From an uncultured Clostridia bacterium (lineage in GTDB: Bacteria; Bacillota; Clostridia; Oscillospirales; CAG-272), in NCBI GenBank assembly GCA_945929845.1, contig CAMEON010000010.1, positions 1 through 50,367 on the forward strand: 50,367 bases of DNA, in the 5' to 3' direction. The notes beneath the pieces were generated by a model. It was not told the DNA's origin, did no database searches, and saw only the letters and a list, made by a program, of their open reading frames with translations. Below, piece by piece: positions 1 to 50,367 of the stretch. A program made the position numbers and the translations under genes. The stretch's first letter is position 1. Every line of letters begins with the position of its first letter.

Positions 1-52
1 CAGGCGGGAAAAGATGTGCCGAAGATGTGCCGCCGAATAAATCAGCGGTTCC
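1..52 (+). repeat. MITE-like repeat family 1, copy A (truncated by window edge)
   Basis: caggcgggaaaagatgtgccgaagatgtgccgccgaataaatcagcggttcc matches the right end of the copies at 12486, 36652 and 44404; followed by TTAG. Confidence 0.85.
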
Positions 53-1254
53 TTAGTGTACCGGGTAGCCCACCCCGCATGGGGAACCAGCACGGTGGAA
101 TACAGCATCGGCTGGTTGACCACCACCGTGTAGTGGCCGGGGATATCCACGCCGCCAATGGTCAGCCGGTTCTCCGGGAAGTACATCATCTGCCGGTTGG
201 CATACAGCACCGCACGCTCGGCGGCGGCTGTATAGCCGTACTGATTGAGCGTCATCAGAGCCCGTCCGCCGTCCCGGGAGTAGTAAGAGGTATAGTAGGA
301 GTTGGCTCTCTCGACCCAGTAGCCAAAGCCGTCATACCGCCACGAGGGCGCATCCTTATAGGAGGTGTGCAACATCCCGTCCGCATCCACACGGTCACAA
401 AGGCTTTTCACATTGTAGTATATGGAAGCAGTGGAAATGTCAGCGAGCGGGCTTCCGGTAAAGTACACCCGACTGCCGGTATACTCCTCCGGATACGCAA
501 AGACCGGGGCACTCTGAAAATCCTCCTCATAGGTCATGAGGGCATGGTTGATGGTATCCAGCGCATCCCGGACAGACTGCGGGAAGGGATGTTCACCGTC
601 CACCGTGTGGGTGTCAAAGAAACTGTCTGCGGCATCAAATGTGAAGGATGGAAGGGTCAATGCGCCGGCGGTACCAGTAGTCAGGAACCCGCCCTTGAGT
701 ATGGGCGTGCCTTCCTTGTCCGGGTTGTCACGCATCTCAACGGAACGCACCGGTCTACCGGCAAGCCTGACCCGGAACACGCAGGTGTCGTCCCCCTCAA
801 AGGCACCCTTCAGGGAGAGCGTGCTTTTGAGCAGCGACACAAGCTCTTTGTCGTAGTGACCCGACTTGAAGGGAGCGGAAACCTCCTGCCAGTTGTTGTG
901 ATACCACATGGTATATCCGAAGACGAGGGGAATTTCCTGCACGGTTCCGTCGGTGTAAGTGACCGTCACATACCCCATGGTATCTCCGATGATGCGGGCA
1001 TTCCGGCTGTCGGCTGTCCCCCATGCGGGACAGCCATTGTCCACCGAATGGTAACCGCCTACGACATACAGATACTCGTAGGCTTTGGCCTGGGCATCCG
1101 GGGCGTTGTACGGGATGGGTATCATTTTCTGGTCTTGTTCGGCTTCGGCTGCCATCTCCGGGGCGGCTTTCACAGTCGGAACAGCGCAGGTGGTCATGGT
1201 GACCAGCGCCATCAAACAGGCACGGAACCGGCGCAGTACATCTTGCGTTTTCAT
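1..1254 (-). CDS. Secreted hypothetical protein, 3' end beyond window (reads through repeat copy A)
   Basis: Minus-strand frame open over all 418 codons from ATG at 1254 (MKTQDVLRRFRACLMALVTMTTCAVPTVKAAPEM...) to the window edge; signal-peptide-like N-terminus. Missing from the ORF track probably because no stop lies in the window. The listed + ORF 16..1260 is its antisense. Confidence 0.75.
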   Translation of the reverse strand, partial: MKTQDVLRRFRACLMALVTMTTCAVPTVKAAPEMAAEAEQDQKMIPIPYNAPDAQAKAYEYLYVVGGYHSVDNGCPAWGTADSRNARIIGDTMGYVTVTYTDGTVQEIPLVFGYTMWYHNNWQEVSAPFKSGHYDKELVSLLKSTLSLKGAFEGDDTCVFRVRLAGRPVRSVEMRDNPDKEGTPILKGGFLTTGTAGALTLPSFTFDAADSFFDTHTVDGEHPFPQSVRDALDTINHALMTYEEDFQSAPVFAYPEEYTGSRVYFTGSPLADISTASIYYNVKSLCDRVDADGMLHTSYKDAPSWRYDGFGYWVERANSYYTSYYSRDGGRALMTLNQYGYTAAAERAVLYANRQMMYFPENRLTIGGVDIPGHYTVVVNQPMLYSTVLVPHAGWATRYTKEPLIYSAAHLRHIFSRL

Positions 1255-1322
1255 GTCTGATAAGCCTCCATATGTTTCATAATCCTTATTCCTCACTTTC
1301 TCATCATTCGGGGGATCGGCAC

Positions 1323-1610
1323 TTACTTTTGAGCGGGTATGTACCCCTCACGGGAGGGGTAATGCTTGAGCAGGACCAGCGGCTCACAGCTGCTGTGGTT
1401 CTCCAGGGTCACACCCTTGGCCGCCCTGTCCGCACTGACGAAGAACTCGTCCTGACTGAACTGGCCGAAACGCAGCATGGTGGCGGTGGCCACATCATGG
1501 TTCTGAATGCGCCCGTAGCCCTGCACGATGATGAAGCCGTAGGCGGATTCATCGTGTACAGTGACCGTCTTACCGGGCAGGACAGTCAACTCCCGAGCGG
1601 CAAGGAAACA
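1323..1610 (-). pseudogene. C-terminal remnant of a cupin-like protein
   Basis: Minus frame reads ...ELTVLPGKTVTVHDESAYGFIIVQGYGRIQNHDVATATMLRFGQFSQDEFFVSADRAAKGVTLENHSSCEPLVLLKHYPSREGYIPAQK*, cupin-like; no plausible N-terminal half upstream. Confidence 0.55.
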
Positions 1611-1611
1611 G

Positions 1612-1796
1612 GCTACACACCGTTGCAACGCCTGTCTCTGGCACGGATCGAGCACGCCAAACGCCTGCTACACCTACGCTCCCGGTCGGGGCTGTCCATC
1701 CAGGAGATCGCATGGATGTGTGGCTTTAGGGACAGTCTGTACTTCTCCCGCATATTCCGGCGAACCACGGGGACGGCGCCAAAGGACTGGATATAA
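1612..1796 (+). pseudogene. C-terminal remnant of AraC-family regulator (HTH only)
   Basis: YTPLQRLSLARIEHAKRLLHLRSRSGLSIQEIAWMCGFRDSLYFSRIFRRTTGTAPKDWI* is a typical AraC second HTH; the upstream part of the same ORF is antisense to the cupin remnant. Confidence 0.7.
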
Positions 1797-1963
1797 ACAG
1801 GATCCTGCCGGGGCTTTCTCATTCACGCAACTGCCTCCGTTTTCTCTCCCTAATTCAATATTCAGCTTTCCTGTCTGCTCCTCCTCCCATTTTCAAATTT
1901 TTCCATCCAGTGCTTATGACAGTGAAGGGCATTGCCCCGCATAAGCACTTTTGTTTTACCGAC

Positions 1964-2542
1964 TCACAGACTCACCGGGGAAAGTGCCGGATACAGCCAC
2001 AGGCTCGCCGCCCGGTCGCAGGCACCGCCCTCCCGGTGCCGCAACCCCATGCGCACCTCCCGCACAAGGCAGAACGCCACCTGGTCGTCAGCCTCCGCCT
2101 TCCGGATGACCCTGTCCCAGCGGGGCGGCATCCCGTCATAGGGCAGGGCGCAGAGCGTCATCCGGCAGGACAGCTCCCGACGGACAAAGCGATACCGGTT
2201 GGCCACCTCCGCCCCGGCGGCAAGGTACGCCGTCTCCGCACCGGCGGCTGGGCCATCCATAGCCCAGGCCAAAAAAGCCTCGCCAACCGCCCGGCACCCC
2301 TCGTTGAATCGCCGGACATCCTCCTCATCCGGCGCCCTGTCTGCCCGCACCTCAGGGGTCGGGGGTGTAGCCATTGCCTCCAGAACCGGATATGTCACTG
2401 TTACCTCCAGCACCGGTACCTCCCGGACTCTGTGCAGTCTGCGCAGGGTGCATGTACGGACAGCGCAGGTGCCAACGGTCAGCACCTGCTCCTGTTCCTG
2501 CTGTATATACAAGGAGCATCCCTCCCCTCCACCATGAAGCAT
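1964..2542 (-). CDS. Hypothetical protein (weak resemblance to DUF3298/RsiV-type domains)
   Basis: Minus ORF; MLHGGGEGCSLYIQQEQEQVLTV... start chosen over the longer ORF start. Confidence 0.5.
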   Translation of the reverse strand: MLHGGGEGCSLYIQQEQEQVLTVGTCAVRTCTLRRLHRVREVPVLEVTVTYPVLEAMATPPTPEVRADRAPDEEDVRRFNEGCRAVGEAFLAWAMDGPAAGAETAYLAAGAEVANRYRFVRRELSCRMTLCALPYDGMPPRWDRVIRKAEADDQVAFCLVREVRMGLRHREGGACDRAASLWLYPALSPVSL

Positions 2543-2689
2543 ATGTTCCCTCCCCGCCCGGTATGCGCCGCCGGTTGCAGGAAAAGCCGCCCACAGCTTT
2601 CTGCTGGGGCGGCCCATATTTTTTGGCTTTTTGGGTTTTGTCGTGCCCGCACCATCCCGTGAACTGTCAGCCGTCAGGACCGGCGCAGT

Positions 2690-4411
2690 TCATTCCGTCT
2701 CAATGGCTGCCTTTTGGGACAGCACGGCCTTCATGAAGGCGGGGTCGAACTTGGCCTTTCTGTCATAGGTGTACAGGCCGTTCACCTCCTGCTCCACATC
2801 CGTCAGCTGGGTGTAGCACAGGCCGCCCATGCGGGGATGGAAAAGCAGAACCTCGGTCAGTCCCCGGAAGCGATCCAGGAATTCCTGCTCGGACATGGGT
2901 GCCTGACCGTAGCCCCAACCCGACGCATCGGCAGAGGCCCAGCGAATACCGCCGTACTCGCTGACAAAGGTGGCCTGCACCTCCATCCTGTAGGCTGGGC
3001 CGAAGATCCGGTGCACATCGTAGGTGCCGCCGTTGGCCAGGGGTGCCAGCACCTCTGCAAACTTGGCCGGATCCTGCTCGTAGTCGTGGATGTCCAGAAT
3101 GTCGGAGACACCGGGCACATGCTTCCAGCCGGAGGCATCGATATACAGCCGGGTGCTGTCGTACTGCCTGGTCACTGTGGCCAGCAGGCGGGCGAAGCGG
3201 TCGTTCTGGTTGGGCTGGGTCTCGTTGAGGGGACACCAGCCGATGATGGCCGGATGGTTGAAGTCCCTGGCCAGTACCTCGCACCACTCGGGAAGGAAAT
3301 TCTCATAGGCGGTCTGCCGGGCAATGTCCAGCCCCCAGTTGGCGTGCTCCCCCCAGACCATGTAGCCCTTCCTGTCGCACAGGGACAAAAACAGCGGCTC
3401 AAACACCTTCTGGTGCAGTCTGGCCCCGTTGAAGCCCATGGCCAGGGAGCGGTCAATGTCGGCTTCCAGTTCAGCGGCCGTGGGAGCGGTATATATGCCG
3501 TCGGGATAAAAGCCCTGATCCAGCACCAGCCGCTGGAACACCGGCTTGCCGTTGAGGTACAGGAAGCCGTCCACGCACCGGACAGAGCGCATACCGAAGT
3601 AGCTCTCCACCCTGTCCTCCCCGAAGGTCAGGGTCAGGTCGTACAGACGGCCGTTGCCCACCTCCCACAGGTACAGCTCCTTCAGCGGCAGTTCCAGGGT
3701 AGCCTTTCCCCCGTGGACAACGGTCTCTCCGTGCCCCTGGGCCACACCGTTGTAGGACGCATCGGCGCACAGGGTCAGACCCTCCCCGCCGTGCAGGTCG
3801 GCCTCAATGACCAGCTTGCTCCGGTCAAGGTCGGGGTAGTACTTGGTGTGGGCGATGTAGGCTCCGGGCAGGTTCTCCAGCCACACGGTCTGCCAGATGC
3901 CGGTGGTGCGGGTGTAGGAACAGCCGCAGGAGTGGTATTGCATACACTGCTTGCCCCCCGGCTGTTCGCCGGTGCGCAGGTGGTCGGTGGCACGGACGGT
4001 CAACACATTGTCCCCCTCCTGCAGGGCGGCGGTGATGTCAAAGGAGAAGGACACATACCCGCCGATATGCTCCCCGATGTACTGGCCGTTGACCCAAACA
4101 TCCGTCCGGTAGTCACAGGCCCCGATATGCAGAACGGTGCGCCGACCGCCCAGCCAGTCCGCAGGCAGGCTGACTGTCTTGCGGTACCACACACAGTCGC
4201 AGAAATCCTTGTCACCTATGCCGGACAGCTCACTCTCCCGGCAGAAGGGGACGGTAATGGTCTCGTTGAAGGGAACCTCCGCTCCCCTGGCAAAGCCACG
4301 AGCTTCCCCGCTCTCCCCCCGGTCGGTCTGGTATTCCCAGGGGCCGTTGAGGTTGAGCCAGGCGGGGCGGACGAATTGGGGACGGGGGTATTCAGGGCGG
4401 GGTATATTCAT
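2690..4411 (-). CDS. Glycoside hydrolase family 2 protein (beta-galactosidase/beta-glucuronidase-like)
   Basis: 573 aa; GH2 sugar-binding domain (RPAWLNLNGPWEYQTDRG...WYRKTVSLP), candidate acid/base GWCPLNETQPNQ and nucleophile VSEYGG. Confidence 0.9.
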   Translation of the reverse strand: MNIPRPEYPRPQFVRPAWLNLNGPWEYQTDRGESGEARGFARGAEVPFNETITVPFCRESELSGIGDKDFCDCVWYRKTVSLPADWLGGRRTVLHIGACDYRTDVWVNGQYIGEHIGGYVSFSFDITAALQEGDNVLTVRATDHLRTGEQPGGKQCMQYHSCGCSYTRTTGIWQTVWLENLPGAYIAHTKYYPDLDRSKLVIEADLHGGEGLTLCADASYNGVAQGHGETVVHGGKATLELPLKELYLWEVGNGRLYDLTLTFGEDRVESYFGMRSVRCVDGFLYLNGKPVFQRLVLDQGFYPDGIYTAPTAAELEADIDRSLAMGFNGARLHQKVFEPLFLSLCDRKGYMVWGEHANWGLDIARQTAYENFLPEWCEVLARDFNHPAIIGWCPLNETQPNQNDRFARLLATVTRQYDSTRLYIDASGWKHVPGVSDILDIHDYEQDPAKFAEVLAPLANGGTYDVHRIFGPAYRMEVQATFVSEYGGIRWASADASGWGYGQAPMSEQEFLDRFRGLTEVLLFHPRMGGLCYTQLTDVEQEVNGLYTYDRKAKFDPAFMKAVLSQKAAIETE

Positions 4412-4547
4412 GATTACTGTTTCCTTTCCTTGTGGAGCAACGCCACAGAGCTGTCAGCCTATCGGCTGTCTTTCGCGGACATTTTACCACACCTTGTCGG
4501 ACTTGTCAACCACCCGTGGAAAATTCCTGTCGATTTGCTGAAAAACC

Positions 4548-4584
4548 TTGCTTTTTCCTCCATTGTATGTTATACTGAACATAC
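4548..4584 (+). promoter_or_regulatory. Sigma-A-like promoter with overlapping inverted repeat
   Basis: TTGCTT (4548-4553), 17-nt spacer, TATACT (4571-4576); GTATGTT-N6-AACATAC inverted repeat (4565-4584) overlaps the -10. Confidence 0.65.
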
Positions 4585-4614
4585 ATTCTCTGCGCATCAG
4601 AAAGGAAATGATAT

Positions 4615-5436
4615 ATGCTGACCGACACATTCATACTGGATCCCCGTTACCCCGACTGCACCCTGACCACCTACATCCACGAGCCTTACGCAGAGCTGGG
4701 TATTGCCACCCGGCGTGCCATCATTGTCTGCCCCGGCGGCGGCTACCAGTTCCTGTCCGAGCGGGAGGGGGAGCCGGTGGCTCTGCAATACTTTGCCGCC
4801 GGATTGAATGTCTTCATCCTGCGGTACTCCATCTGTGAGAAGGCCCGCAACAGTGCGCCGCTCATTGAGGCAGCCCTGGCTGTCAAGCATGTGCGGGAGC
4901 ACGCAGAGCAGTACCATGTGGATCCCGCCTATGTCTTCATCACCGGCTTCTCCGCCGGTGGACACCTGGCGGCCTCCTGCGGCACCCTGTGGAAGGATCC
5001 CGCCGTGCTGGAAGCCATCGGTGACGCACCCGCCGGTATCCAGCGACCCACCGCTACCGTGCTCTGCTATCCGGTCATCACCGCCGGCATCCACACCCAC
5101 CAGAGTTCTGTGGATACGCTGAACGGAGGCCCCTGCGAGGGAACACCCGGTGCCCAGCGTTGGTCGCTGGAGCTTCATGTGGACAAGGACACCGCCCCGG
5201 CCTTCATCTGGCACACCTTCAACGATATGGCGGTGCCTATCCAGAACACCCTGCTGTACGCCAGCGCCCTGGCCGCCGCCGGCGTGCCCTTTGAGTACCA
5301 TGTCTACCCGGACGGTGTCCACGGCCTCTCCCTGTGCAACCGGGAAACGGATGTGGGCAACCCCCTGCTGAACAGCCCGGTCTGTGCCCGCTGGATCACC
5401 GAAGCCATCCGGTATGTGACCGAGTTCAAGGCGTGA
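4615..5436 (+). CDS. Alpha/beta hydrolase (acetyl-esterase/BD-FAE-like)
   Basis: CPGGGYQFLSEREGEPVALQYFAAGLNVFILRYS oxyanion region and GFSAGGHLAA nucleophile elbow; C-terminal HGLSLCNRE His. Confidence 0.88.
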   Translation: MLTDTFILDPRYPDCTLTTYIHEPYAELGIATRRAIIVCPGGGYQFLSEREGEPVALQYFAAGLNVFILRYSICEKARNSAPLIEAALAVKHVREHAEQYHVDPAYVFITGFSAGGHLAASCGTLWKDPAVLEAIGDAPAGIQRPTATVLCYPVITAGIHTHQSSVDTLNGGPCEGTPGAQRWSLELHVDKDTAPAFIWHTFNDMAVPIQNTLLYASALAAAGVPFEYHVYPDGVHGLSLCNRETDVGNPLLNSPVCARWITEAIRYVTEFKA

Positions 5437-5495
5437 CCGTCCGTGTCCAACCGCTGTTGTAAACCAAAACCCAATACATAAAGAGGAGTACAAGC

Positions 5496-8021
5496 ATGGC
5501 AAAAGCAAAAGAAATGTGTCTGCATCTCATCAGCAACGCCCACCTGGATCCCATCTGGCAGTGGGAGTGGGAGGAGGGATGCGCCGCCTCAGTGTCCACC
5601 TTCCGCTGTGCCGCCCGGTTCTGCCGGGAGTTTGGCGGCTATGTATTCTGCCACAATGAGTCCCTGATCTACCGCTGGGTGGAGGAGTATGAGCCGACCC
5701 TGTTCCACGAGATACAGGATCTTGTGCGCCTGGGACGGTGGCATATCATGGGCGGCTGGCATGTCCAGCCGGACTGCAATATGCCCTCCGGCGAGGGCTT
5801 CGTCCGGAACATCACCGACGGCCGCCGCTACTTCAGGGAGAAATTCGGGGTGGAGCCCACCACCGCCATCAACTTCGACCCCTTCGGCCACACCCGGGGG
5901 CTGGTGCAGATCCTGGCCAAGTCCGGCTACGACAGCTACCTATTCTGCCGGCCGGATTCGGATCACTGTCCCCTGCCCGCCGAGACCTTTGAATGGGTAG
6001 GCTACGACGGCTCCCGTGTCATGGGTCAGCGGTCGGCCTCCGGCTACGGCACCGCCCTGGGTCACGCCGTGGACAAGGTGCGGGCGGTGGCCGGTGGCAT
6101 CAGCGAGGCCGCCCCCCTGGGCTTCTGTCTGTGGGGCGTTGGCGACCACGGCGGCGGCCCCTCCCGGGAAGACATCCGGGCCATAAATGCCTTCATCGAG
6201 GAGGCCGGGGCTCAAGGCATCCGGGTGATCCACTCCACGCCGGAGGCTTACTTCGCCGATGTCAAGGCCGCCGTCAAGGCCGGGCAGATGACCCTGCCCA
6301 GGGTCAGGGGCGACCTGAACAGTTGGGCACCGGGGTGCTACACCAGCCAGATTCAGATCAAGCAGACCTACCGCCAGGCGGAAAACCAACTGTTCTCCAC
6401 CGAGAAAATGGTGACCCACGCCGTCTCCCTGGGCAAGATGAACTACCCCAAGGCCGAGCTTTCCCAGGCGGTCTACGACCTTCTGACCGTCCAGTTCCAC
6501 GATGTCCTGCCCGGCTCCTCCATTCAGCCCGCCGAGGCCATGGCCATCCGCACCCTGAACCACGGGCTGGAGCTTCTGTCTCGGGTGCGTGTCCGTGCCT
6601 TCTTCGCCCTGGCCGATGGGCAACCGGAAGTCGCCGAGGGAGAGATCCCGGTGCTGGCCTACAACCCTCATCCCTGGCCGGTGGAGGAGGATCTGGTCTG
6701 CGAGTTCATGCTGGCTGACCAGAACTGGTCGGACAGCTTCACCCTGCCGGTGGCCTATAAGAACGGAAAGCTCCTGCCCTCCCAGTGCGAGAAGGAGTAT
6801 TCCAACATCCCTCTGGACTGGCGGAAGCGGGTGGTCTTCCGGGCCACACTGGCACCCATGTCCATGAACCGGTTTGACTGCAAGCTGATCCGGCTGGACA
6901 AAAAGCCGATGCCTGACGCTGTTGCACTGGCCGGGGATGACCCGGAGGTTCTGCGCTTCACCGTCCCCGGCGGCACGCTGGAGATCAGCCGCAAGACCGG
7001 CCTCATCCGCAAATGGACGGTGGACGGAGCCGACTACCTGGCCGACGGGGCCTGCGCCCTGGATGTCATGGCGGATGTGGATGATGCCTGGGGCATGACC
7101 CGCACCGCCTGGCAGGACAAGGTGGGGCAGTTCACCCTGCTGTCCGACGAGGAGGGCAGTCGGTTCTCCGACCTGGATCAGGTGATCCCCGCCGTCCGCC
7201 TTTTGGAGGACGGGCCGGTGCGCACCGTGGTGGAGGCCGTGTTCGGCTACGAGGACTCCCGGGCGGTGGTGCGCTACCTGATCTCCAAGGCGGCCCCCCG
7301 GCTGGATCTGGAGGTTCGGGTGGTCAACGCCACCAAGCGAAAGATGATCAAGCTCCGCCTGCCCCAGGCTCTGCCGGATCCCACCCCCTCCCTGGAGGTA
7401 GCCTTCGGCGAGGAGCCGATGCGTCCGGAGGGCTTTGAGTGCGTGGGTCAGAAGTACCTGACCGTCACCTCCCCCAACGGCCGTCGGCTGACGGTACTCA
7501 ACCGGGGAACATACGGCTACTCCTTTGACCATGGCTCCCTGTATCTGACCCTGTTGCACAGCCCCGGCTACTGCGCCCATCCCCTCGGTGACCGGAAAGT
7601 GATGCCCACCGACCGCCACAGCGAGCACATGGAGCAGGGGGAGCGCACCTACTCCTTCCGCCTGCTGGCCGGGCAGGCATCCGACCGGACGGCGGCCCGG
7701 GAAGCCCTGTCCTTCAACGAGGCCCCCATGGTGCTGAATTTCTTCCCCTCCGGGCAGGGTGCCCAGTCCCCCGCCCCCGCCGAGATGCCCTTTCTGACGG
7801 TCAGTCCCTCCCCTGTGACCATGACCGCCCTCAAGCGCACCGAGGATGGCCGGGATGTCCTGCTCCGGCTGTTCAATCCCTCCGCCGAGGCAGTCTCCTG
7901 CACCGTGTCCTGCCCCACGCTTGGCCTCTCCGCTCCCCTGTCCTTCACCGCCTATGAGGTCAAGACCTTCCGCATCCGCTCCGGCAAGCTGATCCCCTGC
8001 CGGATGGATGAGGAAGAGTAA
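5496..8021 (+). CDS. Glycoside hydrolase family 38 alpha-mannosidase
   Basis: 841 aa; SNAHLDPIWQWEWEEG N-terminal motif, FDPFGH, QFHDVLPGSSI; RBS AAGAGGAG upstream. Confidence 0.92.
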   Translation: MAKAKEMCLHLISNAHLDPIWQWEWEEGCAASVSTFRCAARFCREFGGYVFCHNESLIYRWVEEYEPTLFHEIQDLVRLGRWHIMGGWHVQPDCNMPSGEGFVRNITDGRRYFREKFGVEPTTAINFDPFGHTRGLVQILAKSGYDSYLFCRPDSDHCPLPAETFEWVGYDGSRVMGQRSASGYGTALGHAVDKVRAVAGGISEAAPLGFCLWGVGDHGGGPSREDIRAINAFIEEAGAQGIRVIHSTPEAYFADVKAAVKAGQMTLPRVRGDLNSWAPGCYTSQIQIKQTYRQAENQLFSTEKMVTHAVSLGKMNYPKAELSQAVYDLLTVQFHDVLPGSSIQPAEAMAIRTLNHGLELLSRVRVRAFFALADGQPEVAEGEIPVLAYNPHPWPVEEDLVCEFMLADQNWSDSFTLPVAYKNGKLLPSQCEKEYSNIPLDWRKRVVFRATLAPMSMNRFDCKLIRLDKKPMPDAVALAGDDPEVLRFTVPGGTLEISRKTGLIRKWTVDGADYLADGACALDVMADVDDAWGMTRTAWQDKVGQFTLLSDEEGSRFSDLDQVIPAVRLLEDGPVRTVVEAVFGYEDSRAVVRYLISKAAPRLDLEVRVVNATKRKMIKLRLPQALPDPTPSLEVAFGEEPMRPEGFECVGQKYLTVTSPNGRRLTVLNRGTYGYSFDHGSLYLTLLHSPGYCAHPLGDRKVMPTDRHSEHMEQGERTYSFRLLAGQASDRTAAREALSFNEAPMVLNFFPSGQGAQSPAPAEMPFLTVSPSPVTMTALKRTEDGRDVLLRLFNPSAEAVSCTVSCPTLGLSAPLSFTAYEVKTFRIRSGKLIPCRMDEEE

Positions 8022-8080
8022 TACGAAGTTACGGCGGGTAACTGAACCATTCCGTGTAATACAAGAATACAAAAGATACG

Positions 8081-8119
8081 GTGGAAAGCCCTTTGAAAGG
8101 AACTTCCCACCGTATCCCT
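8081..8119. terminator. Bidirectional hairpin between convergent genes
   Basis: GATACGGTGG...CCCACCGTATC inverted repeat followed by T-rich sequence, between the GH38 stop and the sigma-fusion stop. Confidence 0.6.
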
Positions 8120-8121
8120 TT

Positions 8122-10764
8122 TTATCGACCCTTCATGGCCGCCTCGTAGTTTTCCCTGTCCTGGGTGCCCAGGGCATTCCGGAACAGGACGGTGCCGCTC
8201 TCGTCCACATCGAAGGTGTACTCCACCGAGCCATGCCAGCCGTCCGACAAGGATTCCGGCTCATACCGGCGGAACAGGCCGTCGTCGGTGGGGAAGTACC
8301 CCTCGCCTGTCCCGCAGAACGCTGTCAACTGCCAGACATTGCTGGTCTTCTCGCTGACCGGGCGGGAGAAGCGGACGATCCCCACACCGGGGGCGAACCA
8401 GTACTCCATATGCCCACCCCGGTAGGCCAGGCCGCCGGTAAGGCCGGTCAGCTCCAGGCTGATATGGCGGCAATCCGTAAAGTGGCCAGCGGGGACAGTG
8501 ACGGACTGATCCTCCAGTACCTGTAGCATCAGGTGTGTATCCCAGTGACCAAAGTACTTCACATTCCTGTCCTCCTCGTACCCGGGCACCCACTGGTCAG
8601 ACCAGATACACCCACCGGTCGCAACACTCAGAATGTCATATAGGAAGTTGTACAGTACCTTGTAGCCTTCCTCCCCGAGAGCCCCCGAGTTCTTCCACTC
8701 AAAGCTGTAATCCCGCCGCTCCGCCAGGCTGACCCTCCCGTCCTGCCTGTTGACTGCACACAACTCGAAGAAGTTCCAGCGTCCCACCTGCGTGCAGGCA
8801 GGGGTAAAGTCCGGGTCGGTGCCAAGGATCCGATTCATGACCTGGGTGGCAATGGCGGTGTGCCGCTTCTGCCGCTGGGTGACAGCCAGAACGGCGGCAC
8901 GGGACAGGGCATCCGATACATCCGCCAGCCTCTCCTCCTCGTCGCTGACATGGTAGCAGTATTCGCACCGGGTCTTGAGCATCTGACCCTCCCAGGAATG
9001 CTGGTCATAGCCCTTCAGATGAGTGAAGGCCGGATGAGACACCACCGAACGCCCTCCTTCTGAAGCGGTAACGGTATACCGATTCTCATATCCCAGCACC
9101 TGTCCCGGCATCTCGGTGACGCAGGTGAACGCCCACTCGTTCCCGGTGGCCAGCGGGAACAGTCCTTCCCCACCACGGACGGTGTAGTCAGTCAACTGCC
9201 ACTCACACTGTGTCCCATAGAGATTGACAATCTGTCGGACGATCCCGACACCCGGGCAGAAGGCGGTCTCGGTAAAGTGCTTCACTTCCCCGTCCGCAGT
9301 GCCTCTTTCCTCTACCCGGTATACCGTGCAGTTTCCGAACATCCCGGTCGGTGTACTGACGCTGACGCTGTCCTCCAGACAGGTCAGGGTGACACAGCCA
9401 TCGGTGGATACCCGGCTCTGTCCGGGGCGCAGGGTGGCATCCAATATCAGCCCGTCACACTGGGACGCACTCCAAACAAGGGAATGATTGAAGCGGCATG
9501 CTAAGCCGCCCCGGCCGTATCCGGGCTGTTCCCAAAAGTACAGTCCCTGCCCCAGCTGGCAGTACACCTCACCCTCGACGCATCGATTGCTTCTCTTGTC
9601 GGCCAGGAACGGGTTCTCATCGCAGGATGCTTCCAATGCCTTCCTGCGCTCCTCCACATCCAACGCCGCCAGGGCTGTGGCGTAGTACACATCCGAAGGG
9701 GTCAACAGGTCTGTCACACGGCGGAGTGCGGCAAAGCCTTCCTCCGTCTTCCTCTCGTCCAGACACGCAACTGCGTACCAGAACCACACATAACCCAGGG
9801 GTTTGACCAACCGATGCTCTTCCAGATACGGCATCTGTACCGTCCTCATGAAGTCCAGCTTCTCCTGCCCGTTTTTCTGATCCTGCTCTTCAGCCATGAC
9901 CATCTGCATGGCCTCCTCATTGTGGCTTGCCTCGGCGGCGGCCTTGATGCGGGCCAGCATATTCTGATTCTTCTCCCCGGGCAGCCACCAGTACCCATGC
10001 AGGAGCACATCGGCCAGGGCATGTTGCTTATCCTGGGATTCATCCAGGGCCTCCACCTGGGCAAGCACGACCCGGTAATCGGCCTCAAAGCCAGTCTTAT
10101 CCCGCTTCAGCCGCCAGAGCTTCAGCTCCTCTACCTGCCGCATGACACGCTTCACCAGGGCTTCCTTTTCGTCATATTGCTCTTCCATCACACCGTATTC
10201 CTTTCTTAACTGTTTTCGCCCCTCAGACAGCCGCCACTTCACCGTCCCCTCCGGAAGGGACAGTGTCCGGGCGATCTCTGCCACCGACAATCCGTCGAAG
10301 TAGTGAAGCCGGACGGTTTCCCGAATCTTCTCGCTCAGGGCCTCCACCGCCTCGTGCAACTTGCCGTCCCGCTCCTGCTCGCCCAACTGGGCCAGGTCAT
10401 ACAGCTTGGCCAGCCCGCTCTCGTCAGAGCCCGTGGCCGCCGTATTCTCCAGAAGGTCAAGGCTGATGTCCGGCACCGCCGCATGGTAGTGCGCCACCAG
10501 GTTCCGGGCGCAGTTTTTGGCGATGGAACAGACCCAGGCACCGAACCGATCCCGCTCCCGCAGGCTGTCCAGCTTCATCCAAGCCGTCACAAAGGCATCC
10601 TGGGCGGCGTCCTCTGCGGAGAACTGGTTGCCCGTCACCCGGAAGGCGGTCCCCTTCACTGCCTTCTCGTGCCGGAGCACCAACGCCTCGTAGGCATCGC
10701 CGTCTCCCAGCAGTGTCCTTTCCACCAGGATATCATCCTCTGCATCCATGTACTTTTTCAGCAT
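8122..10764 (-). CDS. ECF-type sigma-70 factor fused to a very large C-terminal extension
   Basis: N-terminus (MLKKYMDAEDDILVERTLLGDGDAYEALVLRHEKAVKGTAFRVTGNQFSAEDAAQDAFVTAWMKLDSLRERDRFGAWVCSIAKN) is sigma region 2; LHYFDGLSVAEIARTLSLPEGTVKWRLSEGRKQL is region 4; ~650 further residues in the same ORF. Confidence 0.9.
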   Translation of the reverse strand: MLKKYMDAEDDILVERTLLGDGDAYEALVLRHEKAVKGTAFRVTGNQFSAEDAAQDAFVTAWMKLDSLRERDRFGAWVCSIAKNCARNLVAHYHAAVPDISLDLLENTAATGSDESGLAKLYDLAQLGEQERDGKLHEAVEALSEKIRETVRLHYFDGLSVAEIARTLSLPEGTVKWRLSEGRKQLRKEYGVMEEQYDEKEALVKRVMRQVEELKLWRLKRDKTGFEADYRVVLAQVEALDESQDKQHALADVLLHGYWWLPGEKNQNMLARIKAAAEASHNEEAMQMVMAEEQDQKNGQEKLDFMRTVQMPYLEEHRLVKPLGYVWFWYAVACLDERKTEEGFAALRRVTDLLTPSDVYYATALAALDVEERRKALEASCDENPFLADKRSNRCVEGEVYCQLGQGLYFWEQPGYGRGGLACRFNHSLVWSASQCDGLILDATLRPGQSRVSTDGCVTLTCLEDSVSVSTPTGMFGNCTVYRVEERGTADGEVKHFTETAFCPGVGIVRQIVNLYGTQCEWQLTDYTVRGGEGLFPLATGNEWAFTCVTEMPGQVLGYENRYTVTASEGGRSVVSHPAFTHLKGYDQHSWEGQMLKTRCEYCYHVSDEEERLADVSDALSRAAVLAVTQRQKRHTAIATQVMNRILGTDPDFTPACTQVGRWNFFELCAVNRQDGRVSLAERRDYSFEWKNSGALGEEGYKVLYNFLYDILSVATGGCIWSDQWVPGYEEDRNVKYFGHWDTHLMLQVLEDQSVTVPAGHFTDCRHISLELTGLTGGLAYRGGHMEYWFAPGVGIVRFSRPVSEKTSNVWQLTAFCGTGEGYFPTDDGLFRRYEPESLSDGWHGSVEYTFDVDESGTVLFRNALGTQDRENYEAAMKGR

Positions 10765-10971
10765 GTACCTTCTGTCTCCTTTCCTGCCGGTACCGTTCAT
10801 CTCTGTCGGTGCCGGCTGCCATCGCCATTGCGATTCTCTTTTGGGGTTCACTTATAAGACACTTCTTTCAGGAAAAAGGTTGGGTGATGAAAAAATAATA
10901 TTTGTAAAGAAACAGGGAGCCTCTCCCACCCGGGGAAAGGCTCCCTCTGTACAAAGCGGCAGAGACCCAGG

Positions 10972-11748
10972 TCAGAAGACCACCCGTTCCACCCTGACAC
11001 ACCGCCAGGGCTTCTCCTCGCTGACCGTAAAGAGGGCGGCGTGAGCCTCCACTGGCCCGTCGGCCACGGTGAAGCGGGTGGGCATCCGGGTGCAGAACCG
11101 TTGGATGACCGCCTGACTGTCGGTGCCCAGCACCCCACCGGTGGGGCCTGTCATGCCCAGGTCGGTGATATACCCGGTGCCCCCGGGCAGGACCCGCTCG
11201 TCGGCGGTGGCCACATGGGTGTGGGTGCCGAAGACCACCTGCACCCGCCCGTCCAGGTACAGCCCCATGGCCACCTTCTCGGAGGTGGCCTCGGCATGGA
11301 AGTCCAGAAGAGCCAGGTCGTACCGCCCCCGCTGGCTGTCCAGCAGCCTGTCCACCACCCCGAAGGGGTTGTCCAACTGATCCATAAAGGAGGTGCCGGA
11401 CAGATTCATACAGAGCAGGCGCACCCCGCCTACCTCCCGGACAGCGCACCCCATGCCGGGGCAGAGGGCAGGATAGTTGGCTGGGCGAAGGATGGCGTGA
11501 CTGTTGTCATCCAGATAGGCTCCGATGTCCCGACAGCCGAAGGCGTGGTTGCCCAGGGTGATCAGGTCTACCCCGCTGTGGAGGATGGCCTCGGCATCCT
11601 TGGCGGACAGGCCGTGTATCTCCGTGGCGTTCTCCCCGTTGGCTACGACGAAATCCACCCCCAGCTTAGACCGCACCCGCCACAGACAGCCGGACAGGTA
11701 CTCAATACTCCGGCGGCCTACCAGGTCGCCGATGGCCAGAATCTTCAT
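10972..11748 (-). CDS. ymdB: YmdB-family metallophosphoesterase
   Basis: MKILAIGDLVGRRSIEYL...VANGENATEIHGLSAKDAEAILHSGVDLITLGNHAF...DFHAEATSEKVAMGLYLDGRVQVVFGTHTHVATADERVLPGGTGYITDLGMTGP. Confidence 0.9.
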   Translation of the reverse strand: MKILAIGDLVGRRSIEYLSGCLWRVRSKLGVDFVVANGENATEIHGLSAKDAEAILHSGVDLITLGNHAFGCRDIGAYLDDNSHAILRPANYPALCPGMGCAVREVGGVRLLCMNLSGTSFMDQLDNPFGVVDRLLDSQRGRYDLALLDFHAEATSEKVAMGLYLDGRVQVVFGTHTHVATADERVLPGGTGYITDLGMTGPTGGVLGTDSQAVIQRFCTRMPTRFTVADGPVEAHAALFTVSEEKPWRCVRVERVVF

Positions 11749-11785
11749 ACTGTACCTTTCATTACATAAGAATCATGAATAGAAA

Positions 11786-11850
11786 ATGTTTGAAAGTTCT
11801 TGGGGGTCTGGGGGCTTCTTCCAAGAAGCCCCCAGCGCAACCCATTCCCC
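11786..11850 (+). repeat. Hairpin repeat family 2, copy 1
   Basis: ATGTTTGAAAGTTCTTGGGGGT followed by CTGGGGGCTTCTTccAAGAAGCCCCCAG (11808-11835), a perfect 13-bp stem. Confidence 0.75.
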
Positions 11851-11857
11851 GTCCCCA

Positions 11858-12460
11858 TCAAAGCATCCTGTCCAGCACATCCGCCTCGGCGGCGGCCAGG
11901 CGAGCCAGGCAGTCCTCGTTGGAAAGAAAAGCGGCGTCGTCAGGGTTGGTGTGGAAGCCATGCTCAATGAGCAGGGCGGTCTTACACCCGGAGGCGGCGC
12001 TGTGACGGAGCACACCGTAGTAGTCTACCCCCGGCTGGTCGGGGTAGGAACGGGTCTTGACACCCCGATCCTCGGTGTGCATGGTCTGTACCACCGCCTG
12101 GTTCAGGGCACGGGCGAGCTGGGCGTTCCGCTCCTCGTCCGCCAGAGAGTAGTACGCCTCCGAACCACGGACAAGGGAGTACCGCTCCGGCGGGGTGGCC
12201 GAGCCGGGCGCATTGGAGTGCAATGACAGGAACAGGATCGCCCCCCGCTCCCCGGCCATGCGGCCCCGCTGCTCCAGGGAAGGGTCGTCCTCCACCTGAT
12301 TACGGGTCAGGCAGACTTCAAAGCCCCTCGCCTCCAGCTCCGCCTTCAGATGGACAGCCAGACGGAAGTTCTGGGTGCCCTCATAAGTACCCGGCATGAT
12401 GGGGTACTGGTTCCCGCAGGCCCCATGGCCCGGATCCAAAACAATCAAGCCTCTTGACAT
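11858..12460 (-). CDS. N-acetylmuramoyl-L-alanine amidase (Amidase_3)
   Basis: MSRGLIVLDPGHGACGNQYPIMPGTYEGTQNFRLAVHLKAELEARGFEVCLTRN...LFLSLHSNAPGSA...LLIEHGFHTNPDDAAFL. The listed ORF start at 12589 lies in the repeat; 12460 is more plausible. Confidence 0.9.
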   Translation of the reverse strand: MSRGLIVLDPGHGACGNQYPIMPGTYEGTQNFRLAVHLKAELEARGFEVCLTRNQVEDDPSLEQRGRMAGERGAILFLSLHSNAPGSATPPERYSLVRGSEAYYSLADEERNAQLARALNQAVVQTMHTEDRGVKTRSYPDQPGVDYYGVLRHSAASGCKTALLIEHGFHTNPDDAAFLSNEDCLARLAAAEADVLDRML

Positions 12461-12485
12461 AACAGCCTCCTGTGCGCTATAATAA

Positions 12486-12645
12486 GGAAACGCTGATTGA
12501 ATGAGGTGGTGCAGATTCGGTACAGATTTTTTCGTCTGCGATTGCGAAAAACGCAGGATGTACTGGATGTACATCCAGTTTTTCGGCAAGAAGCAGGCGG
12601 GAAAAGATGTGCCGGAGATGTGCCGCCGAATCTGTCAGCGGTTCC
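12486..12645 (+). repeat. MITE-like repeat family 1, copy 2 (160 bp)
   Basis: Starts GGAAACGCTGATT, ends ...GTCAGCGGTTCC; flanked by ATAA (12482-12485 and 12646-12649). Confidence 0.9.
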
Positions 12646-12715
12646 ATAAGTATGGCACTATTATACCCCATGGTCAGGGGGTTTGTCAAGTGGAAGGGAG
12701 CGCAGGGTGGTCACA

Positions 12716-14893
12716 ATGGAGAACTTTTTATCGAAACCGGTCATACGCCTCCCCGGCGTCGGGGAGAAGCGGGCGGCTCTGTATGAGCGGCTGGGCATCC
12801 GCTGTGTGCGGGATCTTCTGTTCCACCTTCCCCGGGCTTATGAAAACCGGGGGGACATTGTCTCCCTTGCCGGTACCCAGGAGCCGGAGCGGCGGGGCAC
12901 CCGGCAGGCCGTCATCCTGACCGTGTCCACCGAGCCGCAGCGTGCCCGGCTGAAAAATCGGATGACACTCCTGAAATTCCGAGCCTTTGACGACAGTGGG
13001 GTCTGCGATATTTGCTTCTTCAATCAGGATTACCTGTACAACAGCTTTCCCATCGGGTCCACCTTCCGCTTTTTCGGCAAGGTGGAGCGGCTGGGGGGCG
13101 GCTACACCATGACCGGACCGTCCTATGAGTCATGGGCGGATGAGAGTGCCCTGCCCCCGCTCTACCCGGTCTACCCCCTGACCGAGGGGCTCAGCAACAA
13201 GGTGATCACCGCCCACATCGACCAGATACTGAACCATGCCACCGCCCTTCTGGAGGATCCCTTGCCGGAGGACATCCGACAGCGGCAGGGGCTGTGTACC
13301 CTGGCCCATGCCTTGCGCATGGTTCACCAGCCACCGGACTTTGCCTCCCTTCACACCGCCAAGATGCGGTTGGCCTTTGACGAATTCTTCCGCTTCGCCC
13401 TGGGGATGGGCACCCTGGGGCACACCGCCCGGGTCGCCGGTGCCCCGGTGTGCCGGGTGTCCGACCCGGTCATGGGGGAATTTCTCTCCGCCCTCCCCTA
13501 TGCGCTGACCGGTGCCCAAGCCCGGGCCGTCTCGGACATCCGGGCAGACATGGCCTCCCCGATGGCCATGAACCGCATCCTGGTAGGGGATGTGGGGTGC
13601 GGCAAGACGGTCTGTGCCGCCGCCGCCATGTTCGTGGCTATCCGGTCAGGACGGCAGGCCGCCCTCATGGCTCCCACCGGGATCCTGGCCGCCCAGCACG
13701 CCGCCGACCTGATCCCCCTGTTCGAGGGGCTGGGCATCCGGGGTGCTCTGCTGGTTGGCAGTACCCCTGCCGCCCAGAAGCGGAAAATATACGCCGCCCT
13801 GGCCTCGGAGGATCCGACCCGCCGCCTGGACTTTGTCATCGGCACCCAGGCCCTGCTCTCCGAGGGGGTGTCCTTTGCCGCCCCCGGCCTTGTGATCGCC
13901 GACGAACAGCACCGCTTCGGGGTGAACCAGCGGGCTACGCTGTCCGAAAAGAACGGACACGCCCACCTGCTGGTCATGAGTGCCACGCCCATTCCCCGGT
14001 CGCTGGCCTTGGTCATGTACGGCGACCTGGATGTGTCCCGCATCAACGAAATGCCCCCCGGCCGCCAACGGGTGGACACCTATGTGGTGGATGAGAGCTA
14101 CCGTGCCCGGCTGGATGCCTTCATCCGCAAGAATGTGGCCGCCGGCGGGCAGGTGTATGTGGTCTGCCCCGCTGTGGAACAGGCAGAAGAGGGGGACACC
14201 GACAGGGAGGAGGGGCTCATCCCCCTGGAGGCAGACTTCTCCGCCGGGCCGACCGCCCGCCCGGCGGCGGAGCCACTGCCGCCCATGAAGGCCGCCGTCC
14301 AGTATGCGCAGGAACTCTCCGAACGGCTCCCGGAGCTTTCTGTGGCTTTCGTCCACGGCAAGCTGAAGGGAGTAGAAAAGGACCGCATCATGCAGTCCTT
14401 TGCCGCCGGGGATATTCAGGTGCTGGTGTCCACCACGGTCATTGAGGTCGGGGTCAATGTGCCCAACGCCTGTCTGATGATCGTGGAGAATGCCGAGCGG
14501 TTCGGCCTGTCCCAGCTCCACCAACTGCGGGGACGGGTAGGCCGGGGGAGCCGGAAATCCTACTGTATCCTGGTGCGGGCCGGAGGTGGGGAGACCGCCC
14601 GGGCACGGCTGGAGGTCATGCGCACCACCTACGATGGCTATCAGATCGCCGAGCAGGATCTGACCCAGCGAGGCCCCGGGGACTTCCTGGCTCCCGGCTC
14701 CGGCGGGGATATCCGGCAGAGCGGCAGCTTCCGGCTCCGCCTGGCCGAGGGCTGGCCGGACGGTGCCCTGATGGATCAGGCCTTCACTGAAGCCCGCTCC
14801 CTCCTTGACCGGGATCCCACCCTGGCCGATCACCCGCTCCTCCTCCACGCCGTCCAGGCCGACTTCTCTTCCGCAGGGGATATACTGAATTGA
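12716..14893 (+). CDS. recG: ATP-dependent DNA helicase RecG
   Basis: MENFLSKPVIRLPGVGEKRAALYERLGIRCVRDLLFHLPRAYENRG; Walker A GDVGCGKT; ADEQHRFGVNQRATL; MSATPIPRSLAL; VGRGSRKSYCIL. Confidence 0.95.
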   Translation: MENFLSKPVIRLPGVGEKRAALYERLGIRCVRDLLFHLPRAYENRGDIVSLAGTQEPERRGTRQAVILTVSTEPQRARLKNRMTLLKFRAFDDSGVCDICFFNQDYLYNSFPIGSTFRFFGKVERLGGGYTMTGPSYESWADESALPPLYPVYPLTEGLSNKVITAHIDQILNHATALLEDPLPEDIRQRQGLCTLAHALRMVHQPPDFASLHTAKMRLAFDEFFRFALGMGTLGHTARVAGAPVCRVSDPVMGEFLSALPYALTGAQARAVSDIRADMASPMAMNRILVGDVGCGKTVCAAAAMFVAIRSGRQAALMAPTGILAAQHAADLIPLFEGLGIRGALLVGSTPAAQKRKIYAALASEDPTRRLDFVIGTQALLSEGVSFAAPGLVIADEQHRFGVNQRATLSEKNGHAHLLVMSATPIPRSLALVMYGDLDVSRINEMPPGRQRVDTYVVDESYRARLDAFIRKNVAAGGQVYVVCPAVEQAEEGDTDREEGLIPLEADFSAGPTARPAAEPLPPMKAAVQYAQELSERLPELSVAFVHGKLKGVEKDRIMQSFAAGDIQVLVSTTVIEVGVNVPNACLMIVENAERFGLSQLHQLRGRVGRGSRKSYCILVRAGGGETARARLEVMRTTYDGYQIAEQDLTQRGPGDFLAPGSGGDIRQSGSFRLRLAEGWPDGALMDQAFTEARSLLDRDPTLADHPLLLHAVQADFSSAGDILN

Positions 14894-15045
14894 ATATTTT
14901 TGCGGGGAGGGGCCTTTCTTGAAAGAAAGCCCCCTCCCCGCACCCCTCCCTCAAAGAACTTCAAAAACATTGTTTTGAAAGTTCTTGAAAAGGGGGTGCG
15001 GGGGGAAGACTTCTTTCAAGAAGTCTTCCCCCCGCAATAAACATT
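14885..15045. repeat. Hairpin repeat family 2, two head-to-head copies between convergent recG and livF
   Basis: Hairpins CGGGGAGGGGCCTTTCTTgaAAGAAAGCCCCCTCCCCG (14903-14940) and GCGGGGGGAAGACTTCTTtcAAGAAGTCTTCCCCCCGC (14998-15035), with inverted CAAAGAACTTCAAAAACA / TTTTGAAAGTTCTTG between them. Confidence 0.8.
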
Positions 15046-15052
15046 CCGCCCT

Positions 15053-15751
15053 TTATGCACCCAGGTACGCCCGGCGGACCCGGTCATCCTGAGCCAGGTC
15101 GGCGGCACTTCCGCTCATGGCCACATGTCCGGTCTCCAGGACATAGGCCCGGTTGGCGATGCGCAGGGCCATTTCTGCGTTCTGCTCCACCAGCAGGATG
15201 GTGGTACCGGAGGCGTGGAGGGTCTTGATGATGTCGAAGATCTGCTGGACAAGGATGGGCGCCAAGCCCATGGACGGCTCATCCAGCATGAGCAGCTTGG
15301 GCTGGCTCATCAGGGCACGACCCATGGCCAGCATCTGCTGTTCCCCGCCGGACAGGGTTCCGGCGATCTGATTCCGCCGGTGCTGGAGTCGGGGAAACTG
15401 GGCATAGACCTTCTCCAGCCCCTCCTTGGTATACTTCTGGTTGGTGTAGGCACCCATCTCCAGATTCTCCTGCACAGTCATCTGGAGGAAGCAACGCCGT
15501 CCCTCCGGCACATGAGCCAGACCGTGGGAGATCAGCTTGTAGGACTCGGTGTGGGTGATGTTCTGATCCATGAAGGTGATGCTACCGGTACGGGTGCGCA
15601 TCATGCCGGATATGGTCTTCAGGGTGGTGGACTTCCCCGCCCCGTTGGCTCCGATCAGAGCCACGATCTCCCCATCGTTGACCTCCAGGGAAATGTCCTT
15701 GAGGGCGTGTATCTTGCCGTAGTACACATTGATATTCTCAACCTTCAGCAT
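15053..15751 (-). CDS. livF: Branched-chain amino acid ABC transporter ATP-binding protein
   Basis: MLKVENINVYYGKIHALKDISLEVNDGEIVALIGANGAGKSTTLKTISG...LSGGEQQMLAMGRALMSQPKLLMLDEPSMGLAP. Confidence 0.93.
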   Translation of the reverse strand: MLKVENINVYYGKIHALKDISLEVNDGEIVALIGANGAGKSTTLKTISGMMRTRTGSITFMDQNITHTESYKLISHGLAHVPEGRRCFLQMTVQENLEMGAYTNQKYTKEGLEKVYAQFPRLQHRRNQIAGTLSGGEQQMLAMGRALMSQPKLLMLDEPSMGLAPILVQQIFDIIKTLHASGTTILLVEQNAEMALRIANRAYVLETGHVAMSGSAADLAQDDRVRRAYLGA

Positions 15752-16625
15752 GGTCGCCGTCCTCCTTCTTCTTACCAAGATAGGCCTCGATCACCCGGGG
15801 GTTGGCCTTGATCTCATCCGGAGAGCCTTTGGCAATGACCTTGCCGTGATCCAGCACGCAGATGCCCTCGCAGATGCTCATGACCAGCTTCATATCGTGC
15901 TCGATCAGCATGACGGCGATCTGGAAAGTGTCCCGGATGCGCCGGATATTGACCATCAGCTCGGCGGTCTCTGAAGGGTTCATGCCCGCTGCCGGTTCGT
16001 CCAGCAGGATCAGCTTGGGGTTGGTAGCCAGGGCACGGACGATCTCCAGCCGACGCTGGGCACCGTAGGGCAGACTGCCCGCCGCCTCGCCCGCCAGATC
16101 CGCCATGCCGAAAAAGTCCAGCAGATCCATAGCCCGGCTCTCCGCCTGCCGCTCCCACTTCCGGTACCCGAAGGTGTGGGTCACGGCGGCCAACAGGCTT
16201 TCCGGGGTGTTGTTGTGCAATCCCACCTTCACATTGTCCAGCACGCTCATGTTGGAGAACAACCGGATGTTCTGGAAGGTACGGGCAATGCCCATATGGC
16301 TGAGCTGGGCGGTGGTCTTCCCGGCGGTGCTGTACCCGTCCAGCATGATGTTGCCCCGGGTGGGCTGATAGATATTGGTCAGCAGGTTGAAGACCGTGGT
16401 CTTCCCTGCACCGTTGGGGCCGATGAGCCCGGCGATCTCTGTTCTGCCCACCACCAGGGAGAAGTCATCCACAGCGGTCAGACCGCCGAAGTCCACGCCC
16501 AGGTGCAGAGCCTCCAGCACCGGGGTCTTGCCCAGGTCACGCTGGGGGATCACCGCACCGGAGGGGTAGGGCACCAGGTGAGAGCCTTCCGACTTGTAGT
16601 TCTGCACATCATCAAACACGCTCAT
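15738..16625 (-). CDS. livG: Branched-chain amino acid ABC transporter ATP-binding protein
   Basis: GLIGPNGAGKTTVFNLLTNIYQPTRG...ARTFQNIRLFSNMSVLDNV...DEPAAGMNPSETAELM. Confidence 0.93.
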   Translation of the reverse strand: MSVFDDVQNYKSEGSHLVPYPSGAVIPQRDLGKTPVLEALHLGVDFGGLTAVDDFSLVVGRTEIAGLIGPNGAGKTTVFNLLTNIYQPTRGNIMLDGYSTAGKTTAQLSHMGIARTFQNIRLFSNMSVLDNVKVGLHNNTPESLLAAVTHTFGYRKWERQAESRAMDLLDFFGMADLAGEAAGSLPYGAQRRLEIVRALATNPKLILLDEPAAGMNPSETAELMVNIRRIRDTFQIAVMLIEHDMKLVMSICEGICVLDHGKVIAKGSPDEIKANPRVIEAYLGKKKEDGDHAEG

Positions 16626-17752
16626 TGCCCGTCACCTCCTTTGGGGCTGTCCGTATGGTTCGGTTCCTCGGCTACCGCATCCGCTGTGGCGACAGCCGGG
16701 GTCTTCTTCCTGAACTTTGCCCGCACCTTGTTCCAAAGGCTCCCCAAGCTGACCTGACTCTTCCATGACTTGAACCGCTTGTTCTCACTCAACAGCATGA
16801 TGCCGATGAGCAGGATGGAGTACGCCAGCATCCGGTAGTCGCTGAAATCCCGGAGTGCCTCCGGAAGGACACGCAGGATGATGGCCGCAATGATGGAGCC
16901 GCCCAGGTTGCCCATGCCGCCCAGCACCACGATGACCAGGATCTCAATGGACATATTGTAGTCAAATAGGGAAGCCTCGGTGGTAGGCAGGCTGTACCCG
17001 TACAGCACGCCGGCCATGCCGGCAAAGAGGGAGGCCAGCACGAACACCATCAGCTTGTAGTAAGTGACATTCACGCCGGTGGCCTCGGCGGCGATCCGGT
17101 TGTCCCGGATGGCCATGATGGCCCGGCCGTGCTTGGATCTTTTGAAGTTCATGATGACCAACATGGTCACAAGAACCAGTACAATGGCATACGGGAGCAG
17201 TTCGGTGGGAGACATACGGATGGAGCTGGTATCAATGCCCAGCGCACCCCGCAGGGGCGTACCGTCAATATCCAGATTGGTGATCACATTCTTGATGATC
17301 TCCCCGCAGGCCAGGGTGACGATGGCCAGGTAGTCGCCCCGGAGCCGCAGAGCCGGCAGACCGACCAGCAGACCCACCAGTGCGGCGGCCAGACCGCCCA
17401 CGATCATGGACAGGGGCAGGCATAGGATCACCGGCAGGGTATCGTGCAGTAGCACCGCCATGGTACAGCCGCTGAACAGACCCACCGACATGAAGCCTGC
17501 GTGCCCCAGGGACAGCTCGCCCAGAAGACCCACCACAAGGTTCAGCGAAAGAGCCAACACGATGTAGCAGGAGACGGAGATCAGCATATTCATCAGCTGA
17601 CGGGTGGCAGAGCCGGTGTAGACCAGAATGGCCACCACCGCATAGGCAACCACCACTGCCAGGACAGCCACACGGTCTGCGTTAAGAAAGCGTCTGATGC
17701 CGGACTTCCCGGCGGGCAGCAGTTTTGGCGTTGTTTTTACTGTTTCACCCAT
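16622..17752 (-). CDS. livM: Branched-chain amino acid ABC transporter permease
   Basis: ALSLNLVVGLLGELSLGHAGFMSVGLFSG; overlaps livG. Confidence 0.92.
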   Translation of the reverse strand: MGETVKTTPKLLPAGKSGIRRFLNADRVAVLAVVVAYAVVAILVYTGSATRQLMNMLISVSCYIVLALSLNLVVGLLGELSLGHAGFMSVGLFSGCTMAVLLHDTLPVILCLPLSMIVGGLAAALVGLLVGLPALRLRGDYLAIVTLACGEIIKNVITNLDIDGTPLRGALGIDTSSIRMSPTELLPYAIVLVLVTMLVIMNFKRSKHGRAIMAIRDNRIAAEATGVNVTYYKLMVFVLASLFAGMAGVLYGYSLPTTEASLFDYNMSIEILVIVVLGGMGNLGGSIIAAIILRVLPEALRDFSDYRMLAYSILLIGIMLLSENKRFKSWKSQVSLGSLWNKVRAKFRKKTPAVATADAVAEEPNHTDSPKGGDGQ

Positions 17753-17755
17753 GGC

Positions 17756-18634
17756 TCACACCTTCTCTCTTACGGTCTTGCCCAGCAGTCCGGAGGGCTT
17801 GACCACCAGCACCAGCACCAGCACACCGAACACGATGGCATCCGACCACAGGGTGGAAATGTAGGTCTTGGAGAGCTGTTCCAGAACGCCCAGCAGAATG
17901 CCGCCCAGCATGGCGCCAGGAACAGAGCCGATACCTCCGAACACAGCCGCCGTAAAGGCCTTGATGCCCGGCATGGAGCCGGTGGTCGGCTTGATATACA
18001 CATAGGTTGCCCCGAAGAAGATGCTGGCTACAGCGGCCAGGGCGGAACCGATGGCAAAGGTCACGGTAATGGTCTTGTTGACGCTGATGCCCATCAGCTC
18101 GGCGGCCTCCTTGTCCTCGGACACCGCCCGCATGGCTTTGCCCATCCGGGTCTTGTTGATGAACAGCGTCAGGGCGATCATGATGACAGCGGTCACGCCC
18201 AGCGTCAGCAGTGCCACGCCACTGATGGTCACAGCCCCCAGCTTCAGGTCAGGGATCTGGAACATGCGGGGGGTGGACTTCTGCTCCGAACCGAAGATCA
18301 GAAGAGCCACATTCTGGAGCAGGTAGCTGACGCCGATGGCGGTGATGAGCACAGTCAGCGGGGGGGACTGGCGCAGGGGGCGGTAGGCCAGAAATTCAAT
18401 GGTCACGCCCAGCAGAGTGCAGACCGCCACGCTGATGAGGATGGCCACCACGGCAGGCAACCGCAGGGTAGCCACAGACACGATCACAGCGTAGGCCCCG
18501 ATCATGATAATGTCCCCGTGGGCGAAGTTCAACATCTTAGCAATGCCGTATACCATGGTATAGCCCAGTGCGATCAGCGCATAGATACTGCCCAGTGTCA
18601 GTCCGCTGATCAGGGTCTCGACAAGTTGGATCAT
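17756..18634 (-). CDS. livH: Branched-chain amino acid ABC transporter permease
   Basis: MIQLVETLISGLTLGSIYALIALGYTMVYGIAKMLNFAHGDIIMIGAY; start at 18634 rather than the longer ORF start. Confidence 0.93.
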   Translation of the reverse strand: MIQLVETLISGLTLGSIYALIALGYTMVYGIAKMLNFAHGDIIMIGAYAVIVSVATLRLPAVVAILISVAVCTLLGVTIEFLAYRPLRQSPPLTVLITAIGVSYLLQNVALLIFGSEQKSTPRMFQIPDLKLGAVTISGVALLTLGVTAVIMIALTLFINKTRMGKAMRAVSEDKEAAELMGISVNKTITVTFAIGSALAAVASIFFGATYVYIKPTTGSMPGIKAFTAAVFGGIGSVPGAMLGGILLGVLEQLSKTYISTLWSDAIVFGVLVLVLVVKPSGLLGKTVREKV

Positions 18635-18720
18635 GTCCCATCGCTCCTTAAAATCTAAATTTCTCCATGAGCCATCGCCGGAAGACCGACAGGGGCCCAT
18701 GGAGAGTGCTTGGGTGACAG

Positions 18721-18750
18721 TTTGGTTTCGTTTGGTTTCGTTTGGTTTGT
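18721..18750. repeat. Short tandem repeat (TTTGGTTTCG)x3 in livJ-livH intergenic region
   Basis: tttggtttcg tttggtttcg tttggtttgt read directly. Confidence 0.9.
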
Positions 18751-18815
18751 TTCCGTTCAGATTGCGGTCTCCGTATGACGCATACAGACTACCAGCCCGT
18801 GGAGCTACAATGCTC

Positions 18816-20009
18816 TCACTTGGTCGGGTCGAACAGCACGGCCTTGCCGCCCTGATACTCCATAGCCATAGCGTTCTTGGTAGGCTCGCCATCGGCGGTC
18901 CAGGTCATGGTTCCGGTCAGGCCTTCCACCGTGATCTCGGTCATGGCGGCTACCAGTCTCTTGTTGAAATCATCCTTGTTGTCTGCGGTGATGCCGGCCT
19001 TCTTCATGGCGGCTACGATGGTGTACACAGCATCGTAGGCATCAGCGGCGAACTGGTCGGGGGTGGTGCCGTACTTTTCCTGATACTTGGCCACGAAGCT
19101 CTGCACATTGGCCTTGGTGCTGTCGGCAGCGAAGGGAGTCAGCATCAGCAGGCCGTCCACACGGGAGGTGTCGTCGATCTTGGTCAGGATACCGTCCAAA
19201 CCATCACAGCCGAACAGCTTCATGCCGTCCAGCTTGTCACCGGCCTGGGTCAGGAAGGTAGCGGCCTCGGCGGCGTAGATGGGCAGGAAGACCAGGTCAG
19301 CACCGGAAGCGGCGATCTTGTTGATCTGAGCGGAGAAATCCGTGCTGGTGGAGGAAGTAAAGGTCTGAACCTCCACGATCTCAATGCCCTTCACCTGGCA
19401 CTCAGCGGCAAAGGTCTCGTACAGACCCACGCAGTAGTTGTTATCGCTTCCGTAGAACACGGCCACCTTGGTAGCCAGGCCATACTGAGCGATGTAGTCA
19501 GCGGAAGCCTTACCCTGGGCAGGGTCGGAGAAGCAGACACGGAAGGCCTGCTTGCTACCGGAAATAGCGGACACAGCAGAGCCGGAGGGCGTCAGCATCA
19601 GGATGCCGTCGCTGTCGCCGGCGGCCACCACAGCCTCGGTCTCGCCGGAAAGGGTGGCACCGAGAGACACCTTCATGCCGTCATCCATCAGCTTACCGAA
19701 AGCGGAGGTAGCGGCATCGCTCTTGCCCTGGGAATCCTGGAAATCCAGCACCAGCTTGAAGCCGTCCACACCGGAGGGGTTAGCGGCGTTGATCTCATCC
19801 ACGGCGATCTGGGCACCGTTACGGACGGAAAGGCCGTAGTTGGCATAGTCACCGGTCAGGGGGCCGATACCGCCGATCATCAACTCAGTCAGGCCGTTCT
19901 CATCCACGACCCACTCTTCCTTCTTGCCGCACCCGGACAGGATGGAGAGGCATCCCAACATCATCACAAGGGCCAGCGCACACGATAGAAACTTTTTCAC
20001 AGAAATCAT
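18816..20009 (-). CDS. livJ: Branched-chain amino acid ABC transporter substrate-binding lipoprotein
   Basis: MISVKKFLSCALALVMMLGCLSILSGCGKKEE lipobox; IGGIGPLTGDYANYGLSVRNGAQIAVDEINAAN. Confidence 0.92.
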   Translation of the reverse strand: MISVKKFLSCALALVMMLGCLSILSGCGKKEEWVVDENGLTELMIGGIGPLTGDYANYGLSVRNGAQIAVDEINAANPSGVDGFKLVLDFQDSQGKSDAATSAFGKLMDDGMKVSLGATLSGETEAVVAAGDSDGILMLTPSGSAVSAISGSKQAFRVCFSDPAQGKASADYIAQYGLATKVAVFYGSDNNYCVGLYETFAAECQVKGIEIVEVQTFTSSTSTDFSAQINKIAASGADLVFLPIYAAEAATFLTQAGDKLDGMKLFGCDGLDGILTKIDDTSRVDGLLMLTPFAADSTKANVQSFVAKYQEKYGTTPDQFAADAYDAVYTIVAAMKKAGITADNKDDFNKRLVAAMTEITVEGLTGTMTWTADGEPTKNAMAMEYQGGKAVLFDPTK

Positions 20010-20050
20010 CTCCTTCGGATGTAATTCATACAGGTCTCTGTATTTGCATT

Positions 20051-20079
20051 ATTATAATACACAATCCTGCATTTATCAA
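20051..20079 (-). promoter_or_regulatory. Sigma-A-like promoter for livJ operon
   Basis: On minus strand TTGATA-17 nt-TATAAT. Confidence 0.75.
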
Positions 20080-20192
20080 TAGGCGTGTTCAACAAAATTC
20101 GAGTTGGATTTTCCCTTCTTTTATGAACAGATTGTTTAATTTTTTCGAATGAAAGCCGGTTTAGATCCGACCATTCCGAAATTTTTTCTGAA

Positions 20193-21305
20193 TTATCCGG
20201 ATTTTCCGTCATTTCTTTTCTTACGGGCGGCATTGGGAAAAAGGACGGAGCGGTAGGCGGAAAATGCAGACGGAATTGCATAATCCGTCCGGATCTCCCC
20301 GCATCGCACAGCCAGCCATCCCTCCGGCAGGGTGCTGTCCGGAGGAAGTTGTACCGCATACCCCTCCATCTGCCACTCCACATGGGTGAAAAGGTGCCGG
20401 GCCGGGCCAAGGGGCGTTACCTCGCCCGGAGAAAGGCCCAGGGAGCCCAGGTGAACCGCCACGCCGTCCCCGCCCGGATGGCCGGGGATATGGGGGAACT
20501 CATACAGCCCGCCAAGAAGCCCCCCGTCCGGGCGGCGGCGGATGACCACCCGCTCCTCCCCGTCCCCGTCCGGGGGAAGCAGGAGCACCAGCACGGTCAT
20601 CTGCTCCAGTCGGCGGGCGGTGCGGGCTCCCCGAACCGGCAGTTCCTTCTCCCGCCCCTCCCGGTGTGCCCGGCAGAGCAGGCGCACCGGGCAGTCAGCG
20701 CACGCCGGCTCCCCCGGGAGGCAGACCAGCGCCCCCAGCTCAATGAGACTCTGGGTAAAGTCCCCCGCCCCCGGCGTGGGCACCGCCGGAGCCAGAGCCG
20801 CCTCCACCGCCGACTTGGTAGAGGCCAGCATGACATCGCTGCTGTCCCCGGTCAGCCGGGCTACCACCCGCAGTACATTGCCATCCACGGCTGGCACCGG
20901 CATATCGTAGGCGATGGAGGCCACCGCCCCGGCGGTGTACCGTCCCACACCGGGCAGCGTCAAAAGGGCATCAAAATCTGCGGGAATGACCCCACCGTAC
21001 CGCTCCATGACAGCCCTGGCCGCCTTTTGCAGGTTGCGCACCCGGCTGTAATACCCCAGCCCCTCCCACAGCTTCAGGAGGACATCCTCCGGGCACCCGG
21101 CCAGGTCGGCCAGCGTGGGCAGGCGGTCAAGGAAGCGGGCAAAGTAGGGCTTGACCGTCTCGGCCCGGGTCTGCTGGAGCATGATCTCCGAGACAAGCAC
21201 CCGGTAGGGATCCTTGTTTTCCCGCCAGGGCAGCGGGCGGGCGTGGTATCTGTACCAGTCGAGCAGAAGCCCGACCGCTTCAGTGGGAAAGGGTTCCATA
21301 CACAT
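20193..21305 (-). CDS. mutY: A/G-specific adenine glycosylase
   Basis: MCMEPFPTEAVGLLLDWYRYHARPLPWRENKDPYRVLVSEIMLQQTRAETVKPYF...LPGVGRYTAGAVASIAY...CPGEPACADCPVRLLC Fe-S cluster cysteines. Confidence 0.95.
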   Translation of the reverse strand: MCMEPFPTEAVGLLLDWYRYHARPLPWRENKDPYRVLVSEIMLQQTRAETVKPYFARFLDRLPTLADLAGCPEDVLLKLWEGLGYYSRVRNLQKAARAVMERYGGVIPADFDALLTLPGVGRYTAGAVASIAYDMPVPAVDGNVLRVVARLTGDSSDVMLASTKSAVEAALAPAVPTPGAGDFTQSLIELGALVCLPGEPACADCPVRLLCRAHREGREKELPVRGARTARRLEQMTVLVLLLPPDGDGEERVVIRRRPDGGLLGGLYEFPHIPGHPGGDGVAVHLGSLGLSPGEVTPLGPARHLFTHVEWQMEGYAVQLPPDSTLPEGWLAVRCGEIRTDYAIPSAFSAYRSVLFPNAARKKRNDGKSG

Positions 21306-21585
21306 TCCTCCTGCGCCCTGTCTGTCGGCAGACAGGGTGCTCTTGCCCCCTACTATACCACGAAACCGCCCCTTTGTCAAGGAGCGGTCGCCATTTTATA
21401 AGTCAGGGGAACGCCGGCACCGTTACAGTTCACCTGCCCCCCGCAGTACGCTCCCTTTTCCGCTGTAGAGCGGGGAAAGGGGCCCCGCGAAGGCGTTTGT
21501 GCTATTTCGGGTAGCAGTAGCGCTGGATCCCCGGAAAAGCGATAACAAAAATATGACAGAATAATGCTCCGAACAGTACACAATA

Positions 21586-21690
21586 CATGTTTTGAAAGTT
21601 CTTGAAGGGTGTGGGAAACTTCTTTCAAGAAGTTTCCCACCGTATCCCCATCCCCCACCTGAACTGTAACCCGGTGCCCTCAAAGACATT
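21586..21690 (+). repeat. Hairpin repeat family 2, copy 4
   Basis: ATGTTTTGAAAGTTCTTGAAGG then GTGTGGGAAACTTCTTtcAAGAAGTTTCCCACC. Confidence 0.75.
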
Positions 21691-21714
21691 CAAACAATGG
21701 TACAGTCCGGCATC

Positions 21715-22587
21715 TTATCCCTCCAGCTGTGCCCGCATGAAGGCCATGATCTTCTTTTCCTCCCGGGAGACCTTGACCTGGGACAAGCCCAGAAGGTCAG
21801 CCACCTGCTGTTGGGTCATGTCCCGGTAGTACCGGAGCACCACGATCTGCCGCCACAGCGGAGGCAGAGAGGCAATGACCTGCCCCAGGGCGATCCTGTC
21901 CATCTGGCGGGCCATGTCGTCCGCCTCGGACTGATCCGGCAGGACGGCTCCCAGCTCCGGGGAGTCCTCCCCATAGGCCGCATCCGACAGGGAGGCGACC
22001 GGGGCCAGGGAATCCAACGCCACGGCGGCCTCCTCCGCCGATACGCCGCAGGCGGCGGCCAGCTCGGCCACCCCCGCCTCCCGGCCTTCCTCGGTCAGGA
22101 TGCGGCTCCGCTCCCGCATGAGCAACACCCCCAGGTGGCGGCAGCCCCGGCTCACCCGTATGAGGCCGTCGTCCCGCAGGTGACGGCGGATCTCCCCCAC
22201 GATCAGGGGCACCGCATAGGTGGAGAAGGCGGTGCCCCGGGACATATCAAAGGAGCGGATGGCCTTGATCATGCCGATGGTGCCGATCTGCATCAGGTCT
22301 TCAAACTCGGTGCCCCGATCCCGGAAGCGCACCGCCACGCTCCGCACCAGTCCCGTATTGTCAATGACCAGCCGCTCCAGGGCCTTCTCGTCCCCGGCCT
22401 GCGCCAGCCGCACCAGCTCCAGGTTTCCGGCGAACCTGTCTGCACTGCCGGGGGACGGTCTTCTCTCCCCGGCATCCCCTGCGCCGACGGGGGCCGTCCG
22501 CTCCGTCCCAGCTGTCCTGCCGGTGTCCTTGCACTCCGTAGCTGTGTCCATAGCCGTATTCGTATTTGCTGTATGAAATGTCATCAT
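21715..22587 (-). CDS. sigF: Sporulation sigma factor sigma-F
   Basis: ELVRLAQAGDEKALERLVIDNTGLVRSVAVRF...FEDLMQIGTIGMIKAIRSFDMSRGTAFSTYAVPLIVGEIRRHLRDDGLIRVSR; downstream of spoIIAA-spoIIAB. Confidence 0.9.
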   Translation of the reverse strand: MMTFHTANTNTAMDTATECKDTGRTAGTERTAPVGAGDAGERRPSPGSADRFAGNLELVRLAQAGDEKALERLVIDNTGLVRSVAVRFRDRGTEFEDLMQIGTIGMIKAIRSFDMSRGTAFSTYAVPLIVGEIRRHLRDDGLIRVSRGCRHLGVLLMRERSRILTEEGREAGVAELAAACGVSAEEAAVALDSLAPVASLSDAAYGEDSPELGAVLPDQSEADDMARQMDRIALGQVIASLPPLWRQIVVLRYYRDMTQQQVADLLGLSQVKVSREEKKIMAFMRAQLEG

Positions 22588-22658
22588 GCTCCGCCCCCTT
22601 GCCGCCGGGTGGCTGTCCAGCCTTGGATGTGCACAGACGGCCTGCCCGGCTATATGTA

Positions 22659-23132
22659 TCAGAAGCGTCCCCGATCGGACAGGCGGCGGTACATGGTCAC
22701 AGTGGTTCCCTTCCCTACCTTGGAGGTCACACGCAGGCGGTCGGTGAAGCTCTCCATCACGGTAAAGCCCATACCGCTCCGCTCCCCGGCCGCATCGGTG
22801 GTGAACAGGGGCTGGCGGGCCTGCTTCACATCCGGGATGCCGCACCCCTTGTCCTTCACCTCGATCTTAATGACCCGCCCTGACAGAATGCTGACCGTCA
22901 GGATGATGTAACCGGTACTGTCCCGGTACCCGTGAACGATGCAGTTGGTCACGGCCTCGGACACGGCGCACTTGATGTCCGCCAGCTCGGTGACATTGGG
23001 ATCCGCCTGGGAGACGAAGGCCGCCACCATGGCCCGCGCCATCCCCTCATTGACAGACAGGGCCGGTAGCTTCACCTGCATCCGGTTGACCACCTCGCCC
23101 CCTGTCTCTGCTTTCTGTTTCATACTCTCCAT
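22659..23132 (-). CDS. spoIIAB: Anti-sigma F factor / serine kinase
   Basis: HATPase: ADIKCAVSEAVTNCIVHGYRDSTG...VKDKGCGIPDVKQARQPLFTTDAAGERSGMGFTVMESFTD. Confidence 0.92.
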   Translation of the reverse strand: MESMKQKAETGGEVVNRMQVKLPALSVNEGMARAMVAAFVSQADPNVTELADIKCAVSEAVTNCIVHGYRDSTGYIILTVSILSGRVIKIEVKDKGCGIPDVKQARQPLFTTDAAGERSGMGFTVMESFTDRLRVTSKVGKGTTVTMYRRLSDRGRF

Positions 23133-23198
23133 TCCTTTCTGTCTTTTTCTGTTTCATTCCGTATTCTGCCGCCGGCACAGGACGGCGGCGCACCCGGC

Positions 23199-23735
23199 TT
23201 ATGCCGGCGGTTCTGTCTTTTTCAGGGGGCGTATGGTCGGCTTGCGCCCGGAACCGACCCGCCCCGGCTTGCGAACGCCCGGGGCAGGATTGCCCGTGGC
23301 AGGATTGCCCGGGGCAGGATTGCCCGGGGCACCATTGTATGGAGCACGGGGAGCCTGTCCCCCGCTCCGGCCTTTTTGCGTGACCGGCGGCTGGGGTGGA
23401 ATGTGGCCGTCGGAGTATTCCACCCGTACCAGCCGCTCCATCCCCGCCAGGGTGAGGATGCTCCGTGTCTCCGGGCTGGGGTCGCAGACTGCCATCTCCC
23501 CGCCCAGCTCCTTCATCACCGAGAATCGCCCCATGATCAGCCCCAGCCCGGAGCTGTCCATGAAGGTGACGGAGGATAAATTCAACACCAGCCGCCTGGG
23601 CCGCCGCTGGAACAGCATATCGTCTATCCTTCCCCGGATGTCTGCCGCCGTATGGTGGTCGATCTCCCCCCGTATGTGTACCGTCAGCGTGCTGCCCACG
23701 CTGTCGCAGACAATATCCGCCTTCTGCTTCATCAT
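23199..23735 (-). CDS. spoIIAA: Anti-sigma F factor antagonist with Pro-rich C-terminal extension
   Basis: STAS domain with LNLSSVTFMDSSGLGLIMGRF phospho-Ser site; C-terminal tail of ~65 aa with APGNPAPGNPATGNPAPG. Confidence 0.88.
   Translation of the reverse strand: MMKQKADIVCDSVGSTLTVHIRGEIDHHTAADIRGRIDDMLFQRRPRRLVLNLSSVTFMDSSGLGLIMGRFSVMKELGGEMAVCDPSPETRSILTLAGMERLVRVEYSDGHIPPQPPVTQKGRSGGQAPRAPYNGAPGNPAPGNPATGNPAPGVRKPGRVGSGRKPTIRPLKKTEPPA
23281..23330. repeat. ~15-bp tandem repeat coding GNPA(P/T)
   Basis: ggggcaggattgcccgtggcaggattgcccggggcaggattgcccggggca. Confidence 0.85.
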
Positions 23736-23944
23736 ACCGTTGCTTCCTTTCCTCTTGTTTTCCTTTTCTCTGTTCTGTTCTCTGCTCTGTTCTGTTCTGT
23801 CCCCTGTTTTTCCGGGTGGTTTCCGCTTTCTGACAACAGTATAACACACCCCCTGCGCAAAGTTTGTCACTTTATGCAGGGGGCGTATATTTTTCTGTTT
23901 TTTATTTGTAGCTGACCGCCCGGTAGGCCGGCAGTCCGTGGGTG

Positions 23945-26900
23945 CTACTCACCGTAAACCATGACCTCGTAAATGCTGAACCAGTTCTCGCCCTCACGCC
24001 ACATACGGATGAAGCGGGCATCGATGTCAAGGTCGGTCAGAAGCACGATCAGCTCTTGCGTGTCACAGGAGCGGAGGGTCTTATAAGTCTCGCCGTCCAC
24101 GGAATACTCAATGCGCCACGGCACCCAGGCGGACTCCAGGTAAAGCTGGATACTGTCCACATGGCACACCCGGCCGAGATCGACCTGCAACCACGCCTCG
24201 CCCGAGGGGAGGGAGCCCCAGCGGGTGGTGAGGTCTCCGTCCACGGCTTTTTCCTTCATGTAGGCCGCTTCCTGGGTGGTGGCGGTGACGGTCTTGCCAA
24301 GGGCAAGATTCTCCCGCTTGGCCGCTTCCCCGCCCTGTGCGATGTCCTCATCCGTGGCTTCATAGACTTCAAACTCGTAGATGGACACGGCGTTTCCGCG
24401 GGTGACATCCACACGGATGTACCGTGCCTCTGTCCCGTACAGATTGATAGAGGTCACACCGGAGCCGTTGTCCATGAACATACTGTAGGCGGTAAAGGTC
24501 TTGCCGTCCTGGGAGAGCAGGATGACGAAGGGCACATGGATGGACTCCCAGCTGATGCGGATCTCGCCGATGGCGTAGGTCTGACCCAGATCCACCTGCC
24601 AGAGGTGGTTGCCGGAGGACAAGCCAAGCCCGCTCCAGCGGGAGATGTAGTCCCCGTCTACGGCTTTGTCCGGCTGAAAAGACTCATTCTCGCTGTAGTT
24701 TGTCCAGGTCGCCTTGTTCAGTGCCAGATTCACCCGGGTACCGGAATCGTCGGGTACCTGGTAGTCCTCCTTGCGGATGTAGTCAAAGGCCGTGTCCGGC
24801 TCACAGCGGTTCTCCACATCCTGCACCACGGTCAGTGCGTCAAGTGTCACGGTCTGTGCAAAGCGCAGATCGGCGGAGGAAGCCCCCACGGAGTAGGTGT
24901 AGTCCCCCTGATCCAATATCCAACGGCTCCCCGCCGTGTCATAGGTCTTGATGGCATCCGCGGAGACCCGGATGCACACCCGCTCGGAGGCACCCGGCTC
25001 TAGGAGAGCGGTCTTGGCAAAGCCGCAAAGCTCCAGCTTGGCCTGCTCAAAGCTGGTCTCCGGCTTGGAAACATAGAGCTGGACGATCTCCCGACCCGCC
25101 ACACGGCCCGTGTTGGTGACAGTCACCCAGGCGGTCACGGTGCCGTCGGCGTTCTGCCGGAGGTTGTAGTCGCTGTATGCAAAGGTGGTGTAGGACAGGC
25201 CGTAGCCGAAGGGGTAGGCCACCTCCACGCCGAAGGTCTCGTAGTACCGGTAGCCCACATAGATGTCCTCGTAGTAGGTCACATCTATACCACTGCCGGG
25301 GAAATACCGATTGGCCGGGGTGGAGCTGTAATCCACAGGCCAGGTGATGGTGGTCTTGGCGGAGGGATTCACCTTCCCCTTCAGGACGGAAGCCACAGCG
25401 GTACCGGTTCCCTGCCCGGCATAGCCGCACCAAAGGATGGCGTCCACCTGGTCACGCCAGGAGACCACCTCGATGGGCGAACCGGTGTTCAGCACCACCA
25501 CCACCTGCTTCCCCTTGGCATGGAAGGCGGCGGAGACACGGTTTATCATATCCCGCTCGGTATCGTTCAGCAGGAAATCCCCCTTGAAGGTATAGCGATC
25601 CGTTCCTTCAGCGGAGCCACGGGAAATGACGATCACCGCCACATCGGCACCCTCGGCCATCTTTTGCGCATACGCCTCCGTGACCACGATATCCAGGGAG
25701 GGGTCTTCGGCGGAGTGGTAGTCGCAATCCTGGAATATGTTGTTCTTGGCATCATATACCGACAGCCCGCTGGCACGGATGATCCCGCTGTAAATGCTCA
25801 CGGTGATGTTGGCATTGACACTGCCGGAGCCGGCACCGCCGTACACAGTCTTGTAGGCTCCGTTTCCGAACAGGGCGACAGAGGTACCGTCAGACAGGGG
25901 CAGGGCGGCGTTCTCATTTTGCAGGAGCACCATGGTGTGGGCGGCCTCCTCGGTGGCCACCGTGTGGTGTTCCTTCAGGCTCACATTGGTGTTCATCTCC
26001 AGCCCCAGGTAGGTGGGGGACTTGACCACGACGGTCAGAATGTTGTAACAGCAGGCATCCAGTGCCGTATCGCTGATCAGCCCTGCCTCATAGGCGGCCA
26101 GCACATCGGCGGGATCGGTGGCATTGCCGGGCATATTGATGTCGTTCATGGCGTTGACCTTGTCGGCCATGGAGCCGGCGGCTCCCCAGTCGGACATGAC
26201 GAAGCCCTCAAAGCCGAACTCCCCCCGGAGGATCCCAGTCAGCAGGTCAGCATTGACCGAGGTGTGCGTGCCGTTGAGGCAGTTGTAGGAGGACATGACC
26301 GTCCACGGGTCGGCATCCGCCACCACCATACCGAAGGCCTTGAGGTAAATCTCCCGCAGGGCACGCTCGGTGACATTGGCACTGACGGAACCCCGGGCGG
26401 ATTCCTGGTTATTGACGGCAAAGTGCTTGATACATGCCCCTGCGCCTGTGGACTGCATGCCCTTCACATAGGGGGACACCATCAGGGCGGTGAGGATGGG
26501 ATCCTCGGAGCTGTACTCAAAGTTCCGCCCGCCCAGCACATTCTTCTGGATGTTCATGCCGGGGGCAAGGACAATGTCAATGCCCAGGGCCAGGGCATCC
26601 CCGCCGATGGACTGGCCGATCCGCTCCGCCAGGGCGGTGTCCCAGGACGAGGACACATTGATGATGGAGGGATACCACACGGAGGTACCGTAACGCACGC
26701 CGGCCGGGCCGTCGTTGACGGTGATGGAGGGCACGCCCAGCCGGTCAATGGGGTAGGTGCCGCCCGACGCATCCGGCTGGACGGTATACTGCACGCCGGT
26801 CACCATATGCGCCTTCTCCTCGGCGGTCATGGCGGCCACCACACAGCGCACGCCGTCCGGGGTGAGCTGGGGCAGTCCGTCCTTCATTTTCAGGGTCATT

Positions 26901-27436
26901 TCGTCCAGTATCTCCCCGTCGGAGGCAGTGACAGTGCCGCTCACCGTCAGCGCACCATAAATCCTGTCCTCGGGGCAGTCAAAGGTGACTGTGGCCTCCC
27001 CGGCGGCCTCAAAGCTCTGCCGGGCGATGACGCCGTCCCCGTCTGCCAGTGTCAGACTGACCGTGCCCGCAAGCCCTGCCTCCTGGACCTGGGCGGTCAG
27101 CTTCAGCGTCACCTTGCCGTCTGTAGCGGTGAGGGTGTGAGCCACCAGGTCGATGCGCTCACCCAGAACCGGGACAGGCGCCTCCGTCTCCGGTTCGGTG
27201 TCCCCAGGCGTGGCAGGTGCCTCGGATTCGGTCTCGGTGGGTGTCCCGGGGTCGGCAGGATCCGTCTCGGCGGGTGTATCGTAGCCATTTTCCGGTTCTG
27301 TTCCTGTCTCTGTCCCCGTTCCTGCCTCTGTTTCTGCGACGGATGCCAAAGGGTCATTCCCCCGTGTGCCGGTGCAGCTTGCCGCAAGCAGCAAAAGCAG
27401 GAGCAGTGCCGCCGCAAGAATCAGTCTGTTTTTCAT
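23945..27436 (-). CDS. Glycoside hydrolase family 3 lipoprotein with two C-terminal F5/8-type C (CBM32-like) domains
   Basis: Lipobox LLLLLAASCTG; GH3 nucleophile region GFEGFVMSDWGAA; KHFAVNNQE; fibronectin-III-like region; two discoidin-like repeats NLALNKATWTNY... and NLALGKTVTATT.... Confidence 0.92.
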   Translation of the reverse strand: MKNRLILAAALLLLLLLAASCTGTRGNDPLASVAETEAGTGTETGTEPENGYDTPAETDPADPGTPTETESEAPATPGDTEPETEAPVPVLGERIDLVAHTLTATDGKVTLKLTAQVQEAGLAGTVSLTLADGDGVIARQSFEAAGEATVTFDCPEDRIYGALTVSGTVTASDGEILDEMTLKMKDGLPQLTPDGVRCVVAAMTAEEKAHMVTGVQYTVQPDASGGTYPIDRLGVPSITVNDGPAGVRYGTSVWYPSIINVSSSWDTALAERIGQSIGGDALALGIDIVLAPGMNIQKNVLGGRNFEYSSEDPILTALMVSPYVKGMQSTGAGACIKHFAVNNQESARGSVSANVTERALREIYLKAFGMVVADADPWTVMSSYNCLNGTHTSVNADLLTGILRGEFGFEGFVMSDWGAAGSMADKVNAMNDINMPGNATDPADVLAAYEAGLISDTALDACCYNILTVVVKSPTYLGLEMNTNVSLKEHHTVATEEAAHTMVLLQNENAALPLSDGTSVALFGNGAYKTVYGGAGSGSVNANITVSIYSGIIRASGLSVYDAKNNIFQDCDYHSAEDPSLDIVVTEAYAQKMAEGADVAVIVISRGSAEGTDRYTFKGDFLLNDTERDMINRVSAAFHAKGKQVVVVLNTGSPIEVVSWRDQVDAILWCGYAGQGTGTAVASVLKGKVNPSAKTTITWPVDYSSTPANRYFPGSGIDVTYYEDIYVGYRYYETFGVEVAYPFGYGLSYTTFAYSDYNLRQNADGTVTAWVTVTNTGRVAGREIVQLYVSKPETSFEQAKLELCGFAKTALLEPGASERVCIRVSADAIKTYDTAGSRWILDQGDYTYSVGASSADLRFAQTVTLDALTVVQDVENRCEPDTAFDYIRKEDYQVPDDSGTRVNLALNKATWTNYSENESFQPDKAVDGDYISRWSGLGLSSGNHLWQVDLGQTYAIGEIRISWESIHVPFVILLSQDGKTFTAYSMFMDNGSGVTSINLYGTEARYIRVDVTRGNAVSIYEFEVYEATDEDIAQGGEAAKRENLALGKTVTATTQEAAYMKEKAVDGDLTTRWGSLPSGEAWLQVDLGRVCHVDSIQLYLESAWVPWRIEYSVDGETYKTLRSCDTQELIVLLTDLDIDARFIRMWREGENWFSIYEVMVYGE

Positions 27437-27564
27437 GTGAATCCTCCTGATGTACCTGTTTTATCTCTTTGTTTCTCTGTTATCGGTCAAAAGAGCGGGC
27501 ACCATCAAGGCACCCGCCCATCCGTATTCCGGGGATGTGTTCCTACATATCCCCCGCCTTACTT

Positions 27565-29613
27565 CTACTTGTTGTAAACCGCAATGACCTTGGCGGCCAC
27601 ATTGCCAGGCACCACATCGTATCCGGTGACGGTGTAGTCAAACCAGCCCCGACCCTGGGTCATGGCACGCAGGGAGATGGGGTAGTCGGAAAGCTCCGAC
27701 TTGGGAGCGGTAGCCTGCACGGTGGTATACCCGGACTTCTCCTCGCAGGGGCTCATGCCCATCACACTGCCCCGGCGCTTGTTCAGGTCGCCCATCACAT
27801 CGCCCACCAGACTCTCCGGTACGGTGACGGACAGCTCGCCCACCGGCTCCAGCAGAACCGGAGCACTTAACTCCAGGCACTTCTTGTATGCCAGGTTGGC
27901 GGCGGTCTTGAAGGACAGCTCATCCGAGTCCACCGCATGGTAGGAGCCGTCGTACAGCTCCGCCTTCAGCCGCACCAGCGGGAAGCCCACGGCACCCTTC
28001 TGCATGGCGTCCTGAAGTCCCTTTTCCACTGCGGGGATGAAGTTCTTGGGCACGGAGCCGCCCACCGTGGCATCCACGAAGGTCAGTCCCTCCTCGTCGC
28101 CGGGCATGAAGCGGATCTTGACATGGCCGTACTGGCCGGAGCCGCCGTTCTGCTTCTTGTGCTTGCCCTCCACATCACAGCTCTTGGTGATCATCTCACG
28201 GTAGGCGATCTTCGGCTCCTCCAGCCGGACATTGACGCCGAACCGGCTCTTGAGTCTGGAGGCGATCACAGCCAGGTGCATGTCTCCGATACCGTAGATC
28301 AGCATCTGCCTGGTCTCCGGGTTGTTCTCAAACCGCAGGGTCAGATCCTCCTCCAGCATCCGGGCGATGGACTGGGAGATCTTGCTGTCGTCCTTGGCAC
28401 TCTCCGGCACCAGAGCACGGCACAGGTAGGGCGTAGGATACTTGACCGGAGCATAGGCGGTATCACCGGATGCGGACAGGGTATCGTTGGTGTTGGTCGC
28501 AGTCAGCTTGGCGACCATACCCAGGTCTCCGCAGGCCAGCTCATCCACCTCGGTCTGCTCCTTGCCCCGCATGATGTAAATGCGCGCCATCTTCTCCATC
28601 GCTCCGGAGCGCAGGTTCCGCAGGGCGGCATCCCGGCGCAGGACACCGGTCATGACCTTGAAGAAGGTCATCTTACCCACGAAGGGGTCGGCGATGGTCT
28701 TGTAGACGAACAGAGCGGGATCCCCCTCCGGATCGATGGCCACCGGCTTGCCGTTGGCATCCTTCTCTGTCTTGCGGGCGGTAGGCCGGGGGAAGGAACC
28801 GGCGATGGCATCCAGCATGGCCACCACGCCCCACAGATGGATGGCAGACCCGCAGTACACCGGCACGATGGTACCCTCAATGATGCCATTGTGCAGTGCC
28901 TCCACGGACTCCTCCTTGGTGAAGGATTCGCCCTCAAAGAATTTCTCCATCAGCTCGTCGGAGGTACCGGCCAGCGCCTCGTTCAGGGCATCCTTGTACT
29001 CGGCGGCAGTGTGCTCCCAACCGATGCGCATGGCGATCTCGGTGCGCTTGCCATTCTGGTCGTACTTGAAGGCCTTCATGTCGATGAGGTCGATCATGGT
29101 CACATCCTTGCCTGTCTCCACCGGGATGAACACCGGGCAGACCGACACGCCGAAGGTGGCGTGCAACTGGCGGAACACCCGGCCGAACTTGGTCTCGTCA
29201 TCGTCGCACTTGTTGACAAAGAAGGCACGGGGGATCCCGGCGGCACAGGCATTGTCCCAGGCCAGCTCGGTGCCCACCTCCACGCCGGACTTGCCGTCCA
29301 CGCAGATGACGGCGGCATCCGCCACCCGCACGGCCTGCTTGACCTCACCGGTGAAATCCAGGAAGCCGGGGGTATCTATCACATTGATCTTGGTGTCCTT
29401 CCAGGTCATGTATGCCGGCGTAGCGGCCAGCGAGAACCCACGGGCCTTGGCCTCCGGGTCGTAGTCGCAAGTGGTGTTCCCCTGGGTGGTGTTGCCGAGC
29501 CGGTCGATGCTCTTGGTCACATACAGCATCGCCTCGGCCAGCGAGGTCTTTCCGCATCCGCTGTGGCCCAGGAGGGCCAGGTTCCGGATCTGCTTGGTAT
29601 TGAAATCTGCCAT
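27565..29613 (-). CDS. Elongation factor G-like protein (divergent EF-G paralogue)
   Basis: P-loop GHSGCGKTSLAEAML, DTPGFLDF, NKCDDD; EF-G domains III-V (GGSGQYGHVKIRF...GSVPKNFIPAVEKGLQDAM). Confidence 0.9.
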   Translation of the reverse strand: MADFNTKQIRNLALLGHSGCGKTSLAEAMLYVTKSIDRLGNTTQGNTTCDYDPEAKARGFSLAATPAYMTWKDTKINVIDTPGFLDFTGEVKQAVRVADAAVICVDGKSGVEVGTELAWDNACAAGIPRAFFVNKCDDDETKFGRVFRQLHATFGVSVCPVFIPVETGKDVTMIDLIDMKAFKYDQNGKRTEIAMRIGWEHTAAEYKDALNEALAGTSDELMEKFFEGESFTKEESVEALHNGIIEGTIVPVYCGSAIHLWGVVAMLDAIAGSFPRPTARKTEKDANGKPVAIDPEGDPALFVYKTIADPFVGKMTFFKVMTGVLRRDAALRNLRSGAMEKMARIYIMRGKEQTEVDELACGDLGMVAKLTATNTNDTLSASGDTAYAPVKYPTPYLCRALVPESAKDDSKISQSIARMLEEDLTLRFENNPETRQMLIYGIGDMHLAVIASRLKSRFGVNVRLEEPKIAYREMITKSCDVEGKHKKQNGGSGQYGHVKIRFMPGDEEGLTFVDATVGGSVPKNFIPAVEKGLQDAMQKGAVGFPLVRLKAELYDGSYHAVDSDELSFKTAANLAYKKCLELSAPVLLEPVGELSVTVPESLVGDVMGDLNKRRGSVMGMSPCEEKSGYTTVQATAPKSELSDYPISLRAMTQGRGWFDYTVTGYDVVPGNVAAKVIAVYNK

Positions 29614-29913
29614 TTTGAATCACCTTCATCCGCCGCCGGGTGTCCGAGCAGACACGCAGGGGGAGGACGCCTTTCTTTTTGCTTCAGCTGTAGCTGTATT
29701 TGTATGCGGTATGCGTGATCTCCGTGACCGGTTACGCCCGAACCGGGCACCGTTCCCGCAGGCAATCTGCCGCACGCCGTACCGGAAGAATAAGTACGAT
29801 TGCACAAAATTCATGGCTATGCATCGCCTATTTTCGGTATCGTACCTATTATACATGATTTCCCGCTTTTTTTCAATACGCTAAAATCAGTTTTTTCTAT
29901 ACCGGGCGTAGAA

Positions 29914-29941
29914 ATAAAGCGCACATTTTTGTGCGCTTTAT
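29914..29941. terminator. Perfect hairpin downstream of tatD-type gene
   Basis: ATAAAGCGCACA tttt TGTGCGCTTTAT, 12-bp stem. Confidence 0.7.
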
Positions 29942-29961
29942 ACAAATCCGGTGTCCGGTTT

Positions 29962-30807
29962 TCACAGATCCGTCAGAAATTCCCGCAGGTGAAAGAGCTG
30001 ATCCGCCCCCCGGGTGGTCACCTCCGCCAGCTCCGCCACGGTCATGCCGTGGAGGTCAGCCACCACCCGGGCAATGGCAGGCAGATACCCGGAGTGATTG
30101 ACCTGCCCCCGGTAGGGGACGGGAGCCATGTAGGGGCAGTCCGTCTCAAGCAGCAGTCGCTCCGGCGGCACCGAGGCGGCCACCTCCCGCACCCGCTGGG
30201 CATTTTTGAAAGTGACGGAACCGCCGAAGGCGATGTACCACCCCCGGTCAACCAACTGACGGGCCATTTCCGCACTACCGCTGTAGCCGTGGAACACGCC
30301 CCGCACCGCCGGGTGGCGCAGAACAGCCTCAAAGCAGTCCCCGTGAGCCTCCCGGTCGTGGATGATCACCGGCAGACCCAGCTTCTCCGCCAGGGAGAGC
30401 TGACCCTCAAAGAAGGCCATCTGCCGCTCCCTGTCCACCGGTTGCCAGTGGTTGTCCAGCCCGATCTCCCCGATGGCCACGATCTTATCCCGCCGCCGGG
30501 CGGCCGGGTCAGAGAGCCAGTCCTCCAGCTGGGACAGCTCCGTGTCCGGATCCAGGGGGACGGTGGTCTCATCGTAGGCCTGACAGTCCTCCGGGTGGAT
30601 GCCCACTGCCGCTACCATGAAGGGGTAGCGGGCGGCCTCCTGCACCACCGTGCGGCTGTTCTCCAGGTTGGTGCCCACATGGATGATGCCCCGGACGCAG
30701 GACAGGAAGGCAGGGTCGGTCAGCAGTCCCGCCGCCCCGCCGGGAAGCGTGTCGAATTTTTTGTCAAAGTAGTGGGCATGAGTGTCAATGAATGCAGTGT
30801 CAGACAT
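29962..30807 (-). CDS. TatD family hydrolase
   Basis: FIDTHAHYFDKKF...GIHPEDCQAYDE...AIGEIGLDNHW...VIIHDREAHGDCFEAVL...FHGYSGSAEMA...LLLETDCPYMAPVPYRG. Confidence 0.92.
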   Translation of the reverse strand: MSDTAFIDTHAHYFDKKFDTLPGGAAGLLTDPAFLSCVRGIIHVGTNLENSRTVVQEAARYPFMVAAVGIHPEDCQAYDETTVPLDPDTELSQLEDWLSDPAARRRDKIVAIGEIGLDNHWQPVDRERQMAFFEGQLSLAEKLGLPVIIHDREAHGDCFEAVLRHPAVRGVFHGYSGSAEMARQLVDRGWYIAFGGSVTFKNAQRVREVAASVPPERLLLETDCPYMAPVPYRGQVNHSGYLPAIARVVADLHGMTVAELAEVTTRGADQLFHLREFLTDL

Positions 30808-31020
30808 AGCGGCTCCTTCTTTCCGGAAAGCGGCCAGGCGGTAAGCCGATCAGCTACCCCCAACAGCGTATACCACAGTATACCATACAATCCCGGAATT
30901 ATCAAGTGGAACTGATGTTTTTGTTGCAGTTCGGTGCGAGCGCAGAAGGATCGGGCGATGATTCTGCTTTTTCGATGGGGTTTTTACGAGCTAGATTCGG
31001 GGCAACGGTGGACGGCCGTT

Positions 31021-32073
31021 TTATGGCTTCAATCTGTACGCATGCGGCGTTCTGCCAGTCTGCGCCTTAAACGCCTTGTAAAAAGAACTACAGCTTTCAA
31101 ATCCGATGGACAAACCGATTTCGGCAACAGGCAGATCAGTGGTTTTCAATAAATGGCAAGCCTCATTGATCTTCATGCGCTGAAGAATGGCAACAAAATT
31201 GGTGTTTGTGTCCATTTTTATCAATCGGCTGAGATAGGACGGCGAATAATTAAAGGTCTGGGCTACGCTTTGTAGTGTCGCTGTTTTGAAATTCCGTTTT
31301 AAGAAAGCCAGTATGTCAGCCGTGACCTGATTCTTGTATACGCCCTTCGTTTCCGCCATGGATGGCTGTAAGGGCGTGATCTCTGCGAGCATCGTCAAAG
31401 CAGATGTCATCATGGCAGTAGCTTGGATGTCATTGGGCGTATGTCGGGTGGAGCGCAGTTTTGTCAGGATCAAAAGCTGCAACTGCTCATGGAAGGTTTC
31501 CGGGCACCACTCGTTTTTTATATAGTAACACTTTTCAATATTGGCGCAAAAAATGCTATTGTAAAGGAATGACACAAGTGCCGTGCCATATGTGTGCAGA
31601 ATATTCTGGTAAATGACATCAAAAGACGATGCTTTCAGGAGGATATTTATGAGCGTTCCCTCGCAGTTGGCCAAGCTGTGCTCCGTATAGGGGGGAATGA
31701 TGCAGATGTCCCCCTGGTTCATGTGAATCGTTTGGTCACAGATGATATTATCCACTGTTCCATCCAGAAGGTAGGAAAGCTCAAAAAATTCGTGCGCGTG
31801 TGTAAAAGAAGGAGTATACCGACAGTGGTGCAGTACGATGAGGTGTGTCTGATCGTCAAAATAGTCGCTTTCCACAAGCAATTCAAACGGTGCCGCCACC
31901 AGCTTTGGAATAAACATATGGTAGTGATCCAAGAGGGCAACATCCGCTTCTTTGTAAAACTGCTCCACCGTCCCCTCACGGACTGCATTTCTATACGCTT
32001 CATACACCTGCTCTGCCCATCGGTCTACCGTGATCAATTCATTGATTTCACTCTTATGATAATTACAAAACAT
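31021..32073 (-). CDS. AraC family transcriptional regulator
   Basis: Cupin N-terminus (LHHCRYTPSFTHAHEFFELSYLLDG) and C-terminal AraC HTHs; start MFCNYHKSEINELI. Confidence 0.88.
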   Translation of the reverse strand: MFCNYHKSEINELITVDRWAEQVYEAYRNAVREGTVEQFYKEADVALLDHYHMFIPKLVAAPFELLVESDYFDDQTHLIVLHHCRYTPSFTHAHEFFELSYLLDGTVDNIICDQTIHMNQGDICIIPPYTEHSLANCEGTLINILLKASSFDVIYQNILHTYGTALVSFLYNSIFCANIEKCYYIKNEWCPETFHEQLQLLILTKLRSTRHTPNDIQATAMMTSALTMLAEITPLQPSMAETKGVYKNQVTADILAFLKRNFKTATLQSVAQTFNYSPSYLSRLIKMDTNTNFVAILQRMKINEACHLLKTTDLPVAEIGLSIGFESCSSFYKAFKAQTGRTPHAYRLKP

Positions 32074-32188
32074 AGTCCCCTCCTTCTGGATCGGTTCGGT
32101 TTTTCCATTATAACATCTGCTCCGGTGACTGTCAATTCTGAATGAACAAAAAATCAAAAAATGACACATATTTAGTGCAACCAGAGCA

Positions 32189-32217
32189 TTGTGTATCCCC
32201 CTCTGCCAAGGTATAAT
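32189..32217 (+). promoter_or_regulatory. Sigma-A-like promoter upstream of NPCBM protein
   Basis: TTGTGT-17 nt-TATAAT. Confidence 0.7.
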
Positions 32218-32247
32218 AAGGGCAATACCGGAAAAGGAGGGTATTTT

Positions 32248-34023
32248 ATGAAACGCGTATCTACACACACACGCAGAGCACTCTGCTTCATCCTGTCCGT
32301 TTTGTTGGTTTTCAGCACCCTGGTTTGCATCACCATCCAGACAGTTTTGGCAGAAGAGCCTGATTCCGTTTATGTCAGCGACCTTGCATGTACCCATTGG
32401 GAAATGATCCAATCGTCCTCAGACAATCCGGCCTCTCCGTATCGTCCGAGCTTCAACTGCAACGAGCAAGGCGGAACGCTTACGATCGCAGGTGTAGAGT
32501 ATGAAAAGGGACTGCGGACCCACCCTGACCAGACAGCTCCGGCAGTGTTCGTGTACGACATCAGTACACTCAATTACAAGTATTTCAGCGCAACCGTCGG
32601 AAAAGACAGCCTCGGCGGAGAGGGTCTGGTCCGGTTTGTGGTTTGCGTAGACGATCAGGAAGTTGCAACCAGCCGTGAACTGGCGTTCGGTGAAAGCCAG
32701 TTCATACAGTGCTCCGTGGAAGGCGGCAGCAAGCTGTCCCTTTATGTGTACAATGTGGATGGCTGTGCGTTCGATTCGTCCGCATGGGGAAATGCTTTGC
32801 TCTCGCAAGAGCCTGTACAGGACACAGCCGATACCGATACGGACGATCCGCACACACCTGCTCCGACAAATCAGTACGACCCGGAAAGGGATGACTATAA
32901 GGGCGAATACCAGCCGATTTATTCCGGAACGGAAGAAGAAATATTCGTAAGCGATCTGAAGTGGAAAAACTGGCGTATGATCGCCTCTCATTCCGGACAG
33001 GCCTCCCCGCAGTATCAGCCATCCTTCAATTGCAACGAAGCAGGAGGAACCATTGTCATCAACAATGTGTCCTATGAGAAAGGGATCCGTACACATCCGG
33101 ATGCGGAAACACCCGCCGATGTCGTGTATGATATCAGTGCGTACAGTGAGCAGTACAGGTACTTCGTTGCGACCGTAGGGCGGGACAGTGCCTCGGCAGG
33201 CGGTGGATTCGTTCGGTTTCAGGTTCTTGTTGACGGAAATCTGATTGCGGAAAGTCCTGATCTGACCCTTGGAGAAGATTATGTGATCTGTGCTGACATT
33301 CATGGGGGAAGCACGCTGACACTGCGGGTGGATCCCACGGCTGACTCCTTCCATCACGATTCCTCGGCATGGGGCAATGCCCGGCTATGCAACATGACTG
33401 TACAGTCGATCGCCTTGGAAGAGGCCCCCTTCAAGCTCAACTACCATGTGGGGGATGACCTGAATCTCGCCGGTTGCTATATCATGGTTGTTTACGATAC
33501 CGGATACAGTTGCACCGAGGAAGTAGACCTATCCATGGTATCCGGCTATGACCTGACGCAGGTAGGCAAACAAACCGTTACCATTACCGCATACGGGCAA
33601 ACGGCTTCCTTTGATATTCAGGTCGTTGCCGACGAAACAGAACCGGAAACCGAAACCGACACAGAGCCAACCACAGAAACAGAAGCAGAACCGACCACAG
33701 AAACAGAAGCAGAAACAGAGACAGAGACAGAAACGGACACGGAAACAGAGACAGAAACAGAAACGGAAACAGAAACAGAGACGGAAGAAGAACCGACCAT
33801 TGAGACCAATGATCCGACTACCGAAGACGGCACGGCTACAATACAGGGAAGCGAAACACAAGCCATAACCACTTCAGCAACCACGGATACGCAGGGAGGC
33901 GGTGGATGTACATCCCTGCTGTCCGGCATGGGACCCGCTGTTGTGCTGTCCTGCGCAGTCGCCCTGGTTTCTATTCGAAAAAAAGGAACACATCATGACC
34001 GTACCGAAAGCACGAGGCGGTAA
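32248..34023 (+). CDS. Secreted surface protein with two NPCBM/NEW2-like domains, Ig-like domain, Thr/Glu repeat stalk and C-terminal TM anchor
   Basis: Signal peptide; two repeats (VYVSDLACTHWEMIQSSSDNPASPYRPSFNCNEQGGTLTIAGVEYEKGLRTHP and IFVSDLKWKNWRMIASHSGQASPQYQPSFNCNEAGGTIVINNVSYEKGIRTHP); TETETE linker; GMGPAVVLSCAVALVSIRKK tail. Confidence 0.85.
   Translation: MKRVSTHTRRALCFILSVLLVFSTLVCITIQTVLAEEPDSVYVSDLACTHWEMIQSSSDNPASPYRPSFNCNEQGGTLTIAGVEYEKGLRTHPDQTAPAVFVYDISTLNYKYFSATVGKDSLGGEGLVRFVVCVDDQEVATSRELAFGESQFIQCSVEGGSKLSLYVYNVDGCAFDSSAWGNALLSQEPVQDTADTDTDDPHTPAPTNQYDPERDDYKGEYQPIYSGTEEEIFVSDLKWKNWRMIASHSGQASPQYQPSFNCNEAGGTIVINNVSYEKGIRTHPDAETPADVVYDISAYSEQYRYFVATVGRDSASAGGGFVRFQVLVDGNLIAESPDLTLGEDYVICADIHGGSTLTLRVDPTADSFHHDSSAWGNARLCNMTVQSIALEEAPFKLNYHVGDDLNLAGCYIMVVYDTGYSCTEEVDLSMVSGYDLTQVGKQTVTITAYGQTASFDIQVVADETEPETETDTEPTTETEAEPTTETEAETETETETDTETETETETETETETEEEPTIETNDPTTEDGTATIQGSETQAITTSATTDTQGGGGCTSLLSGMGPAVVLSCAVALVSIRKKGTHHDRTESTRR
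33640..33795 (+). repeat. Low-complexity Thr/Glu-coding repeat
   Basis: Repeated acagaaacagag/gagaca-type hexamers coding TETETE. Confidence 0.9.
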
Positions 34024-34081
34024 GTCCGTTTCAGCTTTTTGTACCAACGCTTTTATAGCAGAATGGAGATTACAGATTACT

Positions 34082-36334
34082 ATGAAAAAAATTCTACTTA
34101 CCCTGGCTTCCCTGTTTATCTTGCTTTGGATTTCAGGGTGTGTCGGTACCGCTGACCCGTCAGCGCAAACCGGTACCGATGCGGATCATTCGACCGACAG
34201 CATACTTGACAGTACGCCTGAAAGCATAGAAGAAACGCAGACCGAAGCCAAAATGGAAACTGAAACACCCGAAGAATCTGCGGAGGCCGAAACATTGAGA
34301 AATGAGATCCACTATTTTGAAGACTTTCCCCTCGCTGAAACCGCAAGCAAAGGGATTCAACCGACTATCACAGAGAAAAAGACTGCGCTTGCAGAAGCAG
34401 AAAGAATACTGAACGATTTGTCCTTGTTGCCCATTTCCTTTCGGTACGGAGGCACGCAGTTCAAGGGCTTAGGCGAGGCATTCACCGAAAAAGGAAGAAC
34501 AGTCGTAAAAACAGACACCTCTGTATCTGTAACTGTCGTCACAGATTACGATGAAAAGCTGCGTGCGACAGCTGTCATCACGGTATATCCTGATTATTGT
34601 GCCTATGAGTGGACTGTCTGGTTTTCCAATATTGGCAGTGAAAACACGGAGGTTCTCTCAAATGTGAATGCGGCGGACATTGTGTTTATCGGGGAATCTC
34701 CGATGGTTCAGGGCATTACAGGAGACGGTGGAACCGGGGATGGCCCCTACTCGCCATATTGTACGGAGCTGTCATCTGTCGGAACGGCGAACTTCCAAAA
34801 CGAAACCGGCAGGCCCAATGAAGGGCAGAACACATACTATCAGCTCACAACCGAAAATGACGGCGTCTTTATTTCCATTGGGTGGCCCGGTTGCTGGACT
34901 GCATCGTTTGAATATGATGCAAGCACCGCACAGACGCATTTCACTGCCGGGCAGAGGTATCTGAATACCTATCTAAAACCCGGAGAAGCCATCCGAACAC
35001 CTATGATGTCCTTCCTATTCTACAGTGGGAGCGACGAAAACAGGGCGACCAATCTTTGGCGGCATTGGTTTATTGATTGCAATATCCGCACCATTAAGGG
35101 CGAGAAGTTCCAGCCCGCACTGATGAGTTCTGCCTCCTGGAAATACTCTTGCATGGAAAAGGCCACTGATACCAACCAGTGTCAATGGATCCGGGATTAC
35201 ATAAAGGGCGGCGTGAACCTGGATTATTTCTGGATGGACGCCGGGTGGTATTACAAGACCGGCACGACATCCCTGACATCATGGCTGGAATCCGGCAACT
35301 GGAATGTGGACAAGAGCCGGTTCCCTTCCGGAATGGCCGACATCAGCGGATATGCGGCACAGAATCAGTGTAAAACCATTCTTTGGTTTGAGCCGGAGGT
35401 GGTTCGTCTGCGGAATGCGGAGCTGGATCAGGATGGCATCCGCCCGGAATGGATATTGGGTGTCGATGACGGTAACTGGCGACTTGCAGATTACGGGAAC
35501 GATGACTTTGTTGAATGGCTGACAAAGCGGGTGATGTCCATCATGGAGGAGGGCGATATATCCATATACCGCCAGGACTTTGGTTTCAGCTCCCCTGTGA
35601 GTGTGTGGCGTAAGGCAGATGGTGATAAGAGACGCACCGGCATGACAGAGAACAAGTATATTCAGGGTTATTTGAAGTTCTGGGACAATCTGATCCAATG
35701 GAATCCGGATCTGATGATCGATACCTGCGCCAGCGGAGGGAATCGCACGGATCTGGAGACCCTGCGACGCTCCGTTCCCTTGCATAAAACCGACTACGAC
35801 TACTCGAATCAGAATGAGAAACAGGCGATGAGCCAATCCCTCTTTGCCTGGATACCCTATTTTGGTGCGGTCACAACGGGGCCGGATGCCAGTGCCTATA
35901 CCGTATCGGAATACGATCTGTACAGTTCTTTCTGCTCAGCCGTTGTCCTTGACTATGTGCCCAACAGCAATATGAATTGGGATGTGATGGCACGGTTATG
36001 CCAACAATGGGAGGGCATCAAGAACTACTATTACTGTGACTACTACCCGCTCACGGAATGGAGCAATGACAGCACCTCATGGCGCGGATGGGAATTCTTT
36101 GATCCGGAAAGTGACTCCGGATTCTTGCAGATGTTCCGGCCGGAAAACGCCGCATCCGGTTCCTATCGGGTCAAATTGGGCGGCCTTGATCCAGATACCG
36201 TATATGAGATCGTTGATGGGAACGGTACCTGCGTGCTATCCGGAACCGGCTCTCAACTGGCAGACCACGGCTTCGAGATCCAGTTAGGTGCCCGTGAGGC
36301 GATTCTCCTGATGGTACACGCGGAAAAAACCTGA
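34082..36334 (+). CDS. Glycoside hydrolase family 36 (alpha-galactosidase) lipoprotein
   Basis: Lipobox LLWISGC; DYFWMDAGWYY, KTILWFEPEVV, YRQDFGF, LMIDTCASGGNRTDLETLRRSV GH36 signatures. Confidence 0.9.
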   Translation: MKKILLTLASLFILLWISGCVGTADPSAQTGTDADHSTDSILDSTPESIEETQTEAKMETETPEESAEAETLRNEIHYFEDFPLAETASKGIQPTITEKKTALAEAERILNDLSLLPISFRYGGTQFKGLGEAFTEKGRTVVKTDTSVSVTVVTDYDEKLRATAVITVYPDYCAYEWTVWFSNIGSENTEVLSNVNAADIVFIGESPMVQGITGDGGTGDGPYSPYCTELSSVGTANFQNETGRPNEGQNTYYQLTTENDGVFISIGWPGCWTASFEYDASTAQTHFTAGQRYLNTYLKPGEAIRTPMMSFLFYSGSDENRATNLWRHWFIDCNIRTIKGEKFQPALMSSASWKYSCMEKATDTNQCQWIRDYIKGGVNLDYFWMDAGWYYKTGTTSLTSWLESGNWNVDKSRFPSGMADISGYAAQNQCKTILWFEPEVVRLRNAELDQDGIRPEWILGVDDGNWRLADYGNDDFVEWLTKRVMSIMEEGDISIYRQDFGFSSPVSVWRKADGDKRRTGMTENKYIQGYLKFWDNLIQWNPDLMIDTCASGGNRTDLETLRRSVPLHKTDYDYSNQNEKQAMSQSLFAWIPYFGAVTTGPDASAYTVSEYDLYSSFCSAVVLDYVPNSNMNWDVMARLCQQWEGIKNYYYCDYYPLTEWSNDSTSWRGWEFFDPESDSGFLQMFRPENAASGSYRVKLGGLDPDTVYEIVDGNGTCVLSGTGSQLADHGFEIQLGAREAILLMVHAEKT

Positions 36335-36480
36335 GCACCGTTTCTCCTGCGTCTATCAATCCCTGTGTGATATGTGACGATCAATTCAAAAGAGCCCCAT
36401 CGGAGCCAGCCGCAGTCGTTGTACTGCGATCTCCTCCGATGGAGCCAAGGCGAACAAACATAATGACTCAACTGCGCTCT

Positions 36481-36508
36481 GGCCGCCTTCGGGCGGCTTT
36501 CTTTTTGA
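36481..36508 (+). terminator. Rho-independent terminator
   Basis: GCCGCCttcgGGCGGC followed by TTTCTTTTT. Confidence 0.8.
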
Positions 36509-36651
36509 GAAGCAAGCGCAGGAGGATCGGGCGGCGCTGAAAAAAGCGAGCGCATCAGAAGCGCCCGCCTTTCATCGTGTGGGTCAATTTACTGCAACAG
36601 TGCATAAGGAAACCTCAGAAGGATGGGGTCATCGCCAAGCAGCTCCTTTAG

Positions 36652-36812
36652 GGCACCACTGAATTAATGAGGTGGTACAGATTCGGTACAGATTTTTTTT
36701 GCCTGCGATTGCGAAAAACGCAAGATGTACTGGATGTACATCGAGTTTTTCGGCAAGAAGCAGGCGGGAAAAGATGTGCCGAAGATGTGCCGCCGAATCA
36801 ATCAGCGGTTCC
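36652..36812 (+). repeat. MITE-like repeat family 1, copy 3 (161 bp)
   Basis: Starts GGCACCACTGAATT (diverged end), ends AATCAGCGGTTCC; TTAG at 36648-36651 and 36813-36816. Confidence 0.9.
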
Positions 36813-36835
36813 TTAGACAAAAAACGATTTTTCCC

Positions 36836-36864
36836 TTGACAATGGGCATTTCCTGTGCTACAAT
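36836..36864 (+). promoter_or_regulatory. Consensus-like sigma-A promoter
   Basis: TTGACA-17 nt-TACAAT, 23 bp after the end of repeat copy 3. Confidence 0.8.
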
Positions 36865-36931
36865 GAGCTTGCTTATGAATGTATCTGTATTTCAGAAACA
36901 CTCATAAAGAAAACTGAAACGGAGAAAAACC

Positions 36932-38488
36932 ATGAAGAAACATTTGACCCTGTTTACCGCTTCTGTTTTAGCGGTGGTTCTCCTTCTGACGGCTACCGGC
37001 TGTAGCCTCTCTGGCGGGAGCCTGAAGATCACCCAGGAGGGTGCGTATTCCCTCACCGTCTCTACCATCCCCACGATTCCGGAAGATGCTGACTTCGGTG
37101 ACACCGATGATTCCGGTCTGGTCGTTATTGTAGAGAAAAAAGGAAACGGCTCACAGTACTCCCTGTTTGACATGACTGCCAACGCCTATGTATCCGGCGC
37201 AAAGCTGGACAAACGGGCCGGAGAAGTGGCTCAGTCCGACATGAGCGTTCTGACGCACGGTGTCTTCTATTCCTTAAAGACCAACATCGACGACAAGACC
37301 GAGGTCACGATCTACACCCGGGACGGAAAGCAGGATCTTGGAGAGGCAGAGGTGGACGGTACTGTCATCGTGGCCAAGGACGGAACCCGGACTTATGTTG
37401 ATGTCCATGGCAATTTGCAGACCGAGACGGATGAGTTCAAGAAAATTGCTCCTTACGGTTCTTATCAGATCGGTGATTACTATGTGACCAACGATATGTA
37501 TGTTTTTGATAAGAACGGAAAGTATCTTTACACACTGAACCTTGAGGCTTCCCTGAATGTTCCTGACGGTGCCGATGAATCCGGATCCTGGACTGTCGGC
37601 AATTTCGCCTTTCTTCAGTACAGCATCCGCCTGCCCGACGACAGCAAGGAGTACGATGTCTATGATCCCTCCGGCAATGCAAAGTACGATCTTGTCACCT
37701 ACCGCCTGGATCTGAAAAACGGCAAGATCACCGAAGTGGATATGGACTATGTCGTAGAAGATTCTTCCGCTACCATCAATGACGGTTGTGTTGCCCTGGA
37801 AGTGCGTGAGATCGAGGATGGCTATATCCTGAAAAACACGATTGTTCAGACCTTCGGCACCGACGGCAAGGTAGCCGTTGACCTGCAGAAGCTGGTTCCC
37901 GGTGCAAAAAGCATTTCCGTGCAGGGTAAGTACCTGATCATCCGGGACAGCGAGAATTCCTACCTCTACGAGGGAAAGAAGGAACTGTATGCCGGCGATT
38001 CCGACTGCGGGTTCTATGGGGATCTGGTCGTGAAAGAATCCGCCACCTCCGTGTATGTATACGACCTGAAAGACAATCTGATCGGAAAGTTTGCGGATGA
38101 GAATATTGAAAGATCTGGTTTGCTTTACAATGGCGACCTTTGGTACGCAACACAGACCGAAGTTGTGGTTCTGCATGGAGATACGAAGAAGGCCGAAACG
38201 GTACTCACCCTAGATCAGTACACCACTGTAACCGACTACTCTTCCTACTACCTGCTGACTACATTTGACGCAACCGAGTCAAAGCCCGGTTCCACACAGC
38301 GGAACACCCTTTACTTCATGGATGATGCACACACGGAAGTTGTCGTGGCCGAAGAACCCACCGTGGTTGCGCTATCCTACGCAAATGGTGCTTCCTACCG
38401 GATCGTGCGGGTTTCGGCAGGCACTTCTTCCTCCAACTCTGTCGTCGCTTACTATCTGGTAAAGAACACATACCCCACGAGAAAGTGA
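36932..38488 (+). CDS. Hypothetical lipoprotein
   Basis: 518 aa; lipobox VLLLTATGCS; no recognised domain; flanked by oppositely oriented family 1 repeats. Confidence 0.8.
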   Translation: MKKHLTLFTASVLAVVLLLTATGCSLSGGSLKITQEGAYSLTVSTIPTIPEDADFGDTDDSGLVVIVEKKGNGSQYSLFDMTANAYVSGAKLDKRAGEVAQSDMSVLTHGVFYSLKTNIDDKTEVTIYTRDGKQDLGEAEVDGTVIVAKDGTRTYVDVHGNLQTETDEFKKIAPYGSYQIGDYYVTNDMYVFDKNGKYLYTLNLEASLNVPDGADESGSWTVGNFAFLQYSIRLPDDSKEYDVYDPSGNAKYDLVTYRLDLKNGKITEVDMDYVVEDSSATINDGCVALEVREIEDGYILKNTIVQTFGTDGKVAVDLQKLVPGAKSISVQGKYLIIRDSENSYLYEGKKELYAGDSDCGFYGDLVVKESATSVYVYDLKDNLIGKFADENIERSGLLYNGDLWYATQTEVVVLHGDTKKAETVLTLDQYTTVTDYSSYYLLTTFDATESKPGSTQRNTLYFMDDAHTEVVVAEEPTVVALSYANGASYRIVRVSAGTSSSNSVVAYYLVKNTYPTRK

Positions 38489-38592
38489 TCGTTGTCTTGT
38501 CTCCTGCCTTGGCCGCATACCTCCTGCGCAGTGTATGTCTATTGAGGGTGTGCAGGGTATGCCACAGGCATCGGACAGCATCATACAGTTGA

Positions 38593-38737
38593 GGAACCGC
38601 TGATTGATTCGGCGGCACATCTTTTCCCGCCTATTTCTTGCGAAAAACTCGATGTACATCCAGTACATCGAGTTTTTCGCAATCGCAGGCAAAAAAGCTG
38701 TACCGAATCTGAACCACCTCATCAAATCAGCGGTTCC
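38593..38737 (-). repeat. MITE-like repeat family 1, copy 4 (145 bp, inverted)
   Basis: GGAACCGCTGATT...AATCAGCGGTTCC; flanks TTGA (38589-38592) and TTAA (38738-38741); internal palindrome GCGAAAAACTCGATGTAC-ATCCA-GTACATCGAGTTTTTCGC. Confidence 0.9.
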
Positions 38738-39469
38738 TTAACTCTGCGATAACAGTTCCTCGGAAAAGTCCACCTCCGAGATCACACAGTCAATGTCCTT
38801 GAGACTGCATAAATTATGCATATATGACTTGCCGACCTTCTCACTTGCGCACAGCAGAACCGCTTTTTTTGAATGCTTGATCATGGCTTGTCGAACAATG
38901 TTTTCTTCTATCGAAAAATCGCTCAGCATGCCGTCTTTTGAAACACCTCTGCAAGAGAAAAAGGCAATATCGGCATTGTAACAGGAAAGCATATGATTCG
39001 CATCGCTTTCCACCAGCGAGAGGCAGGAGCCGATCACATGTCCTCCCGTAGCATATGTATTGATACCGTATTCCGCCAAAAGCATCACCGCCTTGATGCC
39101 GCTTGTAATCACCGTGATGTTTGACTTTTTTGTAAGGAACGGTATCAGGGCATATGCGCTGGATGAAGCATCGAGCATAACGGTATCGCCGTCTTTCACC
39201 AACTCTGCCGCCTTCCTGGCAATGACGATCTTTGCATCGTAATCCTCAAGCTCCCGTATAGCGAAGGGTATCTTTATTATGGAATTGCTTTGCTCCTCAA
39301 GAACGGCTCCTCCATGGGTCCGTCGCAGAAAGCCCTGACCTTCCAGCTTGTCCAAATCGCGCCGTATGGACGACTCGCTTGCATACAGCTCTCTGGCAAG
39401 CTCCTTTACCGTTACATGTTTGTGCTTCAGGAGACTCTCCAATATACTTTTTTCTCTTTCTTTGCTCAT
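38738..39469 (-). CDS. DeoR family transcriptional regulator
   Basis: ESLLKHKHVTVKELARELYASESSIRRDLDKLEGQGFLRRTHGGAVLEE; sugar-isomerase-like effector domain. Confidence 0.92.
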   Translation of the reverse strand: MSKEREKSILESLLKHKHVTVKELARELYASESSIRRDLDKLEGQGFLRRTHGGAVLEEQSNSIIKIPFAIRELEDYDAKIVIARKAAELVKDGDTVMLDASSSAYALIPFLTKKSNITVITSGIKAVMLLAEYGINTYATGGHVIGSCLSLVESDANHMLSCYNADIAFFSCRGVSKDGMLSDFSIEENIVRQAMIKHSKKAVLLCASEKVGKSYMHNLCSLKDIDCVISEVDFSEELLSQS

Positions 39470-39554
39470 TTTTGCAAACTCCGTTCATGAAATGCGCATA
39501 TTCTTGCGCACTTGATCAATATGATCGGCGACTATTGACTGTTTGTTCGTTTTA

Positions 39555-39583
39555 TTATATCATATACAGTAAGGAAAAGCAAT
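39555..39583 (-). promoter_or_regulatory. Sigma-A-like promoter for deoR-type gene
   Basis: On minus strand TTGCTT-17 nt-TATAAT. Confidence 0.65.
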
Positions 39584-39785
39584 ACAAAAGTGCAGAAACG
39601 GACAAGATCCGAAAAAGCCTCCGGTTTTTGAAAACGGTACCCTCTATGCTTTGCCGCTCTGACAAGCCGCCTTTCCGCCGGGGTCGGAATCGGCGCAAGC
39701 CTTGTGCGTGATGCGGAAAGAAAAGGCGATGACCGTGATGCGGAAAGGAATAGCGAGTACAATGAAAAAAGGAATAGCGAGTACA

Positions 39786-42251
39786 ATGAAAAAAATACTT
39801 TCGTTTGGTGAGATCATATGGGATGTCTATGAGAAGGGGGCCGTGATTGGCGGTGCGGCATTGAACTTTTCCGCACACGCCGCAAGATGCGGACAAGAAA
39901 CATACATGTTCTCTGCCGTAGGACAGGATGCGCTTGGACGGGAGGCAATCGACATCATCCATACATTCGGTGTCAGGACTGATTTTATTAAGCACGCTGA
40001 CAAGGAAACGGGAAGATGCCTCGTGAATCTTGACAAGAACGGAGTGCCGAGCTACCATGTGGAACAGGATGTGGCTTACGATCATATAACCGTTTCCGAT
40101 CATGATATCATTGCCATCAGAGAGATGGCTCCCGATGCGCTGTACTTCGGCACGCTGATACAACGGAGCGCCACATCGCGCGCCGCATTGCACAAGCTTT
40201 GCCAGGCATGTAGCTTCGGTGAGATCATTTGCGATATCAACCTGAGAAAGGACTGTTACGACAGCGCATCGGTTGCATTTTGCCTGAACAACGCAACCAT
40301 ACTTAAGGTGAGTGAGGAGGAAGAGCCTCTTTTGCGCGATATAGATGGGTATGTATGCAACCCAAGCTCCCATCTGTCCATTGCCGAGGCGATATGTGAA
40401 AAGCACCCGCAAATACAGCATATCCTGCTGACATGCGGCGAGCATGGCTGCTTCGTCTATTCCTCACAGACCAAAGCGCACTTTTACGAAAAGGCTAAAA
40501 GTGTACGGGTAGCATCTACCGTTGGTGCCGGCGACAGCTTCACGGCTGCCTTTACAGCATCCTGTCTGTCCGGAAAACCGGTCAGTGAGGCGGTCAGATT
40601 CGGCGTTGCACTCAGCGGATTCGTGGTATCACGAACAGAAGCCATTCCGGATTATACGGTAGAGGACGGGAGAATAAAACCGAAATATCCCCTGCTGCAA
40701 GCGCACAGAGGAGTGGCAGCGGAATATCCGGAAAACACAATGTCGGCGTTTTTGGCTGCGGTGAAGCAGGGATATGATTATATTGAGCTTGACCCCGGCT
40801 ATACGGCCGATCATCAGATCGTTGTGCTCCACGACAGCACGGTAAACAGAACCGCAAGAAACAAGGATGGTACGAATATCGACCGTGAGATAAGGATCCA
40901 TGATATTACCTATGAAGAGGCGTTACAATATGACTACGGAACAGGCTTCTCTCTCAAGTTCAGGGGCGAAATCCTTCCGAAACTTCATGATGTTCTGCGC
41001 CTTGCGCATGAAAACGGCGTCAGGATCAAAATAGATAACAAGGTACAGGGATTCCCTGTGGAAGCATCGGAGGTCCTTTACGCTCTGGTTGGCGAGTTTG
41101 AGGAAGCGGTTGCCCTGACAAGTGACAAAGCCGAAATCATAGAATTCTACGCCAAAAGGTTTCCGAGGGCAGAGTTGCATTATGACGGAGCGGTTGATGA
41201 GGCGGTACTCTCACGGCTCGCCCCACTCGGCACAAGGCTGACGGTGTGGCTACCGTACCGTTCCCCCCGTACCTCATGGGTGAAGGTTCCGTTTGCGAGC
41301 AAGGAGTCCTGCGCCTTGGTAAAGCGGTATGCCAAGCTTGGTATCTGGATCGTTGAAGACTATGAATCCTACAGATACATTTGTGACACATATTCCCCCG
41401 ATGTAATCGAAACGACAGGTATCATAAAGCCGGTAAAGGAGAACGGAAAGCTCTTTGATATGCATGTGCATTCCTGCAATTCCCACGACAGCAAAGCGCC
41501 GGTTGCCGCATGTGCCGAAAGCTGTGTGGAAAAAGGCATCTCAGGGTTTGCTGTGACCGATCACTTTGATGTTCAGTATCATCAGGAGAGGGACATACTC
41601 GGGTATATCGACAGTTCGGTGAAGGAGACGGAAGCCGCCGCGAAAGACTATACGGGTAAAGTTAAGATACGAAAGGGCGTCGAGATAGGGGAAGGCATCT
41701 GGTGTGAAGAATATGTGCAGGAGCTTCTGAGAAGGCATGATTTTGATGTCGTGCTGAGTTCTGTCCATGCGGTGAGATATAAAGACCTGCAAAGACCTTA
41801 TTCCGGAATTGATTTCAGTACGATGAGCGACGAGGATCTGGACGGGTATCTTCGCCTGTACTTCGACGAGGTTTGCACCATGCTTGAAAGGATCCCCTGT
41901 GACATCGTTTCCCACCTTACCTGTCCGCTGAGATACATCAATGGAAAATATAAAAGGGCTGTTGACATGACAAAATACGAAAAGCAGATAGACAAAATAC
42001 TCCGGCTTATCATCGATCAATCATTGGCACTTGAAGTAAATACCTCGTGTGATGCTTTTTTCATGCCGGATGAATGGATCATCAGGAAATACAGGGAGAT
42101 GGGTGGCTATCTTGTTACTGTCGGCTCTGATGCGCACATTCCGCAGAATGTAGGCAAAAACTTTGAGAAAGCGATAGACATGCTAAGAAAGTTGGGCTTC
42201 GAAAATTATTATTACTATGAAAACAGAATTGGAATCCAATGCAAAATATGA
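39786..42251 (+). CDS. Three-domain fusion: PfkB-family sugar kinase + glycerophosphodiester phosphodiesterase (GDPD) + PHP/HisJ-type phosphatase
   Basis: PfkB: GGAALNFSAHAARCG...STVGAGDSFTAAF; GDPD: LLQAHRGVAAEYPENTMSAFLAAVKQGYDYIELDPGYTADHQIVVLHDSTVNRT; PHP: KLFDMHVHSCNSHDSK...VTDHFDV...GVEIGEG...SSVHAV...VTVGSDAHIPQNVG. One uninterrupted frame. The track start is 39702; ATGs at 39702, 39729, 39738, 39762 and 39786 are possible. Confidence 0.92.
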   Translation: MKKILSFGEIIWDVYEKGAVIGGAALNFSAHAARCGQETYMFSAVGQDALGREAIDIIHTFGVRTDFIKHADKETGRCLVNLDKNGVPSYHVEQDVAYDHITVSDHDIIAIREMAPDALYFGTLIQRSATSRAALHKLCQACSFGEIICDINLRKDCYDSASVAFCLNNATILKVSEEEEPLLRDIDGYVCNPSSHLSIAEAICEKHPQIQHILLTCGEHGCFVYSSQTKAHFYEKAKSVRVASTVGAGDSFTAAFTASCLSGKPVSEAVRFGVALSGFVVSRTEAIPDYTVEDGRIKPKYPLLQAHRGVAAEYPENTMSAFLAAVKQGYDYIELDPGYTADHQIVVLHDSTVNRTARNKDGTNIDREIRIHDITYEEALQYDYGTGFSLKFRGEILPKLHDVLRLAHENGVRIKIDNKVQGFPVEASEVLYALVGEFEEAVALTSDKAEIIEFYAKRFPRAELHYDGAVDEAVLSRLAPLGTRLTVWLPYRSPRTSWVKVPFASKESCALVKRYAKLGIWIVEDYESYRYICDTYSPDVIETTGIIKPVKENGKLFDMHVHSCNSHDSKAPVAACAESCVEKGISGFAVTDHFDVQYHQERDILGYIDSSVKETEAAAKDYTGKVKIRKGVEIGEGIWCEEYVQELLRRHDFDVVLSSVHAVRYKDLQRPYSGIDFSTMSDEDLDGYLRLYFDEVCTMLERIPCDIVSHLTCPLRYINGKYKRAVDMTKYEKQIDKILRLIIDQSLALEVNTSCDAFFMPDEWIIRKYREMGGYLVTVGSDAHIPQNVGKNFEKAIDMLRKLGFENYYYYENRIGIQCKI

Positions 42252-42263
42252 GAGGAGATCATG

Positions 42264-43289
42264 ATGAAAGCAGCGGTCTTTTACGGCAAAGAGGATCTGA
42301 GGATCCAGGAGTTGAGCATTCCCGAAATAACAAATAGGAATGATGTGCTCATCAAGGTGAGGGCGTGCGGCATTTGCGGAACGGATATGCATATTTTCGA
42401 TGGGGATGAGGGGGCGGCATCAACGCCCTCGGGAACAGTCCTCGGACATGAGTTTGCCGGTGAAGTTGTAGCAGTGGGCACCGAGGTCAGAAGAGTAAAA
42501 GAGGGTGACAGCGTTTGTGTCGATCCGAATTGGCTTTGTAATACATGTGATTATTGCAAAGAGGGCCTCGGTCATTTTTGTGAGAATATGAACGGTATCG
42601 GTACCACGATGAACGGTGGCTTTGCGGAGTATTGTGTCGTTCCCGAAAGTCAGGTCTACCGTTTCGGGAAGAAGATCACATACGCCCAGGCGGCGATGAC
42701 GGAGCCGGTAGCCTGCTGTCTGCACGGTATGGATATGTGCGAGATCCAGCAAGGAACTGCCGTTGCGATCATAGGCGGCGGCATGATAGGGCTTCTTATG
42801 CTCCAGTTAGCCAGATTGAAGGGTGCCGCAACCATCATACTGATCGAGCCGATTGAAGAAAAAAGAGTGATTGCAAAAAAGCTCGGTGCGGATGTGACCA
42901 TCGATCCCGTGAGTCAAGATGTTCCGGGTAAAATCCGGGAATGCGGTATCACGAGAGTCAGCACCGTGATTGAATGTGTCGGAAAAACATCCACGATGAA
43001 GCAGGCGATCGCTATTGCGGGAAAGAAATCCACCGTCATGCTGTTCGGGCTTTCCAAGCCAAATGATGAGATCCAAGTAAAGCCCTTTGAGCTATTCAAA
43101 AAAGAAATCGTTCTTAAAGCATCGTTTATCAATCCCTATACGCAAAAAAGAGCACTCGCTCTCATCGAGAGTGGCAGAATCGATGTTTCTTCCATGATCT
43201 ACCAATCAATACCCATTGAGGATCTTCCGACCGTTTTATCTGATAAAGTGAAAAGAGCACTCGGAAAATATATTGTCAGTTTCTCATAG
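42264..43289 (+). CDS. Zinc-dependent medium-chain alcohol/polyol dehydrogenase (sorbitol/threonine dehydrogenase-like)
   Basis: CGICGTDMHIFDGDEG, GHEFAGEVVAVG, CNTCDYCKEGLGHFCENM structural Zn ligands, IIGGGMIGLLMLQLA; RBS GAGAGGAG, 12 bp after the fusion gene. Confidence 0.92.
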   Translation: MKAAVFYGKEDLRIQELSIPEITNRNDVLIKVRACGICGTDMHIFDGDEGAASTPSGTVLGHEFAGEVVAVGTEVRRVKEGDSVCVDPNWLCNTCDYCKEGLGHFCENMNGIGTTMNGGFAEYCVVPESQVYRFGKKITYAQAAMTEPVACCLHGMDMCEIQQGTAVAIIGGGMIGLLMLQLARLKGAATIILIEPIEEKRVIAKKLGADVTIDPVSQDVPGKIRECGITRVSTVIECVGKTSTMKQAIAIAGKKSTVMLFGLSKPNDEIQVKPFELFKKEIVLKASFINPYTQKRALALIESGRIDVSSMIYQSIPIEDLPTVLSDKVKRALGKYIVSFS

Positions 43290-43342
43290 ATCCTCGGCTT
43301 CACTTGAATAAACTGAAAAATCCGTGAAATTCGCCTCAGAAT

Positions 43343-43565
43343 GTAACCGCCCGACTCTCCCTTGTCCGCCCCCAAAAAAGAAAGCCGCCCGGAGGCGGCA
43401 GGAAGCGGTGAGTTGTTGAGTTGTCATTTCATTTTTGTTCGTCGGTGTGCTGCTACGGAGTGCATCGGAGTGCATTTCACTCCCTTTTGCTCCTATGCGG
43501 TTCGTTGGAGTAAATGATACTGCGGGGGGTGAGAATGGCAAGGCGCAGGAAGATTGGGCGGTTAC
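43343..43565. repeat. Candidate second MITE-like element with terminal inverted repeats
   Basis: Left end GTAACCGCCCGACTCTCCC, right end GGAAGATTGGGCGGTTAC (10-bp perfect outer TIR, extended imperfectly). Confidence 0.5.
43376..43401 (-). terminator. Rho-independent terminator-like hairpin (minus orientation)
   Basis: Minus strand GCCGCCtccGGGCGGCTTTCTTTTTT. Confidence 0.6.
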
Positions 43566-43611
43566 TTACAAACTTTCTGTCTCGAGGGGTAGTGCACCTG
43601 CATTTTATAAT

Positions 43612-43674
43612 GTGCCAAAAAAGAAAACAATAGGTCGATACGATCGTATCAATCTACTGTTTCTTGTTTGGCAC
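43612..43674. repeat. 63-bp near-perfect palindrome
   Basis: GTGCCAAAAAAGAAAACAATAGGTC-GATACGATCGTATC-AATCTACTGTTTCTTGTTTGGCAC. Confidence 0.9.
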
Positions 43675-43830
43675 ACTATTACAAAATAGATCCGTACCAC
43701 AAGTTTTTTCGAAATCGATCCGTGCTTTTGAGGCAGCGGATAGACTTATCCCTTGGCGATGAGGAGTTGCGAAAAACTCTCGAAAAGAGATTTTCCAACT
43801 ATGCCCGGAAACGAGTCTATGTAATGAGAT

Positions 43831-44304
43831 TTACCAAGGTCTATCTTCACGCAAATTATTCCAATAATAGCTGACTTCAGGAGCGGATATCTTCATCATA
43901 CACTCTTTGCGGTAAGGTTTTTTGTCAAATATAAGTTCGCACTCAATAATTCTTGAATTGTAGTCAATGGATTGATACAAAAATTCCAATTTACATTTTT
44001 CGGTGTTTATTTTATTGACCAACTCTTGAACCGTCCATTCGGTTCTGATCACCTTTTTGAAACATGATTTCTTGAAAACAAATACCGTAACATCGTAATC
44101 TTCACCATCCTCTAAAGTGTATTCCACCTTGGAATGGTCTGTTCTCACAAGCTCAGGCAGTTTGCTTTCCGGATGATTGGGCGAAACCCAAAATCCGTCA
44201 TGAAATTCAAATCCCAGCTTACCGTTTTCAAAATATGCTCGCTCTGCAATACAATCGTGTAGCGTCAAGTAGTTTTCGTTATGGTCACAATGAGAAAAAT
44301 TCAT
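43831..44304 (-). CDS. Hypothetical protein
   Basis: MNFSHCDHNENYLTLHDCIAERAYFENGKLGFEFHDGFWVSPNHP...; RBS-like GAAAGGCGG upstream. Confidence 0.7.
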   Translation of the reverse strand: MNFSHCDHNENYLTLHDCIAERAYFENGKLGFEFHDGFWVSPNHPESKLPELVRTDHSKVEYTLEDGEDYDVTVFVFKKSCFKKVIRTEWTVQELVNKINTEKCKLEFLYQSIDYNSRIIECELIFDKKPYRKECMMKISAPEVSYYWNNLREDRPW

Positions 44305-44403
44305 GCTACATTCACCGCCTTTCTTGGTTTCATTATAACATAAATTCGTGAACATTTCAACCGTTTCAAACCAAATCACGCGTGGCGGATATGGTTAAGC
44401 TAG

Positions 44404-44563
44404 GGAAACGCTGATTTAATGAGGTGGTACAGATTCGGTGCAGATTTTTTCGTCTGCGATTGCGAAAAACGCAAGATGTACTGGATGTACATCGAGTTTT
44501 TCGGCAAGAAGCAGGCGGGAAAAGATGTGCCGAAGATGTGCCGCCGAATCAATCAGCGGTTCC
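44404..44563 (+). repeat. MITE-like repeat family 1, copy 5 (160 bp)
   Basis: GGAAACGCTGATT...AATCAGCGGTTCC; flanks CTAG (44400-44403) / ATAG (44564-44567). Confidence 0.9.
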
Positions 44564-45461
44564 ATAGGTATGAAAGGACCTTTGTGTAAGACATTTCGGG
44601 CACTTCCACGGACATACTTTTGGAATTTGCTGTTAGTATAAGCTCATCCTTTTCCACACTTGCATCGGCACCCAATACTTTTACATCCTGCAGATCTCCA
44701 TCCTCTGCAAAGCGGAAATCTATAAGCTTTCCATAAAATATATTATCTATCTGGAATTTACCTTCCCACGGGTCGTTTGATACTGTGTCGGACAAAAATT
44801 CTATTTCTATTCCGGTTACCGCATTCTTGCCTTCAAATTCAGACATGTCGATCACGACAGAATTCCAAGCATCCGCAAGATAACCGTAAATTCTTTCGAA
44901 AGTTGCATTTTTACTTATAACTGTGGTTCTTACATAATAAAGACTTGCACCAACCTGTCCCCCATAGGAGTTTACATTGTAGCACAAAACCGAGGTCTCT
45001 GAAAAGTCGCGCTCCCCGCCAAAGCTGATAGCGAGCTTCATTGATTTGTTACTGCCGGTCATGTTTCTCGTAATCTCAAGACAGCTGCTTCCCTCAATAA
45101 CTATTAATGGCATGTTTTTTATTGAATCTACTATGTCCATGCTCTGCGCATTATCCTTTAATCTGAGGTGTGATTCGCCCCCAAATACGAGAGAGCTCCG
45201 GACAACTGTTTTCGCCCGACAGGAAGTTGAACGTGGGCGGTATTGTCGCCCCTTGAGATAATTGCATTCATCTGTTATCATCCTTTCTGCAATAAAAAAA
45301 GCCAAACGCTTGGCTGATAAGCATTTGGCTATGTAGAAAGAATATTTTCGATTGTTTACAGGATATAGGTTTACTTGTTCTCGGTTTTGTGATATAATTA
45401 TCTCATCGATAAATAAGAATTTGACGGAGAAATAAAACAAATGCAAAACTTGGATTGTCAA
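44553..45461 (-). pseudogene. Remnant of a larger (surface/carbohydrate-binding-like) protein, C-terminus ending in repeat copy 5
   Basis: Coherent sequence only from ~MDIVDSIKNMPLIVIEG to SYTKVLSYLWNR*; the N-terminal stretch is translated intergenic DNA; the stop (TGA) is inside the repeat terminus. Confidence 0.55.
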
Positions 45462-45868
45462 TGTTATGGTTTTGGATATGCTATGTAATTGTCACTTGCG
45501 TTGGCATACTTCATACTATATTCAATATTTATGTATTAAAAATGAAGCCTATGGATGAAAACGGCATGGGTGAGGGTTATGAAAAAACGAAGCCGTGGCA
45601 TCCATTATATAATATCATTTTATTTTCAATCTTTGGTTGGCTATATATGAACGGTCTTGCCGCACCGACAATATCCGAGGCTTTGATTACGGGAGCAATA
45701 TGGGCTGGTATCTGTATTGTATTTGACGTATTTGGTTGGGTACTTATCAAGCATCCGTGGAGTTTGTCTTTCAAGGAATTTTATATTGACTATCAACCGT
45801 GGATAACTCTGATATATCTTGCTATATTTGTAGGTCCTGTGGTTGGATATTTATTTACGCTAATTTGA
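45461..45868 (+). CDS. Small integral membrane protein, unknown function
   Basis: MLWFWICYVIVTCVGILHTIFNIYVLKMKPMDENG...; four hydrophobic segments. Confidence 0.7.
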   Translation: MLWFWICYVIVTCVGILHTIFNIYVLKMKPMDENGMGEGYEKTKPWHPLYNIILFSIFGWLYMNGLAAPTISEALITGAIWAGICIVFDVFGWVLIKHPWSLSFKEFYIDYQPWITLIYLAIFVGPVVGYLFTLI

Positions 45869-45987
45869 CAAATTCCAATTTGTCGGTGAGTAGGAGTAAA
45901 CAAAGTAAAAAGTAGTAAAGACACACTCAAATTTCCCATGAAACTATTAGCGGCAAGGACTAAATAATCCCTGCCGCTAAATCTTTC

Positions 45988-46866
45988 TTATAGATGCGAA
46001 CACATTTGATACGCTTGCATTTGAATGGAATTCAGCTTCTTATTCTTGTGAATCAGCAGATAATGTGTTCTTGAAAAATTGGTATTCGCTACGTTTATGA
46101 CTTTGAGTGTACCGTCCCTTACAACATCGCTAATAAGTCCTTCCGGCAGGATCGACACGCCAAGACCGCCGATTGCGGCAGAAATCAGGCATTGGTTGCT
46201 GACCGATTCGACCATAGGCTTCACCGTAAGATGTGCCGATGCAAGCGCACTGTCGAACAGATTGCGCGATGCGCTTCCATTCTCACGCAACAAAAGAGGA
46301 TGCCGTGTCAGCTCTTCAAGCGTAACTGAATCGGCAATATCATAATCGGATGCACAAACCGCTACGATACGGTCGCCTCCGAAGGTTACAGCATTTAAGT
46401 GGGGCGAGGTTATCTCTCCCTCCACAAATCCGAAATCAAGATCTCCGCATTCAAGAGCCTTTTCAATCATAGCCGTTCTATTGATGATAACAGTTGGTAT
46501 AACCGTTGGGATCTCACACTTCATTTGCTTGATAAACCTCGGCAATACTGTTTTGCCAAGCGTTAAGGAGCAACCGATCCGCACGCTTGGGTTGCTACCG
46601 CCCTCGTTAGCAAATGCCTCAAAATCCTCAAAGCCCGAAAGGATGTCCTTGGCTTTGAGATAAAGCTCCTTGCCTATATCCGTAATCACCAATCGCTGAT
46701 TGATACGGTCAAAGAGAACCACCTTGTAGTATTTTTCAAGCTCTGCGATGGTCGTGCTGACCGCAGGCTGAGCCATATATAAGGCTTCCGCAGCCTTAGT
46801 GATACCGCCGCACTCGCATACAGCAACAAATATTTTCAAATGTCGGAATGTCATCATATACCTCAT
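45988..46866 (-). CDS. LysR family transcriptional regulator
   Basis: FRHLKIFVAVCECGGITKAAEALYMAQPAVSTTIAELEKYYKVVLFDRINQRLVIT. Confidence 0.93.
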   Translation of the reverse strand: MRYMMTFRHLKIFVAVCECGGITKAAEALYMAQPAVSTTIAELEKYYKVVLFDRINQRLVITDIGKELYLKAKDILSGFEDFEAFANEGGSNPSVRIGCSLTLGKTVLPRFIKQMKCEIPTVIPTVIINRTAMIEKALECGDLDFGFVEGEITSPHLNAVTFGGDRIVAVCASDYDIADSVTLEELTRHPLLLRENGSASRNLFDSALASAHLTVKPMVESVSNQCLISAAIGGLGVSILPEGLISDVVRDGTLKVINVANTNFSRTHYLLIHKNKKLNSIQMQAYQMCSHL

Positions 46867-46958
46867 ATAAAACCCGATATAAACTTTATAATATTATACT
46901 ATTTTACTTATGAAGTGTCAAGTGGTATAATGTAATAATAAAGAATTTGGAGGTCAAA

Positions 46959-47723
46959 ATGTTACCCGATCCTATATTTTTGAACGTGCATATGTACGGC
47001 GTGATGATTGCAGTCGGTATTCTGTGTGCTTTTCTTACGCTATTTTGTCTGACGAAAAGAAAAGGTGTGAGTGCAAAATTCACAGATTTTATTTTTTATA
47101 ACGGAATTGCCTCTATTGCCGTTGGCTTTGGATTTGCAACGCTATTCCAAGCGACATATAATTACATAGAAAATCCCGAGGCAGGCTTTAGGCTTGGAAG
47201 CGGTATGACCTTTATCGGAGGACTCATCGGCGGTGTTATTTGCTTCCTTGGCGTATATTTCATTTTCAGAAAACGCTATACAACAAGGCTTTATGAGGTC
47301 ATATCCATATTGCCGTGCAGCATTTTGATTGCTCACGCATTCGGGCGTATTGGTTGCTTTTTTGCAGGCTGTTGCTACGGAAAAGAAACGGACAGCTTTC
47401 TCGGCGTACAGTTTCCGCATCTCGACAGTCCCGTACATCCCATGCAGCTATATGAAGCGGTATTTCTGTTCGTGTTGTTTGCAGTTACGGTATATCTTGT
47501 CATGAAAAAGGACTTTAAGCACAATCTGAGTCTGTATCTTATCGCTTACGGCGTGTTCCGATTTTTGATTGAACATGTGCGCGGTGATGACAGAGGTGAG
47601 CTTGTGGGCTTCATTACGCCTTCACAGTTCTGGTCTGTTTTTATGGTGCTTGCAGGTGTTGCTATGATATTCGTGATGAATCATATTCTTGTAAAGGCGG
47701 CGCAAAATGAAAAAATATCTTAA
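46959..47723 (+). CDS. Prolipoprotein diacylglyceryl transferase-like protein
   Basis: MLPDPIFLNVHMYGVMIAVGILCAFL...HAFGRIGCFFAGCCYGKETDSFLGVQFP...VHPMQLYEAVFLFVLF...YGVFRFLIEHVRGDDRGELVGFITPSQFWSV. Confidence 0.88.
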   Translation: MLPDPIFLNVHMYGVMIAVGILCAFLTLFCLTKRKGVSAKFTDFIFYNGIASIAVGFGFATLFQATYNYIENPEAGFRLGSGMTFIGGLIGGVICFLGVYFIFRKRYTTRLYEVISILPCSILIAHAFGRIGCFFAGCCYGKETDSFLGVQFPHLDSPVHPMQLYEAVFLFVLFAVTVYLVMKKDFKHNLSLYLIAYGVFRFLIEHVRGDDRGELVGFITPSQFWSVFMVLAGVAMIFVMNHILVKAAQNEKIS

Positions 47724-48285
47724 TCTCTTTTTGACGATGCTGAAAATCGGTCTGTTCACCTTTGGCGGTGGTTACGCTATGATTGCTCTGCTTGAAAACG
47801 AGTTCGTATCCAAAAAGAGATGGATTGAAAAAGATGAATTTTTGGATGTCGCCGCGATAGCCGAATCCACACCCGGACCGATTGCCATCAACTCTGCGAC
47901 CTATATCGGCTACAAGAAGGCAGGAGTGCTTGGTTCTGCGGTGGCAACCCTCGGTGTGATGTTGCCGTCTTTTGTTATCATTTACGCCATATCTTTGTTC
48001 TTTGATACATTCCTTTCGCTGACCTACGTTGCCTATGCCTTCAAAGGAATACAGATATGCGTGGTATATCTTATCCTATCGGCAGGTGTCAAGATGCTAA
48101 AGCAAACCGAAAAGAGCATATTCAACATCATGATTATTTCGGTCACACTCGTATGTATGGTTGCACTGTCGGTATTTGCGGTCAGCTTCTCCACCATCTT
48201 TTATATTCTTATCAGCGGAACGGTCGGCGTAGTGGTATATCTTCTCGGCAAAATAAGGAAGGAGAAAAAGCATGATCTATCTTGA
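47707..48285 (+). CDS. Chromate transporter family protein (short, half 1)
   Basis: KIGLFTFGGGYAMIALLENEFVSKKRWIEKDEFLDVAAIAESTPGPIAINSATYIGYKKAG. Confidence 0.9.
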   Translation: MKKYLNLFLTMLKIGLFTFGGGYAMIALLENEFVSKKRWIEKDEFLDVAAIAESTPGPIAINSATYIGYKKAGVLGSAVATLGVMLPSFVIIYAISLFFDTFLSLTYVAYAFKGIQICVVYLILSAGVKMLKQTEKSIFNIMIISVTLVCMVALSVFAVSFSTIFYILISGTVGVVVYLLGKIRKEKKHDLS

Positions 48286-48844
48286 ACTGTTCTTGACCTT
48301 CCTTCAGATCGGCGCTTTTTCCTTTGGCGGTGGTTATGGAATGATCTCGCTGATACGGGAAAAGGTATTGATGCACGGTTGGCTTACCGAGGAAGAAATG
48401 CTCAATATGATTGCCGTAGCTGAATCCACTCCCGGACCGATCGCGGTTAATATGGCGACCTTCGTTGGCTCGTCACAAGGCGGTTTCCTCGGTGCGATCC
48501 TTGCTACGCTGGGTGTGGTATTGCCATCATTTTTTATCATTCTCATAATCGCAGCCCTGATACGCAACTTTATGAAATATGCGGGAGTAAAAGCGTTTCT
48601 CGGCGGTATCCGTCCGTGTGTTGTTGGCTTGATACTCGCAACGGCAATCACGATGTTTATGAGTACGGCAATCGGATTCAGTGGTATAGGAGATACACTT
48701 GCCACAGATTTTAATGGCATTATCATATTCGCCATATTGATATTAATCAACATTGTAGCAAAGCTTGCATTTAAGAAAAAACCAACACCGATACTGATGA
48801 TACTCATATCGGCAGGTCTTGGTATGCTGATGTATTCATTATAA
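48272..48844 (+). CDS. Chromate transporter family protein (short, half 2)
   Basis: QIGAFSFGGGYGMISLIREKVLMHGWLTEEEMLNMIAVAESTPGPIAVNMATFVGSSQGG; overlaps half 1. Confidence 0.9.
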   Translation: MIYLELFLTFLQIGAFSFGGGYGMISLIREKVLMHGWLTEEEMLNMIAVAESTPGPIAVNMATFVGSSQGGFLGAILATLGVVLPSFFIILIIAALIRNFMKYAGVKAFLGGIRPCVVGLILATAITMFMSTAIGFSGIGDTLATDFNGIIIFAILILINIVAKLAFKKKPTPILMILISAGLGMLMYSL

Positions 48845-48897
48845 GGATTTTGATAAACAAATTCCAATTTGTCAGGGAGTTTTACTTGAAAGAATAT

Positions 48898-48926
48898 GCC
48901 ACGGTTCGCCGTGGCTTTTTCTTTGT
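48898..48926 (+). terminator. Rho-independent terminator downstream of chr pair
   Basis: GCCACGGttcgCCGTGGCTTTTTCTTT. Confidence 0.85.
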
Positions 48927-49321
48927 CTTCAGTGGGGCAATATTTGGGATTCGCTGGTTCGAATCCCTTTGTCGGCTCAATGGATCTATTTCAAAAAAAT
49001 CTTTTTTTAGCGTTTCGTGGATTCGGATCCTCTCGAAGAAGGGATGGATCTGTTTTGGAAGGAACTATTTGTAAACAATTTGTGATGAGCGTAAAAAGCC
49101 GAAAGAAGTTGAAACCCTGTCGTGGGTTCAAGTCCTTCCGGTCGCTTGTTTTTGACTATATATTTGGAAAAAATGGCTCATTCCATAGTTCGTTCCTTTC
49201 GACTCAAGGAAATGCTGAAAATGGATCTATGAAACTTTGAAAAAAAGTAGGCGCGAAAAAACGGGAGAAATCTCTCGTTTTCTCTTGTTTTCTCGGTCGG
49301 ATCTAAATCGACCTAAAGACT

Positions 49322-49347
49322 TGGCAGGGGCAGGAGAATTCGAACCC
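49322..49347 (-). repeat. Duplicated 3' end of tRNA-Trp (candidate att-site remnant)
   Basis: TGGCAGGGGCAGGAGAATTCGAACCC vs tRNA copy TGGCAGGGGCAGGAGGATTCGAACCC (49480-49505), 25/26 identical. Confidence 0.75.
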
Positions 49348-49445
49348 AGCCTCGCTTCGCTCGGTGGCAAGTTGTATGAGCAAAGCATAAATGGGTGCGT
49401 TGCTGGCAACTTGCACGCGTTTCTCACCTCGAACCCCATCAAAAC

Positions 49446-49476
49446 CAAAAACCACGCCGTAGGCGTGGTTTTTTGG
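49446..49476 (-). terminator. Terminator downstream of tRNA-Trp
   Basis: Minus strand AACCACGCCTACGGCGTGGTTTTTGGTTTT. Confidence 0.75.
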
Positions 49477-49479
49477 TTT

Positions 49480-49555
49480 TGGCAGGGGCAGGAGGATTCG
49501 AACCCGCGACCCACGGTTTTGGAGACCGGTACTCTACCAGCTGAGCTATACCCCT
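49480..49555 (-). tRNA. tRNA-Trp (CCA anticodon)
   Basis: Minus strand AGGGGTATAGCTCAGCTGGTAGAGTACCGGTCTCCAAAACCGTGGGTCGCGGGTTCGAATCCTCCTGCCCCTGCCA; 7-bp acceptor stem, CTCCAAA anticodon loop, encoded CCA. Confidence 0.93.
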
Positions 49556-49663
49556 GTGCAACGGAGAGTATTATAACACATCCGGGCCGAAAAAGCAAGG
49601 GGTTTTTCAAAAAAAGTCAAAGTATTTTTACGCTCAAAGGTCAGCCTACCGTTTATCTCCCGG

Positions 49664-50367
49664 CTACCTGATCTCCCGGATGCAGTCGGAAGTCACCACA
49701 TTTTCCAGGTTGCACAGCACCAGCACGGCATCGCAATCGTATGCGGCGGCCAGGGCGGACAGGTCTGTCATGCCTCCGGTCAGGTTGACGGCCACAATGT
49801 CAAAGTGCCGGGCCAGGAAAGGAATAACGGCACTGGCAAAGGAATCCCGGGCCACCAGCAGGCGAGGCCGGGCGGTGCCGTCCGTCTCCCCGGCAGGGGA
49901 CAGGCTGTCGGGGGCGATCTGCGTGATGGTCAGGACGCTGTGGGTGCCGTCCAGAAAAGCCCCGTACTTGTCCTTTCCTGTCAGATAGGCTTCGCTGATG
50001 AACCCCCGGAGCAGCTCCTGTCCGTTTCCGTCCGCCACCGCATAGCAGGCATCGCTCTCCGCCTCCCATATCTCCAGCGTGTCCGCATCCGTGAAGTACA
50101 CGCCGGATCGGGAACAGGTGGTGCCGAAGAAGCCAGGCACCTGCCGCACGGCAAAGGCTTCGGCGGGGACAGTCTCGCTTCCCTTCCCCATGGCCTCCAG
50201 AATGGCGGCATAGGCCAGGTATGCGCCCCCGGTGGTCCAGTGGTGGTCGGTGCGATAGTAGATATACTCCCCGGCGGCATACCGGGTGCGAAATGCCTCC
50301 GTCATGTCGATATGATCCACCCCGGCGGCGGTCAGCCCCTCATTCAGGGCGCTGATCAGCCGGTCGG
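49664..50367 (-). CDS. DHHW-family protein (AlgJ/SGNH-like), 5' end beyond window
   Basis: Open frame to the window edge (DRLISALNEGLTAAGVDHIDMTEAFRTRYAAGEYIYYRTDHHWTTGGAYLAYAAI). Confidence 0.82.
   Translation of the reverse strand, partial: DRLISALNEGLTAAGVDHIDMTEAFRTRYAAGEYIYYRTDHHWTTGGAYLAYAAILEAMGKGSETVPAEAFAVRQVPGFFGTTCSRSGVYFTDADTLEIWEAESDACYAVADGNGQELLRGFISEAYLTGKDKYGAFLDGTHSVLTITQIAPDSLSPAGETDGTARPRLLVARDSFASAVIPFLARHFDIVAVNLTGGMTDLSALAAAYDCDAVLVLCNLENVVTSDCIREIR

Follow-up and report, generated by a model that had tools for sequence, protein, structure and literature searches.

A family of ECF sigma factors from uncultured Clostridia with a large cytosolic extension, a putative self-promoter and a predicted internal translation start

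An ECF sigma factor of 880 aa is encoded on the reverse strand, at 10764–8122, of the window (the whole 50,367-nucleotide stretch of DNA analysed). The ORF is intact, with its ATG at 10764 and its stop codon at 8122–8124, and the ribosome-binding site AAAGGAGA lies at 10782–10775; the first-pass annotation of this DNA had the ORF, strand and coordinates right. We propose, with a probability of about 60%, that the gene specifies an orphan, self-activating ECF sigma factor with the anti-sigma/sensor function built in, together with a free extension translated from the same mRNA. Neither the proposed self-promoter nor the predicted internal start had been noticed in the first-pass annotation; with them, a single fusion protein gives way to a probable pair of products. 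The features, all on the reverse strand, are as follows.

8122–10764, reverse strand: ECF sigma factor with a ~690-aa cytosolic C-terminal extension, 880 aa (ORF reading, Pfam, full-length homologues)
10852–10884, reverse strand: ECF-type promoter CCCAACCTTTT-N12-TGTCTTATAA, proposed self-promoter (family conservation upstream; unique in own genome)
10775–10782, reverse strand: Shine-Dalgarno sequence AAAGGAGA of the full-length protein (sequence reading)
10498–10683, reverse strand: sigma region 2, residues 28–89 (Pfam PF04542, sigma70_r2, above cut-off)
10207–10362, reverse strand: sigma region 4, residues 135–186 (Pfam PF08281, sigma70_r4_2, above cut-off)
10186–10206, reverse strand: predicted internal start of translation, conserved in the family, AGAAAGGAA-TACGGTGTG-ATG, Met193 (sequence conservation, synonymous null)
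9595–10158, reverse strand: alpha-solenoid/TPR-like region, residues 203–390 (AlphaFold; consensus TPR and TPR_2 profile matches)
9121–9603, reverse strand: DUF3108-like module 1, residues 388–548 (alignment conservation, structural relatives by sequence, HHalign, fold confidence)
8257–9162, reverse strand: DUF3108-like module 2, residues 535–836, with a helical insertion at 591–648 (Pfam, fold confidence, HHalign)
8158–8322, reverse strand: truncated start of a third module, residues 815–869 (HHalign, 97%)

A sigma factor core with a duplicated module

Residues 1–190 were identified by Pfam as a normal ECF sigma factor, with regions 2 and 4 where the first-pass annotation had placed them. The hallmark of ECF (group 4) sigma70 proteins, sigma2 and sigma4 without sigma1.1 or sigma3, is present, and NCBIfam model TIGR02937 was matched at 77.5 bits (cut-off 42.9). 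The SigW and RpoE types were the nearest named families, but the scores lay far under their equivalog cut-offs.

The helical, TPR-like stretch read earlier from the sequence was recovered both by TPR profiles and in an AlphaFold model built with 20 homologues (mean pLDDT 85; helical stretch mostly >90). Low confidence was restricted to the sigma2–sigma4 linker (93–133), the sigma4–extension linker (189–201) and one loop. As both linkers fell below pLDDT 50, no contact between the sigma domains and the extension is predicted with confidence. The beta-rich modules modelled alone reached a mean pLDDT of 91. Foldseek searches with the full model returned only sigma factors at E ≤ 0.001; with the C-terminal half nothing passed 0.001, and since all matches, which included START/Bet v 1-like helix-grip proteins, were weaker than this, no ligand was deduced from the fold. 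The window protein has no hydrophobic or transmembrane segment (maximum 19-aa Kyte-Doolittle mean 1.2), in line with the earlier reading, and neither a transmembrane segment nor a signal peptide was found in any full-length member of the family (maximum 19-aa hydropathy 0.7–1.5).

Residues 388–548 and 655–836 aligned to each other in an HHalign profile comparison at 99.4% probability (E = 5e-21). Residues 815–869 in turn matched the start of module 2 at 97%; the array therefore consists of two modules and a truncated third. The two modules are a true duplication, as the first-pass annotation had claimed for its ‘PGVGIVR’ domain, to which the third start is now added. Module 1 has the conserved pattern TPxGxFxxC...GVGIV...GGxGLxPLxxGNxW, and the Cys of TPxGxFxxC is conserved in each module (C479 in 40/40 members, C765 in 37/40). 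PF21347 (DUF3108_like) was matched by 16 of 20 members at E ≤ 0.01 (best 7.2e-10), the window protein itself scoring 23.0 bits against a curated cut-off of 27. The only solved relatives of the module half by sequence were PDB entries 4fvs (putative lipoprotein) and 3fzx (putative exported protein). Free-standing relatives from other Clostridia (L078–L087) carry a single module copy and are lipoproteins with lipoboxes or secreted proteins, the latter with a copper-amine-oxidase-N-like part (assigned by reading the sequence). The earlier remark that these domains look like those of envelope proteins is thus well founded.

Distribution of the family and its upstream region

Full-length homologues were present in 37 of 295 sampled genomes of the order (8 families) and in 9 of 390 other genomes of the class (4 further families); none was found in 398 other genomes of the phylum sample. 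They range from 850 to 1150 aa, clustering near 850–890 and 1040–1060 aa. Members of ~1050 aa (L006, L008, L009 and L011) have an extra C-terminal domain of ~200 aa, TPR-like by eye, that is not in the window protein. Where the homologue records carry a name, they are Oscillospiraceae/Clostridia MAGs, including one from sheep colon. A tree built on the sigma part placed 28 of 32 family rows in a single supported set (96/99). Four divergent members, alike in architecture (L019, L042, L043 and L044; 875–887 aa), lie outside this clade, reflecting either a second fusion or fast divergence.

The first-pass annotation had named an assembly fusion as one finding that would overturn its reading. Beyond the fragmented state of the genome assembly (104 contigs, 93% complete), nothing was found to suggest that two genes had been joined by an assembly or annotation error. 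Uninterrupted full-length homologues are spread over 12 families and at least 45 genomes, with promoter and junction conserved, and we consider an artefact of this kind extremely improbable; an assembly fusion was rejected on the strength of full-length homologues in dozens of genomes. One homologue (L034:4260–6992) is broken by a frame break near residue 293, away from the sigma/extension junction, which is probably a sequencing error or a pseudogene.

The absence of an adjacent anti-sigma gene noted earlier held across 21 loci, in which neither an anti-sigma gene nor a conserved neighbour was found and only generic transporters and enzymes recurred. No full-length separate gene for the extension turned up in the class sample. 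Neither a phage nor a viral relative was found, and the best plasmid matches covered little beyond the sigma part, so a link to mobile elements was rejected.

Two other kinds of ECF fusion were seen during the survey. One separate family (L140–L169; G027, G026, G001 and others) has cytosolic extensions of ~350–450 aa (total ~530–640 aa) with, by eye, a winged-helix/HTH-like part after sigma4; genomes of the same bacterial family hold as many as 8 copies of it, and the window's own genome none at the search threshold. A third type (L039:1141–2457, forward strand, and similar ORFs of ~430–450 aa) has a tail faintly like a DUF3108-like module, with GAAAGGAGAAAATCAAATG at its junction too.

A shared element, CCCAACCTTTT-N12-TGTCTTATAA, lies in the upstream regions of the family and has an ECF-like AAC...GTC arrangement. 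A promoter score of at least 15/21 was reached by 34 of 40 real upstream regions as compared with 8 of 400 dinucleotide shuffles, and by 23 of 27 as compared with 6 of 270 mononucleotide shuffles in an independent set of later sequences less than 85% identical to the first. When the own genome (93% complete) was scanned with three patterns of differing looseness, the site before the window gene was the only full match, with one additional match at 3 mismatches and no convincing second site that would point to a wider regulon; the consensus was derived from the window gene, and a unique site could also mean that true targets have weaker sites. In 58 relative genomes, all matches with at most 2 mismatches preceded family genes, and matches with 3 mismatches looked like background. 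This conserved ECF-type promoter stands before nearly all members of the family and has no second full match in the own genome, from which we infer that the window gene is autoregulated.

The promoter might instead be read by another ECF sigma factor, placing the window gene downstream in a cascade. The −35 part CCCAACCTTTT has a generic ECF look and is found before another ECF type (L046) too, as a cascade would allow. The −10 part TGTCTTATAA, however, goes with the window-gene family, L046 having CGACGTAAAG in its place; moreover, only one further ECF-like gene was found in the own genome with the window protein as query, and the site is unique there. We regard a cascade as improbable and favour autoregulation.

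Just after the −10 element of L006, L053–L057, L059, L061 and L062 lies the perfect palindrome AAGCGCTT, which resembles a catabolite-responsive (cre) site and is absent from the window gene.

A predicted second start at the sigma4/extension junction

At the junction (window 10206–10186) nearly every member reads AGAAAGGAN, followed after 8–9 bases by ATG. A start codon (ATG, GTG or TTG) occupied column 193 in 33 of 34 non-redundant members, and 30 of 34 had a Shine-Dalgarno core at −18 to −6. The latter count was compared with a synonymous null that keeps the amino acids and redraws codons from each gene's own usage, leaving phylogenetic dependence uncontrolled, and exceeded all 1000 draws (mean 16.1, sd 2.7, maximum 24). 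The independent set behaved in the same way, with start codons in 26 of 27 members and Shine-Dalgarno cores in 20 of 27 (null 10.6, sd 2.2, maximum 18 in 1000). The junction Lys codon was AAG in 27 of 31 members against a background of 59% (p = 6e-4). Relative to its own synonymous null the junction mRNA was less structured (z +0.72, as compared with −0.46 at other in-frame ATGs), and the 12 bases after the internal start were 57% A as against 26%, in the first set and the independent set alike. A canonical Shine-Dalgarno sequence or start is missing in a few members: L058 has AGAAAAGAA, and L075 lacks a start codon.

The Shine-Dalgarno sequence sits in the codons of a conserved LRKE motif. 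This overlap, and the conservation of the LRKEx-M protein motif itself, would suit a gene that makes only the full-length sigma-extension protein, its junction signals being a relic or a site of ribosome pausing for separate folding. In the same genomes, the junction Shine-Dalgarno sequence of the separate ECF-fusion family with shorter extensions was at chance level (5 of 12, expected 4.2), which can be cited on the same side; it indicates that an internal start is not a general rule of ECF fusions. A relic, however, would be expected to decay among members whose identity is as low as 22–40%, and the excess over the synonymous null, start-codon conservation, low structure and A-rich follow-on sequence are hallmarks of initiation rather than of pausing alone. 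A single product is thus possible but the less favoured outcome; more probably, fusion and free extension are both made from the gene. As the extension was not found as a separate full-length gene, the internal start would be its sole source.

At their sigma stop codon, several ordinary ECF genes of these genomes (L002, L021 and L023) run into the following gene, with AAAGGAGG...ATG in the overlap, and the family junction looks like such a junction minus that stop codon. Most likely, the family would have originated by loss of the stop codon of a sigma gene, with in-frame fusion of that gene to a second one whose translation was coupled to its own. In the present-day protein, the extension may restrain the sigma domains in cis or be needed for their activity. 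Binding of a cytosolic ligand or partner by the DUF3108-like modules or the solenoid would end the restraint, and the active holoenzyme would transcribe its own gene. Free extension made from the same mRNA would then dilute, dimerize with or inhibit the fusion as feedback. The proposal in the first-pass annotation of an extension standing in for the anti-sigma/sensor is consistent with the promoter, the cytosolic architecture and the orphan setting of the gene. Whether one ORF would thereby amount to a complete sigma/anti-sigma operon, in which an internal ribosome-binding site gives fusion and free sensor from a self-activated transcript with built-in control of stoichiometry, is about an even call.

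The extension could also act as a positive co-factor recruited by a protein partner, and not as an inhibitor. The TPR-like solenoid lies directly after sigma4, and in ECF42 a TPR extension is essential for activity (PMC8999054). Here, however, two ligand-domain-like modules that ECF42 lacks come after the solenoid, and no conserved partner gene comparable to the YCII protein of ECF42 was found nearby. This role is plausible enough to keep in view, but we rate it below built-in anti-sigma/sensor function.

Comparison with known ECF groups and internal-start genes

Regulatory extensions are attributed to at least 26 ECF groups, most of them unstudied (PMC8999054). The groups with C-terminal extensions listed in the review literature include some that act by a change of conformation (ECF41, ECF238), some that act by interaction with a protein (ECF42, ECF57) and some that depend on proteolysis (ECF48, 52, 53, 243) (PMC8999054). 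The earlier statement that such extensions are usually small needs amending, as lengths up to ~400 aa have been described; at ~690 aa, the present extension is nevertheless larger than any described there (PMC8999054).

The window-gene family lacks the tested feature of each of ECF41, ECF42, ECF238 and ECF48/52/53. Like ECF42 (e.g. Sven_0747), it has an ECF core extended at the C-terminus by a cytosolic TPR-type part, without an anti-sigma gene. ECF42, however, has a ~200-aa TPR extension and a conserved YCII-domain neighbour (PMC8999054), whereas the window protein has ~690 aa with two DUF3108-like modules after the TPR-like part, and no recurrent neighbour; membership was rejected. ECF41/ECF56 (SigJ, SigG1) similarly bear a cytosolic ligand-domain-like extension on an ECF core instead of an anti-sigma factor, but theirs is one small SnoaL-like domain without a TPR-like region. 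Pfam found SnoaL in none of 20 members, and this assignment was also discarded. ECF238 (CorE-like), which has a Cys-rich C-terminal domain and a CXC motif between sigma2 and sigma4, was excluded: the corresponding linker here (residues 90–134) has no CXC, and the Cys residues of the extension are not clustered, only C479 and C765 being strongly conserved. ECF48/52/53 (SCO4117) and ECF243 (IutY) also join a large regulator in frame to an ECF core, but their extensions are membrane-anchored anti-sigma-like parts; ECF48/52/53 membership was rejected, as no full-length member has transmembrane helices.

ECF262, ECF264 and ECF288 are Firmicute ECFs listed with extensions, ECF262 being represented by a Ruminococcus albus protein (PMC8999054). 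They can be likened to the window-gene family by description alone, as Firmicute ECFs with uncharacterized extensions, and a literature search on ECF262 and Ruminococcaceae fusions found nothing relevant. ECF262, known here by its description, may be related, and this is one reason for regarding the family as a variant among extension-bearing ECFs and not as a new kind. No description was found of the family's gene layout, a sigma factor fused to a sensor-like part, with a conserved, predicted internal start.

The modules share the repeat V..PAG.F..C ... Y..P.VG.VR with DUF3108_like (PF21347) exported proteins, 4fvs and 3fzx. Proteins of the 4fvs/3fzx type are exported or lipoproteins, whereas the window-gene modules stand in tandem inside a cytosolic sigma factor; a literature search for DUF3108 together with sigma factors found nothing relevant.

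Internal starts that yield a C-terminal short form occur in several bacterial genes, among them those for CheA-S, ClpB and IF2, although to our knowledge in no sigma factor. The window gene resembles these in having one ORF with an internal Shine-Dalgarno sequence, a start codon and a second in-frame product, which here, unlike in CheA-S, ClpB and IF2, is predicted from sequence. The family is widespread in uncultured gut Clostridia, and its tandem modules are elsewhere known from exported lipoproteins; it makes it possible to test directly how a sigma/regulator operon may have become one gene while keeping its second product.

Follow-up and report, generated by a model that had tools for sequence, protein, structure and literature searches.

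A fused PfkB kinase, GDPD phosphodiesterase and PHP phosphatase with a linked dehydrogenase: a possible module for sugar or polyol phosphodiester salvage in an uncultured Clostridia bacterium

In Agrobacterium, agrocinopine catabolism proceeds through AccF/AccG, a cytosolic diesterase followed by a phosphatase, and a sugar phosphate lifts the repression of the operon (PMC4526662). Xanthosan, a sugar phosphodiester, serves as a carbon source after its hydrolysis to a sugar phosphate by XanP (PMC12807533). Enzymes of the PHP family are monoesterases or, rarely, diesterases, and Elen0235 is cited as a PHP diesterase (PMC11656708). Among sugar kinases, BT1757 is named as the fructokinase of a fructan locus (PMC5967196).

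Here, a stretch of 50,367 nucleotides from an uncultured Clostridia bacterium (GCA_945929845.1 CAMEON010000010.1:1-50367), termed the window, was analysed computationally. One of its genes joins a PfkB-family kinase, a GDPD-fold phosphodiesterase and a PHP/HisJ-family metallophosphoesterase. The fusion is a real, conserved enzyme module, and the same parts recur fused or adjacent in many genomes, beyond chance. An earlier note, made from the sequence alone, had claimed that no protein of such architecture is described; no description was found in open papers, and the triple fusion, built of known domain families, is apparently undescribed.

The fusion gene and its operon

The frame on the plus strand is uninterrupted from 39702 to 42251, and the ORF finder counts 849 aa from a TTG codon. 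The likely start is instead the ATG at 39786 (821 aa), because the alignment with L006, a contig from an independent assembly of an uncultured bacterium, begins exactly there and is gap-free over 821 codons. A 24-bp tandem duplication (39744-39791) doubles the start codon and provides two in-frame ATGs, at 39762 and 39786, so that the former is a possible alternative start. The dehydrogenase gene begins at 42261 or, as in L006, at 42264, 12 bp past the stop codon of the fusion. The features of the locus are listed in Table 1.

Table 1. Features of the fusion locus, in window coordinates.
Feature	Position	Strand	Basis
DeoR/GlpR-family transcriptional regulator, divergent from the fusion gene	38738-39469	-	Pfam DeoRC 143 bits, HTH_DeoR 58 bits
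Candidate intergenic control region	39470-39785	.	Promoter scan; sequence; comparison with relatives
Domain 1, PfkB-family kinase, ketohexokinase/fructokinase-like	39786-40661	+	PF00294 130.7 bits; PDB 2qhp match
Domain 2, GDPD-fold phosphodiesterase	40689-41435	+	PF03009 89.1 bits; AlphaFold and Foldseek; alignments
Domain 3, PHP/HisJ-family metallophosphoesterase	41448-42248	+	PF02811 68.3 bits; TIGR01856; alignment to 2yxo and 4gc3
Zn-dependent medium-chain (MDR) dehydrogenase, polyol/threonine-DH type, operon gene 2	42261-43289	+	PF08240, PF00107; best PDB match 4ej6

The three domains that the earlier note had placed in one frame are all recovered by Pfam, with scores far above the cut-offs of 25.8 (PfkB), 23.6 (GDPD) and 26.4 bits (PHP). 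The motifs named there are also present, at GAGDSF 275, AHRG 334, PENT 343, ELD 362 and VVLHD 374 in the first two domains and at DMHVHS 586, TDH 619, GVEIGEG 659, SVHAV 687 and GSDAH 808 in the PHP domain (P0001 numbering). The AlphaFold model of the full fusion chain has a mean pLDDT of 93.3 and a pTM of 0.73. A two-gene operon with the dehydrogenase and a divergent DeoR gene is thereby supported. Neither the operon of this locus nor those of its closest relatives contain a transporter, including a dedicated ABC transporter of the agrocinopine type.

The window belongs to a fragmented assembly that is 93% complete. L006 carries the same three-domain protein together with the dehydrogenase and the DeoR gene, and the two fusions are co-linear across 821 codons. 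An artefact of assembly is ruled out by this independent contig and by related bifunctional fusions. Between the window and L006, dN/dS is 0.18 for the kinase, 0.24 for the GDPD domain, 0.17 for the PHP domain, 0.13 for the dehydrogenase and 0.11 for DeoR, which indicates that purifying selection is acting on every domain of the fusion; the per-domain values of 0.17-0.24 rule out a pseudogene or a decaying domain in the window.

Orthologues of the DeoR regulator are found in L006 (93%), G032 (79%), G373 (59%), G146 (57%) and G950 (57%), and each adjoins a module fusion or a PHP gene. The promoter scan locates a promoter-like TTGACT-17-TATCAT at 39535-39563, and A/T-rich repeats resembling TGCKCATTT are conserved in the control region. 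Comparison by eye and by common k-mers with L006, L047, L059 and L064 accompanied this analysis; the promoter-like core and the repeats are common to the intergenic regions of the window, L006, G032, G146 and G373. We infer that the repeats are putative DeoR operators.

Domain assignments and what they suggest about substrates

The kinase domain retains the GGAALNF and GAGDSF motifs. Its closest solved structure by sequence is 2qhp, a fructokinase of B. thetaiotaomicron (NP_810670.1; E 1e-44) that we take to be BT1757. The same structure ranks first in Foldseek (TMt 0.88, rmsd 2.3), and the other matches listed lie at 0.69-0.81. Scores on NCBIfam models are spread across IolC, ribokinase and others; the domain reaches 53.7 bits on the fructokinase equivalog PRK09434, below its curated cut-off of 450. 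A ketose kinase is therefore a putative assignment: by these scores, fructokinase, IolC and ribokinase are not told apart. Relatives of the kinase lie near a GH32 gene (53% identity, G180) and near genes for a GH36 alpha-galactosidase, a Gfo/Idh oxidoreductase and a GDPD protein (51% identity, G028). In G145 and G159, the kinase next to the MDR gene belongs to another PfkB subfamily, with fructokinase as its best NCBIfam match, and in G951 an FRK-type PfkB kinase adjoins the PHP gene; these FRK-type neighbours score 195-207 bits on the fructokinase model (cut-off 450). The swap to an FRK-type kinase in these three genomes suggests a ketose product. The proposed phosphorylation of a ketose is backed indirectly by the 2qhp match, the GH32 and GH36 neighbours and the FRK-type kinases.

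The GDPD domain contains the HRG, PENT, E-D and HD motifs, and a full barrel is observed in the model. When modelled alone, it has a pLDDT of 96.3 and matches complete GDPD barrels in Foldseek, including 2pz0. The Pfam alignment covers the first half of the domain only, and the motifs of that half are conserved. In canonical GDPD enzymes, the EIK motif carries a metal-ligand Glu. The EIK strand of 2pz0 aligns with KID in the window, and the K and D are nearly invariant among 21 relatives. The window's domain keeps the catalytic His of AHRG. In G021, G085 and G054 this residue is replaced (AYRG, AFRG and AYGG), so that activity may be lost or changed in some of the fused GDPD domains.

The resemblance of this domain to glycerophosphodiesterases in sequence and fold would suit a general scavenging of glycerophosphodiesters, in which GDPD yields G3P, PHP converts it to glycerol, the dehydrogenase forms dihydroxyacetone and the PfkB domain produces DHAP. 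A glycerate kinase and a histidine phosphatase encoded immediately upstream of the kinase-GDPD fusion of G283 also favour such a glycerol branch. G3P is directly oxidisable, and ATP would be wasted by dephosphorylating it and then phosphorylating dihydroxyacetone; moreover, the kinase is nearest to fructokinase and not to dihydroxyacetone kinase. We consider this branch unlikely.

The PHP domain passes the subfamily model TIGR01856 (hisJ_fam) with 106.1 bits against a cut-off of 90.2, and the metal-site motifs expected of the family are present in the alignment to 2yxo and 4gc3. On the histidinol-phosphatase equivalog PRK05588 it scores 114.2 bits, below the cut-off of 321. Membership in the HisJ family would agree with a module that has only regulation and fusion history in common, its domains catalysing separate reactions, for example with PHP as a histidinol phosphatase. 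Fusions can mirror mere expression coupling, and hisD is encoded on another contig of the genome. Against such separate functions, the genome has another PHP protein, and the three domains reshuffle repeatedly among themselves and with the same MDR and DeoR genes, which leaves separate reactions quite improbable.

The dehydrogenase contains the motifs CGICGTD 36, GHE 62, CNTCDYC 93, FCE, TEP 147 and GGGMIG 172, and thus the features of a polyol-type Zn enzyme: the catalytic Cys, GHE and EP, a structural Cys4 site and a glycine-rich nucleotide motif. The GHE and TEP motifs are typical of polyol dehydrogenases. An acidic residue follows the second Rossmann strand (LIEP), which suggests that NAD+ is the cofactor used. 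The best PDB match is 4ej6, an uncharacterised enzyme, and none of the NCBIfam equivalog models reaches its cut-off with this protein.

The best NCBIfam model of the dehydrogenase is IolM (219 bits) and the best sugar-kinase model of the kinase domain is IolC (81 bits), both far under their cut-offs. These scores point towards an inositol-type route, with GDPD acting on glycerophosphoinositol, PHP on inositol phosphate, the dehydrogenase on inositol or inosose and an IolC-like kinase on the ring-opened acid. The structural match of the kinase is a fructokinase, and a classical inositol route is made unlikely by the search for IolD (TIGR04377), which is above cut-off in 0/9 module genomes. The inositol-type route as a whole has only a slim chance of being correct.

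Distribution of the module and a proposed route

Genomes of the same family (198), order (396), class (246) and genus (12) were searched as partial samples, and the neighbourhoods were read. Every pair of domains occurs fused in the absence of the third: kinase-GDPD in G283, kinase-PHP in G032 and GDPD-PHP in many genomes. The survey of split versions that the earlier note had proposed yielded smaller fusions and neighbouring genes, accompanied in many cases by the same MDR and DeoR genes. The kinase-GDPD fusion of G283 is followed by the MDR gene, and the kinase-PHP fusion of G032 is accompanied by the MDR gene and a divergent DeoR gene. GDPD-PHP fusions occur with MDR in G118 and, with a divergent DeoR gene in addition, in G950. 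GDPD-PHP, MDR and kinase genes stand in a row in G014 and in G373, the latter with a divergent DeoR gene. MDR is paired with PHP beside a divergent DeoR gene in G146, and with the kinase in G129 and G020. In the G159 module, one 724-aa gene of a triplicate was compared with Pfam and PDB and has no match; the same is true of a 753-aa neighbour in G145.

Few MDR orthologues reach 60% identity or more, and most of these are linked to parts of the module; a phylum-level search at E 1e-90 returned the window's own genome alone. They are present in 12 of the 198 family genomes and usually lie beside, or in a gene run with, a kinase of the module type, GDPD, PHP or an FRK-type PfkB kinase; no gene of the module is close to those of G369, G401, G498 and G466. 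In the family sample, MDR co-occurs with PHP in 9/12 versus 11/186 genomes (Fisher p = 3e-8) and with the kinase in 8/12 versus 18/186 (Fisher p = 1e-5), values that ignore phylogeny and are based on presence lists that depend on the score cut-off. A scan of GTDB contigs for the fusion returned one relative only, because its patterns were derived from the query alone.

In the kinase tree, the window groups with L006 and G032 in a supported clade, and G283 branches next to it with weak support. Supported clades are also formed by the window, L006, G118 and G283 in the GDPD tree and by the window, L006, G118 and G032 in the PHP tree. The same loci neighbour one another in the MDR tree, which is poorly resolved. 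These trees would fit either one ancestral triple fusion with differing losses or several separate fusions. G283, which has no fused PHP domain, has a gene for a PHP relative (40%, E 2e-61) on a separate contig. G118 and G950 have no orthologue of the kinase and contain other PfkB kinases; G032 has only distant GDPD proteins and none of the module type.

The bifunctional fusions of each pair and the conserved neighbours support a functional link among the domains. The locus is read here as a two-gene operon that has its own divergent DeoR regulator and would act in the cytosol to salvage a sugar or sugar-alcohol phosphodiester; we assign this reading a probability of roughly 0.42. The GDPD domain would cleave the phosphodiester, and the PHP domain would take the phosphate off the released polyol or sugar phosphate (or glycerol phosphate). 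The free polyol would then be oxidised to a ketose by the dehydrogenase with NAD+ as acceptor, and the PfkB domain would phosphorylate this ketose (fructose or a close relative of it) for entry into glycolysis. DeoR would control the operon by sensing a phosphate of the pathway. No futile cycle would be needed, because the phosphatase and the kinase would have different substrates, one present before the oxidation and the other formed by it. A further proposal, that an undescribed polyol or sugar phosphodiester catabolism is built on a trifunctional diesterase-phosphatase-ketokinase whose variant GDPD site recognises something other than glycerol phosphate as the head group, is slightly more tentative.

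Of the pathway inferred in the earlier note, the functional link of the parts gains support, and the breakdown of a polyol or sugar phosphodiester is itself plausible. The substrate channelling proposed with it is unsupported: the domains can occur apart, and some lineages lack one of them. Nor is there support for glycerol-3-phosphate as the product or for any specific substrate. Against the four-step route, no transporter is linked and no component reaches an equivalog cut-off, the broad HisJ subfamily model being the only one passed; the spread of the kinase's NCBIfam scores and the MDR orthologues that lie away from module genes also speak against it. The route would not be obligatory, because several lineages miss one activity (GDPD in G032; the kinase in G118 and G950). 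GDPD-PHP fusions also occur in several genomes with no MDR gene nearby, and such fusions far from MDR or the kinase (e.g. G1021) argue against a shared pathway. The kinase-PHP fusion of G032, formed without GDPD, and the adjacent kinase and PHP genes of G321, with no MDR nearby, are consistent with a change of phosphate position, in which GDPD frees an unusable sugar phosphate, PHP strips the phosphate, the kinase re-phosphorylates the same sugar at a useful position and the dehydrogenase is a side branch. MDR is present with every close fusion relative examined, which makes this exchange rather unlikely.

Relation to known systems

The occurrence of every pairwise fusion is strong evidence for one common pathway, and a single protein makes it possible to test this unassigned route of carbon and phosphate salvage. 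Should the substrate be a sugar-alcohol phosphodiester, the module would act on a nutrient class documented so far mainly for plant-associated bacteria. As compared by description, AccF/AccG follow the same logic as that proposed here, a diesterase and then a phosphatase acting on a sugar phosphodiester. The agrocinopine system differs in its separate genes and dedicated ABC transporter, and no linked MDR dehydrogenase or kinase is described for it. In the xanthosan system, XanP is a 2H-phosphoesterase, and the GDPD-derived protein is a synthetase, not a hydrolase.

Each domain can also be compared with a solved structure. The kinase domain is like 2qhp in sequence and fold; 2qhp is a stand-alone enzyme, whereas the kinase domain is fused to GDPD and PHP and scores below the equivalog. 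The 2pz0 protein of T. tengcongensis has the same barrel and the same HRG, PENT, E-D and HD motifs as the GDPD domain, but it carries EIK, whereas the window carries KID and a fusion to a kinase and a phosphatase. The PHP domain has its fold family and motifs in common with the histidinol phosphatases 2yxo and 4gc3, and it differs from them in being part of a fusion and in scoring below the histidinol-phosphatase equivalogs.

GDPD-PHP fusions with a substituted catalytic motif

The GDPD-PHP fusions at loci L051, L052 and L053 (genomes G021, G085 and G054) carry another residue in place of the catalytic His in the AHRG motif of their GDPD domain, which reads AYRG, AFRG and AYGG. Because this residue is replaced and most PHP motifs are retained, the sequences suggest that the GDPD half of these fusions may be inactive or repurposed.

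Additional phosphatase genes were observed near the two-domain fusions. A histidine-phosphatase-family gene adjoins the GDPD-PHP fusion in L048, L050 and L053 (G108, G152 and G054), with a divergent calcineurin-like phosphoesterase nearby. A homologous histidine phosphatase is located ahead of the KIN-GDPD gene of G283 (L058:7112-7750).

The fusion gene start and other window genes

Two in-frame ATG codons lie within a 24-bp tandem duplication (39744-39791) at the fusion gene's start, and a separate near-repeat, GTGATGCGGAAAG, is found immediately upstream of this duplication. The lipoprotein-like gene of the window has no Pfam match.

Other genes of the window
Gene	Position	Strand	Remark
GH38 alpha-mannosidase-like	5496-8021	+	
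GH3 protein	23945-27436	-	1163 aa, with F5/8 type C domains
Distant GH36/melibiase-like	33902-36334	+	upstream of module
Lipoprotein-like	36932-38488		between GH36/melibiase-like gene and module

Neighbourhoods in related genomes

Three successive related genes (722-724 aa) lie within the G159 module operon (L062:2659-9253); for the one that was tested, neither Pfam nor a PDB sequence search gave a match. A recurrent lipoprotein-like family of ~480-500 aa (cluster C4; L055, L060, L078-L080 and L083) occurs close to several stand-alone GDPD, KIN or PHP genes. L055 (G028) groups a GDPD-type gene, a GH36 alpha-galactosidase, a Gfo/Idh oxidoreductase and a divergent KIN gene, possibly an alternative version of the pathway that uses a different dehydrogenase.
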